From NCBI GenBank assembly GCA_019694215.1, contig JAIBCK010000009.1, forward strand, positions 1 through 53,560: a DNA stretch of 53,560 nt, in the 5' to 3' direction. Made by a program: the position numbers and the translations under genes. The notes under the pieces were generated by a model. It was not told the DNA's origin, ran no database searches, and was given only the letters and a program-made list of their open reading frames with translations. Position 1 is the stretch's first letter; each line of letters opens with the position of its first letter. The DNA is from Thermoflexales bacterium. GTDB lineage: Bacteria; Chloroflexota; Anaerolineae; J036; Brachytrichaceae. Positions 1-53,560 of the stretch are shown in pieces.

Positions 1-3000
1 GGGCAACCTACGCGTACAGCGGCACAGACAATGCACCCGGCACGGCCTTTGCGGCAGGCGATTCGACGCTCGACGACATGGCACCTAACCCCGCCCTGTG
101 GCAGACCGCCTCGGGCTTGCCGCCACTAGAGTATTCCGACGCGTTGCGCATCTTCCAGAATGAGAATGCGAGAATCACGAAGAGCTCGCCCACAAACCCG
201 ATCGCGAACTCGCTGGTGCCGGTGGGCACGCAAGTCGCATACAGCCTGGTCGTAAATCTCAGCAGCACCGGCAGCACGCACACGACCGATGTGACAGTCT
301 GGGATGTGCTGCCGCCCTACATGAGCTATGTGCCCGGGTCTTCGATCTGGGGCGGCGCCCCGATGGGCGATCCCGTCTGCGCAACCGGGGCATGGCCCGC
401 CGCCCCACCCACTCCGCCAGTGGGGACGATCCCAGCCGGCTATACCGCCTGCCGTTGGACGGTGCCAAATCAGACGGTGACTAAGGCGGCCGCAGGCGCA
501 GCAGCGGCAAACCTGCCCACGTTGCAATTCCGCGCTTTTGTGGACGTGGCTGCGCCCAATGGCACACAACTCCTGAATACGTCCGCGGTCGACAGCACTT
601 CCAACAGCATCCCGGATGCCACGTATCAGGGTGGGAGCACCGGCTTCAAGTGCCTCACCGGTCAGTTTTGCTCATACAGTGACTGGCTGCTGTATGTCTC
701 GTCGACCCCGGGCATCGTCCTGCAGAAGACGGTCGACAAGGCCCTCGTGCCGACCGAGACGGGTTTCAACTACGGCTTGATCTACGGTGCCATTGGCAAC
801 AGCCTGAGTGGCACGCGCATTCTGGATGTCCTTCCGTACGTTGGAGACGGGCGCACGCCTGCCACCAGCTTCGCTGGCACCCTCGCGCTCACCGGCCCCA
901 TCGCGGCGCCGGTCGCAAGCGCAGGACCGCCGGCCACAGCCGCAGATCCCGCCATCGTCGTCGTGTACACCAGCAACGCCCCGGCCTCCATCAATCGGAA
1001 TCCATATGATCCAGGCCATACCCTGGATGGGTCGGGCGCAAATTCGGCGAGCACCACCAACTGGTGTACTGCCGCTCAGATCGGCACGGATCCGGACTGT
1101 CCGGCGAGCTATGCCAATGTGACGGCCTTCATGGCACTGCCGCTCAATGGCGATCCCATGCCGCCTGGCACGTTGTATCAGCTAACCGTTCCGGTTCAGC
1201 CGACGGGGAACGCGCGCCTGAACGTGTATTCCAACAGCTTCATCGGGGATTCTCCGGATCTCACCGCCAGACGCCCCGGCTCCAACATCGTGACCACCAG
1301 CGTCGTCGAGCCCGACCTCACCCTCGACAAGTCCGTCAGCCCGGCCAGCGCCGTGCGAGGCGAGGCAGTCGCATATACACTGGTGGCACACAACAACACG
1401 GGCACGGGCATCGGTCCGATTTTCGATACGCCGGCCCCGTCCATCGTGGTTTCGGACACCCTTCCCGCAGGCATCGAGTTCTCAGCGGCGAGCGCAGTCA
1501 GCGGAAATCAGTGGGATTGCAACGGCTCGATTCCGCCATCCGGGCTGCGCTGTGTCTACACCGGCACCCTGCCGATCGGCGTCGGTGCCGCGGTGGGGGG
1601 GCCCATCGTCGTCAATGCACAGGTGGCTCTCAACGCCAGCCCCGGAGCAATCACGAATACGGCCTGCGTCTCGCTCACCGGCCAGACCGAGTCACCAACG
1701 ACCAACAACTGTGATCCCGCGGTGCTCTCCGTACGGGCCATCATGTTGAGCGGCAACGTCTTCCATGACATGAACGAGCTGTCTGACGCTACAGTCAATG
1801 GCTCGGGAATCGCCCAGCCAGGTGGCACCCAGCTCTACGCCAACCTCGTGGGACCGGACGGCACGGTGATTGCCAGCACGCCCATCGCGCCGAATGGCGC
1901 CTACACGTTTACCAACGTGATGCCGAACACCCTGTACACGATGGTGTTAGCTACCGTCGCGGGAGTTGCGGGCAACCCGGCCCCCGCGCCCGGCCTGCCC
2001 GCAGGCTGGCTGAACACCGGCGAGAATATCGGCGCTTCCATTGGCAACGATGGACTTGCCGACGGGGTGCAGACGGTTGGCGTCGCAACCTCTAGCATCA
2101 CCGACATCAACTTTGGCATCGTGTCACGCCTCTCCGTCGGCAACCAGGTCTGGTATGACACCAACAACAACGGGCTCCAGGATCCGACTGAAGTGGGCGT
2201 CACGGGCGTTGTCGTCGAGCTGTATCAGGACACCGATGGCGACGGCGTGTTTACACCCGGCGTCGACACCTTCGTCGCTACAAGCACGACACTCCCGGGT
2301 GGCTACTACACCTTCAGCAACCTCAGCTATGGCGGCTACGTTGTCGTGATCACTGCGACGAACTTCGCCGGCGGCGGTGTTCTGGCCGACTACCTGAGCA
2401 GCCTCGTGGTTCAGCCGGATCCGAACACGAATGTTAATGGTGACAACAATGGCGTGTCAAACGCGGCGGGCTATGTGTCCAGTGGTGTGGTGACCCTCAC
2501 CTTCGCGACAGAGCCTTCCACGACGCTCGTCACCGGTGACAGCAACTGGACCGTGGACTTTGGCTTCGCAGCGGCTCCCACGCCGACACCGACGCCGACG
2601 CCGTCGGCTACGCCAACCGAGACGCCGACCGTCACGCCGACACAAACGCCAACGGCCACACCGACAGAGACGCCGACCGTCACGCCGACGATGACGCCGA
2701 CCGTCACGCCAACGGAGACGCCGACGGCAACACCGACCACAACGCCGACCGTCACGCCAACGGAGACGCCGACGGCAACACCGACCACAACGCCGACCGT
2801 CACGCCAACGGAGACGCCGACGGCAACACCGACCACAACGCCGACCGTCACGCCAACGGCCACGCCAACGATGACGCCAACGGCCACACCAACGCTCACG
2901 CCAACCCCAACCCCAACTGGGGCAGTCAGTGCGATCAAGTTGACGAGCTTCACGGGTGTCCGTGGCCAAGGCGGCGTGACGGTGCTCTGGGCAACCTCGA

Positions 3001-3278
3001 GCGAGGTGACCACGTTGGGCTATCGTCTGTATCGCTCGTCGACAAACCTTCGCCAGGACGCGGTATCCATCATCGATGGCATTGTCGGCGCGGCGGGCAA
3101 CGACCTGGGCGCCGAATACCAATGGCTGGACGCAGACGCCCCGGCCGATCGGCTGTACTACTGGCTCGAGGAGATCGAGTTCTCGGGCACGCTGACCGAC
3201 TATGGCCCAATGATGGTTGATTCACCGCGCATGGGCGCAACCGCGAACAGGGTCTACTTGCCGGTGGTCGGGAAGTAG
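1..3278 (+). CDS. DUF11 / SdrD-like surface protein, 5' partial
   Basis: The frame is open from base 3, before the first ATG at 78, so the N-terminus and any signal peptide lie outside the window. The visible part has at least three DUF11-like beta domains, one starting near '[10 protein letters not shown]' and one near '[10 protein letters not shown]'. Two SdrD B-like domains follow; the second opens '[18 protein letters not shown]' and has a DTDGDG calcium-type loop. Then comes a Thr-Pro stalk (about bases 2578-2925), a fibronectin-like C-terminal domain and the tail VYLPVVGK. Related proteins are secreted adhesin or cell-surface scaffolds, and the stalk probably spans the cell envelope. 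I infer an extracellular structural role; no catalytic motif is visible. VYLP-type tails are, as I recall, common on Chloroflexota exoproteins, so this one may be a sorting tail. Confidence 0.85.
2711..2854 (+). repeat. 48-bp in-frame tandem repeat, 3 copies (Thr-Pro stalk)
   Basis: A 48-bp unit starting 'aacggagacgccgacggcaa' begins at 2711, 2759 and 2807 and runs to 2854 in three identical copies. It encodes 16 residues of the TPTxTPT stalk. Looser 6-12 bp repeats continue on both sides. Because the period is a multiple of three, copy-number change would alter stalk length without a frameshift. Confidence 0.9.
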
Positions 3279-3293
3279 CCCGGGACGACTGCG

Positions 3294-3309
3294 GTCAGGC
3301 CAACCTGAC
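3294..3309 (+). terminator. weak terminator-like hairpin after surface protein
   Basis: GTCAGG (3294-3299) and CCTGAC (3304-3309) form a 6-bp stem with a 4-nt loop, 15 nt after the stop codon. Only two T residues follow, so intrinsic termination would be weak. Confidence 0.35.
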
Positions 3310-3311
3310 TT

Positions 3312-3339
3312 CGGTCCTCCGTCCACCGTCTTCGGTCGC
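3312..3339 (+). repeat. four heptamers of the CNGTCNN family
   Basis: Four 7-mers in register: cggtcct, ccgtcca, ccgtctt and cggtcgc. This is the same 7-bp-period family that fills the gaps near 17.7, 20.1 and 21.3 kb. Confidence 0.6.
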
Positions 3340-3395
3340 GAGGGATGCGGGGAAATCGACGGCGCATGCGCCGTCGATTTCCCCGCATCCCTCGC
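3338..3395. repeat. perfect 58-bp palindrome without spacer
   Basis: All 29 base pairs were checked, from 3338/3395 to the centre at 3366/3367 (gcatgc). It could extrude as a cruciform, or form a very stable RNA hairpin if transcribed. It lies between the surface-protein gene and the rpsO promoter and covers the place where the rpsO -35 element should be. No T-run follows, so it is not a standard intrinsic terminator. Confidence 0.9.
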
Positions 3396-3402
3396 CGTCT
3401 GC

Positions 3403-3408
3403 TACAAT
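3403..3408 (+). promoter_or_regulatory. extended -10 promoter for rpsO
   Basis: TACAAT preceded by TGC makes an extended -10. The expected -35 position (about 3380-3385) lies inside the palindrome and does not resemble TTGACA. A start near 3415 gives an rpsO leader of about 125 nt. Confidence 0.55.
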
Positions 3409-3458
3409 ACTCTGCTTGTCACGACGCGTGGCGGGCGGACGGGGTCATCCCGGCCGCG

Positions 3459-3485
3459 GGCGGTGCGATACCGCCTCTCTGCACC
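3459..3485 (+). promoter_or_regulatory. candidate autoregulatory structure in rpsO leader
   Basis: GGCGGT (3459-3464) can pair with ACCGCC (3470-3475). The overlapping GGTGC (3462-3466) can instead pair with GCACC (3481-3485), so the two helices exclude each other. Ribosomal protein S15 represses its own mRNA through leader structures in several bacteria. A similar role here is inference only. Confidence 0.3.
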
Positions 3486-3541
3486 TTGGAGCGGAGCCGT
3501 AACCGGGCGCGTCTCAATCAAAACCACAGGAAAGGAATACG

Positions 3542-3814
3542 ATGTCACTGACAAAAGAAGCAAAGGCCGCAATCGTCGAGAAGTTTGGCGAGCGCGCCGG
3601 CAACACGGGCTCGACCGAGGTGCAGATCGCGATGCTCACCGAGCGCATCAACAACCTGAACGAGGCGCACCTCAAGTCTCACCGCCACGATCACCACTCG
3701 CGGCACGGGCTGATCAAGATGGTCGGCCAGCGCCGCCGCCTGCTGAAGTACCTCATGGCCCAGGACCCGGCCAAGTACCGCAGCCTGCTGACCAAGCTCG
3801 GTCTGCGCAAGTAA
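3542..3814 (+). CDS. rpsO: 30S ribosomal protein S15
   Basis: This 90-aa protein is the usual length for S15 and shows family landmarks: '[15 protein letters not shown]', the basic '[12 protein letters not shown]' segment, '[15 protein letters not shown]' and a C-terminal GLRK. S15 binds 16S rRNA helices 20-22 early in 30S assembly. The start has a good Shine-Dalgarno sequence (aggaaagg about 8 nt upstream), unlike many genes in this window. It is followed by pnp, the classic rpsO-pnp order, separated by 289 nt of structured RNA. Confidence 0.97.
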
Positions 3815-3847
3815 CAAACAGGCGTCCAACGATCACAATGAACTAGC

Positions 3848-3901
3848 GCGAAGGGCCTCTGAGCGCCCCCGGCCACGGGGTGTGTTTCAGGGGCCCTTCG
3901 C
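3848..3901 (+). terminator. long hairpin after rpsO
   Basis: The 15-bp stem pairs 3848-3862 with 3887-3901 (one T-G wobble) and has a GC-rich inner loop that can pair further. No T-tract follows. It may be an attenuator, an RNase III-type processing site or a 3' stabiliser between rpsO and pnp. Confidence 0.55.
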
Positions 3902-3937
3902 ACAGCCGGGCCCCGCGCCGCCGAGCGAGGTAGGTGT

Positions 3938-3979
3938 TAGAGGCAAGCCCGCAGATGAGAATTTGCGGTTTTGCCTCTA
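3938..3979 (+). promoter_or_regulatory. stem-loop in pnp leader
   Basis: TAGAGGCAA (3938-3946) pairs with TTGCCTCTA (3971-3979), with an inner stem CCGCA (3949-3953) / TGCGG (3964-3968). GTTAG and CTAAC nearby could close an outer helix. In Escherichia coli a leader hairpin is the target of pnp autoregulation by RNase III and PNPase. Whether this one works the same way is inference. Confidence 0.45.
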
Positions 3980-4103
3980 GCCCCTAACGCTCCCCGGGCG
4001 GTCAGCGCCCAACTTTCAACTGCGTCCGCGCCCGGGAGCGCGCCGGGAAATGCCAATTCCCTGCGCCGGCGCCGACAGCGAATCCAACGGAGAAAAGACA
4101 GAC

Positions 4104-6413
4104 ATGGCATACGATCCGAATCAAGACCAGACCCTGGTCCTCCCGCCCAACAAGCCGGAGAACCGCATCTACACCGCCCGCGTCGGCGACAAGGAGCTCA
4201 CCGTCGAGACCGGCCGCCTGGCCGGCCTGGCCGGCGGCGCCGTCACCGCGCGCCTGGGCGACACCATGGTGCTCGCGACCGCGACGATGTCGAAGTCGGT
4301 CCGCCAGGGCATCGACTTCTTCCCGCTCAGCGTCGACTACGAGGAGCGCCTTTACGCCGCCGGCCGCATCCCCGGCAGCTTCTTCCGCCGCGAAGGGCGC
4401 CCGGCCGAGTCCGGCATCCTGATCTCGCGCCTGGTTGACCGCCCGATGCGCCCGCTCTTCCCGGATGACCTGCGCAACGACGTGCAGATCATCGTCACCG
4501 CGCTTTCGCACGACCAGGTCAACGACATCGACATCCTGGCCGTCAACGCCGCCAGCGCGGCGCTGATCATCAGCGATGTCCCCTTCACCACGCCCGTCGG
4601 CGCGGTGCGCGTCGGCCTGATCAACGGCGAGTTGGTCTTCAACCCGACCATCCCCGAGATGGCCTACAGCGACCTCGACCTGCGCATGGCCGGCACCAGG
4701 GACGCCATTGTCATGGTCGAGTGCGGCGCCCAGGAAGTGGATGAGGCCACCATGGTCCGCGCGCTCAAGGAAGGGCACGCCGCGATCCAGGAGTTCATCG
4801 CCGTTCAGGAGCGCATGCGCGCCGAGATCGGCAAGGCCAAGGCCAGCTATCCCAAGTTCGGCCAGAACGCCGCCTTCAACGAGCAGGTGCGCGCCAAGGT
4901 CGGCAACCGCGTCGCGGATGCCCTCGAACAGGCCGGTGACAAGAGCGAGCGCCAGACCCTTCTGGACGCCATCGAGGGCGAGGTGCTGGCCGAGATGCAG
5001 AGCATTGGCGACGTCAACGCCGACGAACTGCATAAGGTCATCAAGGACGTCACCAGTGATGCCGTGCGCAACCGCATCCTGCGCGATGGCGTCCGCCCGG
5101 ACGGCCGCACACCCAAGCAGATCCGCCCGATCTGGGTGGAGGTGGGCGATCATCTCGCGCCGCGCGCGCACGGGGCCGGCCTCTTCACCCGCGGCGAGAC
5201 GCAGATCCTCAGCATCGTCACCCTCGGCAGCAGCATGGACGCGCAGATGCTGGACGGGCTCAGCCCGACCCGCGAGAAGCGCTACATGCACAACTACAAC
5301 TTCCCACCCTACAGCACGGGTGAGGCCAAGGTCCTGCGCGGCAGCAGCCGCCGCGAGGTGGGCCACGGCGCGCTGGCCGAGCGCGCGCTGGTCCCGGTTC
5401 TGCCGGATGAGGACACCTTCCCGTATGTCCTGCGCATCGTCAGCGAGGCGATCTCGTCCAACGGCAGCACCAGCATGGGCAGCGTGTGCGGCAGCACCCT
5501 CTCGATGATGGACGCCGGCGTGCCGCTCAAGGCGCCCGTCGCCGGCATCGCGATGGGCCTGATCTCCGCGCCGGGCGGGCTGAAGGACGGCTACCAGATC
5601 CTGAGCGACATCCAGGGTCTCGAGGACCACATCGGCGACATGGACTTCAAGGTCGCCGGGACGAGCAAGGGCATCACCGCCCTGCAGATGGATATCAAGA
5701 TCGCCGGTTTGACAACCGAGGTGCTCGAGCGCGCGCTCGCGCAGGCCCGTGAGGGTCGCATGGCGATCATGCAGCGCATGCTGGAGACCATCGCCGAACC
5801 GCGCAGCAACCTCAAGCCGCATGCTCCGCGCATGCTAATCGTGCGTGTCGATCCCGAGAAGCTCGGCCTGATCATCGGGCCCGGCGGCAAGACCGTGCGC
5901 AGCATCCAGGAGCAGACCGGGGCGAAGGTCGACATCGAGGACGATGGGCGCGTGTTCATCTCCTCGGCCGATGGCCCCGCCGCCGAGCGCGCTCGCGAGA
6001 TCGTCATGGGCATGGTCGGCGAGGTCAAGCCCGGCGAAATCTACACGGGCAAGATCGTCCGCATCACCGACTTCGGCGCATTTGTCGAGATCATGCCCAA
6101 GGTGGACGGCATGGTGCACATCTCGCAGCTCTCCGATCACCCGCTCCGCCGGGTCGAGGATGAGGTGCAGATGGGCCAGGAAGTCACCGTCATGGTCACC
6201 AACAACGAAGGCGGCAAGATCCGCCTCAGCCGCCGCGCCGTGATCGAGGGCTGGACGCTGGCCGAGGCCATCGAGGCCGACCGCCCGAGCGGCCCGCGCC
6301 GCGACCGCGGCGATCGCGGCGACCGGGGCGGACGCTTCGACCGCGGCGGACGCGGTGGCGATCGCGGCGGTGATCGTGGTGGCGACCGCGGTGGGCGCTT
6401 CGATCGGCGGTAA
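4104..6413 (+). CDS. pnp: polyribonucleotide nucleotidyltransferase (PNPase)
   Basis: This 769-aa protein performs phosphorolytic 3'-5' RNA degradation. It has two RNase PH-like domains, with 'FFRREGRPAESGIL' in the first and 'HNYNFPPYSTGE' and the GSTSMGSVCG segment in the second. A KH domain (IIGPGGKTVRSI) and an S1 domain (YTGKIVRITDFGAFVE) follow. The last 35 or so residues are an Arg-Gly-Asp-rich tail (RGDRGDRGGRFDR type), probably an extra RNA-binding or condensate-forming extension. I chose the ATG at 4104 because ggag lies upstream and the family N-terminus begins there; an in-frame ATG at 4050 would add 18 non-homologous residues. Confidence 0.96.
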   Translation: MAYDPNQDQTLVLPPNKPENRIYTARVGDKELTVETGRLAGLAGGAVTARLGDTMVLATATMSKSVRQGIDFFPLSVDYEERLYAAGRIPGSFFRREGRPAESGILISRLVDRPMRPLFPDDLRNDVQIIVTALSHDQVNDIDILAVNAASAALIISDVPFTTPVGAVRVGLINGELVFNPTIPEMAYSDLDLRMAGTRDAIVMVECGAQEVDEATMVRALKEGHAAIQEFIAVQERMRAEIGKAKASYPKFGQNAAFNEQVRAKVGNRVADALEQAGDKSERQTLLDAIEGEVLAEMQSIGDVNADELHKVIKDVTSDAVRNRILRDGVRPDGRTPKQIRPIWVEVGDHLAPRAHGAGLFTRGETQILSIVTLGSSMDAQMLDGLSPTREKRYMHNYNFPPYSTGEAKVLRGSSRREVGHGALAERALVPVLPDEDTFPYVLRIVSEAISSNGSTSMGSVCGSTLSMMDAGVPLKAPVAGIAMGLISAPGGLKDGYQILSDIQGLEDHIGDMDFKVAGTSKGITALQMDIKIAGLTTEVLERALAQAREGRMAIMQRMLETIAEPRSNLKPHAPRMLIVRVDPEKLGLIIGPGGKTVRSIQEQTGAKVDIEDDGRVFISSADGPAAERAREIVMGMVGEVKPGEIYTGKIVRITDFGAFVEIMPKVDGMVHISQLSDHPLRRVEDEVQMGQEVTVMVTNNEGGKIRLSRRAVIEGWTLAEAIEADRPSGPRRDRGDRGDRGGRFDRGGRGGDRGGDRGGDRGGRFDRR

Positions 6414-6425
6414 GATCGTCGCGCG

Positions 6426-8120
6426 ATGACCGCCAGCGACGCGCACAACACAACTCACTCAGACGGGGCAGGCACTTCGCCTGCCCCGCTGCATTCCCGC
6501 GCCCGCCTCCAGCGCGGCGCGATCGCGGTTGGTCTGGCCGCCATCGTCGCATTGGCTTCGACAGTCCCTGCCCGAACGCCAGCGCCCGGTATCCCGATCC
6601 TGAGCGTCGGTCTGCCACCGACGCCGCAGGCTCGGGTCACCGTGTTTGCCCCCACCTCGACGCCGCCGCAGATCGCGCGCAGCGCCGTACCGCAGTCGGA
6701 TGCGCCCGAGCTGCCAGCCGCCCTCCGGCCCGTTGCAGCCGCCGCCGCCCTGGCGCAGGGCGACGCCCCCCGTTATGCGCTCCGCATCGACATCAGCGCC
6801 GACGGCCGCAGCCTGACCGGCACGCAGACCACGCGCTACATCAACCGCGACGACGTCGCACTCGACGCGCTGCTGCTGCGGCTGTATCCCGCCACCCCTG
6901 CGCTCGGCAGTGCCATGGCCGTGAATACCGTCATGGTCGATGGCGCGCCCGTGCCCGTCGCGCCGGTCACCTTGAACGGCATCGACGACCTGTCCACGAT
7001 CAGCGACAGCGCTGCGCTGAGCGTGGCCCTGCGCGCGCCGCTCGCGCCAGGCGCCGCGCTGACGCTCAGCCTCGCCTACACCATCGCCATCGCGCACAAC
7101 CCCGCCGCGGGCTATCGCACCTTCGGCAGGGTCGGCGACATCATCGCGCTGCCCGGGGCCTACGCCGCGCTGGCGCCACGCGCAAACGGGACCTGGCTGG
7201 CAACCGCGACCCCCGGCTACGGCGATGTCGCCTTGAGCGAGGCGGCCTGGTTCGATGTGGAGATCACCGCCAGCCGGGCCGGGACGCTGGTGGCGCCCGG
7301 TGTTTGTACGTTTGACGATGCAGAGGCCGGCCGCCAGCGGGCGCATTGCGTGTCCGGCCCGCAGCGCGAGTTCGCCTTCGTGCTTGGCCCTTTCGCAACC
7401 GTGACCGAGGTCGCGCGTCTCCCGGATGGCGATGTGATCGTCGAGAGCTACGCCACCCGCTACCGGATGGCCGGCGCGACAAATGCCGCGGGCTACGCGG
7501 TCAGCGCCCTGCGCGCGTATGAAGCCCGCTTTGGCCCCTACCCGTATCGCGTGCTGCGCGTGTTCGAGTCGCCGACGACGGTGGGGGGCATGGAGTACTC
7601 GATGCTGGCCGGGGTGACCGACACGCTGTATGACGCGCCAGACTCGCAGTATTTCGAGTGGATCGTCGCGCACGAGGTCGCGCATCAGTGGTGGTATGGC
7701 CAGGTCGGCAATGACCCGATCAACACCCCCTGGCTGGATGAATCGTTGACCAACTTCTCGCTCACCTTCTATTATGAGGACGTCTACGGACTGGCCGTCG
7801 CGCAGGTCACCCGGCAGCACGACTATTACAGCCGTTATGCGCTCGCTCTGGACACATACCGGGACCTGCCGGCCGGTCTGCCGACGGGTCGCTATCCCAA
7901 GGGGTCGTATGGCGCCTTTGTGTATGGCAAGGGGGCGATCTTCTTTGACACGGTGCGGCGCACGGTGGGGGATGGCGCGTATCTTGCCTGGATGCGTCGC
8001 TACCTGTCCGACCAGCGCTGGCGCATCGCCACCCCGGAGGACCTGTTGCGCGCCGCCGACGAGGTCGGGATCGGGCGTGTGGTGCGCAATGCCCATCAAG
8101 TCTGGGTGGCGGCGCGATGA
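6426..8120 (+). CDS. secreted/membrane-anchored M1-family metallopeptidase
   Basis: This 564-aa protein has a hydrophobic N-terminal segment (residues about 31-47, signal or anchor) and a Pro/Ala-rich linker. An M1 aminopeptidase-like fold follows: GGMEYS (the GxMEN-type substrate motif), zinc site HEVAH at 416-420, and the third ligand E439 in WLDESLTN, exactly 18 residues after the motif. It is short for M1, keeping the beta-saddle and catalytic domains but not the large C-terminal domain. The probable role is extracytoplasmic peptide trimming. It starts 12 nt after pnp and overlaps the next gene by 4 nt (ATGA), so it is probably transcribed with both. Confidence 0.85.
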   Translation: MTASDAHNTTHSDGAGTSPAPLHSRARLQRGAIAVGLAAIVALASTVPARTPAPGIPILSVGLPPTPQARVTVFAPTSTPPQIARSAVPQSDAPELPAALRPVAAAAALAQGDAPRYALRIDISADGRSLTGTQTTRYINRDDVALDALLLRLYPATPALGSAMAVNTVMVDGAPVPVAPVTLNGIDDLSTISDSAALSVALRAPLAPGAALTLSLAYTIAIAHNPAAGYRTFGRVGDIIALPGAYAALAPRANGTWLATATPGYGDVALSEAAWFDVEITASRAGTLVAPGVCTFDDAEAGRQRAHCVSGPQREFAFVLGPFATVTEVARLPDGDVIVESYATRYRMAGATNAAGYAVSALRAYEARFGPYPYRVLRVFESPTTVGGMEYSMLAGVTDTLYDAPDSQYFEWIVAHEVAHQWWYGQVGNDPINTPWLDESLTNFSLTFYYEDVYGLAVAQVTRQHDYYSRYALALDTYRDLPAGLPTGRYPKGSYGAFVYGKGAIFFDTVRRTVGDGAYLAWMRRYLSDQRWRIATPEDLLRAADEVGIGRVVRNAHQVWVAAR

Positions 8121-8863
8121 CGCGTGCCCCGGCCCCTAACTCGTTGCTGCGGCGCGGGGAGGCCCGCCTGGCCGCAGGTGACCTCGCTGGCGCCCGTGCG
8201 TTGCTCGATCGCGCTGTCGCCCGGGATCCGCACAACGCCGAGGGGTTTGCGGCGCGGGGAGAAGTGCTGCGCCAGCAAGGCGAGCTTGCCGCGGCCCGCG
8301 CCGACTTCGAGCGCGCCCTGGTCCTGCGGCCCGGCTACGCATGGGCGCTTGCCTCGCGCGGGTTGACCCTGTTGCAATCCGGCGACCCGGCTGCGGCGCT
8401 TGCGGATTTGGATCATGCGTTGGCTTCCGGGGAGGACATCGCCTGGGCGGTGCTGCATCGTGGCCAGGCGCTGGCACGGTTGGGCCGCCACGCGGAGGCG
8501 CGCGCCGCGTTCGAGCAGGCGGTGGCGTTGGACGGGAACGACCTCGAGGCGCGCTTGGGGTGGGCGGATGCCGCGCGGGTGTTGGGCGATCTCGACGAGG
8601 CGTTGGCGGAGTATCACCGAATCGCGAACGCCGAGCCGGGGCGAGCCTTGCCGCGCGCGCGCATCGCGGAGATCCATCACCGGCGCGGAGAGAGTGCCGC
8701 CATGGTTGCGGCGTTGGTCGAGGTCTTCCGCCTTCCCATTCAGCATGCCGAGGATTTTTTCGCCCGCGCCATCGCGTTGCGGTTGGAGGGCGACGTGAGC
8801 GCCAGCGCGAAGTTCATGAGCCAGGCCCGCATGCGCGGTTGGGCCGGCGATTCGGCGCAATAG
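8117..8863 (+). CDS. tetratricopeptide-repeat protein
   Basis: This 248-aa soluble protein consists of TPR-like helical pairs, for example 'ALLDRAVARDPHNAEGFAAR' followed by 'ADFERALVLRPGYAWALASR' and later units. No signal peptide or membrane segment is visible. TPR arrays are protein-protein scaffolds. The ATGA overlap suggests translational coupling to the metallopeptidase, for which it may be a partner; that role is inferred. Confidence 0.8.
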   Translation: MTRAPAPNSLLRRGEARLAAGDLAGARALLDRAVARDPHNAEGFAARGEVLRQQGELAAARADFERALVLRPGYAWALASRGLTLLQSGDPAAALADLDHALASGEDIAWAVLHRGQALARLGRHAEARAAFEQAVALDGNDLEARLGWADAARVLGDLDEALAEYHRIANAEPGRALPRARIAEIHHRRGESAAMVAALVEVFRLPIQHAEDFFARAIALRLEGDVSASAKFMSQARMRGWAGDSAQ

Positions 8864-8875
8864 CGCACAAGTCAA

Positions 8876-9595
8876 CGCATCATCCGCGCGCAAGGGGCAC
8901 ACCGCACCCGTGCGGGCGCACCGATGTGCGCCCAACGTAACGCACGCCCAATCGGCGAACGCGTCGCATCCGCGCCCGTACCCCGCGACCCGCACGGGCG
9001 AAATCGGGACGCATGTCCATGCGCCCCTACGGCCTTGGCGATTGGCCCGCCCCCCGTAATGCACCCCGCCCAACCCGCGAACACGCCCGTACCCCGCGAC
9101 ACACACGGGCCGACACCGGGGCGCATGTCCATGCGCCCCTACGGCCTTGGCGATTGGCCCGCCCCCCGTAATGCACCCCGCCCAACCCGCGAACACGCCC
9201 GTACCCCGCGACACACACGGGCCGACACCGGGGCGCATGTCCATGCGCCCCTACGGCCTTGGCGATTGGCCCGCCCCGCAATCCGGGACACCTGGAACGC
9301 CGTACCCGTGGGGCGCACGATGTGCGCCTCACGTAATGCACGCCCAATCGGCGAACGCGCCCGTACCCCATGGCCCGCGTGGGCGAAATCGGGGCGCATG
9401 TCCATGCGCCCCTACGGCCTTGGCGATTGGCCCGCCCCGCAATCCGGGACACCTGGAACGCCGTACCCGTAGGGGCGCACGGATGTGCGCCCCACGTAAT
9501 GCACGCCCAATCGGCGAATGCGTCGCATCCGCGCCCGTACCCCATGGCCCGCATGGGTGAAATCGGCGTACATGTCCATGCGCCGTACGCGCCGC
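8876..9595. repeat. REP/BIME hairpin array, left of RAYT
   Basis: The 771-nt gap between the TPR gene and the RAYT gene is filled by alternating palindromes. P1 has the form GGGGCGCAC-GGAT-GTGCGCCCC (for example 9472-9493; older copy 8914-8933). P2 has the form GGGGCGCAT-GTCC-ATGCGCCCC (for example 9391-9412; others near 9008, 9120 and 9230). The conserved linker GGCCTTGGCGATTGGCCCGC recurs between them. P1 is preceded by GTAG on the plus strand and P2 by GTAG on the minus strand, so they form inverted REP pairs (BIMEs). The last copy before the transposase (about 9570-9595) is degenerate. Confidence 0.88.
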
Positions 9596-9608
9596 TTCGC
9601 ATCACACG

Positions 9609-9614
9609 TATAAT
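9609..9614 (+). promoter_or_regulatory. consensus -10 of RAYT gene
   Basis: A perfect TATAAT lies 11 nt before an in-frame TTG (9626) and 20 nt before the ATG at 9635. A weak Shine-Dalgarno leaves the start choice open. Confidence 0.5.
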
Positions 9615-9634
9615 GTTCACGCACATTGCGCACC

Positions 9635-10165
9635 ATGGACAATCGCGACGCCGACCACCATAGGCATTCCATTCGTTTGAAGGGCTACGACTATGCCCAG
9701 CCCGGCGCATACTTCATCACGATTTGCACCCACAATCGCGAACGCATATTTGGTGAGGTCGTTGACGTAGGCGTTCGTCTGAGCGAATACGGAGGCGTAG
9801 TCCGAGACGAATGGTTGCGCACAGCCTCCGTGCGCCGCGAGGTGATGCTGGATACCTTCATTATCATGCCCGACCACATGCATGCCATCGTCATGTTCCG
9901 CGACGAGGGCTTCGAGGCGTCCATGCCTTTGCCCCCCTCAACCGGCCTGCATCGTCGGCCCCGGTCATTGGCGACGTTGGTTTCGGGGTTCAAGGGCGCC
10001 GTGACATCGCGCATCAACACCGTGCGCGGGACGCCGTCGCAACCGGTTTGGCAACGCAATTACCATGAGCGGGTCATTCGCGATGAGGCCGCCTTGGCGA
10101 AAATGCGGGAATACATCGTGACAAATCCCGTGCGTTGGATGCATCGCCGCGACCCATCTCATTGA
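9635..10165 (+). CDS. REP-associated tyrosine transposase (RAYT, Y1_Tnp/IS200-like)
   Basis: This is a 176-aa single-domain HUH nuclease. Landmarks are 'YDYAQPGAYFITICTHNRE' near the N-terminus, the HUH-type pair H81/H83 in MPDHMHAIV, and the putative nucleophile Y143 in WQRNYHERVIR. RAYTs cut and join single-stranded REP DNA, and their targets usually carry a GTAG-type tetranucleotide at the stem foot. The gene sits inside a REP array with REP pairs on both sides and nothing resembling IS ends. That is the REPtron arrangement, where the transposase is host-maintained and disperses REPs rather than itself. The start is ATG 9635 or TTG 9626 (three more residues). All catalytic residues look intact. 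Confidence 0.92.
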   Translation: MDNRDADHHRHSIRLKGYDYAQPGAYFITICTHNRERIFGEVVDVGVRLSEYGGVVRDEWLRTASVRREVMLDTFIIMPDHMHAIVMFRDEGFEASMPLPPSTGLHRRPRSLATLVSGFKGAVTSRINTVRGTPSQPVWQRNYHERVIRDEAALAKMREYIVTNPVRWMHRRDPSH

Positions 10166-10184
10166 CGTGGCGTGTGCCGTACCC

Positions 10185-11668
10185 GTAGGGGCGCACGGAT
10201 GTGCGCCCCACGTAATGCGCGCCCAATCGGCGAATGCGTCGCATCCGCGCCCGTACCCCGCAACCCGCGCGGGCCGACACCGGGGCGCATGTCCATGCGC
10301 CCCTACGGCCTTGGCGATTGGCCCACCCCGCAATCCGGGACACGGGGAACACCGTACTCATGCGGGTGCACGGATGTGCGCCCCACGTAATGCACGTCCA
10401 ACCCGCGAACGCGTCGCATCCGCGCCTGTACCCGCGACCCGCGCGGGCGAACTCGGGGCGCATGTCCATGCGCCCCACGTAATGCACGTCCAACCCGCGC
10501 ACGCGCCCGTACCCCATGGCCCGCGTGGGCCGACACCGGGGCGCATGTCCATGCGCCCCTACGGCCTTGGCGATTGGCCCGCCCCGCAATCCGGGACACG
10601 GGGAACGCCGTACCCGTGCGGGCGCACGATGTGCGCCTCACGTAATGCACGCCCAATCGGCGAACGCGTCGCGTCCGCGCCTGTACCCGCGACCCGCGCG
10701 GGCCGACACCGGGGCGCATGTCCATGCGCCCCTACGGCCTTGGCGATTGGCCCACCCCGCAATCCGGGACACGGGGAACACCGTACTCATGCGGGTGCAC
10801 GGATGTGCGCCCCACGTAATGCACGTCCAACCCGCGAACGCGTCGCATCCGCGCCTGTACCCGCGACCCGCGCGGGCGAACTCGGGGCGCATGTCCATGC
10901 GCCCCACGTAATGCACGTCCAACCCGCGCACGCGCCCGTACCCCATGGCCCGCGTGGGCCGACACCGGGGCGCATGTCCATGCGCCCCTACGGCCTTGGC
11001 GATTGGCCCGCCCCGCAATCCGGGACACGGGGAACGCCGTACCCGTGCGGGCGCACGATGTGCGCCTCACGTAATGCACGCCCAATCGGCGAACGCGTCG
11101 CGTCCGCGCCTGTACCCGCGACCCGCGCGGGCCGACACCGGGGCGCATGTCCATGCGCCCCTACGGCCTTGGCGATTGGCCCACCCCGCAATCCGGGACA
11201 CGGGGAACACCGTACTCATGCGGGTGCACGGATGTGCGCCCCACGTAATGCACCCCGCCCAACCCGCGAACGCGCCCGTATCCCGCGACCCGCGCGGGCG
11301 AACTCGGGGCGCATGTCCATGCGCCCCTACGGCCTTGGCGATTGGCCCACCCCGCAATCCGGGACACGGGGAACACCGTACCCGTAGGGGCACACGGGTG
11401 TGCGCCCCCCGTAATGCACCCCGCCCAACCCGCGAACGCGCCTGTACCCGCGACCCGCGCGGGCGAACTCGGGGCGCATGTCCATGCGCCCCTACGGCCT
11501 TGGCGATTGGCCCGCCCCGCGATCCGGGGCCGGGGCACACCGTACCCGTAGGGGCGCACGATGTGCGCCTCACGTAATGCACGCCCAATCGGCGAACGCG
11601 TCGCGTCCGCGCCTGTACCCCACGACACGCACGGGTGAAATCGGGGCGCATGGACATGCGCCCCTACG
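10185..11668. repeat. REP/BIME hairpin array, right of RAYT
   Basis: The 1.5-kb gap between the RAYT gene and the PLP-enzyme gene is REP array throughout. It opens with a perfect P1 palindrome (10188-10209) whose GTAG starts 20 nt after the RAYT stop. It ends with a P2 variant (about 11643-11668) 12 nt from the end of the PLP gene. Over both array halves I count about 11 P1 and 15 P2 hairpins, some decayed. I see no real gene here; long open frames are translations of the repeat. Confidence 0.9.
10263..11120. repeat. exact tandem duplication, 2 x 429 bp
   Basis: Bases 10263-10691 are repeated as 10692-11120 with no difference that I can find. A third partial copy (about 130 bp) follows from 11121. 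Each 429-bp block holds several P1 and P2 hairpins. The perfect identity points to recent unequal recombination or replication slippage. Confidence 0.85.
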
Positions 11669-11680
11669 CGACGCTACACC

Positions 11681-12940
11681 CTACGCACAATGGGCAAGGG
11701 CCTGGGCGAGGTCGGCGATGAGGTCATCCGGATGCTCGATGCCAATGGACAACCGCACCATCGCATCCGTGATGCCCCCCTCGATGCGATCCTCGGGATC
11801 GACCTCGGCATGCGTCATCGTGGCGGGATGCTCGGCCAACGATTCATTGCCACCCAAGCTCACCGCCAGATGGAACAACTTGAGGTTATTCAGGAAGGCG
11901 AAGGCGGCCGCCTTGCCGCCCTTCAAGTCAATTGAGATCATGCTGCCGGCCCCGAGACACTGCCGGTCAAAGATCGCGCGCTGCTCATCACCCGCCGCGA
12001 GGTGGCCCAGGTAATACACCCGCTCGACCGCAGGATGCCGGGCCAGATAGTCGGCGACAACGCGCGCGCCGGCCTGCTGGGCCTCCATCCGCAACTTCAT
12101 CGTTTCGAGGCTGCGCGTGAGCATCCACGCCGTATGAGGACTGCACGTTGTTCCAAACATCGCCCGCATCAGCTTGACCTCATTGAGCAGCTCGACCGGG
12201 CCGGCACAGACCCCCGCCAGCAAGTCGCTGTGGCCACCGATGTATTTCGTGGCCGAGTACAGCGTCAGATCGGCGCCATGGTCGCTCGGGCGCTGAAAGA
12301 GCGGGCCGAGGAAGGTGTTGTCGATCGCCACCAGCGTCCGCCGGTCCGGCCGCGAGGTCTTGCGCGCGAGGGCGACGCACTCCCCGATGTCGGCCATCGC
12401 GTTGGTCGGATTGCTCGGCGTCTCGGCGTAGATCATGCGCAGGTGCTCGCTCACGCCCGGCTGGGCAAGCGCAGCCCGCAGCCCGGCGTTGCCATCCCGC
12501 AGGCGGAACCCCACCGGGCGGATGCCAAAGCGGGTCAGGATGTGCTTCAGGACGAAATCCGTGCAGCCGTAGCAGGGCTCGCTGAAGACGATGACATCGC
12601 CGGGATTGAGGAAGGCCATGAAGACGGCGGTGATCGCCGCCATCCCGCTGTCAAACACCGCGCACGCTTCGGAGCCATCCCACACCGCCATGCGTTTCTC
12701 GAACACCGCCAGGTTCGGATTGGTGTCGCGCCCGTAGATATACGTGTTCGAGAAATCCTCGTCCTCGCGCTTGGGCCGCAGGTTGTTGATGACCTGGCAG
12801 TACTGCTCGGCGTCCTCCACCCGCTTGAAGGCAAAGGTCGAGGTGAGGTAGATCGGCGGCTTGACGCTGCCGCTGGCCAGATGCGGGTCGTAGCCCAGAC
12901 GCATCATTTCGGACTCGGGATGGGGGTTGGTTTGGCTCAT
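11681..12940 (-). CDS. Cys/Met metabolism PLP-dependent enzyme (cystathionine gamma-synthase / methionine gamma-lyase family)
   Basis: This 419-aa, fold-type I enzyme has the Schiff-base lysine K232 in SATKYIGGHSD, the substrate loop segment YIYGRDTNPN and SGMAAITA for phosphate binding. Family members make cystathionine, sulfhydrylate O-acyl-homoserine or cleave methionine; sequence alone does not decide between them. A Shine-Dalgarno (ggag) precedes the ATG. The gene ends 12 nt from the last REP hairpin, which could stabilise its mRNA 3' end. hom, which makes the homoserine precursor, lies about 5 kb away on the same strand. Confidence 0.9.
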   Translation of the reverse strand: MSQTNPHPESEMMRLGYDPHLASGSVKPPIYLTSTFAFKRVEDAEQYCQVINNLRPKREDEDFSNTYIYGRDTNPNLAVFEKRMAVWDGSEACAVFDSGMAAITAVFMAFLNPGDVIVFSEPCYGCTDFVLKHILTRFGIRPVGFRLRDGNAGLRAALAQPGVSEHLRMIYAETPSNPTNAMADIGECVALARKTSRPDRRTLVAIDNTFLGPLFQRPSDHGADLTLYSATKYIGGHSDLLAGVCAGPVELLNEVKLMRAMFGTTCSPHTAWMLTRSLETMKLRMEAQQAGARVVADYLARHPAVERVYYLGHLAAGDEQRAIFDRQCLGAGSMISIDLKGGKAAAFAFLNNLKLFHLAVSLGGNESLAEHPATMTHAEVDPEDRIEGGITDAMVRLSIGIEHPDDLIADLAQALAHCA

Positions 12941-12986
12941 GGTTTCTCCGGGCTTCGCACAGCGGCAAAACCCAACACAAAGACTC

Positions 12987-14366
12987 CTACAACTGTCGGC
13001 CGGCAGCGACGACGGCCTGACCCGCCAGCACCACGCTGCCCGTGATCACGGACGGCTCACCGGTGCGCAGGACTTCATCGATCGCGGCCGTGAGAGAGTC
13101 GGCCACGCTCGCGCGTGCGCCGCGTTTGCGCGCCAGCTCGGCCAGCATCTCCGGCGGGCGGGCGCGGGGATGATCGGTCGCCACAAAGATCCAACGCACA
13201 GCGCGCAGACGCAGGGCGTTGATCATGCCCTCGGCGTCCTTGTCCGAAAAACAGCCAAAGATGATCGTCCAGCGCCGGCCGGGATACAGCTCGGCCAGGG
13301 TCATGGCCAGCTTGTTGATGCTGTCCACGTTGTGCGCACCGTCGGCGATCAGCGGCGGCTCGGCCCGCAGGATATCGAAGCGACCCGGCCACATCACCCG
13401 CCGCAGGCCTTCGCGTACGGCCTCGCGCGCGAGCGGCTCACCCCGCAGGCGCAGCGCGTCGAGCGTCGCCAGCACGGCGGTTGCGTTGTCGATCTGGTGC
13501 CGGCCGAGCAAGGGAATCTCATACCAGCCCTCGAACGGGCTGAGCTCGGGATGCTCCACACTGCGGATGCGCGAGACCTGCTTGACCTGAAAGCTTTGCG
13601 TGCGACGCTGGTCGCCGGGCGGGGGCGCGAGGCGCGCCTCCGGGTTGCGGTTGACCTCACTCTCTGCGGACAGCCCGCGCCAGTGATTGCCCAGCAGGAT
13701 GAGCGGGGCGCTGCGCTCGCGCGCGATGCGTTCGATGACCTGGGCGACTTCGAGCGGCTGGCTGAGGCTGATCACCGGCGTGTTCGTCTTGATGATGCCG
13801 GCCTTCTCAGCCGCGATTTGCGCCAGCGTGCTGCCCAGAATCGCCGTGTGATCGAGGCTGATCGACGCGATCACGCACGCGCGCGGGCTGATGACGTTCG
13901 TTGGATCCAAACGCCCGCCCAGGCCCACTTCGACCACCGCCCAGTCCACGCCGGCCTCGGCAAAGGCCAGGAAGGCCATTGCAGTAACGGCTTCAAAGAA
14001 CGACAGGATCTCGATGCCGGCCGTTTGCTGCGCCGCCTGCACGCGCGTCGCGAGGTCAGCGGCAGTCTCCGTGGCCACGACGGCGCCATCGATGCGGATG
14101 CGCTCGCGAAAGTCGATCAAGTGTGGCGAGGTGGTCAGCCCCACCCGCTGCCCGCTGGCGCGCAGGACCGAGTCCAGCATCGCGCAGATGCTGCCCTTGC
14201 CCTTCGTGCCAGCCACGTGGATGGACTTGAAGCGTTGTTCTGGATTACCGAGGGCGGCCAGCAGCGCGCGCATCCGGTCGAGCGGCGAGGCATCCGGGGT
14301 CGGGGACGCGGCAAGGCTGGGCAGGCCATACAGCCAGGCCTGTGCTTCGGGAAGGGTCAAGGCCAC
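12987..14366 (-). CDS. folC: folylpolyglutamate synthase / dihydrofolate synthase
   Basis: This 459-aa Mur-ligase-family enzyme adds glutamate to (dihydro)folates. Evidence: the ATP loop 'GTKGKGSICAMLDSVL', TSPHLIDFRERI, and 'VVEVGLGGRLDPTN', all diagnostic. The central Mur-ligase and C-terminal domains are complete. The start is the GTG at 14366 (MALTLPEAQAWLYGL): homology begins there, and a TATACT box ends 6 nt upstream, so the mRNA is probably leaderless. A longer open frame to 14627 runs antisense into purH and is not credible. It is divergent from purH. Confidence 0.93.
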   Translation of the reverse strand: MALTLPEAQAWLYGLPSLAASPTPDASPLDRMRALLAALGNPEQRFKSIHVAGTKGKGSICAMLDSVLRASGQRVGLTTSPHLIDFRERIRIDGAVVATETAADLATRVQAAQQTAGIEILSFFEAVTAMAFLAFAEAGVDWAVVEVGLGGRLDPTNVISPRACVIASISLDHTAILGSTLAQIAAEKAGIIKTNTPVISLSQPLEVAQVIERIARERSAPLILLGNHWRGLSAESEVNRNPEARLAPPPGDQRRTQSFQVKQVSRIRSVEHPELSPFEGWYEIPLLGRHQIDNATAVLATLDALRLRGEPLAREAVREGLRRVMWPGRFDILRAEPPLIADGAHNVDSINKLAMTLAELYPGRRWTIIFGCFSDKDAEGMINALRLRAVRWIFVATDHPRARPPEMLAELARKRGARASVADSLTAAIDEVLRTGEPSVITGSVVLAGQAVVAAGRQL

Positions 14367-14372
14367 GCGCGC

Positions 14373-14378
14373 AGTATA
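14373..14378 (-). promoter_or_regulatory. -10 of folC (leaderless)
   Basis: TATACT on the minus strand, with six nucleotides between it and the GTG start, so transcription should begin at or next to the start codon. Confidence 0.6.
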
Positions 14379-14408
14379 CCGAGCGGGCCAGTGGGCCGAT
14401 GCGTCGGC

Positions 14409-14414
14409 TATCAT
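14409..14414 (+). promoter_or_regulatory. -10 of purH
   Basis: TATCAT ends 10 nt before the purH ATG, giving a leader of only a few bases. The same TATCAT + 10 nt arrangement precedes the genes starting at 19949 and 21143. Confidence 0.5.
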
Positions 14415-14424
14415 CCTCAACGTC

Positions 14425-15954
14425 ATGATTGCGCTCCTTTCCGTCTCCGACAAGACCGGCCTCGTGGCCTTCGCGGGCGCGCTCTCCGCGCGCGGCATCT
14501 CGCTCATCGCCAGCGGCGGCACGGCGCGCGCCCTGCAGGGCGCCGGCCTTCCCGTGCGTCTGGTCGAGGAGGTCACCGGCTCCCCCGAGATTCTGGACGG
14601 GCGGGTCAAGACCCTGCACCCGGCCATTCACGCCGGGATTCTGGCCCGCGACGAGGCGGCTGACCGGGCCGACCTCGCGCGCGTCAGGGCCCCGCTGATC
14701 GACCTGGTCGTCGTGAACCTGTATCCCTTTGAGAAAACGGTTGCGCAACCGTATGTCACGCTGGCCGATGCCATCGAGATGATCGACATCGGCGGCTCGG
14801 CGCTGTTGCGCGCCGCGGCCAAGAACTACCAGCGCGTGGCCGTGGTGTGCGATCCGCACGACTACGAGCTCGTGCTGCGCGAAATCGACCAGCACGGCGC
14901 CGTGTCGCTGCAGACGCGCGAGGTGCTGGCGCTCAAGGCCTTCGCCCGGACCGCGGCGTATGACGCGGCAATCCGCGACACGCTGACCGGCACGCGCCCG
15001 ACCGGCGCGCTGGCCGAGACCCTTCCGCTGCGCCACGCCCAGCCCCTGCGCTACGGCGAGAACCCGCACCAGACCGCGGCGCTGTTCACGCTGGGAGATG
15101 GAGAACCCGGACCGTTGGGCGGCCGTCTGTTGCAGGGCAAGGAGCTGAGCTACAACAACCTGCTCGATCTGGATGCCGCCTGGCGCGCGGTCTGCCAGCA
15201 CCCTGGTCCCGCTGCCGTCGTGGTCAAGCACCTCAGCCCGTGCGGGATCGCGTGCGGGGCGGAGCTGCCGGCCGCCGCCGCTGCCGCCATCGCCGCCGAT
15301 GCGGTTTCTGCGTTTGGCGGGGTGCTGGCCTTCAATCGGGCGGTGGACGCCGCCACCGTTGAGGCGCTCGGCGAGTTGTACATCGAGGGCGTCGTCGCGC
15401 CGGCCTATGCGCCCGCTGCCCTGGCGGCGCTCAAGCGGCGCAAGGCCTGCCGCGTGGTCGAGGCGCCCAGCACCCGCTTGGATGGCTTTGAATATCGCTC
15501 CATCACCGGCGGCCTGCTGCGTCAGTCGGTGGACGCCGGCGACCCCGCGGATGCCGTGTGGCGCACGGTGACCCGGCGCGCGCCGAGCACTGAGGAGCAG
15601 GATGCGTTGGCCTTTGCCTGGCGTTGCGTCCAGCACGTCAAGAGCAACGCCATCGTCCTCGCCCGTCAGACCGCGCCCGGCCTCTTCGCCACGGTCGGGA
15701 TTGGCGGCGGGCAGCCAAATCGGGTGGACGGCGTGCGTTTGGCAATCGCGCGGGCAGGCGACCGGGCGCGTGGCGCAGTCATGGCCAGCGACGCCTTCTT
15801 CCCCTTCCCCGACAGCGTCGAGGTGGCCGCCGCAGCGGGCGTCACCGCCATCGTGCAGCCGGGCGGCAGCGTGCGGGACGCGGATGCCATCGCGGCCGCC
15901 GACCAGCACGGCCTGGCGATGACAGTCACGGGCGCGCGACACTTCCGGCACTAG
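14425..15954 (+). CDS. purH: bifunctional AICAR formyltransferase / IMP cyclohydrolase
   Basis: This 509-aa protein catalyses the last two steps of IMP synthesis. The N-terminal MGS-like cyclohydrolase domain contains 'SVSDKTGLVAFAGAL' and ASGGTARAL. The transformylase domain contains RYGENPHQTAAL, KHLSPCGIACG (family KHxNPCG, with Ser in place of Asn), SAFGG and 'QHVKSNAIV', and the chain ends TGARHFRH as expected. I chose the ATG at 14425 because homology begins there; the upstream open frame is antisense to folC. guaA, further down the pathway to GMP, lies 6.7 kb away. Confidence 0.96.
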   Translation: MIALLSVSDKTGLVAFAGALSARGISLIASGGTARALQGAGLPVRLVEEVTGSPEILDGRVKTLHPAIHAGILARDEAADRADLARVRAPLIDLVVVNLYPFEKTVAQPYVTLADAIEMIDIGGSALLRAAAKNYQRVAVVCDPHDYELVLREIDQHGAVSLQTREVLALKAFARTAAYDAAIRDTLTGTRPTGALAETLPLRHAQPLRYGENPHQTAALFTLGDGEPGPLGGRLLQGKELSYNNLLDLDAAWRAVCQHPGPAAVVVKHLSPCGIACGAELPAAAAAAIAADAVSAFGGVLAFNRAVDAATVEALGELYIEGVVAPAYAPAALAALKRRKACRVVEAPSTRLDGFEYRSITGGLLRQSVDAGDPADAVWRTVTRRAPSTEEQDALAFAWRCVQHVKSNAIVLARQTAPGLFATVGIGGGQPNRVDGVRLAIARAGDRARGAVMASDAFFPFPDSVEVAAAAGVTAIVQPGGSVRDADAIAAADQHGLAMTVTGARHFRH

Positions 15955-15995
15955 CGGCGCCGGCCTCGTCCGCGGAATTGACCAACGTACGACGT

Positions 15996-16487
15996 TCAGC
16001 GGCGCGCTGCCCCGGCGGTGACGCGGGACGCGAGCTGAACGGTGGAATTGTCGGCCGCAAACTGGAAGCGCCAGCGGGCGCCGCGCTCGCGCAGCGCACC
16101 CGGCAGCCAGTAGCGGCCGTCATCCCACATCCGCTCGAACGGCAGCGCCTGCACGGCCAGCCAGCACGGGTCGATCTCGTCGCTGGCCCGCGCCTGCGCA
16201 CCCGTCGGGAGCTCCGCCACAAAGACGCGCACCGGCATGCTCCAGGCCGGCCGCAGGGGGAAGCGGAAATCCAGATCGGCGCACCAGCGCAGCCGGCCCG
16301 GCTGCAGCGTGATCGCGACCTCCTCTGCCACCTCGCGCGCGGCCGCCACAGCGGGCGTCTCGCCGGCCTCGATCTTGCCGCCGATGCCGGTCAGCTTGCC
16401 CATGCCAAACCCGCGCCGCTTGAGGCCCATCAGGACCTCGCCCTCGCGCCGCACAAAACACAGGGTGTGGGTGGGTGAAAAATGCAC
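15996..16487 (-). CDS. NUDIX hydrolase, MTH1 / 8-oxo-dGTPase-like
   Basis: This 163-aa protein has a Nudix box starting GGKIEAGET and ending REVAEEVAI; the catalytic REVAEE core is intact but the usual last glycine is alanine. The preceding 'LMGLKRRGFGMGKLTGIGGK' closely resembles MTH1 (NUDT1), so nucleotide-pool cleansing of oxidised purine dNTPs is likely. The start is the GTG at 16487: homology begins there and a GATACT box lies 6 nt upstream. The longer frame to 16631 overlaps the divergent lipoprotein gene. Confidence 0.85.
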   Translation of the reverse strand: MHFSPTHTLCFVRREGEVLMGLKRRGFGMGKLTGIGGKIEAGETPAVAAAREVAEEVAITLQPGRLRWCADLDFRFPLRPAWSMPVRVFVAELPTGAQARASDEIDPCWLAVQALPFERMWDDGRYWLPGALRERGARWRFQFAADNSTVQLASRVTAGAARR

Positions 16488-16493
16488 GCGATC

Positions 16494-16513
16494 AGTATCG
16501 CATGCCGGATAAT
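16494..16513. promoter_or_regulatory. back-to-back leaderless promoters
   Basis: Minus-strand GATACT (16494-16499) serves the NUDIX gene and plus-strand GATAAT (16508-16513) serves the lipoprotein gene. Each ends exactly 6 nt before its start codon. The whole space between the two start codons is 32 nt. Confidence 0.6.
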
Positions 16514-16519
16514 GGCCGC

Positions 16520-17644
16520 ATGCGCCGCGCGATTGTCCTCTGGGCGGCCTGCGCCACACTGGCGCTTGCCGCGTGCCGCCCGCCCCTCCGCGTGGTCGTG
16601 ACCGAGCCACCGCCCGTCCCGACCGCCACACCGACCCCGACCACTTTCGACGCCGTCATTCGCGTCGCGCTGGGGGATGCGGGCACGGCCGAGGCCCGGG
16701 CGGGGCTCGAGGCCGTCCAGGCGGCGCTGAGCGCGGCCAACGCAGGGAACTTATGCAACGGGCGCGTGCGCGTCACCGCCACGGCGCTTTCTTTGCCGCG
16801 CGATGCGGAGGCACCCGGCGCACTGAACGCGGCGCGTGACGCGGCATTTAAGCTGGCCAAAGATGACACGACCTGGCTGCTGATCACCGATGCGGACAAC
16901 GGAATCGTGCGCGTGCTCCTGCCCGAGCTGGGCGTTGCCGCCGAACAGCCCATCCCCATCGTCGGACTGAGCGCCAGCGCCATCGGCTTCACGAAGCCCG
17001 CCGAGGCCGCGGAACCCGAGCTGTACTACCCCATTGGGCGCCCCAGCCTGCTCCGTTTTGCGCCGGATGAAGCCACCCGCGCCGCCGCCCTCGCGACATG
17101 GGCAGTGGCCAACGGCGTGCGCGAAGTGGCCGTCATCGAGGACGCCCGTCGGCCAGGCGCGACGGCGGCGGTCATCGCCGCCCTGGGCCCGCTCTCGGTC
17201 ACGATGCGTGGCGCGCCCACCCCGACCATGACGGCGACGATCACGCGAACCAACCCGGGGCTGGTCGTATATGCCGGCGAGCGCGCAACGGAGGCAGGTC
17301 AGCTGCTGGCCGGCCTGCGCGCGGCCGGCTACCGCGGGGCTTTTGCGGGCGGGGCGGCGCTCGGCGCGCCGGGGTTCGAAGTCGCTGCGGGTGCCGCGGC
17401 CGAGGGCGCGCTCATGGCCGAGGCGACCAGCACAACGGTCGAACGTATTTCTCAGGCGACGAAGCTGGCCGTCACGGCGCTGGGCAAGGTCTGCGCCGAT
17501 CCCAGCCGCGAGGCTTTTCGCAAGGCGTTGATGGCGAGCAAGGACGTGGGCGGGGTGAGTCTGAGCGCGATGGGCGATGTCAGTCCGCTCCCACTTCGCG
17601 TGCTGCGCCGAAGCAGCGGGGCGTGGGTGCCGGTGGCGCGGTGA
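16520..17644 (+). CDS. lipoprotein with periplasmic-binding-protein-like fold
   Basis: This 374-aa protein has a lipoprotein signal (MRRAIVLWAACATLALAAC, lipobox LAAC) and a short TPTPTP linker. The remainder resembles type 1 periplasmic binding / receptor-family ligand-binding proteins (Leu/Ile/Val-binding type): alternating Rossmann-like segments such as TTWLLITDADN, REVAVIEDARRPG and 'GLVVYAGERATEAGQLLAGL'. A surface-anchored sensor or binding protein is likely; no permease or ATPase is nearby and the ligand is unknown. The start at 16520 is set by the signal peptide and the GATAAT box 6 nt upstream. Confidence 0.75.
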   Translation: MRRAIVLWAACATLALAACRPPLRVVVTEPPPVPTATPTPTTFDAVIRVALGDAGTAEARAGLEAVQAALSAANAGNLCNGRVRVTATALSLPRDAEAPGALNAARDAAFKLAKDDTTWLLITDADNGIVRVLLPELGVAAEQPIPIVGLSASAIGFTKPAEAAEPELYYPIGRPSLLRFAPDEATRAAALATWAVANGVREVAVIEDARRPGATAAVIAALGPLSVTMRGAPTPTMTATITRTNPGLVVYAGERATEAGQLLAGLRAAGYRGAFAGGAALGAPGFEVAAGAAAEGALMAEATSTTVERISQATKLAVTALGKVCADPSREAFRKALMASKDVGGVSLSAMGDVSPLPLRVLRRSSGAWVPVAR

Positions 17645-17976
17645 GGGCGGGCTCGCGGATTACCGCGGACCGACGACGGGCGACGGAAGACCGACGCAGA
17701 AAAGGGCGGAATACCGCCGACGGCAGACCGCCGACCGCCGCCATACAGACACCCCTACCGCATGACGTGCGCGCATGCATGGACCGAAGGTGACCCCAGA
17801 CACTCCTTCGGTCACCTCCGTCCCTTCGTTCTTCTGTGAAGCAAGACGGCCGACGGCCGACCGCCGACCGCCGCCATGCAGACACCCCTAACGCATGACG
17901 GATGACGCATGACGTGCGCGCATGACGTGCGCGCACGACGTTCGCACATGACGTGCCCGCATGACGGGCGGCAGCC
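17645..17976 (-). repeat. heptameric intergenic repeat, copy 1 (minus orientation), two partial modules
   Basis: No gene is seen in this 332-nt gap. On the minus strand it has the modules found near 20.1 and 21.3 kb: clusters of CGTCATG heptamers, the segment GTTAGGGGTGTCTGCATGG, CNGTCNN heptamers, and CACAGAAGAACG. A second partial module (17660-17780) begins 'GGTAGGGGTGTCTGTATGG'. A hairpin pairs GACCGAAGG (17782-17790) with CCTTCGGTC (17805-17813) and may terminate converging transcripts of the lipoprotein and hom. Confidence 0.75.
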
Positions 17977-19035
17977 CTACGCACACAGGCTCACGATATC
18001 GCCCAGCACGCCGCTGGCGGTGACCTCCTGGCCGGCACCCCTCCCGCTCACCGCGACCGGGTTGTCGCTGAAATAGCGCGTCGTGAACACCACCACGCTG
18101 TCCGTCGCGCGGATCAGCCCGAGCTTGCTGTCCGGATCCGCACCGGCGAGACCGACCGAACAACGGCCATTCTCGATCTTCGCCGCATAGCGCAGCTTGC
18201 GCCCGCCGGCGGTCAACGCGGCGGCGCGCGCCGCCATTGATGCATCCAACGCATCCACCTCCGCCAGGAAGGCATCGACCGAGAGGGCATCCATCGAGGC
18301 CGGATAAAGCGGCTCGATCGCCACCTCGTCCATCGTCAGCCGATACCCGAGCATGCGGGCCAGGATCAGCGCCTTGCGCGCGGCATCCCGACCACCCAGA
18401 TCCTGGCGCGGGTCAGGCTCGGTGAAGCCGCGCGCCCTGGCCTCGCGCACGGCTGCGCCAAACGGCCGCCCGGCTTCGAGCTGCGCGGAGAGATACGCCA
18501 GCGTCCCACTCAGCGAGCCCTCGATGCGCGTCACGGTGTCATTGCTGTTGAGCAGCGTGTTCAGGGTCGAGATCACCGGCAACGCCGAGCCACAGGTCGT
18601 CTCCCAGCGCGCGCGGCCGTTGGTGATGTCATCCCACCACGCCAGCGGGCCGGCCAGCGGCAGCTTGTTCGCCGTCACGACCCCGCCGCGTGCCTGGCGC
18701 GCGGCGCGGCGCAGCGCCGGCACCGTCGCCTCTCCGGCGGTGGTGTCCACAAGAATGAGATCATCGCCCAACGTAAACGGATCAAGCGCCGGCAGCGCGG
18801 GCGCGTCGTAGCGCTCGAGCGGCAGCCCGGCCGCCTTGCGCGCATCGAAGACGTGCAGGGTCGCATCGGAGAAGCCTTCCGCGGCCAGCACCGCACCGCG
18901 GGTGTCGGCGATGCCGACAATGTTGAGCCTGAGCCCCAGGCGCCGTGCGTGCAGGTCGCGCGCCGCAACGATCTGGCGCGCGAGGGCGCGACCGACCCCA
19001 CCAAACCCGAGCAGGAAGAGAGCTTGTGTTTTCAT
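17977..19035 (-). CDS. hom: homoserine dehydrogenase (no ACT domain)
   Basis: This 352-aa protein reduces aspartate semialdehyde to homoserine. The NAD(P) fold starts FLLGFGGVGRALARQI. The catalytic region has VVTANKLPLAG (lysine of the TANK motif), 'ITNGRARWETTCGSALPVI' and 'EGSLSGTLAYLSAQLEAG', then GFTEPDPRQDLGGRDAARK. It stops near the end of the catalytic domain, so the C-terminal ACT (threonine feedback) domain of typical 430-aa enzymes is missing, as in the homoserine dehydrogenase half of ThrA. The start overlaps the stop of the upstream epimerase by 4 nt (ATGA), implying translational coupling. Confidence 0.93.
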   Translation of the reverse strand: MKTQALFLLGFGGVGRALARQIVAARDLHARRLGLRLNIVGIADTRGAVLAAEGFSDATLHVFDARKAAGLPLERYDAPALPALDPFTLGDDLILVDTTAGEATVPALRRAARQARGGVVTANKLPLAGPLAWWDDITNGRARWETTCGSALPVISTLNTLLNSNDTVTRIEGSLSGTLAYLSAQLEAGRPFGAAVREARARGFTEPDPRQDLGGRDAARKALILARMLGYRLTMDEVAIEPLYPASMDALSVDAFLAEVDALDASMAARAAALTAGGRKLRYAAKIENGRCSVGLAGADPDSKLGLIRATDSVVVFTTRYFSDNPVAVSGRGAGQEVTASGVLGDIVSLCA

Positions 19036-19949
19036 GATGATTTGAAGGCGGCCACCGTGCGCGTCAAGGCCTCGTCAAAGCTGACCTGCGGCGACCAGCC
19101 CAGGTCGGCCCGCGCCCGGGTGGCATCGAGCGCGCTCTCGCGCGCTTCCCCCGCCCGTGCCGGTGCAGTGACGGGTTGATTGGGCAGGCCAAAGCGCTCG
19201 GCCAGGCCGCGATGCAGGGCGTTGATCGAAGTCGCCACGCCGGTCCCGATGTTGTAGATGCCCTGCCCGCGCGCGGCGGCGGCAAGACAGGCGCCGGCGA
19301 TGTCGCCGACATAGATGAAGTCTCGGCGTTGTTCGCCGTCGCCGTAGATCGTGGTGGGGAGGCCGCGGGCCATGCGGTCGGCGAAGATGGCCACCACGCC
19401 CGCCTCGCCGTGGCGGTTCTGGCGCGGGCCAAAGACATTCGCGAAGCGCAAGGCGCAGAAGGCCAGCCCGTGGTTGCGCGCCGCGCTGGCCAGAAAGAAC
19501 TCCCCGCTCAGTTTGGTGACACCATACGGGTCAAGCGGCTGACAGGGCGCGTCCTCGCGCACGGGAAGCACCTCGGGCAGCCCGTAGACCGCCGCCGTCG
19601 AGGCGAAGACGACCTTGCGCGTGCCCACCAGGCGGGCCGCCTCGATGACAGCCAGCGTCCCCAGCACATTGACCTCGGCATATTCGCGCGACTGGAGCAC
19701 GCTCTCGCGGGTGTCGATGCGGGCCGCCAGATGCACGATCACCTCGGGCCGCGTCATGCGCGCCAGCGCAGCAAGGGCCTCTGCGTCGCGGACATCGCCA
19801 ACGGCAAGCGCGGCGTGCGGGTTGACGTTCTCGCGGCGGCCCGTGCTCAGGTCATCAAAGACGAGGACGCGGTCGCCGGCAGCGACGAAGGCGTCGGCGA
19901 CATGGGAGCCAATGAAGCCAGCTCCACCGGTGATCAGGACCGTTTGCAT
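19032..19949 (-). CDS. NAD-dependent epimerase/dehydratase (UDP-glucose 4-epimerase-like)
   Basis: This 305-aa extended short-chain dehydrogenase has the NAD motif GGAGFIG (8-14), catalytic S117 with Y142xxxK146 (YGVTK), the ANVFGPRQ and 'YGDGEQRRDFIYVGDIA' motifs, and NIGTG. GalE-type enzymes interconvert sugar nucleotides for surface polysaccharides; the exact substrate is not readable. Coupling to hom is metabolically unexpected and may only reflect shared transcription. TATCAT ends 10 nt before the ATG, so the leader is a few bases. Confidence 0.88.
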   Translation of the reverse strand: MQTVLITGGAGFIGSHVADAFVAAGDRVLVFDDLSTGRRENVNPHAALAVGDVRDAEALAALARMTRPEVIVHLAARIDTRESVLQSREYAEVNVLGTLAVIEAARLVGTRKVVFASTAAVYGLPEVLPVREDAPCQPLDPYGVTKLSGEFFLASAARNHGLAFCALRFANVFGPRQNRHGEAGVVAIFADRMARGLPTTIYGDGEQRRDFIYVGDIAGACLAAAARGQGIYNIGTGVATSINALHRGLAERFGLPNQPVTAPARAGEARESALDATRARADLGWSPQVSFDEALTRTVAAFKSS

Positions 19950-19959
19950 GGGCGTGGCG

Positions 19960-19965
19960 ATGATA
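19960..19965 (-). promoter_or_regulatory. -10 of epimerase-hom operon
   Basis: TATCAT on the minus strand, 10 nt before the ATG. The surrounding 'atgccgtatcat' also occurs before the membrane-protein gene starting at 21143. Confidence 0.45.
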
Positions 19966-19974
19966 CGGCATGAG

Positions 19975-20276
19975 GTCGTCTTTCGTCATGTGGGCTCATC
20001 ATGCGGGCTCGTCATGCGTCATCCGTCATGCGTTAGGGGTGTCTGCATGGCGGCGGTCCGCCGTCGGCTGTCTCGATTCACAGAAGAACGGAGAAACGAA
20101 GGTAACCGAAGGAACTTATAGGAGGCTTCGCGAGTGCAAGTCCGCTGCGGTCTGCCGTCGGCCGTCTGCGGTCAGCGGTAATCCGCCCCCGCCTGCTTCG
20201 GTCCTCCGTCGTCCGTCGTCGGTCGACCGCCGTCCGCGGTCCGCCGTCCGCCGTCCGCGGTCAGCGGTAATCCGCC
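19975..20276 (+). repeat. heptameric intergenic repeat, copy 2
   Basis: No gene is seen in this 327-nt gap. It contains CGTCATG-type heptamers (20001-20032), GTTAGGGGTGTCTGCATGG, CNGTCNN heptamers, a unique core of about 70 nt ('gattcacagaagaacggaga' onward), then heptamers closing with CGGTAATCCGCC twice (about 20176 and 20266). The second heptamer run (20198-20270) keeps 7-bp register for most of its length. The array ends at the stop codon of the membrane-protein gene. Confidence 0.78.
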
Positions 20277-21143
20277 CTACCCCACCGTCACGGGGATGTC
20301 GACCGGCCCACCGGGCTGCGCGTTGGCCGGGTGAAAGTGACGCCAGACCAGTGTCCACAGCGCGACCACAAAGGCCATCACCGCGCTGCCCAACGCCCAA
20401 AATACCAGTATCGCATCGCCTGACGCGGGCAGACCGGGCAGGGTGTCGCGATCGAGGCGCCCAACGACGTACCACACGAGCAGGGTGAGCACGAAGCTGA
20501 CCACGCCCAGCGCCAGCGTTGTAGCCGGATGCGCCCGCAGCGTCGCCCATGCCGCAGAGATGGCGGATGTCGCCGTGCGCCCATGAAACAAGATCTCGCA
20601 CTGCGCATAGCGCGCGAGCCAACCCGTGAGGGCGGCCACGATCAGCCCGAGAAGGGCCAGCGGTGCCAGCGCGCACAGCACGGACGTGGACAAGCTCAGA
20701 AACGCCGCGGGGGTCAGATTACCCCCGGCCGCCGCGTTGCCGCTTCCGATCACGCCTGCGCCAACGACGACGCCCAACCCGGCGACGAGGGCGAGCGGCA
20801 GCAGGAGCAGCACGCGCATCAGGATCAGTGCTCCAAAGCGTTGGGCGGTATGGCGCAGCGCGCCGCCCAGACCGATCCAATGGTCGATGTCGATCTCCGC
20901 CGCGCGCACCGCAAGCGCGCCTTCTGCGAGCAGCCCGGCCATCCACAGGATGACGTTGAAGACGATGAAGCCACTGGTGCCGGCGGGGTAGATCTCGCGC
21001 TCGGCTGCGCCCAGGGTGAGGTTCTGCGCCACGCCGCTGCCCCACAAGACGAAGAGCCCGAGCAGCAGGTTCAGGAGCATCAGGGGTCCAAGCCGCAGCG
21101 CGCGAATCACAAGGGGACGGGCAGGTTTCGGGAGGCTGGTCAT
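20277..21143 (-). CDS. integral membrane protein, unknown function
   Basis: This 288-aa protein has about six hydrophobic segments, including 'LGPLMLLNLLLGLFVLWGSG', 'LILMRVLLLLPLALVAGLGV' and 'TLALGVVSFVLTLLVWYVVG'. It has no motif that I recognise. Its layout and C-terminal ending (PGGPVDIPVTVG) resemble the next gene (ending PGVPVTVA), so the two are probably distant paralogues of the polytopic DUF4013/GlpQ-membrane-domain kind. TATCAT lies 10 nt before the ATG. Heptameric repeats flank it on both sides. Confidence 0.7.
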   Translation of the reverse strand: MTSLPKPARPLVIRALRLGPLMLLNLLLGLFVLWGSGVAQNLTLGAAEREIYPAGTSGFIVFNVILWMAGLLAEGALAVRAAEIDIDHWIGLGGALRHTAQRFGALILMRVLLLLPLALVAGLGVVVGAGVIGSGNAAAGGNLTPAAFLSLSTSVLCALAPLALLGLIVAALTGWLARYAQCEILFHGRTATSAISAAWATLRAHPATTLALGVVSFVLTLLVWYVVGRLDRDTLPGLPASGDAILVFWALGSAVMAFVVALWTLVWRHFHPANAQPGGPVDIPVTVG

Positions 21144-21153
21144 GGTGCTGATG

Positions 21154-21159
21154 ATGATA
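21154..21159 (-). promoter_or_regulatory. -10 of membrane-protein gene
   Basis: TATCAT on the minus strand, 10 nt before the ATG, in the same local context as the box at 19960-19965. Confidence 0.45.
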
Positions 21160-21164
21160 CGGCA

Positions 21165-21410
21165 TGCGGGCGCGTCATGAAGGTGCGTTATGCGTCATCC
21201 GTCATGCGGGTTCGTCATGCGTCATGCGTCATGCGTTAGGGGTGTCTGCATGGCGGCGGTCGGCGGTCTGCCGTCGGCCGTCTCGATTCACAGAAGAACG
21301 GAGAAACGAAGGTGACCGAAGGAACCTATTGGAGACGTCGCGAGTGCAAGTCGGCTGCGGTCGGCGGTAATCCGCCCAAGCCTGCTTCCGTCCGCCGTCC
21401 GCGTCACACC
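21165..21410 (+). repeat. heptameric intergenic repeat, copy 3
   Basis: Seven-base units of the GCGTCAT type (21185-21234) lead into GTTAGGGGTGTCTGCATGG (21235-21253). CNGTCNN heptamers, the same core as copy 2 ('gattcacagaagaacggaga' onward) and CGGTAATCCGCC follow. Copies 2 and 3 are nearly identical in the core and differ in heptamer number. No gene is seen between 21144 and 21562. Confidence 0.78.
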
Positions 21411-21427
21411 CGCACGGGCGCGGGGGC

Positions 21428-21486
21428 GGGCGAAGCGTCCGCCCAACGTGCGCGCCGACCCAGGTCCCGTGTCGGACGCTTCGCCC
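21428..21486. repeat. GTAG-footed REP-like inverted repeat
   Basis: GGGCGAAGCGTCCG (21428-21441) is the exact reverse complement of CGGACGCTTCGCCC (21473-21486), a 14-bp stem. The foot on the minus strand reads CCCGTAGGGGCG, the same GTAGGGGCG start as the REPs around the RAYT gene, but the rest of the stem differs. More CNGTCNN heptamers follow (about 21520-21550). Confidence 0.6.
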
Positions 21487-21562
21487 CTACGGGCCCGTCC
21501 TGCCACCCGCCCGTGCCGGCTTCCGTCCTCCGTCTTCCGTCGTCGGTCACGTCAATCCGCCC

Positions 21563-22564
21563 CTACGCTACCGTCACCGGCACGCCCGGATTGACCGACG
21601 GGGGCAGCGCGTTGCGCGGCACGTAGGTGCGGTAGATCAGCGTCCACAGCGTGGCGCGATACGCCACCCACAAGCCCATGACGAGCGCCGACAGAATGAT
21701 GACGCCCAGCAGGCCGAGGACGAACAGCACGAGCGCGCCCGGCTGCACACCCTTGTCAATCTGAGAAACCATCAGCACCGTTCCGGGAGCCATCAAGCCA
21801 ACCGCGAAGACGCCAGTGACGAGCGAAATGCCAAGGTTCCCGACAAAGATCAGCACGGACACGACCAGGGTGTCGGCGATGTGGTCCTTGAACATCCGCC
21901 AGCCACAACCAATGGCTTCCGTCGCCCCCGCGCCAGCAAGCATGATCTCGCGGTCGCCAAAGATCTTGATCCAGGTCGTCACGACGCCATAGAGTGCCAA
22001 GATCAACACAACAGGGACGAACAGGCAAAGCATTCCGCTCGCCGCAGCCACGAGCTGCTGCTCCGCCGGTGCACCCCCGCGGGATGTGCTGATGGGCACC
22101 ACCACCAGGGCCACAACAATGAAGAGGATGGCGAAAACAACGATGGTTGGAAGGGCAAGCACAAAGCGCATCCCGAACAACGACTTGAAGCGGGAGGCAC
22201 CGCGCCTGAAGGCCGTCCCAAACCGCATCTGCCCCGTGGCGTCGGCCTCATCGGCGCCGGCGATCAGCCCGCCGTTGGCCATGAGGCTGATCACTGCGAT
22301 CGCCAGGCCAATGAGCAGCAGGACACAGGCCAACGCAAGGATCCCGACGAGCAGTGCCTGCATCTGCGCTTCGGACATCGTCGGCAGGCCGCTCCTGCCC
22401 GTGGACGGCACCGGTGTTGAGGTCGTTGTGCTGTTCGCAGGGAAGCGGACGGAGGTGCTGCCACCGCCCCCCAGTGCGGACAAAAAGCCGAGCACCCACA
22501 GGGCTTTGTGCTTCAAGAGTATCCGCCACGCGCGACCCAGAACATCACCAAGGTTGATTGTCAT
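21563..22564 (-). CDS. integral membrane protein, unknown function
   Basis: This 333-aa protein starts with a short amphipathic segment (GRAWRILLKHKALWVLGFLSA) and a Ser/Thr/Pro linker. About five strong membrane segments follow, including 'LLVGILALACVLLLIGLAIA', 'LALPTIVVFAILFIVVALVV' and 'VLFVLGLLGVIILSALVMGL'. The family resembles polytopic proteins of the DUF7544/GlpQ-membrane-domain kind, but I cannot name it with confidence. Upstream ggag indicates ordinary ribosome binding. It is probably paralogous to the downstream membrane gene. Confidence 0.7.
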   Translation of the reverse strand: MTINLGDVLGRAWRILLKHKALWVLGFLSALGGGGSTSVRFPANSTTTSTPVPSTGRSGLPTMSEAQMQALLVGILALACVLLLIGLAIAVISLMANGGLIAGADEADATGQMRFGTAFRRGASRFKSLFGMRFVLALPTIVVFAILFIVVALVVVPISTSRGGAPAEQQLVAAASGMLCLFVPVVLILALYGVVTTWIKIFGDREIMLAGAGATEAIGCGWRMFKDHIADTLVVSVLIFVGNLGISLVTGVFAVGLMAPGTVLMVSQIDKGVQPGALVLFVLGLLGVIILSALVMGLWVAYRATLWTLIYRTYVPRNALPPSVNPGVPVTVA

Positions 22565-22641
22565 GATTCACACTCCACCGGTAGTCTACGTGATAACGAA
22601 AGAAGCGTTGCGCCGCAGTGGGCGCTTGCACCGGCTTCGCG

Positions 22642-24192
22642 TCACTCCCACTCGATCGTCGCAGGGGGCTTGCTGGTGATGTCGTAGACCACGCGGTTGA
22701 TGCCGGGCACCTCGTTGACGATGCGGCTGCTGATCGTCGCCAGCACGTCGGAGGGCAGGCGCGCCCAATCCGCGGTCATGAAGTCGTCGGTCGTGACCGC
22801 CCGCAGCGCGCACACCTCGTGGTAGGTCCGGCCATCGCCCATCACGCCGACCGAGCGGACCGGCAGGAGGACGACAAAGGCCTGCGACGTGGCCCGCATT
22901 AGGCCCGCGCGCGCCAGCTCGGCCTGCGCAATGGCATCCGCGGCCCGCAGACGCTCGACGCGCTCCCAGGTCACCTCGCCGAGGCAGCGCACCGCCAGCC
23001 CCGGCCCGGGAAAGGGCTGTCGCCACACCAGCGCCTCGGGCAGACCAAGCTCGACGCCCAGCGCACGAACTTCATCCTTGAACAACATCCGCAGCGGTTC
23101 GAGCAGGTCGAACTGCATGTCGGCCGGCAGCCCGCCGACGTTGTGATGGGTCTTGATCTTCGCCGCGGATTGCCGCTCCGGCCCGCGCGACTCGATGACA
23201 TCCGGATACAGCGTGCCCTGCGCCAGAAAGGCGCGCCCCTGCGTCGCGGCAGGCAACCCGGCCAGCGTCTCCTCGAAGACGCGCACAAAGCGATGGCCAA
23301 TGCGCCGGCGCTTCTCCTCCGGGTCGGACACGCCAGCGAGGTCGCTGAGAAAGGCCTCGCTCGCATTGACGGCAATGAGCCGGATGCCAAGGCTCTCCCG
23401 AAATGTCTTGACAACTTGCTCGCCTTCGTTGTGCCGGAGCAGCCCGGTGTCCACGAACACGCAGGTTAGCGCATCGCCCACGGCGCGATGAATGAGGGCG
23501 GCCGCGACCGCCGAGTCGACGCCGCCGGACAGACCACAGATCACCGGCCGCGCACCCACGCGCGCGCGGATCGTCGCGATGCCCTCCTCGACGATGTTGC
23601 CGGCCGTCCAGGTGCGCCCGCAGCCGCAGACCTCGTGCACAAAGGCCTCGATCAACGCCCGGCCTCGCGGGGTGTGATTGACCTCCGGGTGAAACTGAAG
23701 GCCATACAGGCGGCGCGCCTCGTCGGCCATTGCGGCGATGGGCGTGCTGCTGCTCGTCCCGGTCGCGACAAATCCCGGCGGCAGCACGACGACGGAATCG
23801 CCATGGCTCATCCATACCTGCACGGTCTCCGTGTCGCGTGGCCATAGCCCGCTCCGGGCGAGCGCGACTTCCGCCGCGCCATACTCGCGCTGCGCCGCCG
23901 GCGCGACGCTGCCTCCCAGCGCGCGGGCAAGAAGCTGCATGCCGTAGCAAATGCCAAGGACGGGCAGGCCTGCCGCGAGGACGTGCGCGGGCAGCGTCGG
24001 CGCGCCCGCGTCATACACGCTGTTCGGCCCGCCCGACAGGATCAGCCCGCGCGGGGCGAAGGCCTGCAACCGCTCGGCCGGCGCATCCCAGGGAAAGAGC
24101 TCGCAATACACGCCCGCCTCCCGCACGCGCCGCGCGATCAGCTGGGAGAACTGAGACCCAAAATCGAGGATGGCGATTCGATCGACGCTCAT
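22642..24192 (-). CDS. guaA: GMP synthase (glutamine-hydrolysing)
   Basis: This 516-aa enzyme converts XMP to GMP. The N-terminal class I glutamine amidotransferase has nucleophile C82 (GICYG) with H168 and E170 in FHPEV. The ATP-pyrophosphatase domain has the P-loop SGGVDS (222-227). The dimerisation domain carries RPFPGPGL-like '[17 protein letters not shown]' and the family ending KPPATIEWE. Length is typical. A GATAAT box lies 10 nt before the ATG, back to back with the promoter of the coiled-coil gene. Confidence 0.96.
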
Positions 24193-24202
24193 GGCGCGGA
24201 GG

Positions 24203-24222
24203 ATTATCGCATTTGCTACACT
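24203..24222. promoter_or_regulatory. divergent promoters of guaA and coiled-coil gene
   Basis: Minus-strand GATAAT (24203-24208) precedes guaA by 10 nt. Plus-strand TGCTACACT (extended -10, hexamer 24217-24222) precedes the ATG at 24229 by exactly 6 nt. The two start codons are only 36 nt apart. Confidence 0.6.
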
Positions 24223-24228
24223 TGCTGG

Positions 24229-25500
24229 ATGGAGATCAACCAGCTCTCGCAGCTCGTCACCTACGTGGACGCCGAGCGCCGCAAGGACCGCCAGGCGCTC
24301 ATTCAGCTGCAGGAACGCGTCGAGGGCCTGCTGCGCGAGCTCGAAGCGCGCACCCGCTACGCCAACCAGCTCGAGGCGACGGTCAACGACCTCAAGCTCC
24401 AGGTGCAGCGCCTGAGCGGCTGGCAGACCGGCATCGAGCAGCTGCGCGCGGAGTTTGGCTCCTCCGTCGAACGCATCGAGGATCAGCGCGGCAAGGCGGA
24501 GCGCGAAAGCGCCCGCGTTCGGCAGATCGAAATTGAGTCTCTGGTGCGACAGCTCAACGAGCTGCGCAAGGAAGTCAAGCCCTATGGCAACTATGCCGAA
24601 AGCCTCGAAGTGCGGCGCCAGGAGGACGCCCGGCTGGCCGAGCTGATCGGGCGCACCCAGTTGCAGGTCACCGACCTCGACCGTCGCCTGGAATCCCCGG
24701 GCCAGAGCATCGCGTATCTCGAGGAGCAGCGCCGCCAGGACAACAAGCGCATCCTCGCGCTCGAACAGGAGCTGTCCGACGCGCGCCGGCGCATGGAGAC
24801 CTTTCCACCCCAGCTTTTGTTGTTGGACGAGGCAGTGCGTCGCAAGACAACCGAGATCGAGGACGCCGCCAAGCTGCTCGAAGCCCAGGGCCAGGTGATC
24901 GAATCACAGCGCGTCTCGGACATCCGCCGCGAGCGGCAGTTCGCCGAATACGCCGAGATGGTCGAGCAGCTCAAGGAGCGCTCCACGGCCGTCGCCGCCC
25001 AGGTGATCGGGTTCACCCAGATGCGCGAGGAGGTCCGCCGGGCGTTGTCGGATGTGCCCGAGATCGAAGGCCGCCTCGAAGCCCGTTTCAACGAGCTGGC
25101 CGAAATCGTGCGCGACAACATCGACCGCACCAAGCGCATCTCGGACGAATTTCACGACACGATCGAGAAGGAATGGAAGGCCTTCGCGGTGTCGCAGGAT
25201 GAGCAGTGGGCGGAGCGCGACCGCCGCGGCGCGGACCTCAACCCGCGCCTGGAGACGCTCGAGGAAGCCGTCGCTCGCCTACCGCTTCAGATCAACCCGC
25301 TCTACGAGATGTTCGAAGCGTGGGCCAAGGCGTATGCCGAAACCGGACGCGCCTGGCTCGTCCAGAGCAACAAGGCCCTCGACGAGGCCCGCACCGCCGT
25401 CCCGAGCGATGTCAAGCTCTCACGTCGTCAGCGCAAGAAGATCGAGGCGCAGCGCCAGGAGCCGGGCGATGAGCCCGCCGACCCGGACCTGATCACGTGA
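24229..25500 (+). CDS. long coiled-coil protein, unknown function
   Basis: This 423-aa soluble protein is almost wholly charged heptad-like helix: '[20 protein letters not shown]', the Arg/Glu-rich middle, '[20 protein letters not shown]' and so on. There is no signal peptide, membrane segment or ATPase motif. The C-terminus is basic then acidic ([14 protein letters not shown]). I do not recognise a family; SMC-like hits to such sequences are usually compositional. The start is ATG 24229 ([13 protein letters not shown]), 6 nt after a TACACT box. It ends 10 nt before selB, so the two are probably cotranscribed. Confidence 0.8.
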
Positions 25501-25510
25501 ACGCCCGCGC

Positions 25511-27394
25511 ATGAAGGTCCTCGCCACCGCCGGCCACGTCGATCATGGCAAGTCCTCGCTCGTCCGCGCGCTGACCGGCATCGATCCCGACCGGCTCAAG
25601 GAGGAGCGTGCGCGGGAGATGACCATCGATCTTGGTTTCGCCTCGCTCAACCTGCCCGGGGGCGAGCAGGTCGGCGTCATTGACGTGCCGGGCCACATCG
25701 ACTTCATCGAAAACATGCTGGCCGGCGTCGGCGGCATCGACGCCGCCCTGCTCGTCATTGCGGCGGATGAAGGCGTCATGCCGCAGACGCGCGAACATAT
25801 CGACATTTTACGTTTGTTGCGCGTGCCGCGGGCGGTGGTCGCGCTGAGCAAGCTCGACCTCGCCCCCGACCCCGATTGGGTCGCGCTGATCGGCGCCGAG
25901 GTGCGCGCCGCGCTGGCCGATGCCCCCTTCGCCGAGGCGGAGATCATCCCGGTCTCGGTGCGGACCGGCGCGGGGCTGCCCGACCTGACCGCGGCACTGG
26001 CGCGTGGGCTGGCAGGCGGCCCGCCCCGCCCCGACCGCGCGCGCGCCCGCCTGCCAGTGGATCGCGTCTTCGCCATGACGGGCTTTGGCCCGGTCGTGAC
26101 CGGCACGCTGCTGGATGGTAGTTTTACGTTGGGCGACGAGGTTGATGTCCTTCCGGACGGGTTGCGCGCCCGCGTGCGCGGGCTGCAGACGCACGGCCAG
26201 AAGCGCGAGCGCGTTGCGCCCGGCACACGCCTGGCGATCAACCTGTCAGGCATCGAGCTGGCGGCCCTGCGCCGTGGCCAGGTCATCGCCCGGGCCGACA
26301 GCCTGAGCGCGACGCGCCGGCTGGATGTCGAACTCGAGCTCCTGCGCGCGCCGGGCAGCGCTGCGCAGGCCAACCTGCCGCACAACGCTGAAGTGAAAGC
26401 CTTTGCCGGCGCAAGCGAGACCCTGGCCCGGGTGCGGCTGCTGGAGGGCGCCAGCGCCTCCCCCGGCGCGCGCACCTTCGCCCAGCTTGAAACCGTCGCC
26501 CCGCTCGTGGCGGTGCCGGGCGACCGCATCATCCTGCGCCTGCCCTCCCCGTCGGTCACGCTGGGCGGCGGGCGCGTGCTGGACGCTCACCCCGCGCAGC
26601 GCCACCGGCGCCGGCAGGGCCACGCCGCTGCGGCCACCCTCGCCCACCTGCGCGCCCTCGCCGACGGCCGCCCCCGTGACCGCCTCGAAAGCGCGCTGGC
26701 CGGCGCGGGCATCACCACCCGCGCGGCCCTGTTGCGCGGGCAGGATGGGGCGGAGGCCGCGACCGCGCTCGACGCGCTGCTGGCCGAGGGTGTGGCCGAG
26801 GAGATCGGCACGGCGCTGGCGTCGCGGGCAACCTGGGAGGCGCGTCAGGCCGAGCTGCTGGAGGCGCTGCGCGCGCACCATCTGGCCGCACCCCTCCAAC
26901 TCGGGATGAACCGCGAGAGCGCCCGGGCGAGGCTGGGCCTGGATGCGCGCGCCTTCGCTGCGCTGGTGGGCCGGGCCGCTGCAGCGGATGCGCTGACCGA
27001 TGACGCCGACACACTGCGCGCGCGCGGGCACGTCATCGCCTTCACACCCGGCCAGCAACGCCAGATCGATGGCCTGCTGCGCGATTTTGCACAACGCCCT
27101 CTGGCGACGCCTTCGCCGCGCGAGTGCCGCGGGCTGCTGGGCGACGCGGTGTATGAGGCGCTGCTGCGGCTCGGGACGCTCAAACAGGTCAGCGCCGAGG
27201 TGGTGGTGCTGCCCGTGACCTATGCCGCGGCCGTGGCGCAGGTCCGCGCGTTGATCGGCGAGCGCGGCACCCTCACCGCCGCCGAACTGCGCGACGCGCT
27301 GGGGGCCAGCCGCAAATACGCGCTGGCGCTGCTCGAACATCTGGATGAGACCGGGGTCACCCGCCGTGTGGGGGATGCGCGGGTGCTGCGCTGA
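25511..27394 (+). CDS. selB: selenocysteine-specific elongation factor
   Basis: This 627-aa translational GTPase delivers Sec-tRNA to UGA codons marked by a SECIS element. G1 is GHVDHGKSS (8-16), followed by REMTIDLGF, DVPGHIDFIENM and LSKLDL (an NKxD variant, as is common in SelB). EF-Tu-like domains 2 and 3 and about 250 C-terminal residues of winged-helix repeats follow (for example 'ALIGERGTLTAAELRDALGA'). Length and domain order are right for SelB and wrong for EF-Tu. No selA, selD, selC or selenoprotein is visible in the window. The last 38 nt overlap convergent miaA. Confidence 0.93.
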   Translation: MKVLATAGHVDHGKSSLVRALTGIDPDRLKEERAREMTIDLGFASLNLPGGEQVGVIDVPGHIDFIENMLAGVGGIDAALLVIAADEGVMPQTREHIDILRLLRVPRAVVALSKLDLAPDPDWVALIGAEVRAALADAPFAEAEIIPVSVRTGAGLPDLTAALARGLAGGPPRPDRARARLPVDRVFAMTGFGPVVTGTLLDGSFTLGDEVDVLPDGLRARVRGLQTHGQKRERVAPGTRLAINLSGIELAALRRGQVIARADSLSATRRLDVELELLRAPGSAAQANLPHNAEVKAFAGASETLARVRLLEGASASPGARTFAQLETVAPLVAVPGDRIILRLPSPSVTLGGGRVLDAHPAQRHRRRQGHAAAATLAHLRALADGRPRDRLESALAGAGITTRAALLRGQDGAEAATALDALLAEGVAEEIGTALASRATWEARQAELLEALRAHHLAAPLQLGMNRESARARLGLDARAFAALVGRAAAADALTDDADTLRARGHVIAFTPGQQRQIDGLLRDFAQRPLATPSPRECRGLLGDAVYEALLRLGTLKQVSAEVVVLPVTYAAAVAQVRALIGERGTLTAAELRDALGASRKYALALLEHLDETGVTRRVGDARVLR

Positions 27395-28259
27395 GCGGGG
27401 CGATCTTGCGGAACCAGGTCTCCTGCATGCGGATGTAGCGCCGCGTGTCGTGCTTGACTTCGACGATGGCCTCGTCGAGCGTCATCGCCCCGATGCTGAC
27501 GCGGGCCATCTGACGGTAGCCCAGGGCCGACATCGCCGGCAGCCGCAGTGCTGCCGCGTGGTCGATCCCGCGAGACGCCAGCGCATCCAGCAGCGCGCGC
27601 GTCTCCTCGATCCAACCCTCGGAGATCATCTTCAACAGGCGCGCGTCCGCGGCGGCATACAGGCGCTCGCGCTCGGGCCGCAGCACGGTGACGGTGTAGC
27701 TGGCCGGGTCCCGCGGCGCGCGCGCCTGGAGCGCCGACCAACGCTGCCCGGTCACGGCGATCACTTCGAGCGCGCGGATGACGCGCCGCACGTTGCGCGG
27801 ATCGATGGTCGTCAGCGCCTCCGGGTCGGCGGCCCGCAGCCGCGCCTCCAACGCGCGCACGCCAGCGGGCGTACTCGCCTCGTCTTCAAGCGTTGTGCGG
27901 AGGATCGGCTGCGGGGGCACCTCGGGAACCTGCCAGCCCTGCAGCACCGCGGCCACCCACTGGCCCGTCCCACCCACCAGGAGGGCCGGCTGCCCGCGCC
28001 CCTCGATCTCGGCGATGGCCGCGCGCGCCGCCTGGACATACTCGGCCAGGCCATACGGCTCATGCGCGTCACGCAGGTCGATCATGTGATGCGGCACCTG
28101 CGCGCGATCCTTCAGACCGGGCTTGTTCGCGCCGATGTTCATGCCGCGATAGATGTGCCGCGAATCCGCCGAGACGATCTCCGCGCCCTCTCGCAGCGCG
28201 CGCGTCATGGCCAGGGCGCTCTTGCCCGAGGCGGTGGGGCCGATGATCACGTGCAACAT
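27357..28259 (-). CDS. miaA: tRNA dimethylallyltransferase
   Basis: This 300-aa enzyme isopentenylates A37 of tRNAs that read UNN codons. It begins MLHVIIGPTASGKSALA (P-loop), followed by 'EIVSADSRHIYRGMNIG', 'KDRAQVPHHMIDL', the GGTGQWVAAVL motif and PRNVRRVIRALE, then 'YIRMQETWFRKI' near the end. The ATG at 28259 is fixed by homology and a GATAAT box 7 nt upstream. The 3' end overlaps that of selB by 38 nt on opposite strands. In some bacteria MiaA also modifies the Sec tRNA, so the pairing with selB may be functional. Confidence 0.93.
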   Translation of the reverse strand: MLHVIIGPTASGKSALAMTRALREGAEIVSADSRHIYRGMNIGANKPGLKDRAQVPHHMIDLRDAHEPYGLAEYVQAARAAIAEIEGRGQPALLVGGTGQWVAAVLQGWQVPEVPPQPILRTTLEDEASTPAGVRALEARLRAADPEALTTIDPRNVRRVIRALEVIAVTGQRWSALQARAPRDPASYTVTVLRPERERLYAAADARLLKMISEGWIEETRALLDALASRGIDHAAALRLPAMSALGYRQMARVSIGAMTLDEAIVEVKHDTRRYIRMQETWFRKIAPLSAAPAHPPHGG

Positions 28260-28266
28260 CGCGCTG

Positions 28267-28272
28267 ATTATC
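28267..28272 (-). promoter_or_regulatory. -10 of miaA (leaderless)
   Basis: GATAAT on the minus strand ends 7 nt before the miaA ATG. Confidence 0.5.
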
Positions 28273-28366
28273 CCCAGCCAGGCGCAGGGCGAACGGTGGG
28301 CAAACGGCGGACAGACGCCGGGCAGCGCACAAATGCTTGCGGCAGGATGGATATCAGGAGGCCGCC

Positions 28367-28747
28367 ATGCTGAGCCGAAAAGCTGCCATCGCCCCGTTTG
28401 TCGCGCTCGCCGCGTGTGCGTTTCTGGCGGGCCGCTCACCCATCTCGCACGTGGCGGAATCGGTGATCGGCCGTGCGGCGCACGCGACGTGCGTCATGCG
28501 CGATGAAGCCCCCTTCTCTGCCGCCCCCTCCGATGGTCCGCTGGAGGGCGAACGCCTGATCAAGCGCAGCGGGCCGCCGGATGGCACGCACAACGTTAGT
28601 TTGCCTGAAGTGGCCGTGACGCTACAGGCACAAGGCGACGCGAGCGGGGCACCTGGCATCGACGCCCTGTGCGTGACCGACAGCACCGAAACCGGCGATG
28701 CCGCGCCGCTCGAATCGGTTGCTGCGCGCGTCGTCGCGGAGTCGTAG
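28367..28747 (+). CDS. small secreted protein, unknown
   Basis: This 126-aa protein has a strong Shine-Dalgarno (aggagg, 6 nt before the ATG) and an N-terminal signal: LSRKAAIAPFVALAACAFLAG. LAAC at 14-17 could be a lipobox; otherwise a Sec signal with cleavage after ALA or LAG. The remainder is low in hydrophobics, with two cysteines (CVMRDEAPF and ALCVTDST), and no family is recognised. It lies upstream of the giant macroglobulin gene on the same strand, 88 nt away. The gene is supported mainly by the ribosome site and signal peptide. Confidence 0.55.
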   Translation: MLSRKAAIAPFVALAACAFLAGRSPISHVAESVIGRAAHATCVMRDEAPFSAAPSDGPLEGERLIKRSGPPDGTHNVSLPEVAVTLQAQGDASGAPGIDALCVTDSTETGDAAPLESVAARVVAES

Positions 28748-28835
28748 GGCAGCAGACGACCACCCACCCACCACGCGGACGCGGACAGGGTCATAATCCA
28801 GAAAACGAGCACTGCCTCGCACTTGGAGTTTTGAC

Positions 28836-31800
28836 ATGACACGTTCGACCCGCTGGGCGCTTCTGCCCATCCTCGCCCTTGTTCTCGGTGCCTGCGCGCC
28901 GACGCCGACCGCCTCGCCGTCACCAACGCGGCCTTCGGCCACGCCGAACCCGCCGACGGCGACGCCGCGCCCGCCCGTCAACCCCGTGCTGGTCGACCGC
29001 ACGCCGGCGGCCGGCGAGGAATTGGGCTCCGACCAGCCGATCACGCTGATCTTTGACCAGGCGATGGACAAATCATCGGTCGAGCGGGCAATCGAAATGG
29101 CGACCGATGGCGGCAGCCTGACGCCGTCATTTGCCTGGAAGGCCGACAACATCCTGGCGATCAACCCCGCCGCGGCAGGCTGGGGCAACGGCACCTTCGT
29201 CAACGTGGCCATGACCACGACCGCGAAGAGCGCGCGTGGCCTGTCCCTGGCGCGCGCAGAGAGCTTCCGTTCCGAGTTCGCCGGCGCACTCATCGTCGCG
29301 CAAACCTTTCCGAGCGACCAGACGACGGACGCCAGCCCCGACACCGCGATCACGGTCGCGTTCAACCGGCCCGTCGTGCCCATGACACTGCTCGACCAGC
29401 AAAGTGGGCTGCCCAGCCCGGTCACCTTCTCGCCGGCGATCTCCGGGACCGGCCAGTGGCTGAACACCAGCATCTACGTCTTCCAGCCTGCGGTGCCCCT
29501 GGCCAGCGATGTCACGTACAGCGCCACGATCAAGGCCGGCCTGCGTGACACCACGGGCTCGGAGCTGCAGAAAGACTACCGCTGGTGGTTCTCGGTCAGC
29601 GCGCCGGTGATCAAGACCGTGACGCCCGATCCCGGCATCAAGCTGTGGCTGGATCGCCCGATCTCGATCACCTTTAGCCAGAAGATGGACCACGCGAGTG
29701 CCGAGGCCGCCTTCACGATTTCTCCCACCGTCGCGGGCCATTTCGTATGGGCCAATGAGGCATACGAACCGAGGTATGGCCCCGCCTCCGGCCCGGCACC
29801 CACGGGCGAAGTCATGGCGTTCTGGCCGGACGCGCGGTATCCCTCCAACACCTCCTATTTCGTTTCCGTCAAAGCGGGTGCGCGCGCACGGAGTGGAGGC
29901 TTGCTCAAAGCCACCAGGAGCTATGCGTTCGTCACCGTCGGCAACTTCGAGGCGGCCTTCTACCCAGACAACAGGACGTACCGTGATCCGGGTGATTCAA
30001 TCAGCATCAAGTTCAACGTCCCGCCCGATCTCGCGACGATCCTGCCAAACCTGCGCATCGAGCCGCCGATTTCGATGACGCGCATTTACTCGTATTTCCG
30101 TGAGAACGACAACGTCTTTTCGTTTGGCGCTCCCTTCGCACCGTCGTCCAATTACACCCTGACGATTGGCGCAAACACCGCCGACCGCTACGGGCGGACG
30201 CTGGGCCAGCCGCTCGTGTTGAAGTTCGGCACGGAACCGCTCGACGCCTACTTGTCGCTCAACACCAACTCAACGATTGGCACCTACGATGCGCATCGAC
30301 CGACCCGGCTGTTCGCCAGCTACCGGAACATCGGCGAACTGCGCTTCACGCTTTGGCCGCTGTCCCTGAGCGAGTTCTCGATCCTGGTGGATCCCCCGTC
30401 ATGGGACTACATCCAGACCTTCGTTCCGAAGGAGTCGGGCCGAAGCTGGACGATCCCCTCGGACGCCGCGCTGAACGAATCCGCCATCGCCCGCGTCTCC
30501 CTTGCCGCAGATGGTGGCGCGCTCACACCGGGCGTGTATCTGCTGCAGGCAAGCGCCGCCGGGCTGCCCCCCAACAGGCGCCCCGAGCGCCATTTGCTGG
30601 TCGTCTCGAACCGCCAGGTTACCCTCAAGGTCGGCGAGGGCGATACCCTGGTGTGGGTGACAGATCTCGCGACCGGACTGCCGGTGAAGGACGCCCAGGT
30701 CTCGATCAGCGACCTGAAGACTGGCGCGCTCACCCCCGCCAATGCGCGCACAAACGCCGATGGCGTCGTGCGAGGCCAGAGTGTGCAGTCCGGCAGCCGC
30801 TACGGGACCACAATCGCGTTTGTCGGCGTGCCCGGTCAGGCCGACTTTGGGATCGGGCTGGGGCGTTGGTCAGACAGCATCGAGCCCTGGTCTTTCGGGC
30901 TGCCCTATCGCAGCGATGTCAGGGCTGACACGGCGTATCTGTACACCGACCGGCCGATCTACCGACCCGGGCAGCAGGTCTTCTTCAAGGGCATCGTCCG
31001 CACCGACGACGACGCGCGCTACTCGGTGCCGACCCGCACCGGGAACCTGATGCTGCGAGCCACCGACGACACCGGCCAGGACATCTACACATCCACGGTC
31101 ACGCTCAATGAGCTGGGAACCTTCTCGGGGACGCTGACGCTGGGCAACGAGGCGGGAACGGGCTACTACAACCTCATGGTCTACCAGGACGGCAAGCGGG
31201 TGATCGGCAGGGTGGGCATCCAGGTGGCCTCGTATCGCCGGCCCGAGTATGAGGTCGTGCTCACGCCCGGCAGCAGCGATGTCCGTGACGGTGACACGCT
31301 GACAGCCACTGTCGAGGCGCGCTACTTCTTTGGCGGCGGCGTCGCGGGGGCCAGGGTGCAGTGGTCGCTGCTGCTCAACGACTGGGTTTTTGATCGTTAT
31401 GCGGGAAGCGACAACTACAGCTTCTGGTACTACGACTACAACACGTACTTCCGGCGCACCGGCTATAACCAGACCACCCTGACGGGTGAGGGCACCACGG
31501 GTCCGGATGGCAAGCTGGTCATCCGGGTGCCGGTGGACCTGAGCAAACGCCTGAACAGCGCCTCGCTCACGCTGGAGGCAAGCGTCACCGACCTCGACGA
31601 CAACTCGGTCTCCGCGCGCGCCAACGTCGTCGCCCACAAGGGGCCGGTCTACGTCGGCGTGATGAGCGACGAGTATGTCGTCACCGCGGGCAAGACCGCG
31701 ACGGCCCGGCTGGTCGCCGTGGACGCGCAGGGCAAGACCCTGCCCAACACCGACGTGCAGCTGGTCTTGGCGCGCTTCGAGTGGTTCGTCACCCAGAGCG

Positions 31801-34800
31801 AGGACGCCGATGGGCGGCGCCAGTACGACAGTGTCGCGCGCGAGACACCCGTCCTGACCCGGACCGCGCGCACCGATGCGCAGGGGCAGGCCGCAATCGA
31901 AATCAACATCGAGCAGGGCGGCCAGCACCGCCTGCTGGCCTCGGCCGTCGGCGGCACGCAGCGTTCGTCGAGCTGGCTGTGGGCGTCCTCGCTTGATGGC
32001 AGCTACATCAGCTGGCAGGTCAACAACAACGATCGCATCGAGCTGAAGGCGGACAAGGCCAGCTATAAGGTCGGCGAGACCGCGCGCATCCTGGTGCCCT
32101 CGCCGTTCAGCGGCACTGTCAGCGCGCTCGTCACGGTCGAGCGCGGGCACATCCTGTCGCAGCGCGTCGTCACCCTGAAGAGCAACAGCGACATAGTCGA
32201 AGTGCCGATCGAGGCGGGCTATGCGCCCAACGCATATGTCAGCGTCGTCGTCGTCAAGGGCGGCACGGGGGCCGAGCTGCCCTCGTATCGGGTCGGGTAT
32301 GTCGGCTTCTCCGTCGATCCGGAAGCTTTCAAGTTGTCGATCGCAGTCAAGCCGGACCGCGAGACGTATCGCCCACGGGACACGGTGACCTACGACCTGC
32401 GCGTCACCGACGCGTCCGGCAAGCCCGTGCAGGCCGAGCTCAGCCTCGCCGTCGTCGACAAGGCCATCCTCACCTTGAGCGAGCCCAACTCGCTCAACAT
32501 CCTCGACGCCTTCTACGGAACGCGTGGCCTGGGGCTGTGGACATCCAGCTCGCTCAATGTCAACGTCGATCGGGTCACGGCCAAGATCGCCGCCGATGCG
32601 GGCAAGGGCGGCGGCGGCGGCGGCCCGGCCAACGCCGCGGATGGAAACTTCACCCGCGAAGACTTCAAGGACACCGCCTTCTGGCGCGCGGTGGTTCGCA
32701 CCGACAGCAACGGCGAGGCCCGCGTGCAGGTGACCTTGCCGGACAACCTCACCACCTGGCGTCTGGACGTCCGGGCCCTGACCGCGAACACACTGGTCGG
32801 ACAGACGACCCATGACGTGGTGAGCGCGAAGCCGCTGCTCGTCCGTCCGGTGACGCCGCGCTTCTTTGTGGTGAGTGATACGCTTTCGTTGGGCGCCGTG
32901 GTGAACAACAGCACCGATGCCGCCATCGACGCCGAGGTCAGCCTCGAAGCGACCGGCGTCAAGCTGGGCGGCCCCAGCCTGCAGCGGGTGAGCGTGCCGG
33001 CCCGCGGCAGCGTGCGTGTCAACTGGCCGGTCAGCGTGCTCGACGCGCCGTCCGCACAACTCACGTTTGCGGCGAAAGGCGGCAGCTACCAGGACACGGT
33101 GAAGCCCGGGCTGGCGACCGCGGCCGATGGCGGCATCCCCATCCTGCGCTACAGCGCGCCCGAAACCATCGGCACGGCCGGCGAGTTGGCCCAGGGCGGC
33201 ACGCGCCTCGAGGTGGTGGCCCTCCCGCAACGCCTCGATGTCAACCGGGGATCGTTGGACCTGCGCGTCGAGACCTCCCTCGCCGCGACGACATCGCAGG
33301 GTTGGCTGGCGCTTGTCAAGAACGATGACTACCTGAGCGCCTCCGAGCACGCCTCCCGCCTGATCGCCACCCTCGCAGAGATGGCCGCCGGCCGCACAGA
33401 CGAGGCCCGGCTGATGGCTCAAGCGCGCGTGGACATCGGCTGGCTCGAAGCAGCCAGCCTGCCCACCGGTGGATGGTGCTGGTACGACTACGCAGGGTGC
33501 GAGCCCTCCCTGTTCATCAGCGCGTATGCCGCGCTGGCGCTGGGCCGCGCGTCGCGCCGGGACTTGGCCGTCAATCAAGCCGTGCTGGCGCGTGCAATGC
33601 GCCTGATCAACAATCGCTCGATCGGGGTGGGCGAGAACACCAGCCGGGACGTGCTCCAACTGCAGGCCTTCCTGGCTTTCGTGCGGGCCGAGAATGGCGA
33701 CACGTCGGTTCAGCCCCACCTCAATAGGCTTTATGAACAACGTACCGGGCTCAACCATTGGGCGCGTGCGTTGCTTGCCATGGCGCTGAACGATGTCGAT
33801 GCGACCGTCGGCAGCCCCGCCCAGCGACAGGTGCAGACACTGGTGGGTGATCTGGTCGGCACCGCCACGGCCAGCGCGACGGGTGCCATGTGGCAGGAAG
33901 AGGAACAGGGCGGTTGGTACTTCAGCACCAACACCCGCAGCACCGCCCTCGTGATCGAGGCGCTGACCCGTCTCGATCCGAAGAACGCCCTGCTGCCCAA
34001 CGCTGTGCGCTGGCTGGTGACCGCCCGCCGCGGCGATGCCTGGGAGACCGATCAGGAAATCGCCTGGGCGGTCTCGGCGCTGAACCGATGGATGACCGTG
34101 AGTGGCGAGCGCTCGGCCGAGTATGCCTGGCGCGTCAGCGTCAACGGCGCGGCCGTGCTGGACGGCACCGCCGGCCCGGCGTCCCTGCTGACTGCGGCCA
34201 CAAGGTCGCTGCCGATGTCCAGTCTGCGGTCCGGGGCCGGCAACGAGGTCGCCATCTCGCGCGGCGAGGGCAGTGGCCGGCTGTATTACACGGCGCACGT
34301 CAACGCCTGGGTGCCGGCCGCCGACGCTCGGGCGGTCAGCCGCGGGATCACCGTGGCGCGCAAGTACGAGGCCGCCAGCTGCACGCCCCAGCCGGGCAAG
34401 CCCTGCCCGGCCATCACCACGGCCAACGTGGGGGACAACATCCGGGTCCGCCTGACCCTCGTGGCCCCCAAGGACCTCTACTTCGTGCGCCTATCGGATA
34501 CCTTCCCGGCCGGGGCCGAGGCGGTGGACAGCTCCCTGCGGACCAGCCAGACCGCCGGCGTGAACCGTGGCACCTTCGGGTCGCTCTACGGCTGGGGCTG
34601 GTGGTGGTGGATCAACCGCGACATCCGCGATGAACGCCTCGACCTGTTCGCCGAGCGCCTGCCGCGCGGCACGTACGAGTACGTCTACACCCTGCGGGCG
34701 GGCCTGGCCGGCAGCTTCCAGGTCATCCCCACCCTGGTCCAGGAGCAGGGCTTCCCGGAGGTCTTTGGTCGAAGCGACGGGGCGCTGTTCGTGATCGGGG

Positions 34801-34808
34801 CGCGCTAG
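28836..34808 (+). CDS. alpha-2-macroglobulin family lipoprotein, thioester lost
   Basis: This 1990-aa envelope protein has a lipoprotein signal (lipobox LGAC) and a Pro/Thr linker. Bacterial Ig/macroglobulin MG domains follow ('ADTAYLYTDRPIYRPGQQVF' is the MG2 signature). Then come the large central domain with FWRAVVRTDSNGEARVQVTLPDNLTTWRL, the alpha-toroid and a C-terminal domain ending EVFGRSDGALFVIGAR. Bacterial A2Ms are thought to trap foreign proteases at the cell surface. Where thioester members have CxEQ followed by ASR, this one has YLSASEHASR (1499-1508), so there is no Cys/Gln pair and covalent capture is not expected. A GGAG lies upstream of the ATG. pbpC, the frequent neighbour of bacterial A2M, is absent. 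Confidence 0.9.
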   Translation: MTRSTRWALLPILALVLGACAPTPTASPSPTRPSATPNPPTATPRPPVNPVLVDRTPAAGEELGSDQPITLIFDQAMDKSSVERAIEMATDGGSLTPSFAWKADNILAINPAAAGWGNGTFVNVAMTTTAKSARGLSLARAESFRSEFAGALIVAQTFPSDQTTDASPDTAITVAFNRPVVPMTLLDQQSGLPSPVTFSPAISGTGQWLNTSIYVFQPAVPLASDVTYSATIKAGLRDTTGSELQKDYRWWFSVSAPVIKTVTPDPGIKLWLDRPISITFSQKMDHASAEAAFTISPTVAGHFVWANEAYEPRYGPASGPAPTGEVMAFWPDARYPSNTSYFVSVKAGARARSGGLLKATRSYAFVTVGNFEAAFYPDNRTYRDPGDSISIKFNVPPDLATILPNLRIEPPISMTRIYSYFRENDNVFSFGAPFAPSSNYTLTIGANTADRYGRTLGQPLVLKFGTEPLDAYLSLNTNSTIGTYDAHRPTRLFASYRNIGELRFTLWPLSLSEFSILVDPPSWDYIQTFVPKESGRSWTIPSDAALNESAIARVSLAADGGALTPGVYLLQASAAGLPPNRRPERHLLVVSNRQVTLKVGEGDTLVWVTDLATGLPVKDAQVSISDLKTGALTPANARTNADGVVRGQSVQSGSRYGTTIAFVGVPGQADFGIGLGRWSDSIEPWSFGLPYRSDVRADTAYLYTDRPIYRPGQQVFFKGIVRTDDDARYSVPTRTGNLMLRATDDTGQDIYTSTVTLNELGTFSGTLTLGNEAGTGYYNLMVYQDGKRVIGRVGIQVASYRRPEYEVVLTPGSSDVRDGDTLTATVEARYFFGGGVAGARVQWSLLLNDWVFDRYAGSDNYSFWYYDYNTYFRRTGYNQTTLTGEGTTGPDGKLVIRVPVDLSKRLNSASLTLEASVTDLDDNSVSARANVVAHKGPVYVGVMSDEYVVTAGKTATARLVAVDAQGKTLPNTDVQLVLARFEWFVTQSEDADGRRQYDSVARETPVLTRTARTDAQGQAAIEINIEQGGQHRLLASAVGGTQRSSSWLWASSLDGSYISWQVNNNDRIELKADKASYKVGETARILVPSPFSGTVSALVTVERGHILSQRVVTLKSNSDIVEVPIEAGYAPNAYVSVVVVKGGTGAELPSYRVGYVGFSVDPEAFKLSIAVKPDRETYRPRDTVTYDLRVTDASGKPVQAELSLAVVDKAILTLSEPNSLNILDAFYGTRGLGLWTSSSLNVNVDRVTAKIAADAGKGGGGGGPANAADGNFTREDFKDTAFWRAVVRTDSNGEARVQVTLPDNLTTWRLDVRALTANTLVGQTTHDVVSAKPLLVRPVTPRFFVVSDTLSLGAVVNNSTDAAIDAEVSLEATGVKLGGPSLQRVSVPARGSVRVNWPVSVLDAPSAQLTFAAKGGSYQDTVKPGLATAADGGIPILRYSAPETIGTAGELAQGGTRLEVVALPQRLDVNRGSLDLRVETSLAATTSQGWLALVKNDDYLSASEHASRLIATLAEMAAGRTDEARLMAQARVDIGWLEAASLPTGGWCWYDYAGCEPSLFISAYAALALGRASRRDLAVNQAVLARAMRLINNRSIGVGENTSRDVLQLQAFLAFVRAENGDTSVQPHLNRLYEQRTGLNHWARALLAMALNDVDATVGSPAQRQVQTLVGDLVGTATASATGAMWQEEEQGGWYFSTNTRSTALVIEALTRLDPKNALLPNAVRWLVTARRGDAWETDQEIAWAVSALNRWMTVSGERSAEYAWRVSVNGAAVLDGTAGPASLLTAATRSLPMSSLRSGAGNEVAISRGEGSGRLYYTAHVNAWVPAADARAVSRGITVARKYEAASCTPQPGKPCPAITTANVGDNIRVRLTLVAPKDLYFVRLSDTFPAGAEAVDSSLRTSQTAGVNRGTFGSLYGWGWWWWINRDIRDERLDLFAERLPRGTYEYVYTLRAGLAGSFQVIPTLVQEQGFPEVFGRSDGALFVIGAR

Positions 34809-34866
34809 GCGAGCCGGGTGGAATTCACAAAGGTGAAACGGGCGCAAGGGGGTGCGCTTGGCGTGG

Positions 34867-34872
34867 TACCAT
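34867..34872 (+). promoter_or_regulatory. extended -10 of STAND-BTAD gene (leaderless)
   Basis: TGGTACCAT: the hexamer TACCAT ends 7 nt before the GTG at 34880. A small hairpin (GCGCA/TGCGC, about 34850) lies just upstream and may end the macroglobulin transcript. Confidence 0.45.
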
Positions 34873-34879
34873 CCTGCCC

Positions 34880-36700
34880 GTGTTGACTCGGGTCAGGGTG
34901 CCGCGCCAAAAACGCCAATGGATTCAACGTCAGGGGGCCATCGCTGCGCTGGAGAACGCGCTCGATTATCCGCTGATCATGGTGATCGCGCCCGCCGGTT
35001 ATGGCAAGACGGCGTTGGCCGCGCAATATGCGGCGCTCAAATCGGGCAACGCTGCGTGGGTGGCGCTGAGTGAGGCCGAGCGTGAACCCGCCCAACTTGC
35101 CGCGCTCATCCAGGCGTCGCTGTTCGAGGCCCGGCCAAGCCTGCGCAACGAGGAGACCGGACCGGCCAGCAATGCCAATGGCCTGCTCGCGCTGCTGAGG
35201 CGGGCGGATGTCGGGCCACTCGTCATTCTGGTGGATGACTTTCAGCACATCGACGCCTCCGCCCCGGCTGTTGCATTACTGTATGAGCTCAGCCGCAGCC
35301 TGCCCGAGGGCGTCAACATCATCGCGCTGTCGCGCGTGGTGCCTGCGCAGTCGATCAACCCGCTCATCGCGCGGCAGCAGGCCACGGTCGTCGGGACACG
35401 CGCCCTGTGTTTCCAGGAGAACGAGACGCGCGAGGCCATCGCGCGTCTGCGCGGTATTTCACCCGGGGCGATTTCCGACAATGAGCTTGAGGTCATTCTG
35501 ACCGCAACCGAGGGCTGGCCAATGGGCGTGGCACTGCACGAACAATCCCGCGCCCTGGCCGCCGAGAGCGGCCCCGGCCAGGAACTGATCGACGAATATC
35601 TGACTGCGTCGGTCTTTGCCGGCACGCAGCCGGGCACCCTGGACTTCATGATGCGGGCCGCCGAAAGCGAGGCTTTCACCGAGGCGCGCGCGATCGCCCT
35701 GGGCGGGCAGGAAGCCGTCGATGCGTTGCGCGACGCACAACGCCAAAATCTCTTCCTCTCCGGGACGACTTCGGACGCCAAACCCAGTTCCCGCCTTCAC
35801 CCGTTGGTCCGGGCCTTCCTTCGACGCCAGTATCTCGCCCGCAACCCAGTTGCCCCCGAAGGCAGTGCGCAGGCTGCGGCCGCGCCGGGTGACGTCACGC
35901 CCATGCAGATCGACGTTAAGCCAGCGCCTGTTCGCATCGAGGCGCGGGCCTTTGGAATTGGGCGCGTGTGGCGCAATGGTGAGCTGCTCACCACCTCGCA
36001 GTGGGGCTACAACATCCCGCGCGAGTTGTTCTTCTTCATGTTGACGGCGCGCAGCAGCCTGCGCGAACGCGTGGGAGCCGTGTTCTGGCCCGAAGCCAGC
36101 ACGTCGGCCATGCAGCGCGGCTTTCACAACGCCAAGTTTGCGATCCGCAATGCGCTCAAGGAGCCGGCCATCCTGTATGCGGATGGCGTCTACACCATCA
36201 ACCCGGATATGGCGCTGATCTACGATGTGGGCGATTTCGAGCGCATGATTTCCGCGGCTGCGCGGGCAAACAACGACGAGGCGCTCAAGCTGCTGCTGGC
36301 CGCCGCCGAGCTTTACACCGACGACTTCCTGATCGATTCGTCGCTGGACTGGGCGCTCGAAGTGCGGCGACGGTTGGAGACCAAGTTTGTCCGTTGTTGC
36401 ATCGAAGCCGCGTCGATCGCCCTGCACAAGGGCCATCCCGAGCAGGTCTCCGAGCTGCTGACGCGGGCCTATTACCGCGACCGCACCCGCGAGGAGCTCG
36501 CCCGCGCGCTCATCCACGCCCACGCCATGATGGGCAACCGCACCGTTGCCCTTGACACCTACGCAGACCTGCAGAGCACGCTGCAACGTGAGCTGGGGAT
36601 CGCCCCGCAACCCGAGAGCGAGAGCCTGGCACAGCGGCTGAGGGCCGGGCAAAGCATCGCGTCGATGCTCCCACCCGCGCGCCGCGCCCCGACGCTCTAG
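34880..36700 (+). CDS. STAND NTPase - BTAD (SARP-like) regulator
   Basis: This 606-aa protein has an N-terminal MalT-like STAND ATPase with Walker A APAGYGKTAL (37-46) and Walker B LVILVDD (114-120). A winged-helix-like segment follows ('VRIEARAFGIGRVWRNGELL' then ELFFFMLT and 'LRERVGAVFWPEASTSAMQR'). The C-terminus is a bacterial transcriptional activator (BTAD) TPR-like domain ending 'LDTYADLQSTLQRELGIAPQ'. Such proteins act as ligand-gated activators. The target is unknown; the macroglobulin gene upstream and the DUF402-PncC gene 6 nt downstream are candidates. The start is GTG 34880; the next codon TTG is an alternative. There is no LuxR helix-turn-helix at the C-terminus. Confidence 0.85.
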   Translation: MLTRVRVPRQKRQWIQRQGAIAALENALDYPLIMVIAPAGYGKTALAAQYAALKSGNAAWVALSEAEREPAQLAALIQASLFEARPSLRNEETGPASNANGLLALLRRADVGPLVILVDDFQHIDASAPAVALLYELSRSLPEGVNIIALSRVVPAQSINPLIARQQATVVGTRALCFQENETREAIARLRGISPGAISDNELEVILTATEGWPMGVALHEQSRALAAESGPGQELIDEYLTASVFAGTQPGTLDFMMRAAESEAFTEARAIALGGQEAVDALRDAQRQNLFLSGTTSDAKPSSRLHPLVRAFLRRQYLARNPVAPEGSAQAAAAPGDVTPMQIDVKPAPVRIEARAFGIGRVWRNGELLTTSQWGYNIPRELFFFMLTARSSLRERVGAVFWPEASTSAMQRGFHNAKFAIRNALKEPAILYADGVYTINPDMALIYDVGDFERMISAAARANNDEALKLLLAAAELYTDDFLIDSSLDWALEVRRRLETKFVRCCIEAASIALHKGHPEQVSELLTRAYYRDRTREELARALIHAHAMMGNRTVALDTYADLQSTLQRELGIAPQPESESLAQRLRAGQSIASMLPPARRAPTL

Positions 36701-36706
36701 CGCACC

Positions 36707-37627
36707 ATGCTCATCCGCAAGCTCGACCCTCTCGGCCGCGAGCGCACACGCTACGAGGCCGAGCTGATCGAGGCCGTCGGTGAGCGCCGAACCGTGCGCG
36801 CAATCTGGCAACTGCCGGGCATGGCGCTCGGATATCTCAGCATCGAGACCGGCGACATCGTCATCGAGGATTTTTTCGAGGACCGCGGCTACAACGTCAT
36901 GGCCTTTCACGGCGCCGATGGCGCGCTCAAGGGCTGGTATGCCAATGTCACCCGCCCGGCGCGCTTTCACGACGCGGGCATCGACTGGGAGGACCTGATC
37001 CTCGATGCCTTCATGTCGCCCGACGGGGAGCTGCGCATCCTGGACGAGGAGGAGTTCGCCGAGCACCGCGCAAGCCTGGCCCCGGACGAAGCCGTGCAGG
37101 CGTTGCGCAGCCTCGACCTCGCCGTCACCGACCTTCGGGAGCGCTGGCGCGCCCTCGCCAATGATGCGATCGCCGCCGCCCTCACCGCGCGCGGTTGGAC
37201 GATTGGCACCGCGGAGTCCTGCACGGGCGGGCACATCGGCGACCTGTTGACCGACCGCAGCGGCTCGTCGGCCTATTTTCTGGGCGGGATCATCGCCTAC
37301 GCCAATGCGGTCAAACAGGCCCGCCTCGGTGTGCGCGCAGAGACGCTGGAGCGCCACGGGGCCGTGAGCGCGGAGACGGCCCTGGAAATGGTGCGCGGCG
37401 CGCGCGCGGCGCTGGGCGTCGATGTCGCTATCAGCGCGACGGGCATCGCCGGCCCGGGCGGTGGCACGCCCGAAAAGCCGGTTGGGCTGGTGTATCTCGG
37501 GCTGGCCACACCAACCGCGGAGCGCGTCGAACGCCACGTCTGGACGGGCGAACGCGTTGCCAACAAACACGCCAGCGCAGACGCCGCACTCGGCCTGCTG
37601 CTGCGTGCGTTGCGCGGCAACGCCTAG
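36707..37627 (+). CDS. DUF402 - CinA C-terminal (PncC) fusion
   Basis: In this 306-aa protein, residues about 1-130 match the DUF402 fold, whose studied members are nucleoside di/triphosphatases: 'ALGYLSIETGDIVIEDFFED', 'GWYANVTRPARFHDAGIDWE' and 'DLILDAFMSPDGELRILDEE'. Residues about 145-306 match the CinA C-terminal nicotinamide-nucleotide amidase, with AESCTGG, GGIIAYANAVK and 'ATGIAGPGGGTPEKPVGLVY'. PncC converts nicotinamide mononucleotide to nicotinate mononucleotide in NAD recycling. Frame and sequence are continuous across the junction, so this is a real fusion, not an overlap. I am not aware of this architecture. It starts 6 nt after the regulator. Confidence 0.88.
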   Translation: MLIRKLDPLGRERTRYEAELIEAVGERRTVRAIWQLPGMALGYLSIETGDIVIEDFFEDRGYNVMAFHGADGALKGWYANVTRPARFHDAGIDWEDLILDAFMSPDGELRILDEEEFAEHRASLAPDEAVQALRSLDLAVTDLRERWRALANDAIAAALTARGWTIGTAESCTGGHIGDLLTDRSGSSAYFLGGIIAYANAVKQARLGVRAETLERHGAVSAETALEMVRGARAALGVDVAISATGIAGPGGGTPEKPVGLVYLGLATPTAERVERHVWTGERVANKHASADAALGLLLRALRGNA

Positions 37628-37634
37628 CCACGCG

Positions 37635-37640
37635 TACAAT
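37635..37640 (+). promoter_or_regulatory. -10 of DUF4013 gene (leaderless)
   Basis: TACAAT ends 7 nt before the ATG at 37648. Confidence 0.55.
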
Positions 37641-37647
37641 CGGGGGC

Positions 37648-38391
37648 ATGTTGGACCTCGATCGCGCCTACCGCTACCTTCGCTCTGATCCTCAGTGGCT
37701 GAACCGCGTCATCATCGGGACGCTGATCAGCATGGTGCCCATACTCAACTTCGCCGTGTTGGGCTATCAGCTCGAGGTGGCCCGCCGCGCGCGGGACAAC
37801 GCTGATGGCAGCCTGCCCACCTGGGACGACTTCGGCGGCTACATCGGCCGCGGGGCAAAGGTCTTCGTGGCCAACCTGGTTTTCTCACTGCCGGTCATCA
37901 TTGGCCTGATCGTGATAGTCCTGGCGTTCTACCTCCCATTGATCGCGGGCCTGGTATCGGCAAGCACCGCCACCAGCGCGCGCGCCAGCAGCGAATTGGC
38001 ACAGCGAATGACCAATCAACTGTTGGTGAGCTATGGACTTGCCGGCTGCGTGTGGCTGCCCCTGACCCTTTACATGTCCGTGCCAAGAATTCTCGCGCCG
38101 GCATCCTTCATTCAGATCCTAAACCACGACACGATCGGCGCTGGGCTGCGGGTGAGGGAGATGATTGCGCTGATCAAGGCGCGGCCCGGCACATTTCTCG
38201 GCCTGGTGGCGCTTACGACGGGCGCCGGCGCTGTGTATGCCTCCGCGGCGATCTTTAGCCCGCTCCTTCTCTTCTTCATGATGGCGGCCACCATCATTCT
38301 CGGACACCTGTATGGTCAGGCCGCGCGGCCCGTCGCGCCGCAGCCCCAACCGATGGTGACGTCGCACGTCCCGCCGCCGCCACAAGCGTAG
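37648..38391 (+). CDS. DUF4013 family membrane protein
   Basis: This 247-aa protein has the DUF4013 pattern: N-terminal 'LDRAYRYLRSDPQWLNRVII', then PILNFAVLGYQLEVARR, the 'GSLPTWDDFGGYIGRGAKVF' signature and several membrane segments. A Pro/Gln-rich cytoplasmic tail (APQPQPMVTSHVPPPPQA) follows. The function of the family is unknown. The ATG at 37648 is supported by the homology start and the TACAAT box 7 nt upstream. The stop codon directly abuts the ATG of the methyltransferase. Confidence 0.87.
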   Translation: MLDLDRAYRYLRSDPQWLNRVIIGTLISMVPILNFAVLGYQLEVARRARDNADGSLPTWDDFGGYIGRGAKVFVANLVFSLPVIIGLIVIVLAFYLPLIAGLVSASTATSARASSELAQRMTNQLLVSYGLAGCVWLPLTLYMSVPRILAPASFIQILNHDTIGAGLRVREMIALIKARPGTFLGLVALTTGAGAVYASAAIFSPLLLFFMMAATIILGHLYGQAARPVAPQPQPMVTSHVPPPPQA

Positions 38392-39525
38392 ATGTCGGCT
38401 GCGCCCGCTGCGCCGCGCCTGCACCGCGGCGCCTTCTGGACGGCCAGCCAGCGCCAGGCCAGCAGCCTGCACGAGATTTCGTATCGCGCCTGCTTCAAAC
38501 CGCAGCTGCCGCGCTTCTTCATCACGCGCCTCAGCCAGCCCGGGGATCGGGTGCTCGATCCCTTCAGCGGTCGCGGGACCACGGCGCTGGAGGCGGCGCT
38601 GCTCGGGCGGCGCGTGATCGCCAACGATGCCAACCCGCTCAGCGCGCGGCTGTGCGCGCCGCGCTTTGACCCACCCACGCTGGAGGCGGTTGCAGATCGG
38701 CTCGCCACGTTGGTCGGCGCGCCGGCCGGCGCGCTGGATGGCCTCGACCTGTCGATGTTCTATCACCCGGACACCGAGGCCGCCCTGCGCCGGTTGCGCG
38801 ATGCGCTCGGCGACGATGGCGTGGATGCCTGGATCCGCATGGTGGCCACCAACCGCCTGAGCGGACACTCGCCGGGCTTCTTTTCGGTCTACAGCCTGCC
38901 GCCCAACCAGGCCGTCCGCCCCGAGCAACAGCGCCGGATCAACGCCCGCCTCGGCCAGACTCCGCCCTTCCGCGATACCGGCGCGCTGATCCTGACCAAG
39001 ACGCGCAGCCTGCTGCGCAACCTCAGCGTTGAACAACGGACGACGCTCAGCCATGCCCGGCGTGATGCGCGCTTTCTGACCGGCGACGCGCGGGCGCTGC
39101 GCGGCGTCGGCTCCGGCAGCGTCGCCCTGACGGTGACCTCGCCGCCCTTCCTCGATGTCGTCGACTACGCCGGCGACAACTGGCTGCGCTGCTGGTTCAA
39201 TCACCTCGACGCCGAGGCGATTGGCCGGGACCTGAGCGTGCCGCGCTCGCTGGCTGTCTGGTCGGAGGTGATGGGCGATACCCTGCGCGAGCTTAAGCGC
39301 GTGACGCGGCCCGGCGGTCACATCGCCTTCGAGGTCGGCGAGGTGCGCCGCGGCGAGCTGCGGCTGGAGGAGGTCGTGCGACCGCTCGGCGAGCGCCTCG
39401 GCCTGCGCACCATCGGCGTGTGGATCAACACGCAACGTTTTACAAAGACGTCCGCCATCTGGGGCGTCAGCAACAACCGGCGCGGCACCAACACCAACCG
39501 CGTCGTCGTCTTTCAAAAACCATGA
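38392..39525 (+). CDS. DNA methyltransferase (N4-cytosine / N6-adenine), orphan
   Basis: This 377-aa protein has the S-adenosylmethionine site VLDPFSGRGTTALEAAL (motif I, 56-60 core) ahead of the catalytic TSPPFLD (motif IV, 249-253), separated by about 190 residues that probably hold the target-recognition region (alpha-class order). C-terminal 'WSEVMGDTLRELKRVTRPGG' fits the family. No restriction enzyme or repair nuclease lies nearby, so it is probably a solitary regulatory or housekeeping methylase; a TRM11-like RNA methylase is a less likely alternative. It starts immediately after the DUF4013 stop and overlaps lysA by 4 nt (ATGA). Confidence 0.82.
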   Translation: MSAAPAAPRLHRGAFWTASQRQASSLHEISYRACFKPQLPRFFITRLSQPGDRVLDPFSGRGTTALEAALLGRRVIANDANPLSARLCAPRFDPPTLEAVADRLATLVGAPAGALDGLDLSMFYHPDTEAALRRLRDALGDDGVDAWIRMVATNRLSGHSPGFFSVYSLPPNQAVRPEQQRRINARLGQTPPFRDTGALILTKTRSLLRNLSVEQRTTLSHARRDARFLTGDARALRGVGSGSVALTVTSPPFLDVVDYAGDNWLRCWFNHLDAEAIGRDLSVPRSLAVWSEVMGDTLRELKRVTRPGGHIAFEVGEVRRGELRLEEVVRPLGERLGLRTIGVWINTQRFTKTSAIWGVSNNRRGTNTNRVVVFQKP

Positions 39526-40730
39526 ACACAAGCCTGCTTCACGAGATCGCCGAACGGGTCGGCACCCCCTGCTACGTCTACGACGCCGATCGCATCCGCG
39601 CCAATTACCACGCCCTCGCAAGCGCCTTCCCGGGCGCGGGCAAGCCGGTGATTCATTTCGCCGTCAAGGCCAACGGCAACCTCAGCGTGCTGCGTCTGCT
39701 GCGGGAGCTGGGCGCGGGCTTCGATGTCGTCAGCGGCGGCGAGATGCACCGCGCGCTGCGCGCCGGCGCGCGCCCGGAGAGCATCGTCTTCGCCGGCGTG
39801 GGCAAGACCGACGCCGAGCTGGTGGACGCACTCGCGCATGGCATCGGTTGGATCAATGTCGAGAGCGCGCAGGAGCTGCGCGTGTTGAGCGACCTCGCCG
39901 TCGCGCATGGGCGGGTGCAGCGCGTCGCGCTGCGCCTGAACCCCGGCGTCGACCCGCACACGCACGACTACATGAGCACGGGCAAGAGCGGCACCAAGTT
40001 CGGCGTGGAACCGGCGACCGCGCTCGACCTGATCGCGCGGCGACGTGCGTTTCCGGGGGTGGCCATCGAGGGCGTGCACTTCCACATTGGGAGCATGGTG
40101 TTCGAGCCGGAGCCGTATCTGGCCGCGCTGGACGTGGCGCTGGATGTCATCACGCGCGCGCGGGCGATGGGCGCCGAAGTCGACAGCCTGGACATGGGCG
40201 GCGGCTTTGGCATCCCGTATACCGCGGATCAGGTGGCGGCCCCGGTGGCGGCGATGGCCGCCGCGCTGCTGCCGCGTATTCGCGCCGCTCAAATCGATCT
40301 GCACCTGGAACCCGGGCGTTTCCTGGTGGCGGACGCGGGCGTGCTGCTCACGCGCGTGCTCTACACAAAACAGAGCGGCGGCACCGATTACGTCATCGTC
40401 GACGCGGCGATGAACGACTTGATCCGCCCGGCGTTGTACGGCGCCACGCATCAACCCGCGCCGCTCGATCCGCCGACCACGACGGAACGTCGCGCCGTCG
40501 AGCTGGTCGGCCCGGTGTGCGAGTCGGGGGATTTTCTGGCGCACAGCGCATCACTCCCGCCCCTGACGCGGGGGCAACTGTTAACAATTGCCAACGCAGG
40601 CGCCTATGGGATGAGCATGGCCTCCAACTACAACACGCGCCCGCGGGGCGCGGAAGTGATGGTCGAGGGCGGTGCCTGGCGCGTCATTCGGCCGCGCGAG
40701 ACGCTCGATCACCTCATGGCGGGCGAATAA
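39522..40730 (+). CDS. lysA: diaminopimelate decarboxylase
   Basis: This 402-aa, fold-type III PLP enzyme makes lysine from meso-diaminopimelate. 'HFAVKANGNLSVLRLLRELG' holds the PLP lysine, GAGFDVVSGGEM follows, then GVHFHIGS, 'DMGGGFGIPY', EPGRFLVADAG and 'VGPVCESGDFLA' (the catalytic cysteine motif CESGD). The start is the ATG at 39522, overlapping the methyltransferase stop; the longer frame adds non-homologous residues. With hom it represents two branches of the aspartate family. No lysine riboswitch is visible upstream, as expected for an internal operon position. Confidence 0.95.
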   Translation: MNTSLLHEIAERVGTPCYVYDADRIRANYHALASAFPGAGKPVIHFAVKANGNLSVLRLLRELGAGFDVVSGGEMHRALRAGARPESIVFAGVGKTDAELVDALAHGIGWINVESAQELRVLSDLAVAHGRVQRVALRLNPGVDPHTHDYMSTGKSGTKFGVEPATALDLIARRRAFPGVAIEGVHFHIGSMVFEPEPYLAALDVALDVITRARAMGAEVDSLDMGGGFGIPYTADQVAAPVAAMAAALLPRIRAAQIDLHLEPGRFLVADAGVLLTRVLYTKQSGGTDYVIVDAAMNDLIRPALYGATHQPAPLDPPTTTERRAVELVGPVCESGDFLAHSASLPPLTRGQLLTIANAGAYGMSMASNYNTRPRGAEVMVEGGAWRVIRPRETLDHLMAGE

Positions 40731-40737
40731 CGTGAGA

Positions 40738-40765
40738 TTGCAAAACCAAGTTATGGCGGTAGAAT
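40738..40765 (+). promoter_or_regulatory. sigma70-type promoter of sugar ABC operon
   Basis: -35 TTGCAA (40738-40743), 16-nt spacer, -10 TAGAAT (40760-40765). It starts 7 nt after the lysA stop. This is the clearest two-box promoter in the window; the leader is about 70 nt. Confidence 0.65.
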
Positions 40766-40777
40766 ATTCGTGTCCAC

Positions 40778-40794
40778 GGCCCCTCCGCGGGGCC
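40778..40794 (+). promoter_or_regulatory. leader hairpin upstream of binding-protein gene
   Basis: GGCCCC (40778-40783) pairs with GGGGCC (40789-40794) over a 5-nt loop, just after the predicted transcription start. It could protect the 5' end or terminate lysA readthrough. Confidence 0.4.
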
Positions 40795-40843
40795 ACAACC
40801 ACCCTGCAGATGTGAGTTCGCAAGACACACACAAGGAGTCAAT

Positions 40844-42244
40844 ATGAAGTCCAAGAAGACGCTGCCGAATCTGTCGCGGCGCAAGTTCCTGGTCTTGTCC
40901 GGCCAGGGCGCTGCGGCAGTGGCACTCGCCAGTTGTGCAGGCGGCGCTGCGCCGGCAGCCACCAGCAAGCCGGCAGCGACCACGGCCCCGGCGGCGCCAC
41001 CCAAGGCCTCGGGCAAGGTGGAATTCCTCGCCTGGGGGGACAGCGGCGACCTCGCGGCATGGGAGAAGTTGCAGAAGTCATATGCCGCCAAGAACCCGGA
41101 TGTCACGCTGACGGTCACGCCGATCGCAGATCCGAACAACAACTTCTATCCCAAGCTGCAGACCGCGATCGCCGGTGGCGCGCCGCCGCAGGTGGCTTCG
41201 TTCCAGGGCTGGGAGTGGCAGGTCTACGCCGACAAGAACGCGCTCGCGCCGATCGACGATTTGATCAAGCGCGACAAGAGCGAGGCGGCCTTCCCCGATC
41301 TCAAGTCGCTGAACGACAGCACGCTGCGCAAGGGCAAGCGCTACCTCATCCCGCTTCAGCTGGCCACGATGGTGATGTACTACGCAAAGAAGCCCTTCAC
41401 CGAGGCGGGGGTTCCCTTCCCCACCAACGACTGGACTTTCGAGCAGTTCCAGGACATCGCCAAGAAGCTGACCAACCCCTCCAAGAAGATGTGGGGCTAT
41501 CAGCCGAACAACGCCTGGTTCCGAGACATCCACTGGATCCGCGGCACAGGCAAGGCCGAGTTTGACAGCGTCATGGACCCGAAGAAGGCGATGTTCAACC
41601 AGCCCGAGATCGCCAACATCCTGCAGACCGTCGTCGTCGACATGGCCTACAAGGACAAGACCGCGCCGACCGCCGCGGACATGACTGGCAACGCCAACCA
41701 GATCCAGACCGGCAACTGCGCGATGAAGTATGACGGTCCGTGGTGGTTCACCTCGATGAACAGCCAGAAGCTGCGCGACGAGGGCAAGAACGTCGAATTC
41801 GACGTGGTGCTCATGCCGAAGCAGGCCGATGGCAGCCGCCCGCACCGCGGCTGGGCCGAGGGCGTGGCCGTGCTCAAGAGCAACAACATCGAGGGCGGTT
41901 GGTCACTCGCCAACTTCCTCGGCGGCGAAGAGGGCCAGAAGACCTACTCCGAGTCGACCGGGCGCATCCCGTCCATCCAGAAGCTGGTTCAGGACTGGTG
42001 GATCCCGACCGTCGCCAAGGCGGGCTTTGGCTGCAACAACGCCCAGGCCTTCATCGACGCGAACAAGAACACGCAGCTCGACGTCGTGAGCGGCATCCCG
42101 CGCTCGAAGATGTGGGCCGAGATCGTCAAGCCCGCGGGCTGGGACCCCATGGTCGCCGGCACGAAGAAGGCCAGCGACGTGCTCGCCGACGTCGACGCCA
42201 AGCTCACCAAGGCCCTGGACGAGTACTGGGCCGCCAACAAGTAA
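40844..42244 (+). CDS. ABC sugar-binding lipoprotein (family 1, Tat-type signal)
   Basis: This 466-aa binding protein has a twin-arginine signal (SRRKFLVLSG, R12-R13) with lipobox LASC ending at C31. A Pro/Ala linker and a family 1 extracellular solute-binding fold follow: 'FLAWGDSGDLAAWEKLQKSY', 'PPQVASFQGWEWQVYADKNA', GNCAMKYDGPWWF and the hinge region GRIPSIQ. It delivers an oligosaccharide or similar ligand to the two permeases that follow; which sugar is not readable. A good Shine-Dalgarno (aaggag) precedes the ATG. A hairpin separates it from the permeases, consistent with higher binding-protein output. Confidence 0.93.
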   Translation: MKSKKTLPNLSRRKFLVLSGQGAAAVALASCAGGAAPAATSKPAATTAPAAPPKASGKVEFLAWGDSGDLAAWEKLQKSYAAKNPDVTLTVTPIADPNNNFYPKLQTAIAGGAPPQVASFQGWEWQVYADKNALAPIDDLIKRDKSEAAFPDLKSLNDSTLRKGKRYLIPLQLATMVMYYAKKPFTEAGVPFPTNDWTFEQFQDIAKKLTNPSKKMWGYQPNNAWFRDIHWIRGTGKAEFDSVMDPKKAMFNQPEIANILQTVVVDMAYKDKTAPTAADMTGNANQIQTGNCAMKYDGPWWFTSMNSQKLRDEGKNVEFDVVLMPKQADGSRPHRGWAEGVAVLKSNNIEGGWSLANFLGGEEGQKTYSESTGRIPSIQKLVQDWWIPTVAKAGFGCNNAQAFIDANKNTQLDVVSGIPRSKMWAEIVKPAGWDPMVAGTKKASDVLADVDAKLTKALDEYWAANK

Positions 42245-42291
42245 TTCCGGGACGGTTCCTGCGAATACAGGGACCGTCGTGACCTTCCAAC

Positions 42292-42320
42292 CAAAGGGGG
42301 CGCATCCAGCGCCCCCTTTG
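42292..42320 (+). terminator. intercistronic hairpin, binding protein / permease
   Basis: A perfect 12-bp stem (42292-42303 with 42309-42320) encloses a 5-nt loop, with only a short T-run. A weaker pairing (GACGGT/ACCGTC) lies just before it. This is the position where partial terminators or 3' stabilisers raise binding-protein levels over permeases, as in mal-type operons. Confidence 0.65.
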
Positions 42321-42331
42321 ACCATCTGCAT

Positions 42332-43252
42332 ATGGGTTCAGCAAAGGCCACGTTTCGCCCCATGCTCCGCAGACCCAGCCGCGCCGAGTTGCGCCAGTGG
42401 CTGGACGGCTACCTCTTCGCGCTCCCCTTCCTGATCGGCTTCATCGTCTTCTTTCTCTTTCCCATGGTCTATTCGGCCTGGCTGGCCTTTCAGAAATGGG
42501 ACCTGATCGGATCCCCCGAGTTCGTCGGCCTGAAGAACATCACGCGCGCGCTGAGCGACGAGCTGGCCACAAAGAGCCTCTACAACAGCGCGTATTACAC
42601 CGTCATCGCCGTTCCGCTCCAGCTCATCCTCGCCTTTCTCATCGCGCTCGCATTGACGCAGAACATCAAGTTCAAGGCGCTCTACCGGGCCGGTTTCTAC
42701 ATGCCCATCATCATCCCCGTCGTCGCAACGGCCGTGGTGTGGCAGCGCGTCTTTCACCCGGACTCGGGCATCATCAACAACCTGCTCGCCATCTTCGGGG
42801 TCCCCGCCCAACGCTGGCTGTCAGATCCTGACATGTCCAAGCCCGCCTTCATCTTCATGTCGCTGTGGAGCATCGGCCGCATGATGGTGATCTTCATTGC
42901 CGGGCTGGGCAACATCCCGACCTCGCTGCTCGAGGCGGCTTCGATCGACGGGGCCGGCAAACTGCGCCAGACGCTCTCGATCACGGTCCCGCTGATGACG
43001 CCGCTCATCCTCTACAACTCGATCATCGCGCTGATCAACTCCTTTCAGACCTGGGTGCCGGCGGACATCATGACCGAGGGCGGGCCGGAGAACTCGACAC
43101 TGTTCGTTGTGCTGAACATCTACCGGCAGGGCTTCAAGTTCTTCAACATGGGCTACGCCAGCGCCCTCGCCTGGGAGCTGTTTGCCATCGTGATGGGCCT
43201 GACGCTGGTGCAATTCATCAGCTCGCGCAAGTGGGTGTATTACGAGCAATGA
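42332..43252 (+). CDS. ABC sugar transporter permease 1 (MalF/UgpA-like)
   Basis: This 306-aa inner-membrane protein has six membrane segments, starting 'LFALPFLIGFIVFFLFPMVY'. The EAA loop that contacts the ATPase reads 'EAASIDGAGKLRQTLSITVP'. It pairs with the next permease. No clear ribosome site precedes the ATG at 42332; a second ATG at 42362 would cut ten residues. The stop overlaps the next start (ATGA). Confidence 0.92.
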   Translation: MGSAKATFRPMLRRPSRAELRQWLDGYLFALPFLIGFIVFFLFPMVYSAWLAFQKWDLIGSPEFVGLKNITRALSDELATKSLYNSAYYTVIAVPLQLILAFLIALALTQNIKFKALYRAGFYMPIIIPVVATAVVWQRVFHPDSGIINNLLAIFGVPAQRWLSDPDMSKPAFIFMSLWSIGRMMVIFIAGLGNIPTSLLEAASIDGAGKLRQTLSITVPLMTPLILYNSIIALINSFQTWVPADIMTEGGPENSTLFVVLNIYRQGFKFFNMGYASALAWELFAIVMGLTLVQFISSRKWVYYEQ

Positions 43253-44190
43253 CACGCCAACCACTTCTCTCCCGCAAGCTTCGTTCTGCGCTGGGCACCG
43301 GCCTGCTGCAGCTGGTCATGACCATCGCGGTGATCAGTTTCCTGGTGCCCACGTTCTGGATGGTGTCGTCGTCGCTCAAGGCCAGCACCGAGATCTTCGC
43401 CTCGCCCATCGTGTGGATCCCAAAGCAGCCGATGTGGCGCAACTACGCCGATGTCTTCAATTCGCCGGCGCTGCCCATGCTGCGCTTCGCCTTCAACACG
43501 CTGTTCATCACCGCGCTGGCCGTGCTGGGGGCCGTGATCTCCTCGGCGCTGGTGGGCTACAGCCTGGCCCGCATCAAGTTCCCGGGGCGCGACGTGATCT
43601 TCGCCATGGTCATGGCGACGACGCTGCTGCCCGAGATCGTGATGCTCATCCCGCGCTTCATCATCTTCCGCAACCTGCCCATGTTTGGTGCAGATGACGC
43701 GCTGCAGATCAGCAAGTCGCTGCTCAATGTCCTGCCCTGGCTGGACCGGCCGACCTGGCTGGACACGCCGCTGCCGCTCATCGTGCCGTACTGGCTGGCC
43801 GGGACGGGGCTGTATGTCTTTCTGATGCGGCAGTTCTTCCGCGGCATCCCGATGGAGCTCGAGGAGGCGGCCGTGATGGACGGCGCGTCGCGCTGGCAGA
43901 TCTTCTGGCGCATCCTCATGCCGCTCGCCAAGCCGGCCACGGTCAGCGTCGCGGTGTTCGCGCTCTTCCAGCACTACAACAGCTACCTGGAACCGGTCAT
44001 CTTCCTGAACAACAAGGACAACTGGACGCTGGCGATGGCCCTGCGCGCGTTCAATGACACCTACGCGTCGCAGTGGGAGCTGGTCTTCGCCGCGGCCACG
44101 ATCATGGTCATCCCCATGGTGATCCTGTTCATCGTCGCACAGCGCTACTTCGTCGAAGGCATCGCGACGACCGGCTTCGGCGGACGGTGA
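43249..44190 (+). CDS. ABC sugar transporter permease 2 (MalG/UgpE-like)
   Basis: This 313-aa protein has six membrane segments ('LLQLVMTIAVISFLVPTFWM' onward) and the EAA loop 'EEAAVMDGASRWQIFWRILM'. An extended loop between helices ('FGADDALQISKSLLNVLPWL' and on) is longer than usual. The start at 43249 overlaps the stop of permease 1. No ATPase gene follows, so a shared MsmK/MalK-type ATPase encoded elsewhere is likely, as in many multi-importer genomes. Confidence 0.92.
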   Translation: MTRQPLLSRKLRSALGTGLLQLVMTIAVISFLVPTFWMVSSSLKASTEIFASPIVWIPKQPMWRNYADVFNSPALPMLRFAFNTLFITALAVLGAVISSALVGYSLARIKFPGRDVIFAMVMATTLLPEIVMLIPRFIIFRNLPMFGADDALQISKSLLNVLPWLDRPTWLDTPLPLIVPYWLAGTGLYVFLMRQFFRGIPMELEEAAVMDGASRWQIFWRILMPLAKPATVSVAVFALFQHYNSYLEPVIFLNNKDNWTLAMALRAFNDTYASQWELVFAAATIMVIPMVILFIVAQRYFVEGIATTGFGGR

Positions 44191-44208
44191 GGGGGAGCCT
44201 CATACGTC

Positions 44209-45468
44209 ATGACGAACAGCGTGCGACAAACGCCAACACAACAACCCATGCCTCACCTTGACGCTCTGCTCACCGCGCCGGAGTTCTTCGAGAACCCCTA
44301 CCCGGCCTATCACCAACTGCGCGAACAGGCACCGGTGTACTGGTGCGCGACCTGGAATGCCTGGGTGCTCACGCGCCATGCCGATGTCCAGGCCATCCAG
44401 CGCGATCCGCGCGTGTTCTCCAGCCGCGGGCGCGTCGCCGCCCAGCTCGACCGCCTGCCCGAGCCCGCCCGCAGCCAGGTCGACCTGCTCCGCCGCCACT
44501 ACGCCGTCGGCATCACCCACTCCGATCCGCCCGACCACACCCGTTTGCGCGCCCTGGTGACACGCTCCTTCGCGCCCGCGCTGATCGAGTCCATGCGCCC
44601 CAAGTTCGAGGCGCTCACGGCCGAGCTCATCGAGCAGATCGACATCACGCGCCCCTTCGACGTGATGGCCGCGCTGGCGTATCCCCTGCCCGCAACGGTC
44701 ATTGCCGAGATGCTGGGCGCGCCGGCCAGCGACCGCGACTTGCTCCGAAAGTGGGCGTTCGATGTGAACAACCTGCACGCCCGGCCCGGCCAGCCCGACC
44801 CGGACATCTTCCTGGCCACCCAACGCGGGCTGGCCGACTTCCGCGCCTACCTCGCTGACCTGATCGCCGAGCACCAGCGCCACCCGCGCAACGACGTCCT
44901 CAGCGCGCTGATCGAGGCGCGCGACCAGGGCGACCGGCTGAGCGAGGAGGAGCTCGTTTCGAGCTGCGTCACGCTCTTCGTCGCCGGGCACGAGACCACC
45001 ACGCATGCCCTGTGCAACGGCCTCATCGCGCTGCTGCGCCACCCCGATCAGCTCGAACGGCTGCGCGCGGCACCCGAGCGCCTGCCGCTCGCCTTCGAGG
45101 AGATGCTGCGCTACGACACCTCCGTGCAGCGCAGTGCCCGCCGCATCACCGAGGATGTCGAGATCGGCGGACAGCGCCTGCGGGCCGGCCAGATCGTGCT
45201 CGGGATGATCGGCGCGGCCAACCGCGACCCCGCCGTCTTCAGCGAGCCCGATCGCTTCAACCCGGACCGCGCCGACCTCAAGCACACCAGCTTTGGCTAT
45301 GGCATTCACTTCTGCCTCGGCGCCCCGCTCGCGCGCATGGAGGCGCCCATCGCGCTGCGCGCGCTGCTCACGCGCGCGCCCGGGCTCGCCTTCGATGTCA
45401 GCCACCCACTACAATGGCGCCGCGATGTCGCTCTGCGCGGCGTGGACGCGCTGTGGGTGACAGGCTGA
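44209..45468 (+). CDS. cytochrome P450
   Basis: This 419-aa soluble bacterial P450 has the I-helix oxygen-activation motif AGHETTT, the ExxR motif EEMLR, and the haem loop FGYGIHFCLG with ligand C369, all intact. It resembles bacterial class I P450s served by ferredoxin and reductase; none is encoded here. The start is ATG 44209, 18 nt after the permease and preceded by gggggag. The substrate is unknown. The same strand and short gaps suggest transcription with the sugar importer and the GroEL-like gene. Confidence 0.93.
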   Translation: MTNSVRQTPTQQPMPHLDALLTAPEFFENPYPAYHQLREQAPVYWCATWNAWVLTRHADVQAIQRDPRVFSSRGRVAAQLDRLPEPARSQVDLLRRHYAVGITHSDPPDHTRLRALVTRSFAPALIESMRPKFEALTAELIEQIDITRPFDVMAALAYPLPATVIAEMLGAPASDRDLLRKWAFDVNNLHARPGQPDPDIFLATQRGLADFRAYLADLIAEHQRHPRNDVLSALIEARDQGDRLSEEELVSSCVTLFVAGHETTTHALCNGLIALLRHPDQLERLRAAPERLPLAFEEMLRYDTSVQRSARRITEDVEIGGQRLRAGQIVLGMIGAANRDPAVFSEPDRFNPDRADLKHTSFGYGIHFCLGAPLARMEAPIALRALLTRAPGLAFDVSHPLQWRRDVALRGVDALWVTG

Positions 45469-45474
45469 CGCATC

Positions 45475-47118
45475 TTGAACCCAAACGTTCTTCTTTCACC
45501 TGCTGCCGGCGACGCGCTTTTCCGCGGCTTTGATCGGCTGGCCGAGTTGCTGGCCTGCACGCTCGGCCCCACCCGCGGCCACGCGCTGAGCGAGAGCCTG
45601 ACCAGCCGCAGCAACCGCCCAGAGATCGTCGACGACGCCGCGGTCATCGCGCGCCGCATGATGCAGTTCCCCGACCGCGGCGAGGATGTCGGCGCGATGC
45701 TGCTGCGCCAGCTGGTGTGGCGCGTGCACCAGCGCGTCGGCGACGGCAGCGCCACCGCGGCCGTGATTGCGCAGGCCGTGCTGCGCGCCGGCCGCCGGCT
45801 CGCAGCGGGCGGGGCCGGGGTGATGGCGCTGCGGACCGGCATGGAGAAGGCGTTGTCCGTTGTGCGCACCTCGCTCCACGCCCAGGCCCGTCCCGTGCGC
45901 GACTACGGCGACCTCATCCGAATCGCGCTGACGGCCACCGGCGAGGAGAACCTCAGCGTGGCGCTGGGCGAGATGTTCCACAACCTCGGCGCCGACGCCC
46001 ACATCGACGTCGAGGAATACATCGCGCCCTACATCGAGCGCGACTACCACGAGGGCGGGCGCTGGAAGGCGCGCATCGCGTCGGCCTATCTCTACACCGA
46101 CCCGGCCGCACACAAGGCCGACGTGCACAAGGCCATGGTCGCCCTCTTCGCAGGGGATGTCGAGCGCGTCGATCAGATCGCGCCCCTGCTCCGCCTGGCC
46201 AGCGCGCTCGCGCCGGAGGGCGATCAGGTGCCGGCCATCGCCGTCTTCGCGCACGAGACCCGCGGGGAGGCCCTGGCCACGCTGATCACCAACGCGCAGC
46301 AGAAGCGCCTGCGCGCCGTCGCCGTTGACCTGCGCCGGGCCGGGGCCGAACGCGAGGCCGACTTCGCCGACCTGGCCACGATCACCGGCGCGCGCGTTTT
46401 CGACCCCGTCGCCGGTGACGCGCTCGAGGCGCTGACGGAACGCGACATCGGTTTTGCCGCCCGCGTGCTGGCCAGCCCCACCGACGCCATCGTTGCCGGC
46501 GAGGGTCGCGAGGCCGCCCGCGACGCAGCCATCCGCACGCTGCGCCGCAAAGCTGGGAATAAAGCGTTGGACGAGTCCGCGCGCGACGACGCCCGCTTCC
46601 GCATCGCCCGTCTGATCGGGCAGCTGGGCACGCTCAAGATCGGCGCGCACACCGAGGCCGAGCGCGCCTCACTGCGCCTCAAGGCCGACAAGGGCCTGCG
46701 CATCCTGCCCCGCGCGCTGGAGCAGGGCTGGGTGCCCGGCGGTGGCGTCGCCCTGCTCGTCGCAGCGGATGCCGTGCGCGCCGCGGCCGAGACCTACCCC
46801 GACCGCGAGCATGCCTGGGGCGCGCGTGCGCTGGCCGAAGCGCTCGAAGCGCCCTTCAACCGCCTGCTGAGCAACGCCCGCCTCGAGCCGGCGCCCCTTG
46901 CGGCCACCCTGCGCGCCAAACGCGCCCGCCGCGGCGGCGGGATGTGGGGCTATGACCTGGTTGCCGGTGAGCTACGCAACATGCCTGAGGCCGGCGTGCT
47001 GGAAGCCGCCGGCGTGCTCGAAGACGTCGTCGCGGCCGCCGTCAGCGGTGCGCTGATGGCGCTCACGACAGAAGTCACCGTGTTGCGGGCGGATCCGCCC
47101 ACGATGACCGAGCCCTGA
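45475..47118 (+). CDS. divergent GroEL-like (chaperonin 60) paralogue
   Basis: This 547-aa protein keeps the Cpn60 layout but diverges strongly. Readable landmarks are LGPTRG (GroEL LGPKGRN), '[12 protein letters not shown]' (GroEL ITKDGVSVAREI, Asp52 position kept), [15 protein letters not shown] (89-94 box, GroEL GDGTTTATVLAQAI, Asp87 kept), '[17 protein letters not shown]' and '[16 protein letters not shown]'. The residue at the GroEL Asp398 position is uncertain because a one-residue shift places K or D there. The Gly-Gly-Met tail is absent and no groES is adjacent. I infer a specialised chaperonin for the P450 or importer, not the housekeeping GroEL. The start is TTG 45475, 6 nt after the P450 stop, which is unusual. 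Confidence 0.82.
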
Positions 47119-47126
47119 CGCGCCGG

Positions 47127-48086
47127 TCAGTACATCCGACGCAGGGTGTCCTCGATGTCGGGCTCGCGCACCGTCAGGTCGGCCAACGTATAACGCTCAC
47201 TCAGCCGCCCGATCAGCGCGGCCGCGGTGACGCCACGCCCGAAGCGAAAGACCGCCCGCCGGCCCTCGCGCGATTCCAGCGTCGCGCCCTCGACGGCCAC
47301 TTCGGCGTAGTCGTCGGCGAAGTCGACCTGCAGCGCGCGGTCGCCGCCATACCGCTCGACCAGCTCGCTCAACGCGCCGTCGTAGCGCGTGCGGCCATGG
47401 TCGATGACGATCACCCGCTCGCACAACTGTTCGATGTCAGACAGATCGTGCGTGGTCAGCAGCACGGTCACGCCGCGCTCGCGGTTGATCTCGCGGATGA
47501 AGGCGCGGATGCGGTCCTTGGCCACCACGTCCAGCCCGATGGTCGGCTCGTCGAGGAAGAGCAGGCCGGGATCATGCATCAGCGCCGCCGCCAGGTTGGC
47601 GCGCATGAGCTGGCCCAGCGACAGATCGCGCGCGGGCTTGAAGCGGAACTCATCGAGGTCGAGCAGCGCGCGGAAGCGGGTGAGGTTCTCGGCAAAGCGC
47701 GCAGGCGGCACGCGATACACATGCCGCAGCAGGTCGAGCGACTCCTGCACCGGCAGATCCCACCACAGCGTGTTGCGCTGCCCAAACACCACGCCGATCC
47801 CGGCGACGTGCTGGCGCCGCTCGCGCCACGGCACCCGGCCGGCCACGCGCAGCGTCCCGGCAGTCGGCGTCAGGATGCCGGTCATCATCTTGATCGTCGT
47901 CGACTTGCCCGCGCCGTTTGGGCCGAGATAGCCCACGACCTCGCCGCGGCCGATGGCCAGGCTGATCGCGTCGACGGCGGTGACCGTCTTCCACGTCCGC
48001 GCCCAGGGCAGGCTGCGCCCCTCGGGCTTCAGCGCCACGCGAAAGGTTTTGGTCAGGTTTTCGAGCGCGATGATGGGTTGTGTCAT
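47127..48086 (-). CDS. ABC-2 exporter ATP-binding protein
   Basis: This 319-aa ATPase has Walker A GPNGAGKST, a Q-loop near 'GVVFGQRNTLWWDLPVQESL', the signature LSLGQLMRA (LSGGQ variant), Walker B LLFLDEPTIGLD and the H-loop TTHDLSDIE. The extended N-terminus and C-terminal regulatory segment ('RRAVFRFGRGVTAAALIGRL') are typical of the DrrA/NatA/YhaQ kind. It should power the two permeases upstream in the operon (4-nt gap). The start is ATG 48086; a longer frame overlaps the permease. The GroEL-like gene converges on it with only 8 nt between stops. Confidence 0.93.
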   Translation of the reverse strand: MTQPIIALENLTKTFRVALKPEGRSLPWARTWKTVTAVDAISLAIGRGEVVGYLGPNGAGKSTTIKMMTGILTPTAGTLRVAGRVPWRERRQHVAGIGVVFGQRNTLWWDLPVQESLDLLRHVYRVPPARFAENLTRFRALLDLDEFRFKPARDLSLGQLMRANLAAALMHDPGLLFLDEPTIGLDVVAKDRIRAFIREINRERGVTVLLTTHDLSDIEQLCERVIVIDHGRTRYDGALSELVERYGGDRALQVDFADDYAEVAVEGATLESREGRRAVFRFGRGVTAAALIGRLSERYTLADLTVREPDIEDTLRRMY

Positions 48087-48090
48087 GGGG

Positions 48091-48885
48091 TCAGGCTCCT
48101 GTCGAGGTGTAGTGGCGCAGTCCCCACTTGAAGACAAGCAGGGACATGCCCAGCGCGCCCAGCCCGACGGCCGGGGCGAGAAAGGACACCCAGCCCGGCA
48201 GGCCGAGGGGATCGGGCAGGTCGAAGAAATACAGGGCCGGGTAGTACACGACCACGGCCGTTGGGATGACAAAGGTGAAGAAGCGACGCAGCCAACGGTC
48301 AAAGATCGGCAGCGGATACGAGTTCAGCGCCGTCCCACCATACGTGAAGACGTTGACGACCTCCAGCCCCTGCACGGTCCAGAACGACGCCGTCGCCCCG
48401 GCGATGAACAACGCGCCGTAGAAAAGCACGGCGCTGACCAGCACCACCGGCAGATACAGCAGCTTGGCCGGCGTCCAGGCCAGGGCGAGCACGTGGTTGG
48501 CGTAGGCGAAAACCAGTGCGCCCTGCGCGATGCGGCCCAGCCGCCGCAACATGATGTCCGACGCGAAGATCTGCGCGATCAGATTGACCGGGCGCAGCAG
48601 ATACATGTCGAGCGTGCCGCGCCGAATGTGCTGACCGAAAACGGCCGGGTCAAAGCCGCCAAAGAGCATGTCCATGCTGCCAAATGCGATCTCGGTCAGC
48701 CCCCACAGAAAGGCGACCTGACCCATCGACCAGCCGGCCAGGCTGCCAAAGCGGTCAAACGTCAGCGCCAGCGCGACGAACTCCAGCCCGTTCCCCGCCA
48801 GCGCCGAGAGCGCGTCAACCAGCAGCGAGGCGCGGTAGCGGGCCTGCGCGCGCAGTGTTGCGGACGCCAAACGTATGAAGATCAT
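48091..48885 (-). CDS. ABC-2 permease (DUF990/ABC2_membrane_6-like)
   Basis: This 264-aa protein has six membrane segments, including '[20 protein letters not shown]', '[20 protein letters not shown]' and '[20 protein letters not shown]'. It matches ABC-2-type permeases that work in pairs. A strong Shine-Dalgarno (aaggagg) sits 6 nt before the ATG, inside the end of the previous gene. It is the second gene of a three-gene exporter operon; the cargo is unknown (antibiotic, lipid or polysaccharide are possibilities). Confidence 0.88.
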
Positions 48886-48887
48886 CG

Positions 48888-49685
48888 TCAGCCTCCTTGC
48901 GTGGTCAGCCGCCGGACTCCGGCAGTGAAGGTGGCCTGCGCCAGGGCGTACAGGGCCAGCGCCCAGAACGCCTGGACGGCCACGGCCACAAGCGCCTCCG
49001 GCCCGCGCAGCGCATTGGAGAAGACATCCAGCGGCGTTGCGACCATCCCCGCGAACGGCAGCCAGCGCAGGACGCCGGCCAGCGCGTCCGGAAAGAGGCT
49101 GAGCGGCATGAGAAAGCCGGTGAAGAAGGTGGCACTAAAGATCGCCAGCCGCGCGAATCCCGTCCCGTCCGTCACCCAGAATCCCAGAATGCTGAACAGG
49201 AAGCGCCAGGTGAACGACAGAAACCAGGCCAGGGCGAACGAAAGGATGAAGATCAACAGTTGTCCGATATCGGCCGGTCCCACCAGCGGATAGACCAGCG
49301 CGAAGGCGAGCATGATGGGGATGGCCCGCAGAAACAGCTGCGCAATGGCCCGGCCGAAGTCCTGCGCCGCCCACAGGCCAAAGAAGTCGATCGGACGCTG
49401 CAGGTCGGCGACGACTTCCCCGCCCTTGAGCGCGCGGACCAGGTCCCACCACCCCCACAGCGCCACCCAGCCAATGATCGCCTGCGCGCAGGCGAGATAG
49501 GTCACCGCCTTCGCCAGGTCGTAGCCCGCGGGCGCAGCTGCGGGATTTGCGTTGTACAGCGCCACCATCACCGACACCCGGATCACGCCAAAGAAGAAGT
49601 TCGTGATCAGGCCGGCCAGATTGGCGCCGCGGTATCGGAACTGCCGCGCGAGGGAGGCGCGCGCCAGGGCCAGATAGGCATTCAT
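48888..49685 (-). CDS. ABC-2 permease (first gene of exporter operon)
   Basis: This 265-aa protein has six membrane segments, starting '[20 protein letters not shown]', with '[20 protein letters not shown]' and '[20 protein letters not shown]'. It has the same fold family as the next gene, only 2 nt away, so the two likely form a heterodimeric exporter channel with the ATPase. A TACAAT box on the minus strand at 49806-49811 implies a leader of about 115 nt. Confidence 0.87.
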
Positions 49686-49805
49686 GCGAGGTCACCTGGG
49701 AATGAACGCGTGGCCTGCAAGTGGCCTCGCCAGACAGCGGACGATCCTCACGCGACGGTCACGGAGGAGAGGGCGGCGCCCCGGGCCGGGGCGGAAAAGC
49801 GCCCG

Positions 49806-49838
49806 ATTGTAGCGCGACTCCGCGCGAGCCGCTACAAT
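49806..49838. promoter_or_regulatory. divergent TACAAT promoters (exporter / typA)
   Basis: Minus-strand TACAAT (49806-49811) faces the exporter operon. Plus-strand TACAAT (49833-49838) faces typA, ending 12 nt before its ATG. Both read CGCTACAATC, an almost symmetrical arrangement. Confidence 0.55.
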
Positions 49839-49850
49839 CAGGCCCCGCTT

Positions 49851-51719
49851 ATGCCAATCCAGGAACGAAAAGACATCCGCAACATCGCCATCATCGCGCA
49901 CGTCGATCATGGCAAAACCACGCTCGTCGATGCCATGCTCCGGCAGGCGCACGTCTTCCGCGACAACCAGGTCGTGCAGGAACGCGTCATGGACTCGAAC
50001 GATCTCGAGCGTGAACGCGGCATCACCATCCTCGCCAAGAATACGGCCCTGACCTATCGCGGCGTCAAGATCAACATCGTCGACACCCCCGGCCACGCCG
50101 ACTTCGGCGGCGAGGTGGAGCGCGTGCTCAACATGGTCGATGGCGTGCTGCTGCTCGTCGACGCCGTCGATGGCCCCATGCCGCAGACGCGTTTCGTCCT
50201 GCGCAAGGCGCTCGAGCTCGGCCACCGCGCCATCGTCGTCGTCAACAAGATCGACCGGCCAACCTCGCGGCCCTCCTTCGTCACCAACGCGACCTTTGAC
50301 CTGTTCATCGAGCTCGGCGCCAGTGACACGCAGGCCGAGTTCCCGATCATCTACACCAACGCCATCGAGGGCAAGTCGTGGCGTCTGCCGCCCGCGCCCT
50401 TCTCCACCAGCCAGCCGCTGGAGGGCGATGGCATCGACTTGCAGCCGCTCTTTGACACCATCCTGTCGTATCTCAACGGCCCGCTGGTCGACCCGGATGC
50501 GCCGCCGCAGATGCTCGTCACCGCGCTGAGCTACGACGACTACAAGGGCCGCATCGCCATTGGCCGGCTCTTTGCCGGTCGCCTCAATCGCAACCAGGAC
50601 GTGATCCGCATCACAACAGATGGCGATCAGTTCAAGGCCCGGCTGGCCACCGTCTTCACGCACCAGGGCCTCGAACGCATCGAAGTCGACACCGTGACCT
50701 CGGGCGACATCGTCGCCATCACCGGCCTGCCGGACATCTTCATCGGCGAGACCATCGCCGACCCGGTCGCCCCGGCCGCGCTTCCGCCCATCCGCGTCGA
50801 GGAGCCGACCGTGCGCATGGTGTTTGGCGTCAACACCTCGCCCTTCACGGGCAAGGAAGGCCAGTGGGGCACCTCACGCAAGCTGCGCGAACGGCTGTAC
50901 AACGAGCTGGAGCAGAACGTCGCCCTGCGCGTGGAGGACGGCGCGTCCGCCGACAGCTTCATCGTGAGCGGACGCGGCGAGCTGCACCTGGTCATCCTGA
51001 TCGAGACCATGCGCCGCGAGGGCTACGAGTTCCAGGTCGGCAAGCCGGAGGTCATCTACAAGAGGGGGCCCAACGGTGAAATCCTGGAACCATTCGAGGA
51101 GCTGTATGTCGACGTGCCCGAGGAGTATCTCGGCGCGATGATGGACATGCTGGGAACGCGCCAGGGCCAGATGCAGGACATGAAGCACGGCGACAACAAC
51201 GTCACCATGCACTACCGCGTCCCCACCCGCGGCCTGCTCGGCTTCCGCAGCGCCGCGCTGACCGCGACGCGCGGAACGGTCGTCACCAACACGCTTTTTG
51301 CCGGTTACTTCCCGATGGCGGGCAACATCCGCCAGCGCGACCGCGGCTCGCTCATCGCGTGGGAGGACGGCATGGCCGTCACCTACGGCCTGCGCAACGC
51401 CTGGGAGCGCGGCATCCTCTTCATCGAGGCCATGACGCCGGTCTACGAGGGCATGATCGTCGGCGAGCACGCCCGGCCTGACGACCTCGAAGTCAACGTC
51501 GCCAAGACCAAGCAGCTGACCAACTTCCGCACCCGCGCCGTCGAGCATGACACCAGCCGCCTGCCGCCGATCCGGCGCATGACGTTGGACGACTGCATCG
51601 AGTTCATCAACGACGACGAGCTGGTCGAGGTCACCCCGCAGAACGTGCGCATGCGCAAGAAGATCCTCAAGAAGGATGACCGCCAGAAAGTCCTGGCGTC
51701 GCTCAAGAAATCGGAGTAG
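49851..51719 (+). CDS. typA: ribosome-binding GTPase TypA/BipA
   Basis: This 622-aa translational GTPase acts in stress, cold adaptation and 50S assembly. G1 is AHVDHGKTT, followed by [22 protein letters not shown] and NKIDRP. EF-G-like domains II, III and V follow, and the C-terminal BipA-specific domain includes '[20 protein letters not shown]' and 'ECIE-like [17 protein letters not shown]'. The sequence is complete and highly conserved. The ATG at 49851 is fixed by homology; the upstream open frame is antisense to the exporter gene. Confidence 0.97.
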
Positions 51720-51755
51720 CCGGGCGACCCGCAACCCGGGTCGCCTACGCGCTGA

Positions 51756-51761
51756 TACACT
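51756..51761 (+). promoter_or_regulatory. extended -10 of dnaX (leaderless)
   Basis: TGATACACT: the hexamer TACACT ends exactly 6 nt before the GTG start of dnaX. Confidence 0.6.
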
Positions 51762-51767
51762 AGCCCT

Positions 51768-53363
51768 GTGGCACAGGCGCTCTATCGAAAGTGGCGGCCC
51801 TCCGCGTTTGAGGACGTGGTCGGGCAGGACCACGTCACCACCACGCTCAAGAACCAGATCGCGACCGGGCGGATCGGGCACGCCTATCTCTTTGTCGGCT
51901 CGCGCGGCTGCGGCAAGACCACCAGCGCGCGGATTTTCGCCAAGGAGATCGGGCTGTCCGAGCTGCGCGCGAAGGACGCCAACCGGGCCAAGCAGATCGC
52001 CGACGCCATCGCCGAGGGCCGCCACCTCGACCTGATCGAGATCGATGCGGCCTCGCACACCTCGGTCGATGACATCCGCGACCTGCGCGACAAGGTCGCC
52101 TACCAGCCCAGCGAGTTGCGCTTCAAGGTCTACATCATCGACGAGGTCCACATGCTCTCGACCTCGGCCTTCAACGCGCTGCTCAAGACGCTGGAGGAGC
52201 CCCCGCCCCACGTCGTCTTCATCCTGGCCACGACCGATCCGCAGAAGATCCCGGCCACGGTGCTGTCGCGCTGCCAGCGCTTCAATTTCCGCCGCATCCC
52301 CGTCACCGAGATCGTGGCGCGCCTTCGCACGTTGTGCGATCGCGAGGGCATCGAGGCCGAGGACGGCGCGCTGACGCTGATCGCCCGGCACGCCACCGGC
52401 GCGCTGCGCGATGCCGAGAGCCTGCTCGACCAACTCGCCTCGTCAAGCTCGATGCGCATCACGGCCAAGGACGTGCGCGATACCCTCGGGGCGACCGACA
52501 CCGCCACCGTGCGCGCGCTCATCGATGGCCTGCTCAAGGCCGATATCGCGACCGGGCTGGACGCCATTCAAGCCGCCGTCGACCACGGCGCCGATGCGCG
52601 CCAGCTCGCCCGCCAGACCATCGACCAGCTGCGCGCCATCCTGCAGGCCCGCGTGAGCGGCCGTCCGGTCGCGGCCGGCGAGATGAGCGAGGCCGAGAAG
52701 CACGACCTGGCCGCCTTTGCCGAGCGCGCCAACGCCGGCTTGCTCATGCGCGGGGTGCGTGCCTTCTCGAACGCGATCAACGAGATGCGCTCCAGCACCG
52801 ACGCCCAGATGCAGCTCGAGCTGGCGTATCTGGAGTGCGTGTTGGCGCCCGCGGCAACCGCCGTCGTCGCGCCGACGCCGTCCGACGATGCGGTCGCGAG
52901 CACCGCGACGCCCGGCGGCGCTGGCACCCGCGGCCCGGCCGCTGGAAGCGCAAAGCAGCACCACGTTCAGACTTCAACCGCGGAGACGGAACCCAGCACG
53001 GCGCATGTCAGCGCCGATCTGCCGGCCGCCGCCGCCGGAAGCCCACTCGAAACCCTCCGCGCGCAATGGCCACAGCTGCTCAAGGACCTCAAGGCCAGCA
53101 ACCCGCCCATCGCCTCCATCCTCGGCTACTGCCAGCTGTGGAGCGTTGAGGGCGAGGTCGTCCAGATCAAGGCCAGCCAGGAATGGCAGCGCTCGCGGCT
53201 GGAGGACACGGCCAACAAGGGCCGCCTGAACGCCGCGCTGAGCAAGCTGGTCGGAAGCCGCATGACCGCCCGCGTCTTCGTCGGTCAGGCCCCCGTCGAT
53301 CCGGCGACCGACCCCATCGTGCGCAAAGCCGAGGAACTCGGCGGCCGCGTGCGCAAGTCCTGA
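51768..53363 (+). CDS. dnaX: DNA polymerase III subunit tau/gamma, zinc site absent
   Basis: This 531-aa clamp-loader ATPase has Walker A GSRGCGKT (44-51), Walker B/DEVH (125-128), sensor ATTDPQK and the SRC arginine-finger motif (167-169). The family's four zinc-binding cysteines after Walker A (pattern Cx8Cx2Cx2C) are missing: residues 59-86 contain none and read 'KEIGLSELRAKDANRAKQIA' onward. Domain III and a shorter tau-like C-terminus follow a Pro/Ala/Thr linker. The start is the GTG at 51768, fixed by the family N-terminus ALYRKWRP and the -10 box. I see no A-rich slippery site for a gamma frameshift. Confidence 0.93.
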   Translation: MAQALYRKWRPSAFEDVVGQDHVTTTLKNQIATGRIGHAYLFVGSRGCGKTTSARIFAKEIGLSELRAKDANRAKQIADAIAEGRHLDLIEIDAASHTSVDDIRDLRDKVAYQPSELRFKVYIIDEVHMLSTSAFNALLKTLEEPPPHVVFILATTDPQKIPATVLSRCQRFNFRRIPVTEIVARLRTLCDREGIEAEDGALTLIARHATGALRDAESLLDQLASSSSMRITAKDVRDTLGATDTATVRALIDGLLKADIATGLDAIQAAVDHGADARQLARQTIDQLRAILQARVSGRPVAAGEMSEAEKHDLAAFAERANAGLLMRGVRAFSNAINEMRSSTDAQMQLELAYLECVLAPAATAVVAPTPSDDAVASTATPGGAGTRGPAAGSAKQHHVQTSTAETEPSTAHVSADLPAAAAGSPLETLRAQWPQLLKDLKASNPPIASILGYCQLWSVEGEVVQIKASQEWQRSRLEDTANKGRLNAALSKLVGSRMTARVFVGQAPVDPATDPIVRKAEELGGRVRKS

Positions 53364-53379
53364 CCGCCCAGCACTCCGC

Positions 53380-53560
53380 ATGAAACCCACCACCAACCCG
53401 ACCGCCCTGCGCGTTCAGGCCCAGCTCGACGCCCTCGGCCGCGGCCACCGCATCGTCGAATTCGAGACCACCACCCGCACGGCGGCGGACGCCGCGGCCG
53501 CGATTGGCTGCCAGGTCGCGCAGATCGTCAAGACGCTGATTTTCAAGGGTGCCCAGAGCG
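53380..53560 (+). CDS. YbaK/EbsC-type aminoacyl-tRNA deacylase, 3' partial
   Basis: Sixty codons are visible before the window ends. After a short N-terminal helix, 'TAADAAAAIGCQVAQIVKTL' followed by IFKG matches the start of the YbaK/ProX editing domain, which removes mis-acylated amino acids from tRNA (often Cys or Ala on tRNA-Pro). It lies 16 nt after dnaX on the same strand. Catalytic residues lie outside the window, so the subfamily is open. Confidence 0.8.
   Translation, partial: MKPTTNPTALRVQAQLDALGRGHRIVEFETTTRTAADAAAAIGCQVAQIVKTLIFKGAQS

Follow-up and report, generated by a model that had tools for sequence, protein, structure and literature searches.

A RAYT gene within a dense array of inverted GTAG REP pairs in an uncultured Chloroflexota lineage

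The array and the gene it surrounds

The convergent intergenic region 8864-11680 (2.8 kb) of the window, by which we mean the whole stretch of 53,560 nucleotides that was analysed, lies between genes for a TPR protein and a Cys/Met-metabolism PLP enzyme and is filled by 26 short palindromes and one small gene, annotated here as a RAYT (TnpA-REP) gene (Table 1). The palindromes, located between 8910 and 11667, are of two types, 11 copies of P1 on the plus strand (consensus GTAGGGGCGCACGGATGTGCGCCCC, including a 1-nt-shorter variant) and 15 copies of P2 on the minus strand (consensus GTAGGGGCGCATGGACATGCGCCCC as read on that strand), so that the preliminary description of this DNA, which had estimated about 26 palindromes of two kinds around a RAYT gene, had the number exactly. 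It had also described P1 with a GTAG foot on the plus strand and P2 with one on the minus strand as inverted pairs, which we find as well and which agrees with the inverted GT[AG]G-footed REPs expected beside a RAYT gene. Not all copies keep GTAG: the foot is intact in 16 of the 26 REPs and lost in 10. Loss is more frequent in P1 than in P2, with GTGC, ATGC or CGTG in place of GTAG in 7 of the 11 P1 copies. Part of the array has therefore decayed and may be inactive.

P1-spacer-P2 units with GTAG outermost (a REPIN or HH dimer) alternate with a second spacer, the array has a regular spacing of 165-173 bp and a tandem structure, and the 429-bp duplication listed in Table 1 is a recent local amplification of the BIME unit. 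When folded as DNA, the P1 and P2 hairpins each have a z of about -5 compared to shuffled sequences, whilst a P1-S1-P2 unit forms one long hairpin of -47.1 kcal/mol (z -4.75), as is characteristic of a BIME or REPIN. A 4-nt loop had been proposed for both types; the GGAC loop of P2 can close by one extra G-C pair to a 2-nt GA loop, although for P2 DNA folding prefers the 4-nt form. Both stems are perfect, and the base of the stem is G-C rich (GTAG-GGGCGCA...), with the three G-C pairs of a canonical long REP. By inspection, the dinucleotide CT, at which the RAYTs of E. coli and S. maltophilia cleave, does not lie immediately 3' of P1 or P2, and CA directly follows P1; in vitro, group 2 and 3 RAYTs process their substrates at CT or CA (Corneloup et al., 2021, PMC8266576). 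A literature search using the REP head GTAGGGGC matched no REP paper.

Table 1. Coordinates of the features of the array and its neighbours in the window.
Feature	Position	Strand	Remarks
TPR protein gene	ends 8863	+	left neighbour of array
REP P1	8910..8934	+	foot decayed (GTGC)
REP P2	9006..9030	-	GTAG intact
REP P2	9118..9142	-	GTAG intact
REP P2	9230..9254	-	GTAG intact
REP P1, 1-nt-shorter variant	9307..9330	+	foot decayed (CGTG)
REP P2	9391..9415	-	GTAG intact
REP P1	9469..9493	+	GTAG intact; last well-kept REP upstream of RAYT gene
REP P2	9561..9588	-	strongly decayed; located by eye
RAYT (TnpA-REP) gene	9635..10165	+	176 aa from ATG; 179 aa from TTG 9626
REP P1	10185..10209	+	GTAG intact; 19 bp past RAYT stop
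Tandem duplication block, 429-bp unit	10263..11253	.	562 bp exact identity at offset 429 from 10263
REP P2	10282..10306	-	GTAG intact
REP P1	10360..10384	+	foot decayed (ATGC)
REP P2	10455..10479	-	foot decayed (CGTG)
REP P2	10538..10562	-	GTAG intact
REP P1, short variant	10616..10639	+	foot decayed (GTGC)
REP P2	10711..10735	-	GTAG intact
REP P1	10789..10813	+	foot decayed (ATGC)
REP P2	10884..10908	-	foot decayed (CGTG)
REP P2	10967..10991	-	GTAG intact
REP P1, short variant	11045..11068	+	foot decayed (GTGC)
REP P2	11140..11164	-	GTAG intact
REP P1	11218..11242	+	foot decayed (ATGC)
REP P2	11306..11330	-	GTAG intact
REP P1	11384..11408	+	GTAG intact
REP P2	11471..11495	-	GTAG intact
REP P1, short variant	11548..11571	+	GTAG intact
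REP P2	11643..11667	-	inverted loop (GTCC), GTAG intact
Cys/Met-metabolism PLP enzyme gene	12940 to 11681	-	stop at 11681; right neighbour of array

The RAYT protein and its relatives

The RAYT gene is present as a single copy in the genome with its reading frame intact. Its GC content (59%) is lower than that of the array (70-72%) and of the window (68%), and a TATAAT sequence lies at 9609-9614, 20 bp 5' of the ATG. In order to assign catalytic residues we used a direct alignment to the E. coli TnpA-REP sequence of the crystal structure 4er8, a RAYT-REP complex, weak when taken alone (E 0.69), with residue roles in 4er8 (catalytic tyrosine, GTAG contacts) taken from the literature (PMC6006769; PMC8266576). 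The motif H81-M82-H83 pairs with the HuH motif of 4er8, in agreement with the earlier reading of H81 and H83, whilst Y143, previously named as the catalytic tyrosine, pairs with F98; it is Y160, in the motif YIVTNP, that pairs with the catalytic Y115. W139, Q140, E145, R146 and R149 pair in the same alignment with W94, Q95, E100, H101 and R104, the residues that contact GTAG. Across 34 aligned proteins H81, H83, Q140, Y160, N164 and P165 are invariant. The protein thus combines a HuH motif with a single catalytic tyrosine in a Y---NP motif, as expected of a RAYT, and has W139-Q140 and only 11 residues after P165, with no conserved C-terminal extension.

An AlphaFold2 model of the protein (mean pLDDT 86.5) was closest by VIA-align to 4er8, with a Z of 13.4 over 127 residues and an alignment that extends to residue 173, followed by IS200 proteins with Z of at most 12.1 over ~103 residues and ending near residue 153. 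Foldseek placed ISDra2 first by E-value and 4er8 at rank 8, although amongst its Y1 transposase matches 4er8 had the highest query-length TM-score (0.60 versus 0.46-0.52) and the lowest rmsd (2.2 A). The protein matched the NCBIfam profile NF047646 (REP_Tyr_transpos) at 3.6e-21 and 75.6 bits, below the 80-bit cutoff, and a Pfam search with it gave no match, so that RAYTs of this group may be under-annotated by standard profiles.

Proteins of this RAYT type were found in 11 of 28 genomes of the family and 83 of 199 genomes of the class, and at 72 named loci from many phyla. A tree was generated from 75 proteins, the E. coli RAYT sequence in it being identical to that of 4er8; bootstrap values were not fully settled, with strong support for the key branches. 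IS200 proteins split off at 100/99, contrary to the placement with ordinary IS200 transposases that would have told against the preliminary description, and the window RAYT falls in a 53-member clade (99/97) and, within this, in a 28-member subset (98/97) where Chloroflexota stand beside Myxococcota, Bacteroidota, Acidobacteriota and Pseudomonadota. In the 99/97 clade members of these phyla and of Fibrobacterota interleave, and the 75-protein tree contains no Chloroflexota-only branch. With regard to the host, the PNPase encoded in the window is 59%, 57% and 58% identical to those of named Anaerolineae, Anaerolineales and Ardenticatenales, and 44-51% to those of other phyla, which is consistent with a member of the Chloroflexota, the phylum that had been thought likely, near Anaerolineae.

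Were the locus an ordinary insertion sequence of the IS200/IS605 family, bounded by hairpins, it would share the Y1 HuH superfamily fold seen in the model, yet its TnpA would carry Y---Q rather than YIVTNP (PMC6006769), the tree separates the window RAYT from that family, PF01797 has no match anywhere in the genome, and the REPs far outnumber the single-copy gene. We consider this identity extremely improbable and reject it, having found neither the Y---Q motif, nor PF01797, nor a place in the IS200 clade.

A GTAGGG palindrome lies within 1.5 kb of the RAYT gene in 43 of the 59 named loci examined, compared to 0.08% for shuffled sequences, and across phyla nearly all REPs at the relatives' loci start with GTAGGGGC, i.e. 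the foot and the base of the stem. In 26 of 46 relatives with an intact Y motif a REP lies inside the gene, between HuH and Y, where it keeps the reading frame and shares the GTAGGGGC head, again across phyla; the window gene has no such in-gene REP. That of one family member, G022 (locus L030, G022:C2:552199-552744), GTAGGGGCGCACGGCTGTGCGCCCC, is one base away from P1. The regular spacing and tandem structure in the window would also suit an unrelated tandem array (CRISPR-like repeats or clustered terminators) that lies next to the RAYT gene by coincidence. We find this scarcely credible and reject a CRISPR-like array, given that palindromes with the GTAGGGGC head occur beside or within the RAYT genes of relatives from many phyla, that the spacers of the array repeat and are not unique, and that the window gave no match in Rfam (nor in a tRNA scan).

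REPs across the genome and the family

With up to 3 mismatches allowed, the REP consensus matched the genome 36 + 34 times and a reversed control never did. Once merged, the matches amount to 69 sites, of which 22 lie in the window and 47 elsewhere, and they confirm the expectation, made from the window alone, that REPs would occur elsewhere in the genome; cognate REPs are dispersed as expected for a RAYT. The search pattern originally suggested, GTAGGGGCGCAnnnnTGCGCCCC, has 4 and not 6 loop positions, matches no REP exactly and finds P1 only at 2 mismatches. The 47 outside sites are located at 15 contig ends on 14 contigs, with the nearest REP no more than 135 bp from the contig end in 14 of the 15 cases, whilst such end zones make up less than 2% of the genome. 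The assembly was therefore probably interrupted by multi-unit REP arrays, and the genome most likely holds more copies than were counted. The REP-bearing contigs of this genome (G000) are C6, C34, C42, C51, C54, C81, C84, C85, C89, C111, C120, C126, C136 and C173 (loci L123-L137). The 3' end of C6 and the 5' end of C111 share a window-type spacer, and such spacer matches could be used to join contigs.

A stem-only search found GTAG in front of 39 of the outside copies (~46 with diagnostic loops), the opposite foot being variable. In each of the 10 arrays that hold both types, P1 is on one strand and P2 on the other, and contig C173 has two P2 copies in opposite orientation. The arrays outside the window have in common the REP and a few bases that flank it, whilst their spacers differ or have diverged, a pattern to be expected were the REP the unit that is dispersed. 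Two shorter variants of the REP, GTAGGGGCGCATCGCATGCGCCCC and GTAGGGGCGCATGGCATGCGCCCC, with starts 88 bp apart, were seen only with a looser pattern search, at G000:C35:32092-32203. A search of family genomes for an empty site, via orthologues of the flanking PLP enzyme, gave two distant matches only and no empty-versus-filled site.

Exact GTAGGGGC...GCCCC sites number 50 in the window genome versus at most 17 in any of the 27 other family genomes, from which the exact window REP stem is nearly absent, making this the largest such REP expansion among the 28 family genomes, the set that the corrected REP census covers. The pattern GTAGGGGCN{9,11}GCCC has a gap too short for the window REP, and the class-wide census was left out of the evidence. 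Another family genome, G013, has 17 REPs on many contigs, most of them single and dispersed and almost all of one type, GTAGGGGCGCATTGCGTGCGCCCC, without the dense arrays of the window genome; its RAYT match lies at a contig edge (C167).

The specificity of the full REP stem to the window genome within the family would favour a Chloroflexota-specific, independently evolved RAYT-REP branch, in line with the preliminary suggestion of an independent branch of the system. We regard this as very unlikely and do not retain the suggestion: the window RAYT sits inside the multi-phylum 99/97 clade in which the Chloroflexota members form no clade of their own, the same GTAGGGGC head is found in other phyla, and both the group (PMC6006769) and GTAG repeats in Chloroflexi (PMC3733652) had been described before.

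A REPtron of known type and its proposed working

We are highly confident that the locus is a REPtron, in which a single-copy RAYT of subclass 2.4 / group 4 type lies amid cognate GTAG REPs whose inverted P1-P2 pairs have multiplied to form a BIME array in tandem, and the preliminary identification of a RAYT/REPtron is borne out by motifs, flanking REPs, tree and fold. Systems of this kind are known from many phyla, and the locus, clear and well preserved as it is, is largely ordinary, the block being unusually dense.

To the observed gene, motifs, fold, REP copies, strand rule, tandem duplication and clade-wide REP association we add, by analogy with the tested TnpA-REPs of groups 2 and 3, that the RAYT would bind, cleave and mobilise REPs and so be the maker of the repeats. 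The protein would bind the hairpin that a REP forms in single-stranded DNA, reading its GTAG foot with the W139-R149 region; Y160 would then cut near the hairpin, with H81 and H83 as metal ligands, through a covalent 5'-phosphotyrosine intermediate, and the ends would be rejoined. REPs or REP pairs could thereby be seeded at new intergenic sites, and each block could then grow as units are duplicated locally in tandem, whether through recombination between them or through slippage during replication. More speculatively, and in our judgement unlikely, one RAYT would serve both P1 and P2, whose relative strands are fixed throughout the genome, and would drive BIME blocks of several kilobases at some 8-16 loci; if true, RAYT-dependent array growth, beyond REP dispersal, could be watched in a tractable case.

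A decayed or domesticated REPtron would agree on the identity of the locus and differ as to present activity: the RAYT would no longer mobilise REPs, and the arrays would persist and grow by tandem duplication only, perhaps because they terminate transcription, form mRNA ends or provide sites for gyrase where two genes converge. The exact 429-bp tandem duplication, the decay of 10 of the 26 feet, the position of the array between convergent genes and the single RAYT copy all speak for this, and we hold it to be a possible though doubtful reading given that the catalytic residues and reading frame of the RAYT are intact and that the outside copies, near-identical over 14 contigs and with GTAG in 39 of ~46, fit recent dispersal.

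The REPtron itself has been well documented before and is extended here into an uncultured lineage of Chloroflexota. Across many phyla the REP head of this RAYT group stays the same, GTAGGGGC, whilst the upper stem and loop vary with the genome, and such a series is natural material for the question of how RAYTs choose their repeats, the biochemistry that we found covering groups 2 and 3 only (PMC8266576). The locus also carries a warning: arrays of this kind probably break up metagenome assemblies, and the RAYT gene can go unnoticed in standard annotation.

Amongst known systems the nearest is subclass 2.4 of the class 2 (Y---NP) TnpA-REPs, equivalent to group 4 of Bertels (Quentin et al., 2018, PMC6006769). 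This subclass has WQ, YIxNNP and NH[IFV]H motifs, no C-terminal extension, long canonical GTAG REPs with three G-C pairs at the base of the stem or double-foot REPs, in-gene REPs (between HuH and Y) that predominate without being universal, and hosts in Cyanobacteria, Bacteroidetes and various phyla (PMC6006769). The window RAYT and its clade appear to match it, an assignment made from motifs and REP habits: the HuH, W-Q and Y---NP motifs, the lack of a C-terminal extension, the long HuH-to-Y distance, the canonical GTAG REPs, which are long and G-C paired at the foot of the stem, the scatter of the clade over many phyla and, amongst the relatives, the frequent in-gene REPs all correspond. The window protein departs from the subclass consensus at two motif positions, with DHMH in place of NH[IFV]H and YIVTNP in place of YIxNNP, whilst NH.H and YI..NP prevail amongst the clade members; its gene has no REP inside it and is flanked by a dense array of 26 REPs.

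The IS200/IS605 TnpA proteins of IS608 and ISDra2 share the HuH-Y1 fold, and differ in their Y---Q motif, their separate clade and their existence as mobile multi-copy IS. For Chloroflexota the comparison is with T. roseum, which we take to be Thermomicrobium roseum, a species of that phylum. GTAG-23 repeats clustered in blocks were reported from T. roseum (Di Nocera et al., 2013, PMC3733652) and may be comparable to the window REPs. Finally, as in the E. coli REPtron (4er8, BIMEs), the RAYT gene lies between inverted pairs of GTAG REPs that belong to different sub-types, and W94, Q95, E100 and R104 of the E. coli protein are conserved as W139, Q140, E145 and R149, whilst the E. coli enzyme is a group 2 protein with a C-terminal tail, its H101 is replaced by R146 in the window RAYT, and its REPs are bulged where P1 and P2 are perfect stems.
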